From a virus: a DNA stretch of 22,024 nucleotides. The position numbers and the translations under genes were made by a program. The DNA is taken from positions 1-22,024 of IMG/VR virus record IMGVR_UViG_3300032242_001090; one strand, given 5' to 3'. Every line of letters starts with the position of its first letter. The stretch's first letter is position 1. Under the pieces are notes generated by a model. That model saw nothing but the letters and a program-made list of their open reading frames with translations. It did not search any database and was not told the origin of the DNA. Positions 1 to 22,024 of this stretch are shown here, piece by piece.

Positions 1-88
1 CAGACGCACTACTTCTAAGCCTTAAAGACTTAGTAAGTGAGAAAGCACCTCCAGCAGAAGGTGCATTTGATTTTCTTGAACTAAACAT
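1..88 (-). CDS. Partial hypothetical protein, N-terminus only
   Basis: An open frame begins with an ATG that shares its A with the TAA stop of the fibre-like gene upstream (TAATG) and runs off the left edge of the window. The 29 visible codons read MFSSRKSNAPSAGG and continue, rich in Ser, Arg and Lys. I do not recognise it. The tight coupling supports a real gene; the short length limits confidence. Confidence 0.5.
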   Translation of the reverse strand, partial: MFSSRKSNAPSAGGAFSLTKSLRLRSSAS

Positions 89-876
89 TAGTAGTTCTGC
101 CCATAAATGCTACCGTAGGTATTTGTACCATCTTGGTAGAAGTTAAAGATGTCGTACTTGCCTGTTGCAGAAGTAGCCGTAGGTGTTGTACCACCCGCCC
201 ATTTTAATGTAGTGCCACCAGCCCAGGTGATTGCATCCGCAGCAGCGTAGTAAACAATAACCGTAAAACTCTTACCAGACACACTGGCTGGCAATGTAAT
301 CGTTGTAGAACCTGATGTTGTTACCTTTTGTACCGTACCATTGCTCAAGGAAAGAGATGAACTTCCTGTAACAGAATAAAGCGTCTCAACATAGTTGGTA
401 ATTGTTGGTAAATTTAATGTCAAATTTCCAACTGCAGTGGTTGTTCCACCAAGAGTAATTGTTGCATTACCTAAAGTAGCTGTACTATTAGATAAGTAAT
501 TATTAGGAAATGTACTCGCAAGACTGCTTATTGTTGCGTTTGTTAACGTCACATTTCCAAAAGAAGTGACTGTACTTCCAAGTGCTGCAGCTGTATTTCC
601 AATTGTGACCGAACTGTTAGATAGGTAATTATTGGGGAAGGTACTAGCAACCGAGGTAATGGTCACATTATTGAATGTGGAGTTGCCTTGAGTAATCCCG
701 TTTGTTGTACCAGAAGTAATGGTGACATTCGTTAAAGTAAGATTACCCACACTGGATACAGTATTGCCCAATTGAGCAGCCACGTTACCAATAGTAACAG
801 CCGTAGCAAAATTACTGTCTAATTGAGACAGTGGTATTGCACTTGTTGCACTTGCAAATGTATATGGAACTGCCAT
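88..876 (-). CDS. Repetitive tail-fibre-like structural protein
   Basis: This 262-residue protein is rich in Thr, Ser, Asn and Val and almost free of charged residues in its first two thirds. It contains about three imperfect repeats: residues about 26-60, 78-120 and 121-155. The last two begin with STFPNNYLSN and continue with a TIGN...LG...GN.TLTN pattern. Such beta-rich repeats are typical of fibre or spike shafts. The C-terminal part (about 165-262) looks like a separate beta domain. A GAGG ribosome binding site lies 7 nt before the ATG, and the gene follows the 746-residue tail protein after a 1-nt gap. The fibre role is inferred from composition and position. No receptor-binding or enzymatic motif is visible. 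Confidence 0.65.
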   Translation of the reverse strand: MAVPYTFASATSAIPLSQLDSNFATAVTIGNVAAQLGNTVSSVGNLTLTNVTITSGTTNGITQGNSTFNNVTITSVASTFPNNYLSNSSVTIGNTAAALGSTVTSFGNVTLTNATISSLASTFPNNYLSNSTATLGNATITLGGTTTAVGNLTLNLPTITNYVETLYSVTGSSSLSLSNGTVQKVTTSGSTTITLPASVSGKSFTVIVYYAAADAITWAGGTTLKWAGGTTPTATSATGKYDIFNFYQDGTNTYGSIYGQNY

Positions 877-877
877 T

Positions 878-3118
878 TTAGAACCTCACTCTTAATTCAT
901 GTTCAAACTCAAATGTATTAACAACAAAACCCGCAGAATTACTGGTTTGCGTTAACCCCAAGTATTTACCGTACTGCTCTGCGTCTGATTTGTACAAAAA
1001 ATAACCTGTATTAGATGTCCAAATTATCGTTGCAGAGCTATTATTTGTCCAACTTATATACGTTCCAGTATTATTTGTCCATTTTATTTCATTAGACAAT
1101 GTGTAAGATGGACTTGATCCACTTTCTGAATCTACGGTGACATTAAAAGTTCCACCCTGGGATAAAGTAGCCTCTACAGCAAACTTTAAAGCCTGTTTTG
1201 TTCTGATGGGGTCACCCATCTCATTGAGAGCGGTTTGTATATAACTGCTGATACTGCTTGTACTATCAGAATAAAGTAATTTTAATACATTGGTATCATT
1301 TGTTGCATACAAATTGACCGTTCCATTGTATGGAACTGAGGTCACATACTTGATGGTTCCTTGACTAGAGACATACCACTTCTTTTCAAAGAAAATACAT
1401 TGGATGTACCTCGAACCAGATGGTCCTAATGGGAAAGAACTGTTTACATAAAAGTTAAACACCGCACAGAGGATGTTGTTGATCAGCGCCTGACCACCAG
1501 AAACTGGTTTTGAGAAGTCAATATAGGGAAAAATACCGTCTAAAGGGTCAGAAATCTTGGTGGTGGTAGAACCAACCAAGGCATAAATGCCATAGTCGTT
1601 CATAAATAACACCGATCTGAAGTACGGGAAGATCGCGTAGATGCGTCTAGAACCTATTGAGGCAGATACGTTAGTGTTGGTGAAGACTGTTGCACCCGTA
1701 GAAGTGACCTGGAGGTCAGAAAATACGTTGATACTATCATCTCCAAACACATACAAAAAGTTATTGGCAGACAATAACGCCTGGATGTTGCCATGCAAGG
1801 TGGAATCTGTGATGTTGAAAGCCACCGCAGAGACGCTAGTAAAGTCTGTAGGGGAAGTCGAGGCAGAGCCGTAGACTGTACGCCCCGCAGCCAACCAAAC
1901 CCGTCCAGAAAAGGTTGCCATATCCACCACAGGGTTCAAATTGACCACCGCCACAGCTGTCGCGTTGGCTGTGACATTAGAACCGCCAGAGGCAATCTGA
2001 ACTGTAGGCGCAGAAGTGTATCCTGTGCCTGGATTGTTCATAATGATCTGTGAAACCACGTTCCCAGCAATGACCGCAGTTGCATTTGCATTTGTTCCAC
2101 CGCCACCAGAGATGGTGACTGCCAGGTTGCCATACTGACCATACCCTGATCCACCATTCGTGACCAGGATCGAGACTGTGCCTGTGGCAAAAGTGACAAG
2201 TTGGGCAATGGCTGCAGCGTTTGTTCCTCCACCGCCAGAAAAAGTGATGGTAGGTTGGGAGTTGTAACCAGAACCCGCGTTAGTAAGTGTGACGCTATTC
2301 ACAATTCCTGTGGTCAACGCAGCATTGGCGGTTGCGGAAGAACCTCCACCGCCAGTTATAGAGACGCTAGGAGCCGTTAAATAGCCTGATCCAGGGTTAG
2401 ACACTGTGATGGCAACAACATTGCCTCCTGAGATGGTTGCGGAGGCTGTAGCAGTAGCTCCACCCACAACATCTGGAGTGGTGATGGTGATTGTTGGCAC
2501 AGAAGTATAGCCAGAACCACCGTTGGTCACCTGGATAGATCTGACTCCTCCAGCTCCTGTTGTGATGGTAGCCACCGCGGTAGCCTGGACCCCGTTGGCA
2601 TTATTGGGGGCAGAGATTGTGACGTTAGGTGCAGATGCGTAGTTGATGCCAGGGTTTGTTATGGCAATTGCACCCACTGATCCCACAGGAATAAGGCTAA
2701 CCCCGTTCCAATCAAAAAGTCCCTTGTTTGGATCCCCAATAAAAAGATCAGTATTCTGATATTGAGCAGCAGAGACGTTAGCATTTGACAGAGTGCCTGT
2801 GCTTGCAATAGTGACAAAGTTATTTGATTGCAGATCAAACGCCTGTAAACGCCCATCATCTTGTGCAGCAACAATGTAATCATCATTGATATTGGAAGAG
2901 GTCAAATAGGTCACATTGGCAGTAAAGACAACCGCATTTGCACCATTTTTGACATTGGAAGAGGTGGGAATAATCCGCATATTGCCAGAACCCACAGGCA
3001 TGGCATTCTCTAACCAGGAGAATTCATCCTTGTCAATCGCGGTTCTGTTTGCCTTGGTGTTGAGACCCTTGAAAGCCTTGATAACCTGGTAGGACTTCTT
3101 CTGCTCTGCGGATGCCAT
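878..3118 (-). CDS. Tail hub / DNA-stabilisation-like protein with six glycine-rich repeats
   Basis: This 746-residue protein opens with the pattern FKGLNTKANRTAIDKDEFSWLENA and then PVGSGNMRIIP, seen in short-tailed phage proteins related to P22 gp10 or T7 gp12 (tail hub or packaged-DNA stabilisation). I place it there by resemblance. Residues about 150-395 carry six repeats of 41-45 residues, each marked by a [GP]G[ST]GY-type turn (around 157, 202, 243, 283, 324 and 365) and a following P.[VI].I strand. The first copy is degenerate (PGINY). The flanking sequence (FIGDPNKGLFDWNGV before, VDMATFSGRVWLAAG after) reads like one beta-propeller interrupted by the repeats. GGAGG lies 6 nt before the ATG and overlaps the stop region of the adaptor gene. 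Confidence 0.7.
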   Translation of the reverse strand: MASAEQKKSYQVIKAFKGLNTKANRTAIDKDEFSWLENAMPVGSGNMRIIPTSSNVKNGANAVVFTANVTYLTSSNINDDYIVAAQDDGRLQAFDLQSNNFVTIASTGTLSNANVSAAQYQNTDLFIGDPNKGLFDWNGVSLIPVGSVGAIAITNPGINYASAPNVTISAPNNANGVQATAVATITTGAGGVRSIQVTNGGSGYTSVPTITITTPDVVGGATATASATISGGNVVAITVSNPGSGYLTAPSVSITGGGGSSATANAALTTGIVNSVTLTNAGSGYNSQPTITFSGGGGTNAAAIAQLVTFATGTVSILVTNGGSGYGQYGNLAVTISGGGGTNANATAVIAGNVVSQIIMNNPGTGYTSAPTVQIASGGSNVTANATAVAVVNLNPVVDMATFSGRVWLAAGRTVYGSASTSPTDFTSVSAVAFNITDSTLHGNIQALLSANNFLYVFGDDSINVFSDLQVTSTGATVFTNTNVSASIGSRRIYAIFPYFRSVLFMNDYGIYALVGSTTTKISDPLDGIFPYIDFSKPVSGGQALINNILCAVFNFYVNSSFPLGPSGSRYIQCIFFEKKWYVSSQGTIKYVTSVPYNGTVNLYATNDTNVLKLLYSDSTSSISSYIQTALNEMGDPIRTKQALKFAVEATLSQGGTFNVTVDSESGSSPSYTLSNEIKWTNNTGTYISWTNNSSATIIWTSNTGYFLYKSDAEQYGKYLGLTQTSNSAGFVVNTFEFEHELRVRF
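1936..2671 (-). repeat. Six tandem GSGY-type protein repeats within the tail protein
   Basis: This coding repeat holds six units of about 123-135 nt, corresponding to residues 150-395 of the 746-residue protein. The units are clear at protein level (turn motif GGSGYTS, PGSGYLT, AGSGYNS, GGSGYGQ or PGTGYTS, followed by a beta strand and a G/A/T-rich linker) but strongly diverged at DNA level. That argues for old duplications maintained by selection. Confidence 0.8.
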
Positions 3119-3120
3119 CC

Positions 3121-3981
3121 TTAACCTCCATTAGAGTAGGGGTCAGGAATGCGTCTAGTAAACGTACTGTTGAGGACGTTCAATATGTGTTTGTTGTATT
3201 CTTGCTTGAAAATCTCAGCCTCACCATAAGACTGTTCATAGAACTTGGCTTTGTAGGCTGCATAGTATTGCACTGCCGTATTCCAGGGGTCAATGATGGA
3301 GTCTGTGACATTAGGAGAACTCAAAGACAATGCAGCGGGCAAAATGTTAGTGTCCACCTCAATGTAGTAAGACTGATCTGGGATGGGAGCAATGTAGATT
3401 GCTTGCTGACCGTACATAGAGAAACAAATGGGTCTACCCACATAGTTTTGCCAATAGCGCAGCTGGGCTGTGAAATTTGACCAGGGCAAATATCTGAGCG
3501 GTATGCGACTATTTCCCCAGTACAAGTTCACATTCACTACGTCATAGACATTGATACCCTGGGGGAGTGCGTTAAAAGGAATGATCTCACAATTGCTGAC
3601 ATACTGCAGCATTGCCGTCCCATCTGAGAAAGGTGTAGACGGGGGAAAAGGATTAGTCCCACTAGGATAGGCTGGTGCGGTGCTGCTAGAAGTACCGCTC
3701 TGGGTGTAGACGTAATTGAAAATGTTGGAGAAGACGTACTGACCAGCTGTGACCGCAGTGTTTCCCGCCCAGGCTGTGGGAGAGACTCCAGTTAATGTGC
3801 TTGAGTTGTAGGCGAGGGGGGCGGTTGTAGTCTGTAAGTTGCGTAGGCAGCCAGTGTCTCTTACAGTTCTCTCTCTTGCCTCATTGATGTAGTTCGTTAA
3901 CTGAGATTGTGTCCAGAAAACATTATTGACATCATGTAGCAAGTTTTCAACTTGTGATAAATAATCATTGAGCGTTGCCAT
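3121..3981 (-). CDS. Head-tail adaptor-like protein with an inserted beta module
   Basis: The N-terminal helices (DYLSQVENLLHD, then WTQSQLTNYINEARERTVRDTG, residues 6-44) match the usual opening of phage connector/adaptor proteins that bind beneath the portal (P22 gp4 or T7 gp11-like role). Residues about 68-128 form a separate Gly/Ser/Pro-rich module with a GQY...Y...GTSS...P...SDGT...Y pattern. The C-terminal helix (about 230-270, AVQYYAAYKAKFYEQSYGEAE) is typical of the same group. Its position between the capsid genes and the 746-residue tail protein fits. The ATG at 3981 lacks a strong ribosome binding site. Family assignment is by resemblance. Confidence 0.6.
   Translation of the reverse strand: MATLNDYLSQVENLLHDVNNVFWTQSQLTNYINEARERTVRDTGCLRNLQTTTAPLAYNSSTLTGVSPTAWAGNTAVTAGQYVFSNIFNYVYTQSGTSSSTAPAYPSGTNPFPPSTPFSDGTAMLQYVSNCEIIPFNALPQGINVYDVVNVNLYWGNSRIPLRYLPWSNFTAQLRYWQNYVGRPICFSMYGQQAIYIAPIPDQSYYIEVDTNILPAALSLSSPNVTDSIIDPWNTAVQYYAAYKAKFYEQSYGEAEIFKQEYNKHILNVLNSTFTRRIPDPYSNGG
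3598..3780 (-). other. Inserted GQY/GTS/SDGT module in the adaptor gene
   Basis: These codons cover residues about 68-128 of the adaptor. The segment is Ser/Thr/Gly/Pro-rich and low in charge, unlike the helical flanks. It resembles small beta modules found inserted in assorted phage virion proteins and is probably exposed on the particle. The domain boundaries are estimated by eye. Confidence 0.45.
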
Positions 3982-3994
3982 TGATGGTCCATAG

Positions 3995-4333
3995 TTATGC
4001 TACCCGTTTTACAGAGGGTTTTCCCCCCACGTTCTTCTCAGAACGCAAGGGTACTACGCCTACAGCCGAGGGTAACGAGCTGTTTGTTACTGGTTTTTCG
4101 TTTGTAATCACAAACTCATTTAACTTTTTTAATCCTTCTTCTAATTCGCTGTGAAGTTTAATCCACCCATGTCGAACCAGGATATGCTCTCGGTCATTTA
4201 AACCGAAACCAAACAACTGTCTAGCCCCAGACTCTGGCAGCTCTACAGGAATATTCTTTTTGAATTCGTAGAGAACCCCGTCATACCCAATGGTAAGAGG
4301 AGTATCTCCACGATTCGTTACAAATACAGTCAT
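3995..4333 (-). CDS. Hypothetical small head-region protein
   Basis: This 112-residue protein begins MTVFVTNRGDTPLTIGYDG. It has a beta-rich first half (residues 1-60, including VLYEFKKNIPVELPESGARQLFG) and a basic, flexible tail (VGGKPSVKRVA). The ATG overlaps the previous gene's stop as TAATG, so translation is coupled. Small beta proteins at this point in head operons are often decoration or head-completion proteins, but I recognise no specific family. Confidence 0.65.
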   Translation of the reverse strand: MTVFVTNRGDTPLTIGYDGVLYEFKKNIPVELPESGARQLFGFGLNDREHILVRHGWIKLHSELEEGLKKLNEFVITNEKPVTNSSLPSAVGVVPLRSEKNVGGKPSVKRVA

Positions 4334-4794
4334 TAGAATTGAACTACGTCACCGTAGACGCTAAAACTGACTGTGTTTGAATTTCCACTAACTGTAGTTA
4401 CATTCACATATAAGGCAGATGTTTTGCTGCCGTCTATGGTTGTAGTCGTTGAGTAAGGTGTTGCTACCGTTAAATCCTGGTATCTGCCTACAGCTGTAAG
4501 ATTAGCAAGGGCAACATTGGCAACCACCGCGTTAGAGGCGTTGCCGTCATTGCTTGTTGTAATCGTTACATAGGCAGAAGAAACAGACCCAGTTGGATTA
4601 TTCGCAGTAATTCTACGAATGATCACCGCACCAGATCCACTTACATTACCAGAATTTGTCAAACCGCCATTTACAAAAGGCATAGTGCCTACTGCATTGC
4701 CCAATGTTGCCATTGAGACAGAGACGGCTTGACCGATACGACCATTACCAAACGAATCTAAGTACAGTTGTGCTACTGCATCTGCGTTTGCCAT
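4333..4794 (-). CDS. Hypothetical Val/Thr/Asn-rich structural protein
   Basis: This 153-residue protein is dominated by Val, Thr, Ala, Asn and Gly, with regularly spaced beta-strand patterns (SSAYVTITTSNDGNASNAVV) and few charges. The ribosome binding site GGAG is 8 nt before the ATG. It sits just downstream of the capsid gene and a similar 114-residue protein. The composition fits a capsid decoration or surface protein, which is inference. I see no clear sequence family. Confidence 0.65.
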   Translation of the reverse strand: MANADAVAQLYLDSFGNGRIGQAVSVSMATLGNAVGTMPFVNGGLTNSGNVSGSGAVIIRRITANNPTGSVSSAYVTITTSNDGNASNAVVANVALANLTAVGRYQDLTVATPYSTTTTIDGSKTSALYVNVTTVSGNSNTVSFSVYGDVVQF

Positions 4795-4805
4795 GATCTT
4801 ACTCC

Positions 4806-5150
4806 TTATGATGCGTTGTATGTGCCAGAGACGTTCTGACCACCGTCAACGGTCAACAATGTGACTGTTGCATTAGTGACAGACGAATTAGCAAAGACGT
4901 TTACACCGTCAGAGAAAATCATACCACCAGTGTTGTTAGCCAAAACGATAGATGTTGCGGTGGCGTTACCAGCTGTGTTAACTGCTGATGTAGCCTGGAT
5001 GGTCACGTTAGCAGTAGGAAACACAATGTAAACACCAGCGGGAATCACGTTACCGACTGTTGTGGCGGGCGTAGTGGTAATCTGAAAATACGCGCCAGGC
5101 GTATTAGCGACTGCACTTGCAAGGATAATTTTATTAAGAGCTAATGCCAT
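4806..5150 (-). CDS. Hypothetical small beta-rich protein, possible capsid decoration
   Basis: This 114-residue protein is rich in Ala, Thr, Val and Asn and reads as a series of short beta strands (GVYIVFPTANVTIQAT, NATVTLLTVDGGQNVSG). AAGGAG lies 8 nt before the ATG. It is the first gene after the major capsid protein, the usual place for a decoration or head-fibre protein. The biased composition could also reflect duplication from the neighbouring 153-residue gene, but I see no convincing alignment. Confidence 0.65.
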   Translation of the reverse strand: MALALNKIILASAVANTPGAYFQITTTPATTVGNVIPAGVYIVFPTANVTIQATSAVNTAGNATATSIVLANNTGGMIFSDGVNVFANSSVTNATVTLLTVDGGQNVSGTYNAS

Positions 5151-5162
5151 TTTAAATTCTCC

Positions 5163-6185
5163 TTATAGTGACAAGTAGTTGTAATTGGTGATCTTAGACA
5201 TTGATTTGGGCTTCACAGACACCAACTCAGCAATCATAAGAACAGCACCTACATAACCGATTTGCCAATTTGGTAAGGTGGACTCAAAACCTGTGAACAC
5301 AAATGAACCTTGCTCATGGATATAGAGCGACAAGTAGTTTGTGTTGAGGAAGTACACTGTACCTTCTGGGCAATAGGGGTCTGGATAAATTGGAACACCA
5401 GCAACCATCAAGGCGCGGAAAGCAGCTTGAGGACCGTTGTTGTCACCATCAAAACCAGAGCCTGGGGTAATAACATATTGCTCTTGACCAACAAAGTCTT
5501 GAGCCAACAATGTCCAAGTACCAAATCCGCAAACACCAAATGAAGGCATTTCTGCGCCTTTTTTCACTGTTCCAGAGATGTATTGGAGAATGTTTTGTCT
5601 TGTGGGGTTTACATTACCAGCGTTGTAAACCTTGGACTGCCACCAGGTGTAAGTAGAGCGGTTGATGTTACCGTATGTTGTTTGGTAAGTTGCTCCACCT
5701 GTACCATCATCCACAGCAGCGGGCAAACCGATAAACTGTTGATTGTTGGTGGTGTTGTTGTAAAGAGCCGTTGCCATTGCATCCATCATCACGTTGGTGG
5801 CATCGTTCATACGAGCCTCGATCAGAGGAATAATAGCAGCGTCTTGTTGAGCCACACCTTCCATACCGAGGAACGGTACGGGAGAGATCATCAACTTGAG
5901 ATCAAATTCAGCGTTATAAGCACCTTGTTGAACTGAAGGCTGGGCAAAAGAGCCAGAGTAATCAGACCACTGTGCGTTAACGAACTGAGCGCCCTGGACG
6001 GGGACAGTTACAGAAGAAACACCTCCAGATGCTTGCTGACTGTTAGCAATCAGAGCAGCCATGAGGGGCGTAGAGTTGTACAGTTGTACAACGAGTTTTG
6101 GAATAAAGGCTCTGCGGGTAACGTAGGTTAATTCAGTAAACTGACTTGACCCCGTTGCTGGCAGAATACCACCACCTATAGCCAT
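5163..6185 (-). CDS. Major capsid protein
   Basis: This 340-residue protein lies directly after a scaffold-like gene and before small surface proteins, the expected capsid position. The early segment FTELTYVTRRAFIPKLVVQLYNSTPLMAAL, the strand pair SSVTVPVQGAQFVNAQW, the central helix IIPLIEARMNDATNVMMDAMATALYN (residues about 120-145) and the C-terminal ending FESTLPNWQIGYVGAVLMIAELVSVKPKSM are laid out like an HK97-fold capsid protein: N-arm, P domain spine helix and A domain. No protease gene is seen, so maturation is probably scaffold-based. The ribosome binding site AAGGAG precedes ATG 6185. The assignment to HK97 fold is by architecture. Confidence 0.85.
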   Translation of the reverse strand: MAIGGGILPATGSSQFTELTYVTRRAFIPKLVVQLYNSTPLMAALIANSQQASGGVSSVTVPVQGAQFVNAQWSDYSGSFAQPSVQQGAYNAEFDLKLMISPVPFLGMEGVAQQDAAIIPLIEARMNDATNVMMDAMATALYNNTTNNQQFIGLPAAVDDGTGGATYQTTYGNINRSTYTWWQSKVYNAGNVNPTRQNILQYISGTVKKGAEMPSFGVCGFGTWTLLAQDFVGQEQYVITPGSGFDGDNNGPQAAFRALMVAGVPIYPDPYCPEGTVYFLNTNYLSLYIHEQGSFVFTGFESTLPNWQIGYVGAVLMIAELVSVKPKSMSKITNYNYLSL

Positions 6186-6202
6186 AATGACTCCTTAAAG
6201 AT

Positions 6203-6216
6203 GGGCATTTCTGCCC
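6203..6216 (-). promoter_or_regulatory. Hairpin with GAAA tetraloop in the capsid leader
   Basis: On the transcribed strand GGGCA-GAAA-TGCCC forms a perfect 5-bp stem closed by a GNRA-type tetraloop, ending 17 nt before the capsid ATG. It lies in the 49-nt gap between the scaffold stop and the capsid start. It has no T-run, so it is unlikely to terminate transcription. It may stabilise or mark the 5' end of a processed capsid mRNA. Confidence 0.4.
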
Positions 6217-6234
6217 CGACAATTACCTACCCTC

Positions 6235-6765
6235 TTACAAACCGATAGGGCGTGTAGGCTTACGCAAGTCTGCGAATGCTCTAACCGCCTCTTGCTGTGC
6301 AGCACCTCTAGGGTCTTTCCAATATTTGCCAAGATCAAACTGGCGAATAGCGGAAGGATTGTATCCTGTAGGTGTTGGCACAGCTGCCTGTTTCATCCAG
6401 TTGTGATACTCGGCTGCAGTCTCATGGTCTGCAATCTTTTTCTCCAACATCAACTTTTCTACCTGTGGTAACTCATCTTCAGAGACCAGACCTTTCTTCA
6501 CAACATTGCGTCTGACACTCTCCAAGTTTTCTACCGCTTCTTTTTGCGCGAGTCTGGCTTTGATTGCTTCGTTCTCTGCTCTCATTTGTGCGAGTGCGGA
6601 GTTGGTGTTTTCTTCAATTTCCAATTCTGGAACATTAAGACCAGGACGAATTTTCTTAGTCAAACGCAAAATGTCTTTGCGAGTTTCTGGAGTGTCCGCA
6701 AGTTGCTGCATGAGTCCCGCGAGTTCATCGCGTTGCTCAAAGGACATATTTTCTAATGAAGACAT
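6235..6765 (-). CDS. Scaffold-like protein
   Basis: This 176-residue, highly charged, predicted all-helical protein lies immediately upstream of the capsid gene. Residues about 50-85 (EENTNSALAQMRAENEAIKARLAQKEAVENLESVRR) read as a coiled coil, followed by an acidic/basic helical segment and a short C-terminal segment with the aromatic pattern FDLGKYWKDPRGAA. Length, composition and position match phage scaffolding proteins. The ribosome binding site GAGGG precedes the ATG. The scaffold role is inferred from context and helix content. Confidence 0.7.
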   Translation of the reverse strand: MSSLENMSFEQRDELAGLMQQLADTPETRKDILRLTKKIRPGLNVPELEIEENTNSALAQMRAENEAIKARLAQKEAVENLESVRRNVVKKGLVSEDELPQVEKLMLEKKIADHETAAEYHNWMKQAAVPTPTGYNPSAIRQFDLGKYWKDPRGAAQQEAVRAFADLRKPTRPIGL

Positions 6766-6785
6766 AGTTTTACCCTCTTACCGTT

Positions 6786-6968
6786 TTAAATTACTTTTTT
6801 ACCGTCAGCTGGTTTCTCAACCTTCATGCCTTGCATGGCTGCTTTATTAGGAGCAGACAAGCCACCGAGCTGAGAAAATCTGGGGGTGTTGACTACAACA
6901 CCATTTTTCTGGTTGTTGTCTGTTGGTCTACGGGGTGTTGCTGAACCTCTAGGTTTGAATAAATCCAT
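6786..6968 (-). CDS. Hypothetical small basic protein in the head operon
   Basis: This 60-residue protein is low in complexity and disordered-looking (PRGSATPRRPTDNNQKNG), with a net positive charge and no hydrophobic core. AAGGAG lies before ATG 6968. It lies between the Pro-rich protein and the scaffold. It may be a DNA-contacting or capsid-internal peptide, but nothing in the sequence shows this. Confidence 0.6.
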   Translation of the reverse strand: MDLFKPRGSATPRRPTDNNQKNGVVVNTPRFSQLGGLSAPNKAAMQGMKVEKPADGKKVI

Positions 6969-6977
6969 GATAACTCC

Positions 6978-7463
6978 TTACATTGGGGGTGGTGTCATTC
7001 CACCAGGAGGTGGAGGGGGGGGAGGTAATCCACCACCAGGTGGTGTCATACCAGGGGGAGGTGCTGCAGCAATTGACTTGCTCTCAGGTGTTGCACCACC
7101 CGCCTGGGGCAATGATTGCAACATCTGGATAATCTCAGATTGCTGTAATTCGTTGGTCTTGTTTTTACGGGGTCCAAGCACTCTATTGAGTGTGGAGATG
7201 GCAGACAGAACGGCTTTGCCTTCTTCTGTATTGCTGCCAATGTTTGCCAGGGCTTGCTCAAGTAAATCTTGAGCCATACCCAAATTGATCATGGATGCTT
7301 CTTTAGAACCCATCTTAGGTTCTGGCGTAGACATGGGCGCACCCATAGGTGGCGTTTCTGCATCAGGCGCACCGCCTGGTGGCATTGGAGGAACAGGGAC
7401 GGGAGCGCCAGCAGACCTTGGTCCACCCATCAACTCCATCAATTTGTCTTGAGGTACGCTCAT
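6978..7463 (-). CDS. Proline-rich head-operon protein
   Basis: This 161-residue protein has a Pro/Gly/Met-rich N-terminus (residues 15-50), a central helical domain about 55-110 (ASMINLGMAQDLLEQALANI, then EGKAVLSAISTLNRVLGP) and a C-terminal tail of glycine and long proline runs (about 130-161). The helical core flanked by disordered Pro arms is common in proteins encoded between portal and capsid genes. I cannot name the function. AAGGAG lies 7 nt before the ATG. It is the first gene after the candidate promoter at 7484-7512. Confidence 0.7.
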   Translation of the reverse strand: MSVPQDKLMELMGGPRSAGAPVPVPPMPPGGAPDAETPPMGAPMSTPEPKMGSKEASMINLGMAQDLLEQALANIGSNTEEGKAVLSAISTLNRVLGPRKNKTNELQQSEIIQMLQSLPQAGGATPESKSIAAAPPPGMTPPGGGLPPPPPPPGGMTPPPM

Positions 7464-7483
7464 TACTTTTCTCCTTGCCCTAG

Positions 7484-7512
7484 TTTGTAACCACTTACTA
7501 ACTTTTTGTCAA
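7484..7512 (-). promoter_or_regulatory. Sigma70-like promoter for the capsid gene group
   Basis: On the minus strand a perfect -35 TTGACA (7512-7507) is followed, after exactly 17 nt, by TACAAA (7489-7484), a 4/6 match to the -10 consensus. The first gene downstream starts at 7463. It lies just after a strong hairpin (7519-7544), so it could restart transcription for the scaffold and capsid genes independently of the upstream late transcript. Confidence 0.55.
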
Positions 7513-7518
7513 GTGGGT

Positions 7519-7544
7519 GGAGGGTATTTAACGACATACCCTCC
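7519..7544 (-). terminator. Nine-base-pair hairpin, possible terminator or processing site
   Basis: GGAGGGTAT and ATACCCTCC form a perfect 9-bp stem with an 8-nt loop in the gap between the tiny basic ORFs and the Pro-rich gene. On the minus strand it is followed by CACCCACTTGAC rather than a T-run, so it is not a classical Rho-independent terminator. It might attenuate, be an RNase processing site, or protect a 3' end. Confidence 0.4.
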
Positions 7545-7566
7545 AATGTCGGTTCATCCTTGCGGA

Positions 7567-7599
7567 TTACTTACGCTTATGTTTACGAGCTTTACGCAT
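7567..7599 (-). CDS. Tiny basic ORF, 10 residues
   Basis: ATG followed by nine codons encodes MRKARKHKRK, with eight of ten residues basic. An exact AGGAG lies at 7610-7606 with an ideal 6-nt spacer, and overlaps the TAG of the reading segment upstream. It is in the same frame as the 13-residue ORF at 7669-7710. Expression is likely from the ribosome binding site alone; whether the peptide is stable or functional is unknown. Confidence 0.4.
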   Translation of the reverse strand: MRKARKHKRK

Positions 7600-7608
7600 G
7601 GCAATCTC

Positions 7609-7644
7609 CTAGACAAGCGGTTTCTCATCAAGGGGAGAAACCAT
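7609..7644 (-). CDS. Possible 11-residue ORF between the two basic mini-ORFs
   Basis: ATG at 7644 opens MVSPLDEKPLV then TAG. The upstream AAGAAGAAGGG could act as a poor ribosome binding site. It is in frame with both neighbouring mini-ORFs, and the preceding codons after the TAA at 7669 read VFLAKKKG. It may be the middle of a once-continuous small gene broken by two stops, or simply spacer. Weak on its own. Confidence 0.2.
   Translation of the reverse strand: MVSPLDEKPLV
7619..7642 (-). other. Eight-base-pair inverted repeat between mini-ORFs
   Basis: GGTTTCTC and GAGAAACC pair perfectly around an 8-nt loop, between the 13-residue and 10-residue ORFs. The stem falls just upstream of the AGGAG of the 10-residue ORF and could influence its translation. 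No T-run follows, so a terminator is unlikely. Confidence 0.4.
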
Positions 7645-7668
7645 ACCCTTCTTCTTTGCAAGGAAGAC

Positions 7669-7710
7669 TTATCTGCGTGTCTTACGACCACGTTTAGCCA
7701 TTTTGTACAT
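7669..7710 (-). CDS. Tiny basic ORF, 13 residues
   Basis: The ORF reads MYKMAKRGRKTRR then TAA. AGGAG at 7721-7717 lies 6 nt before this ATG; a second in-frame ATG directly upstream (7713) is only 3 nt from it. The ribosome binding site overlaps the end of the 56-residue gene upstream, which suggests translational coupling. The peptide is strongly basic and may bind nucleic acid. It could also be the truncated start of a longer gene (see finding). Confidence 0.4.
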   Translation of the reverse strand: MYKMAKRGRKTRR

Positions 7711-7723
7711 CATTCACTCCTGG

Positions 7724-7894
7724 TTAAGTTCTAGCATAAGAACGCTGTGTCCTACCGCCAGTTGAGTTTTTAACACCAGTTTGCCTGTATGTCAATCCTG
7801 GACCCGTAGATTCTTTTCTCAAAGTCTCAGAACTAACTCTAGGCTGGTCTGCCCTCGGCTGCGTTTGCGGTCCCCCGACATTTTTAGTTGCCAT
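7724..7894 (-). CDS. Hypothetical 56-residue protein downstream of portal
   Basis: The ATG sits within the portal stop as ATGATG containing TGA, giving coupled translation; a second in-frame ATG is one codon upstream (7897). The protein begins MATKNVGGPQTQPRAD and continues with basic, Gly/Thr-rich, probably disordered sequence ending in RSYART. GGTGGG just before the start may serve as the ribosome binding site. It bridges the portal gene and the mini-ORF cluster without gaps. I do not recognise a family. Confidence 0.6.
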   Translation of the reverse strand: MATKNVGGPQTQPRADQPRVSSETLRKESTGPGLTYRQTGVKNSTGGRTQRSYART

Positions 7895-9519
7895 CATCCC
7901 ACCTTTTTAAGATCAGGTTTACCCTCTTTGACTTGCGGAGGAGCTGGGGGTTGCCCAGCTTTCTTTTCCTCCATTCGTTTTAGGCGATCTTTCAACTCCT
8001 CTTTCATGGGGGGTTCGATCAAATCGAGCAATGACTCTTTGTCAATTGCACCCGCCTTGAGTAAGTTAAACGCCAATTGTCTGTTGTCTTCCATAAAGAT
8101 GGGGGAGTTGCTGTGCGCGTCCACCTTCACCGTAAAGTTCTTTGTGAATTGTTCTGCAATGAATGGGTGACCAGCTGTATCTTTGAAATGCGTATCATCA
8201 TAGAGCTGCATTGCTTTTAGGTAAAGGGTAGCGAGTTTCTCCAGGCTGTCCTCAATCACCAAGGCGCGTTTTTTAGTCCTGGACGATCCAAGTCTAGCCA
8301 GTTGTGAGGCGTGACCCGCAGAACGAACCCCCGCCTCTCCTTTACCAGAGAGGACATTACCAATACCAGATGCCTCTTCAAACATGGCATCTACCTCTCT
8401 GATCTCGGTGAACAGATCAGGTGGCATATTTGGAGCCATTTTTTCTACTTTGGCGTTGGGCATATCTGTAGAGAGTAACCCCCCCGCGCGGTTGAGTGCG
8501 AAATTCTTCTCATCTAAGATGCCTGTAAATCCGATCAGAGCCGTAGGGGGAGATACCTGTTTGGACAAGAGATCAAGTATTTCTGTCATGCGTCTGTTAC
8601 GCAGCTGCTGCAGATACACCAGGCGCTGCACTTCACTTGCACCCCAGTAGTAGTCATAGAGCGGGTTGGGGCAAATCTGAATAAAAGGCAATTCACCTTT
8701 GATGAAGAGTGACTCACCTGGGCGGTCATAAATGATCACGTCTGGGTCTGCCTTCGTGACTACGCGGTAGTCTTTTTCATCATCATCCCAGACCCAGAGT
8801 TCAGTCATCTCGACTGTATCCTCTGACACTTCTGCCTTATACCTGTTGCCACCCGCCAAATCCAGATTGACGTTACCGTAAATGGTTGGGTTGGATTGAC
8901 TGATAATAATTCGTTCTAACCCGTTGGCAATTTCTGTGCGTTCATGGGGCATAGAACCTACGCGCTGCACAATCTCTTCCCGTCTGGGATGAGAGTACAA
9001 CCGAGAATACAACTCAGACTTGGTGATGTAGTATTTTTGAATCAACGCCTCTTGTCTGTCTGTGTAGGTGATGTCTTCTCTCAGGACACCCATGCTTCCA
9101 GGCTCCACCATGTAGGGGTGGATGCCGTTGTTCATAATCAGTTTGACGTAGGTTGTCCCGTAGACGAGAGACCAGGTGGTGGCTGTTGAGAATACCTGGT
9201 CAGCATTGGAGTTGAGCCATTCATCATTCAGCGCCTTGGTCAGCACTGGGACTTTCTGGTGTTCGTTGGGTGGAGTAGATGCCCCCAGGTTGATGCTGAA
9301 CCTGGTGGTCTCAGCTGAGTACAAGAAAGAGGTCAGCTGATCCAGATGAGGGAAAATTTTGTTGTAAAGAGCTGGAGCCTCATCAGGACCGTTACCAAAC
9401 AGATACCAATTGCGTAGAGAGGCGTAATCTACCTTGCGAGAGTTCAGAGACACTTCGCACTTGTAAATTACATTTCTGAAAAACTCATCTCTCTCTTGCG
9501 CGTTCTTTGGTATCTTCAT
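7894..9519 (-). CDS. Portal protein
   Basis: This 541-residue protein is next to the terminase group and before scaffold and capsid, the canonical portal position. The N-terminal part (RNWYLFGNGPDEAPALYNKIFPHLDQLTSFLYSAE) and the long helical stem region around residues 280-400 (SEVQRLVYLQQLRNRRMTEILDLLSKQ, then EASGIGNVLSGKGEAGVRSAGHASQLARLGSSRTKKRA) fit a portal: wing, stem and crown, forming the dodecameric DNA channel. The tail (about 500-541) is charged and Lys/Pro-rich. Start ATG 9519 overlaps the preceding stop by 4 nt (ATGA). Length is within the usual portal range. Confidence 0.85.
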   Translation of the reverse strand: MKIPKNAQERDEFFRNVIYKCEVSLNSRKVDYASLRNWYLFGNGPDEAPALYNKIFPHLDQLTSFLYSAETTRFSINLGASTPPNEHQKVPVLTKALNDEWLNSNADQVFSTATTWSLVYGTTYVKLIMNNGIHPYMVEPGSMGVLREDITYTDRQEALIQKYYITKSELYSRLYSHPRREEIVQRVGSMPHERTEIANGLERIIISQSNPTIYGNVNLDLAGGNRYKAEVSEDTVEMTELWVWDDDEKDYRVVTKADPDVIIYDRPGESLFIKGELPFIQICPNPLYDYYWGASEVQRLVYLQQLRNRRMTEILDLLSKQVSPPTALIGFTGILDEKNFALNRAGGLLSTDMPNAKVEKMAPNMPPDLFTEIREVDAMFEEASGIGNVLSGKGEAGVRSAGHASQLARLGSSRTKKRALVIEDSLEKLATLYLKAMQLYDDTHFKDTAGHPFIAEQFTKNFTVKVDAHSNSPIFMEDNRQLAFNLLKAGAIDKESLLDLIEPPMKEELKDRLKRMEEKKAGQPPAPPQVKEGKPDLKKVG

Positions 9520-10037
9520 GTTTGTACTTTCAAGCCTTCATGGTCAATCATTGTGCCTGGTCCCGCTTTGGGGGGCGTGAACGAACCTATATCTTTGGGC
9601 ATGATGCTCACAGATTCATCAGCGACAGGCTTAAACTGCCCGCCCATGACAGATTTGAGGTTGATATTACCACCATTCCCCCACATAACGCTATCCCCTG
9701 GGCGTTGTTCTCTGGGTTGCTCGGCAGCAATCCTCTTGTTGTTTGCCTCCATTGCCTCAGTAGCCTGTGCAAACTCTTTGTCAGACAATTTGTTCTTGCG
9801 TTTGAGATAACCGTCCTGGTGTTCCCCCGCTTTCGTGGATTTGATGTTGGTCATATCAAAATCAATTGCCAACTGTTTGAGATTTGCGTCTGTTGCCTTT
9901 GTTTTCTGGGACTTGATAGCCACAGGTTGCAAAAAAACAACCGACAACTCAGCTCCGCACCCTTTTATGGGGCATTTAGCCTCCCTAGACTCAAAAACGC
10001 CATGACTTGCACAGAAATAATCTTTTAAAACACCCAT
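9516..10037 (-). CDS. Zinc-ribbon-like hypothetical protein
   Basis: This 173-residue protein has an N-terminal C9-x2-H12-x9-C22-x4-C27 pattern that could bind zinc. The remainder is polar and probably partly disordered (KNKLSDKEFAQATEAMEANNKRIAAEQPREQRPGD, residues about 80-115), ending in a Pro/Gly-rich segment. It is coupled to the portal by an ATGA overlap and lies between the HTH-like gene and portal. It may be a packaging or head-assembly factor, but only the zinc-site pattern is visible. Confidence 0.65.
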   Translation of the reverse strand: MGVLKDYFCASHGVFESREAKCPIKGCGAELSVVFLQPVAIKSQKTKATDANLKQLAIDFDMTNIKSTKAGEHQDGYLKRKNKLSDKEFAQATEAMEANNKRIAAEQPREQRPGDSVMWGNGGNINLKSVMGGQFKPVADESVSIMPKDIGSFTPPKAGPGTMIDHEGLKVQT

Positions 10038-10039
10038 TT

Positions 10040-10429
10040 TTACCCCCTTTTTGACAAAATTTCGCTGATTTGACTGTAATCATGCCTGTTTACAGGTCCT
10101 AAAGTGACCTTTGGAACCCCGTTCACCATCTCAATCTTGAGTTGCGGGTACAAAGGTATCTCAGGTTCTTTCCTAAAATCCACATATCTGTGACCTGTAA
10201 ACTTACGCATGACCTTTACTCTGCCTGATTTCCAGATTTCATAGGCTCTATTGACCCGCTTTTGGGTGTATTCAGTCATTGGTCTGGACTCTTGTAAGAA
10301 GACTTCTTCTATGTGATGACTAGACAAACCCGCCAATTCACCAAATAACTCAATAGAAATGCCCCTGTCCTTGTCTTGCAAGAACAGTTTGATCTCTTTC
10401 ATCAGTTGTTTTTTACTGAGTACGGGCAT
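10040..10429 (-). CDS. HTH-like DNA-binding candidate in the packaging operon
   Basis: I chose ATG 10429 (MPVLSKKQLMKEIK): GGAGGT lies 4 nt upstream, within the terminase 3' end, and overlap with the terminase stop is 17 nt. A longer in-frame start at 10450 has no such site. In the 129-residue protein, ISIELFGELAGLSSHHIEEVFLQE followed by TQKRVNRAYEIW reads like a helix-turn-helix of the Xre/Cro type. The C-terminal half is beta-like (LYPQLKIEMVNGVPKVTLGP). It could regulate late genes or act in packaging as a small-terminase substitute. Neither is shown. Confidence 0.65.
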   Translation of the reverse strand: MPVLSKKQLMKEIKLFLQDKDRGISIELFGELAGLSSHHIEEVFLQESRPMTEYTQKRVNRAYEIWKSGRVKVMRKFTGHRYVDFRKEPEIPLYPQLKIEMVNGVPKVTLGPVNRHDYSQISEILSKRG

Positions 10430-12185
10430 CTTTACCTCCATAAACACCAATCATCTTTAAGTAATTGGAGACGTTTTTGCCAACTGCAATCTGCTCTGGC
10501 GTGTAATCGTCTTGCTTGACCGACATAGCCTTGGTCAAACGCATACCAACAAGTCTTGGCTGCACTTGTTCTGCCCAGGCAATGGTTGCTAGTGCGGATG
10601 CAATGACTCGATCATCTTTGCCTCTGCCTGGTGCGCCTATGAACCCGTTCTCGCGCACAATGCCTTTCATTTCTTCCAGGGTATCCATGCTGTAAATGCC
10701 CATCATGCCCCGCTCAAAGTAATCTTTCATGTAAGACAGCATCCGCTCTTTGGTGTTGGCAGAAGTGACAAAACCTATGGAGCTGGATAGAGAACCCATG
10801 TTGTCCATGCGTCTCCAGATGTAGTGCGACATACTGCCCAGTACGTCTAGGAGTCCGCGTCCTGTCCCGCCTTCCATTGCAGCTGCCAGGCGTTTCAAAT
10901 GTCTGAGTTCGTTGATGACTGCCTGACCTGGACCGTTGACCTCTAGGTTAAGAGTTGAGTTCTTGTAGGCTCCAGCAATGTGGGCAATAACCCATGCGAA
11001 CTGGTAGGTGTTGAGTTCAGACGTTGCAAACTCTGCCACCTGGTCAAGACCATCCGCATAAACACGAAACACTTGGATGCAGAATCTATCTGCCCAATCG
11101 GAGGATCCATATGCGGGATCAGCTCCAATGACATAGTATGCTGTATCCACTGGCTGCTGCCAAACCCGTAAGGTTGCCAGGCGGTCTGTGGACGGGAGGC
11201 ATTCAGTATCTTGGAACAGTTGCCCGAACGCATAACGATAACACTCATACTCTAACCCCTTCGCGTGTTTGGCTGCATCTGTGCAGCGAGAGTTTGAAAA
11301 GAAACTGGTCCCCGTCATCACAAACGCATAATCCTCAGAAGGTGGGAACTCCTGGTACATCAGGGTTTCATCCTTGATGCCTTCGTACATCTTCCAACGC
11401 CACCATGCCATCTGCCTGGAGTTGATTTCAAAGCCATACATCTTCTTGACTTCTTTGACCCACTCCTTCTCCTCTGGCTTGAGTTTGCCGTCCCAGTACA
11501 CCTTGTATTCTTTTGAGTTTGCGTCTACAGAATAATATTCATTGCGCCACCAACCGCAGAAGATCGCGCGCTGCGTCCTGGCTTTCTTGGCGGTCTTGTA
11601 CATATCGTGAAACATATTGAACCCTTGCGCGGTGGATTCAAACATATACAGTCTCTCAGGGTTTTTTTCTGCGAGTGAGGCAATGAGAGACGCTAGACCT
11701 TCTTCGTTTCCCCATGAGGCGGTCTCTGTGCCATGTAAGTAAGTGATAGCCTTACCTTGCCCCAATCGAGACTTGTTACCCGCAATTTGGTAGAAAATCC
11801 GTGATCTGTTTTTGAGTACCATTTGGTTTCTATTGTGGGCAACCAGCGGTATCTTATATTCTTTGGGTAGTCCTTCGATATACATACCCAGAGTCGAGCG
11901 GAACATATCCCTGTTTTCTTCCGTATCTGCCACCAGTGTTCCTTGCCATCCTGGGTGCGTAAACTGCCAATAGAGGTCAAGTGCCAGGGAAACCGTTGTG
12001 ATACCCAGCTGCCTACCTTTAAGAATAACGAAGAAGTGAACATCTTCATCTAAGCCTTTCTGGATTTCTTCCATCACATAGGTTTGTGTCCCCAGGAGTT
12101 TTCCCATCTTCTTGAGACCCTCTTCCTTGGTCTCAATAGAGAGTTCGCTGCAGAACTTGTAAAACTGCTGGAGGTTGAATTTCAT
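10413..12185 (-). CDS. terL: Terminase large subunit
   Basis: This 590-residue packaging motor has a Walker A-like motif LKGRQLGITT (residues 55-64) and an ATPase core continuing through TLVADTEENRDMF and the coupling-type MFESTAQGFNMFHDMY segment. The RNase H-like nuclease domain shows GADPAYG (D356), LEVNGPG (E415) and a late KDDRVIASALA acidic motif. It should hydrolyse ATP to drive DNA into the procapsid through the portal and cut concatemers. It is full length. The ATG is coupled to the glycosyltransferase-like gene upstream by a 4-nt overlap. The 3' end carries the ribosome binding site of the next gene. Confidence 0.95.
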   Translation of the reverse strand: MKFNLQQFYKFCSELSIETKEEGLKKMGKLLGTQTYVMEEIQKGLDEDVHFFVILKGRQLGITTVSLALDLYWQFTHPGWQGTLVADTEENRDMFRSTLGMYIEGLPKEYKIPLVAHNRNQMVLKNRSRIFYQIAGNKSRLGQGKAITYLHGTETASWGNEEGLASLIASLAEKNPERLYMFESTAQGFNMFHDMYKTAKKARTQRAIFCGWWRNEYYSVDANSKEYKVYWDGKLKPEEKEWVKEVKKMYGFEINSRQMAWWRWKMYEGIKDETLMYQEFPPSEDYAFVMTGTSFFSNSRCTDAAKHAKGLEYECYRYAFGQLFQDTECLPSTDRLATLRVWQQPVDTAYYVIGADPAYGSSDWADRFCIQVFRVYADGLDQVAEFATSELNTYQFAWVIAHIAGAYKNSTLNLEVNGPGQAVINELRHLKRLAAAMEGGTGRGLLDVLGSMSHYIWRRMDNMGSLSSSIGFVTSANTKERMLSYMKDYFERGMMGIYSMDTLEEMKGIVRENGFIGAPGRGKDDRVIASALATIAWAEQVQPRLVGMRLTKAMSVKQDDYTPEQIAVGKNVSNYLKMIGVYGGKDARTQ

Positions 12186-12844
12186 AGCACCGATCTAGAA
12201 GGAGTCATGTTACGAGGATCAAACATCTTTGACCTGATGCCTTTGCAGACGTTGTAAAACGTCTCAGGATGCCCAGACATACGCGCCTGGTACAGATGGA
12301 ACACCCCGCCCTCAAAATGCGTCCCTATGCCGTATTTGCCGTAGGTATGCAAGTCCCAGGCTCCACCCTCTGGGTCTTTAAAGTAATTCGTTGGGTAGAG
12401 TGTTTTGTATTTGATCTTGTTGATCTCGGCTGCATAACTCACATTCTCTGCAACATCACACTGCTCATTCTCAGAGAAAGAAGGTTGACCCATGTTGCGC
12501 CACCCTTCTTGAGAAATAGCCAGGAAGGCGGGCGCAGCAAAGATATGTGAATAAGGAGGTATGTGATTGCTCACCTGGGCAATCCCCACCATTGACTTGT
12601 TCTCCATTGCCCAGTGAATAGACTTGTCCACAATCTCTTTGTTGGTAGGGACGCAATCAATGTCCAGGAACAACTTCACGTCTGCATCTGAAGACAACAT
12701 GATGCCGTCCATCCAGGCTCCATGCGGGATGTTTTGCATGGTGTAGTTGACATCTAGCCCCAGGTGTTTGCAAGTGTCTGTGTGAGACTTCACAATCTTT
12801 GGGTCCACGTTGTCCCAGTAAAGGGTATGCAGTTCTATTTTCAT
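12182..12844 (-). CDS. Glycosyltransferase-fold protein directly upstream of terL
   Basis: I chose ATG 12844, which overlaps the preceding stop as TAATG with GGAG 9 nt upstream; an in-frame TTG at 12859 is less likely. The 220-residue protein begins MKIELHTLYWDNVD and has a DID at residues 61-63 within KLFLDIDCVPTNKE, resembling the metal-binding DxD of nucleotide-sugar transferases. Later features (GAWDLHTYGKYGIGTHFEGGVFHLYQ) suggest a sugar-acceptor region. It is paired with another transferase-like gene. Substrate and target (virion protein, host surface or phage DNA) cannot be told from sequence. Confidence 0.65.
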   Translation of the reverse strand: MKIELHTLYWDNVDPKIVKSHTDTCKHLGLDVNYTMQNIPHGAWMDGIMLSSDADVKLFLDIDCVPTNKEIVDKSIHWAMENKSMVGIAQVSNHIPPYSHIFAAPAFLAISQEGWRNMGQPSFSENEQCDVAENVSYAAEINKIKYKTLYPTNYFKDPEGGAWDLHTYGKYGIGTHFEGGVFHLYQARMSGHPETFYNVCKGIRSKMFDPRNMTPSRSVL

Positions 12845-13503
12845 TACATAAGTCTCCAATCAAATTCTCTTGCATCAGGACTCTTTTGCCCATGCTGCCC
12901 TTTGTGCATCTCTAGTTTGGTGGTGTAGTTGATGGTTGCCTTGGTAGACCGCGCCATCTTGACCTGGAACTCTTTGATGGAGTTGAACAAAATTCTGTCC
13001 CCCACTTGCGCCTGGTCTTTGGTCTTGAACATCCACAGGCTCAGTACGTTAAAACATTCTTTGCCAATTAGGTAACAGTTCGTGTCGTTGAAGAGGTAAC
13101 CATCACTTTCTACGTCCACCCCCAGATGCCGTCCCGCCTCATCATAAAGATTGCGCGGACAAGTGATGATGTCTCTGCCACTCTCCTCCATTACTCCCAC
13201 CATTGTCCTGATGTGATCAGGCTCATACCAACAGTCTGCATCCAAAAAAGCAATGGCATCAAAGCCCTGGGCAGATGCAACAGCTGCTGCAGCTCCTCTA
13301 GGTGTATCCCCAAAATCATTACAGCTGGGCAAAACCATGTGGCTCAAGCCTGGTCTGGTGATCAGGTCCTGTCTGTTCTCATACCCGTCTGCCACCACAA
13401 AATGGTGAACCCCAAAATAGTTTTGCTTTACTACAGAAGTTAAGCAGCGCGTCAACACTTCTTTGCTCTCCTGGTAGTAAGGCGTTATTACTGCTACCCT
13501 CAT
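12844..13503 (-). CDS. Family 2-type glycosyltransferase
   Basis: This 219-residue protein begins MRVAVITPYYQESKEVLTRCL, the classical GT-A start (beta strand, then a PYY turn and helix, with repeated-donor geometry SVVKQNY). DAD at residues 88-90 in FDAIAFLDADCWYEPDH is the metal/UDP-sugar-binding DxD. Gly/Ala-rich RGAAAAVASAQGF precedes it. GT2 enzymes transfer a sugar from an activated donor. The protein is short, a single catalytic domain without membrane segments. It sits in the late operon with a second transferase-like gene, so it may modify virion or cell-surface glycans. The acceptor is unknown. Confidence 0.75.
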   Translation of the reverse strand: MRVAVITPYYQESKEVLTRCLTSVVKQNYFGVHHFVVADGYENRQDLITRPGLSHMVLPSCNDFGDTPRGAAAAVASAQGFDAIAFLDADCWYEPDHIRTMVGVMEESGRDIITCPRNLYDEAGRHLGVDVESDGYLFNDTNCYLIGKECFNVLSLWMFKTKDQAQVGDRILFNSIKEFQVKMARSTKATINYTTKLEMHKGQHGQKSPDAREFDWRLM

Positions 13504-13733
13504 GGTTTACCCATCCTTTCGTTGTCCCAGGCTGCGATCTCAGACCGCACACTCTTACTTCTCGCGCAGTTGATCAGCTCCTGGTAAAAAATCTCACTGT
13601 ATGTCTTCTTCCACTCTGCAGCCAACTTTCGTCTGCTCGGTTTGCTAATGCAAGAAATGGCTCTCAACATTTCCCTCTTGAGTTTCAAACGAGAGTTGTA
13701 CAACTGCTCTTGAATAACCTTCTCTGAATCCAT
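13500..13733 (-). CDS. Hypothetical 77-residue helical protein
   Basis: This small charged protein (LKLKREMLRAISCISK, KLAAEWKKTYSEIFYQELINCARSK) is predicted all-helical and ends one ATGA overlap before the glycosyltransferase. ATG 13733 overlaps the 68-residue gene by 89 nt in another frame. An internal ATG at 13670, preceded by AAGAGGGAA, would give a 56-residue product and only 26 nt of overlap. The start is undecided. Function unknown. Confidence 0.55.
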   Translation of the reverse strand: MDSEKVIQEQLYNSRLKLKREMLRAISCISKPSRRKLAAEWKKTYSEIFYQELINCARSKSVRSEIAAWDNERMGKP

Positions 13734-13851
13734 GTTCCATTGCCTTATTCACAAGTATCTGTTTCTCTATCTCGGACACACAAAGCCTTCCCCAGAGTTC
13801 TCTACAGAGCGCTCTCAGTTCGTCTTCATCTTCCCACAATAGATTACTCAA
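13645..13851 (-). CDS. Hypothetical 68-residue protein with TTG start
   Basis: The frame has no ATG near its 5' end. TTG 13851 overlaps the preceding stop region and has GGGG about 7 nt upstream, so translation is probably coupled. The product begins fMSNLLWEDEDELRALCREL, acidic then helical, and ends with a basic/His-rich tail. It overlaps the next gene in another frame. Function not recognised. Confidence 0.5.
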   Translation of the reverse strand: MSNLLWEDEDELRALCRELWGRLCVSEIEKQILVNKAMEHGFREGYSRAVVQLSFETQEGNVESHFLH

Positions 13852-14053
13852 TACTTTCCCCCATGAACCTCAATAAGATTTTGCAAGCCAGGCTTACATC
13901 TTCCAATTCCCCATAGGACTGACAATCTGACAGGGTATCCTTCAACCTCCAGACCACATACTGGTCCAGAAAATCTGTAGCCGTTACTTTGTGGCTGCCT
14001 ACTAGAGTGAACTCTTCGTGAGGCAACACTTTTACTTTCCCGCCTGTACTCAT
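13844..14053 (-). CDS. Hypothetical 69-residue protein
   Basis: The start is ATG 14053 (MSTGGKVKVLPHEEFTL), which overlaps the previous stop as TAATG; an in-frame TTG further upstream is unlikely. The protein has a short beta-rich start and a helical second half (DVSLACKILLRFMGES). It lies second in the late operon. No recognised family. Confidence 0.55.
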   Translation of the reverse strand: MSTGGKVKVLPHEEFTLVGSHKVTATDFLDQYVVWRLKDTLSDCQSYGELEDVSLACKILLRFMGESIE

Positions 14054-14271
14054 TACGCTACCCTCCAAACAATTAACTCTTCCCCCACCGTCTTGCAAGT
14101 GAACTTGAACCCCAACCTTCTACTGGCTCTGTAGTTCGCATTCATCACCTTGTTCCTGTACTCCACAGATACCGCAAACGAATCCCCTACCTCCATGTCC
14201 TCATACGGGTAAGAGAACACCACCCTGGGCGCTGGCATCTCTACATCTTTGTTTATCGCTAACCTTTGCAT
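14053..14271 (-). CDS. Conserved-type small phage protein, first late gene
   Basis: The ATG at 14271 has AGGGGA 4 nt upstream, giving MQRLAINKDV and a 72-residue product. The pattern YPYEDMEVGDSF, then RNKVMNANYRASRRLGFKFTCK, then a C-terminal VWR, matches a small protein family common in phages (a MEVGDSF motif, spaced Arg/Ala and a final (I/V)WR), whose function I do not know. Because late transcription seems to start just upstream, it may be a small nucleic-acid-binding or regulatory protein. Confidence 0.65.
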   Translation of the reverse strand: MQRLAINKDVEMPAPRVVFSYPYEDMEVGDSFAVSVEYRNKVMNANYRASRRLGFKFTCKTVGEELIVWRVA

Positions 14272-14296
14272 ATCGTCCCCTCTACATATAACCCAC

Positions 14297-14325
14297 ACTA
14301 TACACATAAAAAAAGGGATGCACAA
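14297..14325 (-). promoter_or_regulatory. Candidate promoter for the late operon
   Basis: On the minus strand TATAGT (14302-14297) is a 5/6 match to the -10 consensus. Upstream by 17 nt is TTGTGC, a weak -35 (4/6). The predicted start would lie about 20 nt before the ATG at 14271. The -35 falls inside the hairpin at 14308-14335. A weak -35 could mean activator dependence, which would suit late genes. Confidence 0.4.
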
Positions 14326-14335
14326 CTGGCATCCC
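14308..14335 (-). terminator. Rho-independent terminator-like hairpin
   Basis: On the minus strand GGGATGC-CAGTTGT-GCATCCC forms a perfect 7-bp stem with a 7-nt loop, followed directly by seven T. It is oriented to stop minus-strand transcription just before the late operon. It could block read-through from upstream or act as an antitermination-controlled attenuator in the leader of the late transcript. Confidence 0.65.
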
Positions 14336-14386
14336 AAACCGCTAGTGGCAACTGCGGAAAACATGAATTTTTTTTGGGGTGGGCGA

Positions 14387-14405
14387 GAAGTGGGGGTCAC
14401 ACTTC
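14387..14405. repeat. Inverted repeat GAAGTG-N7-CACTTC
   Basis: A 6-bp inverted repeat with a 7-nt spacer lies in the divergent region. The left arm extends to AGAAGTG, matching the right arm of the repeat at 14595-14615. It looks like a dimeric regulator binding site; the protein is unknown. Confidence 0.4.
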
Positions 14406-14564
14406 CTACCCCCTCAGACCCCAGTGAGTAACCGCTCACTTACATACATTTTTGTTAGTAAGCACTCACCCACTTACCCAAAATCCATCTTCATTTGATA
14501 CAACGGATCTTATGTTAAGTTATTTAACACGGGTGACCTCTAGGCTGGAGACCCCAAATGGACC

Positions 14565-14578
14565 AGGGGAATTCCCCT
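14565..14578. repeat. Perfect 14-bp palindrome around GAATTC
   Basis: AGGGGAATTCCCCT is perfectly symmetric and followed by TTT. It may be an operator. The short stem with AATT loop and limited T-run make it a poor terminator. Confidence 0.4.
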
Positions 14579-14594
14579 TTTGAGACCCAGAAAA

Positions 14595-14615
14595 CACTTC
14601 TGTGAACGAGAAGTG
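14595..14615. repeat. Inverted repeat CACTTCT-N7-AGAAGTG
   Basis: A perfect 7-bp inverted repeat with a 7-nt spacer, the same core and spacer length as at 14387-14405 but with the arms in the opposite order. It lies about 120 nt upstream of the early promoter and is a candidate operator. Confidence 0.4.
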
Positions 14616-14660
14616 GTATCCACATTCTCTCTGATCTCACCACCCTATTGCACTACCTAT

Positions 14661-14728
14661 TACATAGTTAAACCATACTACATAGAGAATATGTAATATG
14701 TCTTACATAGAATACATATTATACATAA
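14661..14728. repeat. Five TACATA-type direct repeats in an AT-rich tract
   Basis: TACATAG occurs at 14661, 14679 and 14704, then TACATAT at 14713 and TACATAA at 14722. A TATGTA at 14690 is the same core inverted. The last three are evenly spaced by 9 nt and end 6 nt before the -35 of the early promoter. They may be operators for an early regulator or iteron-like replication sites. Confidence 0.5.
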
Positions 14729-14734
14729 ATCCTC

Positions 14735-14765
14735 TTGACAAGCAATTAGGCACTCGACATATAAT
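14735..14765 (+). promoter_or_regulatory. Early promoter for the plus-strand operon
   Basis: Perfect TTGACA (14735-14740) and perfect TATAAT (14760-14765) lie 19 nt apart; the overlapping CATATA (14758) would give 17 nt. AAGGAG (14782-14787) follows, then ATG 14795. This is the strongest host-type promoter seen and drives the early gene block. Confidence 0.75.
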
Positions 14766-14794
14766 CATAACATCTTAACTCAAGGAGATTCCTA

Positions 14795-14995
14795 ATGGCT
14801 CGAATGATACCTACCCCACCCGCTCACAACTGGACTCATCTGAGGTTTGCCAGGACCATGCAAGAGGCTTTCCCAATGGACTTTCACTATGACCTGTCTG
14901 TGCCACCAGAGTATGATGATGAAGACAAGTTCGTCATGTACGCCTGTGCTGCAGCTGCCATGTTCCTGGTGGTTTACCTCTGGCTCACAAAATGA
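14795..14995 (+). CDS. Small single-pass membrane protein, first early gene
   Basis: This 66-residue protein has a soluble, acidic N-terminal part (VPPEYDDEDK) and one C-terminal transmembrane helix at about residues 46-65 (FVMYACAAAAMFLVVYLWL) ending in TK. AAGGAG lies 7 nt before the ATG and the early promoter is 30 nt upstream of the start. As the first expressed early gene it could be a host-takeover, superinfection-exclusion or membrane-signalling protein; none can be shown. The stop overlaps the next ATG as ATGA. Confidence 0.7.
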   Translation: MARMIPTPPAHNWTHLRFARTMQEAFPMDFHYDLSVPPEYDDEDKFVMYACAAAAMFLVVYLWLTK

Positions 14996-15372
14996 CCAGA
15001 TGCGAGACCCTTGGTGTTTGTCAACTATTCAGTTGTGCAGATTGTCCAAGCATTGCTAGAATGCCGAGAACGGGGTTAGACCACCAGACCCTTGACGCGG
15101 TAGACACGACCAACTCAGATAAACGTACTGAACTCAGCATGAACCTCCTGGATCGCCTCGGGGTTGCGAAAACTGGGGGAGTCGCTAAAGACTCTAAGTT
15201 AGATAAACGAGAGTGTCCACACAATTGTGTGCCAACTAGACAACCTGTGAAGTTATCCACAGGCTTGCTCTGGTGGTTTTCCTATTGCCTGTTAAGTTTT
15301 AAAAAAATAAAGTTTTTGATTCCCCACATAAGGCAACGGGTTCAACAAATAAAGCAAAAGGGAGTTTTGTAA
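14992..15372 (+). CDS. Hypothetical protein with N-terminal cysteine cluster
   Basis: This 126-residue protein has C4-x5-C10-x4-C15-x2-C18, with two more cysteines at C75 and C79 (ECPHNC), a possible metal site. The C-terminal third is basic and hydrophobic with an AT-rich coding stretch. It is held in the operon by an ATGA overlap in front and TAATG behind, the main support for it being real. No separate ribosome binding site is seen for its start, so it relies on coupling. The gene also covers a perfect DnaA box and a long palindrome, so some of its sequence may serve as control DNA. Confidence 0.5.
   Translation: MTRCETLGVCQLFSCADCPSIARMPRTGLDHQTLDAVDTTNSDKRTELSMNLLDRLGVAKTGGVAKDSKLDKRECPHNCVPTRQPVKLSTGLLWWFSYCLLSFKKIKFLIPHIRQRVQQIKQKGVL
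15218..15231. repeat. Perfect 14-bp palindrome CACACAATTGTGTG
   Basis: A symmetric site inside the cysteine-cluster gene, 21 nt before the DnaA box. Its inner 10 bp (CACAATTGTG) recurs exactly at 15518-15527. Candidate operator for a dimeric HTH protein. Confidence 0.45.
15253..15261 (+). other. Consensus DnaA box TTATCCACA
   Basis: A perfect 9-mer match to the bacterial DnaA box. About 30 nt downstream is an AT-rich tract (15291-15323, GTTAAG and TTTTAAAAAAATAAAG) that could unwind. A second one-mismatch box (GTATCCACA) lies at 14616-14624. One box in coding DNA may be chance; together they suggest an origin candidate. Confidence 0.4.
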
Positions 15373-15614
15373 TGCTAGAGCTGCTCATACATAGAGAGAA
15401 AGAGCTACGCGCTCTTTATCGTTCCACAGGTACATCCGACTACAGGACACGTTTGCTAGAGGTGAAACTCTTGCAAAAGAGGTTCAAACAACAAGAGGTT
15501 CAACTGGACACATTGCCCACAATTGTGTCTAGAGAAACCTCAAAGATGATCGCTAAATTGTCTCAAGACTTGCAGCAGCTGTGCGAGGTGGAGGTCAAAA
15601 ATGACCTCAGATGA
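15372..15614 (+). CDS. Hypothetical coiled-coil early protein
   Basis: This 80-residue protein is predicted helical almost throughout (REKELRALYR, LLEVKLLQKRFKQQEVQL, MIAKLSQDLQQLCEVEVK) with heptad-like spacing. GGGAG lies 7 nt before the ATG, which overlaps the previous stop (TAATG). It overlaps the next gene by 14 nt. Probably a small oligomeric accessory protein. Function unknown. Confidence 0.65.
   Translation: MLELLIHREKELRALYRSTGTSDYRTRLLEVKLLQKRFKQQEVQLDTLPTIVSRETSKMIAKLSQDLQQLCEVEVKNDLR
15518..15527. repeat. Second CACAATTGTG palindrome
   Basis: A perfect 10-bp palindrome identical to the core of the site at 15218-15231, lying within the coiled-coil gene. The exact recurrence 300 bp away supports a binding site rather than chance, though both lie in coding sequence. 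Confidence 0.35.
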
Positions 15615-15795
15615 AATCCTCCAGCTCAAAGGAGAGGCACACAACTATGCCAGAGAACAAGTCCCAGACATTCGAGAAAGAGCCTTGTTTGACCACATTA
15701 GGGATGCCAGGCTTATCCAATTGGTAGAAGAGAAAGTGCGCCAGGAGTACACCTCTGGTTGGCGTAAAAGACAGATCAAGGAGAGTGAAGATTAA
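15601..15795 (+). CDS. Hypothetical small helical early protein
   Basis: This 64-residue charged helical protein (MTSDEILQLKGEAHNYAREQ, then ERALFDHIRDARLIQLVEEKVRQEY) overlaps the coiled-coil gene by 14 nt. GTGGAGGT lies upstream of its ATG. It ends 62 nt before the exonuclease. Possibly a partner of the preceding protein. No known family seen. Confidence 0.6.
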   Translation: MTSDEILQLKGEAHNYAREQVPDIRERALFDHIRDARLIQLVEEKVRQEYTSGWRKRQIKESED

Positions 15796-15796
15796 A

Positions 15797-15825
15797 TGTT
15801 CAGACTAATCATCTATGTGTATAAT
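15797..15825 (+). promoter_or_regulatory. Candidate promoter for the recombination genes
   Basis: A perfect TATAAT (15820-15825) lies 33 nt before the exonuclease ATG, in the only sizeable early-operon gap before 18907. The -35 at 17 nt spacing (TGTTCA) is weak, so activity may be low or need activation. Confidence 0.4.
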
Positions 15826-15857
15826 TATCTAATCCTAACTTCATTAAAGGACAAACA

Positions 15858-16748
15858 ATGTCAGACTTTTCACCACAAACGCGCAATAGTGCAATCTGGT
15901 CTGGAGACTCCAGACGGGTTGCAAACGGGAAAGCCAACGAGGTCATCCTCACCAAAATCGGAAAGATGCCTATACCTGATCTATCAGACATAGAGGCAGT
16001 TCAGATGGGTCATGTGATGGAGCCTGTGATCGGCAGACTCGCACAATACAAACTCCAAATCGAACTCAACAAGATTGAGGACGCACTCACCCATAAGAAA
16101 GAACCCTGGTTCAAATCACATTTTGACTTTGTAGGCAGCAGAAACGGGAAATCATTCCTAGTGGAGTGCAAGAACTACAACGCTGCCACCAGAAACAAGT
16201 TTGATGAAACCTCTATTCCCGCTGCAGACATGGCGCAGCTGGTCCATGAGGCTGCTGTCTTTGGCACAGATACAGTCTACTTGGCTGTTCTCTTTGGTGG
16301 ACAAGAGTTTTACCTCCAGGAGTTCAACATCACAGATCAGATGAAATCCGAGCTGATCCAGAGGATGGCAGACGTATGGGCAAGGGTTCAGACAGATCAA
16401 CCTTACCCACCAGAAGACCTGGAACAAACAAAACTGCTCTATCCTGTATCTACTGAGGCAGTCAAAACCGCCTCTCAGAGCGTTGAACTGGCTTGCAGCA
16501 CCCTTGCTAACATCAAGGCTCAGATCAAGGCGCTAGAGGCTCAAGAAGAGCAAATACAGACTCTCATCCAAGGTTACATGGAAGACAAAGGGACGCTGAT
16601 GACAGTAGATGGCAAGGTACTGGCAACCTGGAAGAACGCGAAAGCCTCTAACAAGTTTGACAGCACATTGTTCAGACAATCCATGCCAGACATCTATGAC
16701 CAGTTTGTCAGACCCATCCCAGGCTCTAGAAGGTTCTTAGTCAAATGA
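15858..16748 (+). CDS. YqaJ/lambda-exonuclease-type 5'-3' exonuclease
   Basis: This 296-residue protein has the PD-(D/E)XK core of the YqaJ viral recombinase family: GHVMEP (E55), SHFDFVG (D90) and LVECKN (E103, K105), followed by the IPAADMAQLVHEAAVFGTDT helix and strand. Residues about 205-245 form a helical linker (SQSVELACSTLANIKAQIKALEAQEEQIQ), then a C-terminal extension with a VDGKVLATWKN strand pair. It would resect duplex ends to leave 3' single strands for the annealing protein encoded three genes downstream. AAAGGA lies 6 nt before the ATG. It is full length. Confidence 0.85.
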   Translation: MSDFSPQTRNSAIWSGDSRRVANGKANEVILTKIGKMPIPDLSDIEAVQMGHVMEPVIGRLAQYKLQIELNKIEDALTHKKEPWFKSHFDFVGSRNGKSFLVECKNYNAATRNKFDETSIPAADMAQLVHEAAVFGTDTVYLAVLFGGQEFYLQEFNITDQMKSELIQRMADVWARVQTDQPYPPEDLEQTKLLYPVSTEAVKTASQSVELACSTLANIKAQIKALEAQEEQIQTLIQGYMEDKGTLMTVDGKVLATWKNAKASNKFDSTLFRQSMPDIYDQFVRPIPGSRRFLVK

Positions 16749-17044
16749 TTGCAGAAACCAGCATCATTAACCTGGAGGAACACAAAGCCTCTGGCAAACT
16801 AGGGCAACAAGCCTCCAACATTCTGACTTTCTTTAAAAGTAATCCACACAGAGATTTTTCTAGGGCAGAAGTCTCAGAACTCTTGAACATTAGACTTTCT
16901 AGCGTTTGCGGACGCATAAACGAATTGCTAGAGAAAGGTCACTTAGAGTCACAGCTGCAGCGCAAATGCAGAATCACTAACAAGACTGTCAGCCCTGTCA
17001 AACTTATTGCCCAGGTCTACAAAGTACAGCTGAAACTCTTATGA
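16745..17044 (+). CDS. Winged-helix DNA-binding protein
   Basis: This 99-residue protein is coupled to the exonuclease by ATGA. Residues about 19-67 (LGQQASNILTFFKSNPHRDFSRAEVSELLNIRLSSVCGRINELLEKGHLES) have the helix, HTH (SRAEVSELLN, SSVCGRINELLE) and wing pattern of winged-helix proteins. It may regulate early genes through sites in the divergent region or the CACAATTGTG palindromes, or assist recombination. The role is inferred. Confidence 0.7.
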   Translation: MIAETSIINLEEHKASGKLGQQASNILTFFKSNPHRDFSRAEVSELLNIRLSSVCGRINELLEKGHLESQLQRKCRITNKTVSPVKLIAQVYKVQLKLL

Positions 17045-17253
17045 ACAAAGTCTTTCCCTTTTCTCACAAACATCCAACCACAGGACTGACCTCCAGTTCT
17101 GAAGGCATTGACCTCAGACTCTGGGTGGCAACCATGTGCGTGCAAGGTATTGCACCTCATGCAATGGAGCTGTACGCAACTCCAGAAGAAATAGCAACCG
17201 TTGCATTCTCACTAGCAGATGCACTTCTAGTCGTTTACGAGGGCAAACAATGA
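17041..17253 (+). CDS. Hypothetical 70-residue early protein
   Basis: Coupled on both sides by ATGA overlaps, which supports translation. The C-terminal half (YATPEEIATVAFSLADALLVVYEGKQ) reads as a helical pair and the N-terminal half as mixed beta. No motif or family recognised. It lies between the winged-helix and annealing-protein genes, so it is probably part of the recombination module. Confidence 0.6.
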   Translation: MNKVFPFSHKHPTTGLTSSSEGIDLRLWVATMCVQGIAPHAMELYATPEEIATVAFSLADALLVVYEGKQ

Positions 17254-18101
17254 GCAATTTAGTACCACTATCAGACATCCAGGCAATGGCAGAAGTTGCA
17301 GCTGGGTCCAGAATGTTTGGGTTTAAAAATCCTCAAGAGGCAATGGCAATCATGTTGCTGTGCCAGGCTGAAGACTTACACCCAGCAATAGCCATGCGAG
17401 ACTACCATGTCATCCAGGGTAGACCCGCTCTCAAAGCAGATGCAATGCTTGCCAGGTTTCAACAGGCGGGAGGAGCAGTCCAATGGAAGGAGTACACAGA
17501 TGAAATCGTTACAGGCTTATTTACGCACCCTCAGGGCGGGTCTTTGGAAGTCACCTGGACGCTACAGAAAGCAAAGGCAATCGGCATTGCCAACAAAGAC
17601 AATTGGAAGAACTATAGTCGTGCGATGTTGCGAGCGCGGTGTGTTTCGGAAGGTATACGTTCGGTCTACCCTGGGTGTGTCGTTGGCGTATATACGCCTG
17701 AGGAAGTCCAAGACTTTGCTCCTACCCCTGGAACAAGAGTCTTTGAGAAATCTGAGCCTCCACCCGTGGCAGAGGTGGAAGTCATTAAATCTATTGAAGA
17801 AAATACACAAGAGGCGCAATACAAACTCTGGGTTCCCAATCTGGAAGAACCTCACTCTGCTTATGACACTGTAGAAGAGTGGATTGCAGCCTACGCTAAC
17901 CTGGTCAAGAGAATCGTTGACTCCAACAAAATCAAAGTACAAGACAAGGCAACCAAGATTGAGAGCTTGTCTGTGGTCAATGACCTTACCACTGTGCAGT
18001 TCACCACTTTCCAGAAGATTCAGCTCAAGGCTGCAATTGCTAACGCTGGTGCTGATCCACAAACACATATCCCATCTGAATTTACAACCGTTGAACTTTA
18101 A
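17250..18101 (+). CDS. RecT-type single-strand annealing protein
   Basis: The start is ATG 17250 (MSNLVPLSDIQAMAE), which overlaps the previous stop (ATGA); a longer in-frame start at 17136 is a chance extension over the previous gene. The 283-residue protein has the RecT/Bet-family core: FGFKNPQEAMAIMLLCQAEDLHP, then IQGRPALKADAMLARFQQAGG and a central beta/helix region ending near GCVVGVYTPEEV (about 145). The C-terminal third is charged and helical. It should coat single strands made by the exonuclease and anneal them, forming a two-component recombination system. Function rests on family resemblance. Confidence 0.8.
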   Translation: MSNLVPLSDIQAMAEVAAGSRMFGFKNPQEAMAIMLLCQAEDLHPAIAMRDYHVIQGRPALKADAMLARFQQAGGAVQWKEYTDEIVTGLFTHPQGGSLEVTWTLQKAKAIGIANKDNWKNYSRAMLRARCVSEGIRSVYPGCVVGVYTPEEVQDFAPTPGTRVFEKSEPPPVAEVEVIKSIEENTQEAQYKLWVPNLEEPHSAYDTVEEWIAAYANLVKRIVDSNKIKVQDKATKIESLSVVNDLTTVQFTTFQKIQLKAAIANAGADPQTHIPSEFTTVEL

Positions 18102-18110
18102 GGAGCAATC

Positions 18111-18437
18111 ATGGCAATAGGAAAAACAAACTATCCAGAAACACCAGGCAAGGGAGTCATGTACTTTACCGAGCCTAAAGACAGAAAACATGAAATGTCT
18201 CCAGACTTTCAAGGCTTTGTCTTGCTAGAGTGTGATTACAAGGCGGGAGAGAAACTGTACCTGGGAGCCTGGCAGAAACCTACTTCTAGAGGCAATACGC
18301 TGCTCTCGATCAAGGAGGACAACTGGCTCAAGAAGAAACGCATTGCCGAGGGTGGAGACAGATCAGACAAGGAAGTGACTCCTGGTTACGCAAAGAGACC
18401 ACCAGCGCGTCAGATGGATGATGACGTACCCTTCTGA
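18111..18437 (+). CDS. Possible ssDNA-binding accessory protein with SSB-like acidic tip
   Basis: This 108-residue protein ends RQMDDDVPF, matching the acidic DDD(I/V)PF tail with which bacterial SSB recruits partner proteins. The N-terminal part (residues 10-72, GKGVMYFTEPKD, FVLLECDYKAGEKLYLGAWQK, TLLSIKEDNW) is beta-rich and could be a small OB-like domain, but I cannot confirm this. AAGGAG lies before the ATG. It follows the annealing gene and precedes the resolvase-like gene by a TGATG overlap. It may replace or mimic SSB in the recombination module. Confidence 0.65.
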   Translation: MAIGKTNYPETPGKGVMYFTEPKDRKHEMSPDFQGFVLLECDYKAGEKLYLGAWQKPTSRGNTLLSIKEDNWLKKKRIAEGGDRSDKEVTPGYAKRPPARQMDDDVPF

Positions 18438-18760
18438 TGGCAACCAAAACAAGTCCCACACAACGCTCTTTAGCCTACCTCAGAGAGCAAGGATACCTTC
18501 CCTGGATAGTCGAACATTGGAGTTCTTTTGCCAGGGTCAGAAAAGACCTCTGGGGGTGGTGCGATATTCTGGCAATCAAAGACGGTGAGGTTCTGGCGGT
18601 ACAAGTGACTGCCAGTGCGGTGTCTGCCAGGATTCACAAAATACAAGAAAGTGAGACTGTCTCATGGGTCAGGAAAGCGGGGATCAGAATAGAAGTTCAT
18701 GGTTGGAGGAAGTCTGCAAAGACAGGCAAATATGTTCTGAGGATAGAAGATATATCCTAG
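18437..18760 (+). CDS. Resolvase-like PD-(D/E)XK nuclease
   Basis: The 107-residue protein matches the small Holliday-junction-resolvase/VRR-type fold by pattern: an N-terminal helix (RSLAYLREQGY), RVRKDLWGWCDILAIKDGEVLAVQVT with D43 at the acidic position and Q56 instead of the usual glutamate of the ExK motif, then the TASAVSARIHKIQESETVSWVRKAG helix and a final strand. The E-to-Q change is seen in some related enzymes. It is coupled to the DDDVPF protein as TGATG. Likely cuts branched DNA late in recombination, or processes concatemers. Confidence 0.7.
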   Translation: MATKTSPTQRSLAYLREQGYLPWIVEHWSSFARVRKDLWGWCDILAIKDGEVLAVQVTASAVSARIHKIQESETVSWVRKAGIRIEVHGWRKSAKTGKYVLRIEDIS

Positions 18761-18840
18761 AACTCCTCAACATGACTTTAAAAGACCTGATTGACCTGGC
18801 TTATGAGGAAGGTTACAAAGACGGTAAAGAGGGACGTTAG
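18664..18840 (+). CDS. Possible small ORF just before the tRNA
   Basis: An open frame runs from ATG 18664 to TAG 18840 (58 codons); an internal ATG at 18772 gives 22 residues (MTLKDLIDLAYEEGYKDGKEGR). The second half reads like a helix; the first half overlaps the nuclease gene in another frame and may be chance. No clear ribosome binding site precedes 18772. The stop lies inside the tRNA sequence. Confidence 0.3.
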   Translation: MGQESGDQNRSSWLEEVCKDRQICSEDRRYILELLNMTLKDLIDLAYEEGYKDGKEGR

Positions 18841-18906
18841 CTCAGATGGTAGAGCAGCAGACTTTTAATTTGTTGGTCACAGGTTCGACTCCTGTACGTC
18901 CTACCA
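18831..18906 (+). tRNA. tRNA-Lys(UUU)
   Basis: A full cloverleaf of 76 nt including an encoded CCA: acceptor GGGACGT with ACGTCCT (one G-U), D stem GCTC/GAGC, anticodon stem GCAGA with TTTGT around the loop CTTTTAA (anticodon TTT), variable TGGTC, T stem ACAGG/CCTGT with loop TTCGACT, discriminator A and CCA. It decodes AAA and AAG. It lies immediately before a gene whose first 20 codons are Lys-rich. Confidence 0.95.
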
Positions 18907-18923
18907 ACAGAGCAGTGGGCGCG

Positions 18924-18947
18924 AACTCTGGGGCAACCCCAGGAGTT
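18924..18947 (+). other. Strong hairpin after the tRNA
   Basis: AACT-CTGGGG-CAA-CCCCAG-G-AGTT forms 10 base pairs with one bulged G and a 3-nt loop, in the 104-nt gap between tRNA-Lys and the next gene. It has no T-run. It may be a processing or stability element for the tRNA or downstream mRNA, or part of an unrecognised small RNA. Confidence 0.45.
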
Positions 18948-18959
18948 AGGACGGGAGCT

Positions 18960-18993
18960 GGCATACCCCCGTAGTCCACAGTATGCCTTTCTT
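18960..18993 (+). terminator. Weak terminator-like hairpin before the third transferase gene
   Basis: GGCATAC and GTATGCC pair over a 14-nt loop and are followed by TTTCTT. The T-run is interrupted, so termination may be partial. It ends about 17 nt before the ATG at 19011 and could attenuate read-through. Confidence 0.35.
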
Positions 18994-19010
18994 AACTTAA
19001 AAGGATTATT

Positions 19011-19811
19011 ATGGCAACGAAAAAGAAAACAGAAGAAGTAGTAACAGAGAAGAAACCTAGAAAGAAAAAGGCTGCCAACTTGTTTGTGGCAACGCCTATG
19101 TACGGTGGAATGTGTACAGGTTACTACACACAATCCCTGATTACTTTAGGTCACGTTTTACAGCAAGCGGGTATGAACATGGGGTACTCTGCCATGTTCA
19201 ATGAGAGCCTCATCCAGAGGGGTAGAAACGCCCTGGCGCACCACTTCATGCAGCGCAAGGAGTTCACCCATCTCCTCTTCATAGACGCTGATATTAAGTT
19301 CAATCCAGCTGACGTGATACCTATGGTCCAGGCAAACAAGGACATCATCTGTGGCATCTATCCTAAGAAAGAAATCAACTGGGATGGAGTTGCTCAAGCA
19401 GCTGCTCAAGGTGTTCCTGTAAACGAATGGAAGAACAGAACAGGCAGCCTGGTGGTCAACCTCAAAGACTATGATGGTGCAGTCACAGTGCCTGTGAATA
19501 AACCTGTGGAAATCTGGAACGGTGGAACTGGGTTCATGCTGATCAAGAGATCAACTTTTGAGAAGATGAAGAAGGTGGTCAACGTCTACAAGAATGACGT
19601 AGGCTTTATCGGTCAGAAAATGGACAGAGAAGAGATCACAGAATACTTTGCTTGTGCGATAGAACCAGGCACAGAAAGATTGTTGTCTGAAGATTACTTC
19701 TTTTGCTGGAAGGCAAGGGAGGCGGGTCTTAAAGTCTGGGCAGCACCCTGGGCAAGTTTAGGTCACTTTGGAACGTACTTGTTCGAGGGTGGACTCTTAC
19801 CAGCTCCTTAA
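19011..19811 (+). CDS. Glycosyltransferase-type protein with Lys-rich N-terminus
   Basis: This 266-residue protein has a basic start (KKK at 4-6, KK at 14-15 and KKK at 18-20), then the GT-A-like core: ANLFVATPMYGGM, RGRNALAHHFMQ, and DAD at 92-94 within HLLFIDADIKFNPAD. The second half has EIWNGGTGFMLIKR and LLSEDYFFCWKAREAGLKVW, resembling the acceptor-side residues of phage transferases. It may decorate virion or host-surface polymers. AAGGA precedes the ATG. It is the last plus-strand gene; its stop overlaps the convergent minus-strand gene. Confidence 0.7.
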   Translation: MATKKKTEEVVTEKKPRKKKAANLFVATPMYGGMCTGYYTQSLITLGHVLQQAGMNMGYSAMFNESLIQRGRNALAHHFMQRKEFTHLLFIDADIKFNPADVIPMVQANKDIICGIYPKKEINWDGVAQAAAQGVPVNEWKNRTGSLVVNLKDYDGAVTVPVNKPVEIWNGGTGFMLIKRSTFEKMKKVVNVYKNDVGFIGQKMDREEITEYFACAIEPGTERLLSEDYFFCWKAREAGLKVWAAPWASLGHFGTYLFEGGLLPAP

Positions 19812-19951
19812 CGCTTGGCAGTCTTGGCAGCCTGTTTAAATGCCTTCCTAGTAGGGTAACCAGGCTGACCAGGTTTCTTTGCGGGTAGTCCCGCTTTACG
19901 TCTCTTGTTGATGTTGTAGTAAAGACCACGTTTTGCTTTTGGTGTTTTCAT
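19808..19951 (-). CDS. Small basic protein at the convergent junction
   Basis: This 47-residue protein reads MKTPKAKRGLYYNINKRRKA and continues with Pro/Gly then helical, Lys-rich sequence ending AAKTAKR. Its pattern (KRGLYYNIN...KRRKAG...) is reminiscent of small basic proteins common in phages, whose function I do not know. Its ATG overlaps the preceding stop (ATGA). Its stop overlaps the stop of the plus-strand transferase by 3 nt, with no terminator visible between the two convergent operons. Confidence 0.65.
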   Translation of the reverse strand: MKTPKAKRGLYYNINKRRKAGLPAKKPGQPGYPTRKAFKQAAKTAKR

Positions 19952-20175
19952 CTGCAACCCCATCTCTTTCTTGCTGCTTTACCTCTTTCACCTGTCCAAC
20001 TTTTAGAACGGGCGCAAAATGACTTATGTCTTGGACCTGATTTTTGTGGCGCTTTTAGGTTTGATCCTGTTGCTTTGTTGTATTTGGATCGTCCTTTGGC
20101 TGTCAACCCTCCCCCTTTGGATACTGACTGTTTCTCTCCTCTGCCTACTGATAGGTTGGGTTTTTTGTCAGACAT
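19948..20175 (-). CDS. Conserved small basic phage protein (LTAKGRSKYN...NLKAP motif)
   Basis: I chose ATG 20175 (MSDKKPNLSVGRGEKQSV), which overlaps the endolysin stop by 8 nt; an in-frame TTG at 20199 is less likely. The 75-residue protein has GGLTAKGRSKYNKATGSNLK, then RHKSFCARSKSW and RGKAARKRW, a pattern I recognise from many phage genomes without a known function. It is very basic with conserved Cys/Trp positions near the end, suggesting nucleic-acid binding. It is the last but one gene of the lysis operon. Confidence 0.7.
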   Translation of the reverse strand: MSDKKPNLSVGRGEKQSVSKGGGLTAKGRSKYNKATGSNLKAPQKSGPRHKSFCARSKSWTGERGKAARKRWGCR

Positions 20176-20599
20176 AGGCTCTGGTTCCTTGTTTGTCAAT
20201 GATTAAGGCTTGTCTACGGGGTTTGTCATCTGGGTGGGAAGGCACAGAAATGTGCGTCCATCTGTCAAACTCCCTGATGACTTGGTCATAAGGTAACTCA
20301 CTTGCAATGACCGCCTTCACTACTTCGTCAGGAGTAAGCCCAAGCACACGAATATCAGCAGCACAGCCGATACGGTGCTGACTAGTATCCTTAGAGCCAA
20401 CTGCGTCATTGACAGCTTTTGAACGAAAGGCTGAATTAACCATGATAGGAGAACCATTAAGGAGTTCTTTGATCTGCTCCAGAAAGACTGCCAGGCGCAT
20501 GAGATTTGCCTTTTCAAGTTCATTAGGCTCATTGTCCAACTCCCTATGATCTGTATGCGTAAGTTCTTCTAACGTAAAGTGTTTAGTTAGTATCGTCAT
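20168..20599 (-). CDS. Endolysin, peptidase M15-type
   Basis: This 143-residue protein has the zinc-peptidase M15 pattern: SAFRSKAVNDAVGS, SQHRIGCAADIRV (zinc ligands H75 and D82), then E110 and WTHIS (H116). It should cut peptide stems of peptidoglycan. No signal peptide or wall-binding domain is visible, so export depends on the holin encoded just upstream. Its ATG overlaps the holin gene by 17 nt. Confidence 0.85.
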   Translation of the reverse strand: MTILTKHFTLEELTHTDHRELDNEPNELEKANLMRLAVFLEQIKELLNGSPIMVNSAFRSKAVNDAVGSKDTSQHRIGCAADIRVLGLTPDEVVKAVIASELPYDQVIREFDRWTHISVPSHPDDKPRRQALIIDKQGTRAYV

Positions 20600-20810
20600 T
20601 CTTTTCTCCGATATGTATGCCAGTAATCAATCCAATAAATCCACCAACAATAGTTTGGAACGCTGGACCAATAATATCAAATACAACTTTATCGTCAACT
20701 GTTGGATCAAATATAGCTTGCATGAACATATAAATCATACAAAAGACTACTCCCATTAAAGAGAAGGTTGCCATGATGGTGATGCAACCTTTAAGTGTCC
20801 AGGCTTTCAT
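20583..20810 (-). CDS. Holin-like membrane protein
   Basis: This 75-residue protein has two hydrophobic segments, residues about 9-32 (CITIMATFSLMGVVFCMIYMF) and 44-66 (DIIGPAFQTIVGGFIGLITG), and a charged tail EKNDDTN. Size, topology and position between Rz and the endolysin fit a two-span holin that releases the lysin. AAGGGG lies 8 nt before the ATG, which overlaps the Rz stop (ATGA). The class is inferred from topology and context. Confidence 0.7.
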   Translation of the reverse strand: MKAWTLKGCITIMATFSLMGVVFCMIYMFMQAIFDPTVDDKVVFDIIGPAFQTIVGGFIGLITGIHIGEKNDDTN

Positions 20811-21247
20811 TGCTTACCCCTTACTTCGTTGTAGATGTCGATACAGGCGTTGAGTTGCCTGATGGCGTTATCCCCGTCTGCGGTGATGGCGATAAGAGTT
20901 TGACTAACCTCTGGGTCAAGTTCGGCTCTTGTTTCTGTATCTCCATTGGCAGAGGTGGAATCTTTGCAGCTTGAAACGGTGCGGGCGGTGAGGCGCAGCT
21001 GACCAGTAGCAATGTCAGACTGCAACTTAGTAACTTCAGCTTTTGCATTTTGTGTTGCCTTTCTCAATTCGTTGGCATGGGTGTCTGCCAGTTGCTGCAT
21101 TTGTTTCTCTTTATCACGTTCTAGTGCGTTGAGCCTAGCAACCTCTGCCTCTTGCTCGACATAAGCCTGGTGATGACCATAGAAGTAAGAACTGATCACT
21201 AAGCACAAAATTCCTACAATCACCCAGGGATTCATCAAGCCAAACAT
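20807..21247 (-). CDS. Rz-like inner-membrane spanin
   Basis: This 146-residue protein has an N-terminal membrane segment (residues 8-24, VIVGILCLVISSYFYG), then a long charged helical region (EQEAEVARLNALERDKEKQMQQLADTHANELRKATQNAKAEVTK), then LRLTARTVSSCKDS (cysteine about 94) and a C-terminal helical end. This is the i-spanin layout that joins the outer-membrane partner Rz1 and fuses the membranes at lysis. Its ATG shares bases with the TAA of the -1-frame extension of the gene upstream (TAATG). Rz1 is embedded in it in another frame. Confidence 0.75.
   Translation of the reverse strand: MFGLMNPWVIVGILCLVISSYFYGHHQAYVEQEAEVARLNALERDKEKQMQQLADTHANELRKATQNAKAEVTKLQSDIATGQLRLTARTVSSCKDSTSANGDTETRAELDPEVSQTLIAITADGDNAIRQLNACIDIYNEVRGKQ
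20821..21048 (-). CDS. Rz1-like outer-membrane lipoprotein spanin, embedded in Rz
   Basis: This 75-residue reading frame lies inside Rz but is real: it has a lipoprotein signal with lipobox L15-V16-S17-C18 (hydrophobic LLLVSC), then a Pro-rich mature part (SPPAPFQAAKIPPLP, PSPQTGITPSGN). AAAGG lies 8 nt before the ATG. Embedded Rz1 genes are known in other phages, and the pair makes a two-component spanin. It would be missed by an annotator that rejects overlapping frames. Confidence 0.75.
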   Translation of the reverse strand: MQKLKLLSCSLTLLLVSCASPPAPFQAAKIPPLPMEIQKQEPNLTQRLVKLLSPSPQTGITPSGNSTPVSTSTTK

Positions 21248-21411
21248 TATTTGCTTTCTATGTGATATTTTGACTTCTGATATTCTATGTGGACATAGTA
21301 CATGAGTGCAACAAATTCAAGCACCAAGATCAAGATGGCAGCGCTGATAACAATTCTGTACTGGTATCTTTCAAGGAGTGCTTTCCTTCTTCGGATAGCC
21401 TCCTGAGCAGC
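21247..21411 (-). CDS. Membrane extension read by -1 frameshift from the gene upstream
   Basis: In the -1 frame, reading after the A AAA AAG heptamer, 54 codons encode AAQEAIRRRKALLERYQYRI, then a transmembrane helix IVISAAILILVLEFVALMYYV, then a basic/His-rich tail ending ESK. The TAA stop overlaps the Rz ATG (TAATG). The frame has no plausible independent start near its 5' end, so it seems made only by frameshifting: 133 residues plus 54 gives a 187-residue fusion. See the finding. Confidence 0.6.
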   Translation of the reverse strand, partial: AAQEAIRRRKALLERYQYRIVISAAILILVLEFVALMYYVHIEYQKSKYHIESK

Positions 21412-21809
21412 TTTTTTGCCTCCCGCTCCGCAGCCTCTTGCTCCTTTCTGAGCCTCTCCCTCTCCACCTCAAATTCTTTCCACAGACCGCCTAGCCCTGG
21501 TGTCTGGTAAATCATAAATTCACGGAGTTCTTTTTCTTGTTCCTGGAGCTGTCTGACGCGCATAATGTTGTCAAACGCTTGTTTATTCAAACTGACCCCT
21601 TTAGGTGGGGGTTTCTTCTTCGCCTCTTCTGTAGCCTTTTCGAGGACTTCTTTAGCCTCTAAGAATGTACCAATGTGACCAGATACCTCACTGGTAATCT
21701 CGGTCACATCTTCTGCTACGGCTTTAGCTTCCTTGTAGAGGTCAACACACTTTCTGACCCCCGCAATGGCAGCCTGTGCCATAGCAAATGCTGATATGGG
21801 ATCAATCAA
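21330..21809 (-). CDS. Coiled-coil virion or lysis-associated protein, zero-frame product
   Basis: The start is TTG 21809 with GAGGG 3 nt upstream, because MIDPISAFAMAQAAIAG at the N-terminus resembles a family start I have seen in other phage genomes; the first ATG is ten codons in. The 159-residue protein has a helical N-terminal part (residues 1-60), a Pro/Lys linker (65-70) and a long charged coiled coil (86-145). The zero frame ends in LKDTSTELLSALPS. Codons 131-133 are GCA AAA AAG, the slippery site that would divert ribosomes to a membrane-anchored form. The TGA of the upstream fibre fragment overlaps the TTG. Function unknown. Confidence 0.65.
   Translation of the reverse strand: MIDPISAFAMAQAAIAGVRKCVDLYKEAKAVAEDVTEITSEVSGHIGTFLEAKEVLEKATEEAKKKPPPKGVSLNKQAFDNIMRVRQLQEQEKELREFMIYQTPGLGGLWKEFEVERERLRKEQEAAEREAKKLLRRLSEEGKHSLKDTSTELLSALPS
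21372..21429 (-). promoter_or_regulatory. Programmed -1 frameshift signal
   Basis: Read on the minus strand: GGAG (21429-21426), 8 nt, the slippery heptamer A AAA AAG (21417-21411) in the zero-frame phase GCA AAA AAG, a 5-nt spacer, then a stem-loop (21405-21372) of 11 base pairs with an A-A mismatch, bulged A and T, and loop GAAGAA. The arrangement copies the dnaX-type frameshift element: upstream Shine-Dalgarno, A AAA AAG and downstream hairpin. Confidence 0.65.
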
Positions 21810-22024
21810 AGACCCTCACCAGGCGTAAAATAACATTCAGATGTTGCTTCACCAATAAAAGCTACATACAAAGGTGTAGTAGGGCTGAATTGATAAGGCA
21901 CTGTAAACACTTTAATTGTTCCTGGTACTGACACCAAGGCGTATTGTGGAGACGCATTAGCTGGAGCCACTGCCGTCACACTAGCGTTTGAGCTGACATT
22001 AAAGTAAACAGGTTGCCCACCAGA
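21806..22024 (-). CDS. Partial beta-rich protein, C-terminal 72 residues
   Basis: The frame enters from the right edge and ends with TGA overlapping the TTG start of the coiled-coil gene. The visible 72 residues (SGGQPVYFNVSSNASVTAVA, VSVPGTIKVFTVPYQFSPTT, LYVAFIGEATSECYFTPGEG) are beta-rich, and their composition resembles the Thr/Val/Asn-rich structural proteins at 4333-5150 and 88-876. Probably a virion surface or fibre protein. The N-terminus is outside the window. Confidence 0.55.
   Translation of the reverse strand, partial: SGGQPVYFNVSSNASVTAVAPANASPQYALVSVPGTIKVFTVPYQFSPTTPLYVAFIGEATSECYFTPGEGL

Follow-up and report, generated by a model that had tools for sequence, protein, structure and literature searches.

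Programmed -1 frameshifting is a known mechanism, and in the reviewed phage examples that we found it is mostly used for tail assembly or for coat proteins (PMC5009743, PMC10885494). In the lambda tail assembly chaperone gpG/gpGT the two products share an N-terminus, and frameshifting is widespread in this phage gene family, with a direction and site that vary between phages (PMC5009743). In T7 10A/10B and the Ig-like coat extensions a fraction of the protein copies carries an extra C-terminal domain as the result of a slip, and in-frame versions exist (PMC5009743). The heptamer A_AAA_AAG, highly shift-prone in E. coli (PMC5009743), directs the frameshift of E. coli dnaX (tau/gamma) together with an upstream Shine-Dalgarno-like element and a downstream hairpin (PMC3711429, PMC5009743). 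A link to lysis has been made for MS2, where shifted ribosomes in the coat gene were proposed to bring translation to the lysis gene (cited in PMC5009743 and PMC10885494).

Here we describe a gene in a 22,024-nucleotide stretch of DNA from a freshwater phage (IMG/VR record IMGVR_UViG_3300032242_001090, hereafter the window) that shares the heptamer, the upstream element and the hairpin with dnaX. It is very probable, judging from sequence comparisons, that a -1 programmed frameshift operates in this gene. Our full reading, in which the frameshift makes a membrane form and its purpose is to limit the dose of that form in the lysis region, is given a probability of roughly 0.6. The features of the locus are as follows.

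21330-21809, minus strand: zero-frame ORF of 159 aa with a TTG start, PHROG 32327 family, a helical domain without a membrane helix
21417-21411, minus strand: slippery heptamer A_AAA_AAG at codons 131-133 (GCA AAA AAG), with six A
21247-21411, minus strand: -1 frame extension, 54 codons (21411-21250) followed by TAA (21249-21247)
21292-21354, minus strand: predicted transmembrane helix IVISAAILILVLEFVALMYYV, backed by the hydropathy of the same tails in relatives
21245-21249, minus strand: TAATG, in which the -1 frame stop overlaps the Rz ATG at 21247 and the last A of TAA is shared
21426-21429, minus strand: Shine-Dalgarno-like GGAG, recognized by sequence, 8 nt before the heptamer
21371-21406, minus strand: stem-loop, a possible stimulator, starting 4-7 nt past the heptamer

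The TTG start of the zero-frame ORF overlaps the stop of the upstream gene, and the heptamer lies within the ORF in the correct phase for a -1 slip, which would give a full product of 187 residues. The extension contains one membrane helix, and the basic residues N-terminal of it suggest a cytoplasmic N-terminus. An earlier note on this DNA had listed the 159 residues, the phase of the heptamer, the 54 codons, the single helix, the TAATG, the GGAG, the stem-loop and the 187 residues, and all of these sequence statements hold. Most ribosomes would stop in the zero frame and release a fragment that lacks the membrane helix. A fraction would slip at the two lysine codons, probably through a tandem slip of lysine tRNA on A_AAA_AAG, read 54 further codons and terminate where the next lysis gene starts, so that a helical-bundle protein would become a C-terminally anchored inner-membrane protein.

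A scan of IMG/VR yielded 25 related loci, and a few more were added later. The window and its nearest relatives form a clade (clade 1) in which A_AAA_AAG is in phase in 16/16 distinct sequences (the window and 15 relatives), each followed in the -1 frame by a tail of 54-57 codons that encodes a membrane helix. The zero-frame tails of the same sequences vary in length and sequence. Four more distant loci (L023-L026) carry the tail in frame and have no slip; the -1 tail of the window aligns to the in-frame tail of L024 with 16/30 identical residues (E=1e-8), and its zero-frame tail gave no alignment at all with the tail of L024. The comparison of homologous genes proposed in the earlier note came out in two ways: relatives in clade 1 keep the heptamer, and in-frame relatives carry the fused tail without a slip.

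To assess selection, the substitutions observed among eight diverse clade-1 members were redistributed randomly among bases of the same type. In the 27 codons past the slip, the -1 frame shows 320 amino-acid changes (473±9 expected) and the zero frame 469 (452±9 expected), and over the whole tail the figures are 555 (925±13) and 929 (896±13), respectively; the sequence pairs are non-independent, so these SDs overstate the precision, but the two frames are compared within the same data and differ strongly. In clade 1 the -1 frame past the slip is under selection while the zero frame drifts, the reverse of the pattern (54-codon frame degraded, zero frame conserved) that had been named as counting against a frameshift. 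A rival reading is that of a single-frame gene that has lost one A, through decay or through a mistake in sequencing or assembly; assembly error had been the main alternative of the earlier note, since one added A would join the frames. However, 16 distinct sequences of many metagenomes share the six-A run and a conserved -1 frame, and the run occurs again at another site in a second clade described below; these independent assemblies rule the error out, and we regard this reading as next to impossible.

The elements flanking the heptamer are less constant. GGAG at -8 is restricted to the window and its 95% relative L002, AGGAGG or GGGAGG lies at about -15 in L008, L009, L020 and L059, and in L010 a Shine-Dalgarno-like element was not found near the heptamer. 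The stem-loop of the window folds at -16.9 kcal/mol (z = -2.3 against synonymous recoding), and the corresponding z values of the downstream stem are -4.8 in L003, -3.7 in L006 and 0.0 in L008. A clear stem-loop is present in the window, L002, L003 and L006, a different one in L019, L020 and L010, and it is absent or weak in L008, L009 and L059. The stem of the L003/L006 subgroup shows one compensatory G-C/A-U pair and one G-U change, and folding of the alignment found no single stem-loop common to the whole of clade 1. The claim that every dnaX-type element is present thus stands for the window but does not extend to clade 1, where the stimulators are not uniformly kept. Because they vary inside the clade, slip efficiency could be low or variable there.

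The protein of the window matches PHROG 32327, a family of unknown function, with E=3.9e-7 over residues 1-129. HMO-2011 gp60 (E=2.8e-89 against the same family), proteins of the roseophages CRP and Limnohabitans phage DC31 are members as well, all encoded in a single frame and with a C-terminal membrane helix. With a family HMM run on all fetched loci, 149 were split between frames, all in two clades, and 158 were in one frame, counts that include repeat fetches of the same contigs. Neither slip site was found in cultured phages, and no relatives were found in bacterial genome contigs. A match to Mosig EXVC030M (E 0.7) was not taken as a relative. Searches of Pfam and PHROGs gave no match of the slip-gene protein to a known lysis family (holin, antiholin or spanin), no informative Pfam match and no match to a tail-chaperone family. 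An AlphaFold2 model of the in-frame L024 protein (mean pLDDT 77, pTM 0.50) consists of three helices followed by a single long one extending across the membrane segment. Fold matches in the PDB were not significant; some were syntaxin Habc helical bundles (E 0.6 and worse), treated as a generic helical-bundle likeness, and the viral fold matches were uncharacterised proteins.

Analysis of the wider family revealed a distant clade of more than 70 distinct sequences (clade 2; L065-L089 and most of a set of 80 loci) with A_AAA_AAG at codons 18-20, following MIDPFTAFAMAQ-type N-termini. The remaining 143 codons, with the coiled coil and the membrane helix, lie in the -1 frame, and the zero frame stops 2-27 codons past the slip, so that the unshifted product is a peptide of 20-46 residues. 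ATA AAA AAG is invariant in 26/26 diverse members while neighbouring codons vary and ATA makes up 17% of the Ile codons in the clade; the heptamer is present in every clade-2 locus except L090 and its relative L310. In the -1 frame we counted 459 amino-acid changes (2209±24 expected), compared with 2870 (2177±25 expected) in the zero frame. The slip sites of the two clades are at non-homologous codons: by the layout of the L024 model, that of the window would fall in the long helix, immediately ahead of the membrane, and that of clade 2 in helix 1. Both clades are well separated on the family tree, the deep branches of which are weak, and the slip apparently arose independently in clade 2. Immediately upstream of the clade-2 gene is a small ORF of some 55-60 aa (ESPWPxTETKxVLxCRIPKKDE...; L078:2819-3004, L114:2784-2951, L091:468-629).

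Clade 2 also has a conserved RNA stem. RNAalifold placed a stem of eight pairs starting 6 nt past the heptamer, which was seen with a 75-nt folding window and in the alignment fold, its 3' arm lying outside a 60-nt window. Six of the eight pairs are invariant and hence uninformative, and single-sequence folding energies are unremarkable (z -1.7 to +0.4), so the case for the stem rests on covariation, namely one covarying pair and one G-C/G-U pair. The covarying pair connects two alanine codons, 54 nt apart, through their third positions, where the changes are synonymous; among 46 distinct sequences, 24 have UA and 22 have CG, so that 46/46 are paired and none is mixed. Mapped by parsimony onto a tree made from the remainder of the gene in 72 sequences, this pair changes state 10 times, with at least four of the switches forced by well-supported branches.

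These observations bear on two further explanations. RNA polymerase might add one A, so that part of the mRNA carries seven A and joins the frames. The gene does have a homopolymer run, and other bacteria make use of slippage at longer A runs (PMC3711429, PMC5009743). The run has only six A, however, both clades keep the exact phase of A_AAA_AAG with its final G and never a longer run, and the clade-2 stem lies at the spacing expected for a ribosomal stimulator, which leaves transcriptional slippage quite unlikely. Alternatively, the -1 frame could be a separate small gene with its own start, consistent with its ending where the next gene begins. No ATG, GTG or TTG was found before the membrane helix in the -1 frame of the window, however, and in five sampled clade-2 sequences the first start codon comes 52-80 codons past the slip and the codons preceding it are conserved. 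The lack of a start before the helix rules a separate gene out, and we consider it highly improbable.

The exceptions within clade 2 may point to a third arrangement.

L090:2990-3120, L309:1600-1710 and L310:4480-4610: subclade without the heptamer, in which an extra C shifts the MIDPF start

L090 and the independent contig L310 differ at 32 of 620 bases. In both the heptamer is gone (ATC AAA AAG G) and the gene is in frame at that point. Owing to an extra C at CCU_UUU_CGU (codons 4-6), however, the conserved MIDPF does not share the frame of the remaining gene. This could be accounted for by either a TTG start or a +1 slip at CCU_UUU_CGU, which with two contigs is a lead only; the slip would give MIDPFVAFALAQ, the usual N-terminus of the family. 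The +1 site of influenza PA-X is UCC_UUU_CGU (PMC3498833).

The frameshift gene of the window lies next to the following genes.

20807-21247, minus strand: Rz-like inner-membrane spanin of 146 aa (phrog_2466, E=3.6e-17; PF03245)
20821-21048, minus strand: Rz1-like outer-membrane spanin lipoprotein (phrog_3198, E=8.5e-4; lipobox LVSCA)
20583-20810, minus strand: ORF of 75 aa with two hydrophobic segments, holin-like by position, without a family match
20168-20599, minus strand: M15 peptidase endolysin (phrog_894, E=1.6e-32; PF08291)

The Rz1-like gene is wholly embedded in Rz in another frame. In several unrelated phage types, family members mostly adjoin genes for endolysins, spanins and holin-like proteins, but around some members (CRP-345) the neighbours are not clearly lysis genes. 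A role of the slip-gene protein in lysis is inferred from this neighbourhood alone, and synteny is no proof of it. At 20583-21247 the window carries Rz/Rz1 and the 75-aa hydrophobic ORF, whereas L002 (at L002:3563-4057), like L003 and L006, has a 164-aa IAPTLATALGGPLAG-type ORF (phrog_1544), a difference that looks like a swap of the lysis region. Minus-strand tail-region genes run towards both ends of the record (1-88 and 21806-22024), and at 22024 the ORF is open, which means that the record is either incomplete or cut from a circle at that point.

The start of the next gene lies at -1 to +3 nt relative to the -1 stop, whereas the zero-frame stop is 56-83 nt upstream of that start in clade 1 and 350-425 nt upstream in clade 2. 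Because the start adjoins the -1 stop and is far from the zero-frame stop, translation of the next gene may be coupled to the slip, in the window from the -1 stop to the Rz start through the TAATG. The slip could then act as a translational dimmer that sets a low dose of the membrane form, and a coupled downstream holin or spanin might be rationed too.

As to purpose, the earlier note had proposed working soluble and membrane forms at a fixed ratio, for example for lysis timing. In favour of this, the zero-frame product would retain the whole predicted three-helix domain of the L024 AlphaFold model and lose only the membrane end of the long helix. The zero frame is also open for at least 26 codons past the slip in all clade-1 members (21330-21410 in the window), with P = 0.01-0.05 for this openness in L008, L009, L010, L019 and L020 under synonymous recoding of the -1 frame. 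This weakly hints that zero-frame length matters in clade 1 and that the 159-aa soluble form might be functional there. The zero-frame tail, however, is unconserved in both clades, and the clade-2 unshifted peptide, in some cases ending two codons past the slip, holds no soluble domain. The -1 frameshift and its membrane-anchored product are thus strongly supported, but a soluble/membrane pair as their purpose is less so, and we consider it rather improbable. We prefer rationing of the membrane form because it is the outcome that both clades share, clade 2 making no soluble domain without the shift. For most other lineages of the family an in-frame gene suffices, so rationing is not generally required.

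If real, this case would place frameshifting in the lysis region of abundant freshwater phages, where the dose of a membrane protein matters, and would have it arise twice within a single protein family, at different sites; it suggests that such phages ration a lysis-associated protein by translational slip. Gene callers truncate or miss such proteins, splitting the clade-2 product into a short peptide ORF and an ORF without the first codons. The covarying stem of clade 2 is a directly testable frameshift signal. More speculatively, and to us somewhat doubtful, a lysis-region membrane family may repeatedly evolve self-rationing recoding (-1 at codons 131-133, -1 at 18-20 with a covarying stem, possibly +1 at codons 4-6 in L090 and L310), the efficiency of which would set lysis dose or timing and be passed to holin or spanin by translational coupling.

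In open-licence papers we found no report of a frameshift in the PHROG 32327 family, nor a description of the membrane-anchor outcome, the lysis neighbourhood or the repeated origin. The in-frame members (HMO-2011 gp60, CRP and DC31) share the family, the membrane helix and mostly the lysis neighbourhood with the window gene, and differ from it in having no slip. As in lambda gpG/gpGT, frameshifting here is widespread in a phage gene family, the two products share an N-terminus and the site varies, but gpG/gpGT is another protein family that serves tail assembly, whereas here the neighbourhood is that of lysis and the slip would make a membrane protein. T7 10A/10B and the Ig-like extensions concern capsid or tail structural proteins, while the extension in the window is a transmembrane helix. 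MS2 is an RNA phage and has no fused product, unlike the window gene. The likeness to dnaX is closest for the window itself and looser in clade 1, where the stimulators are not uniformly conserved; the -1 product of dnaX is the shorter one, whereas the slip in the window would lengthen the protein and add a membrane anchor.
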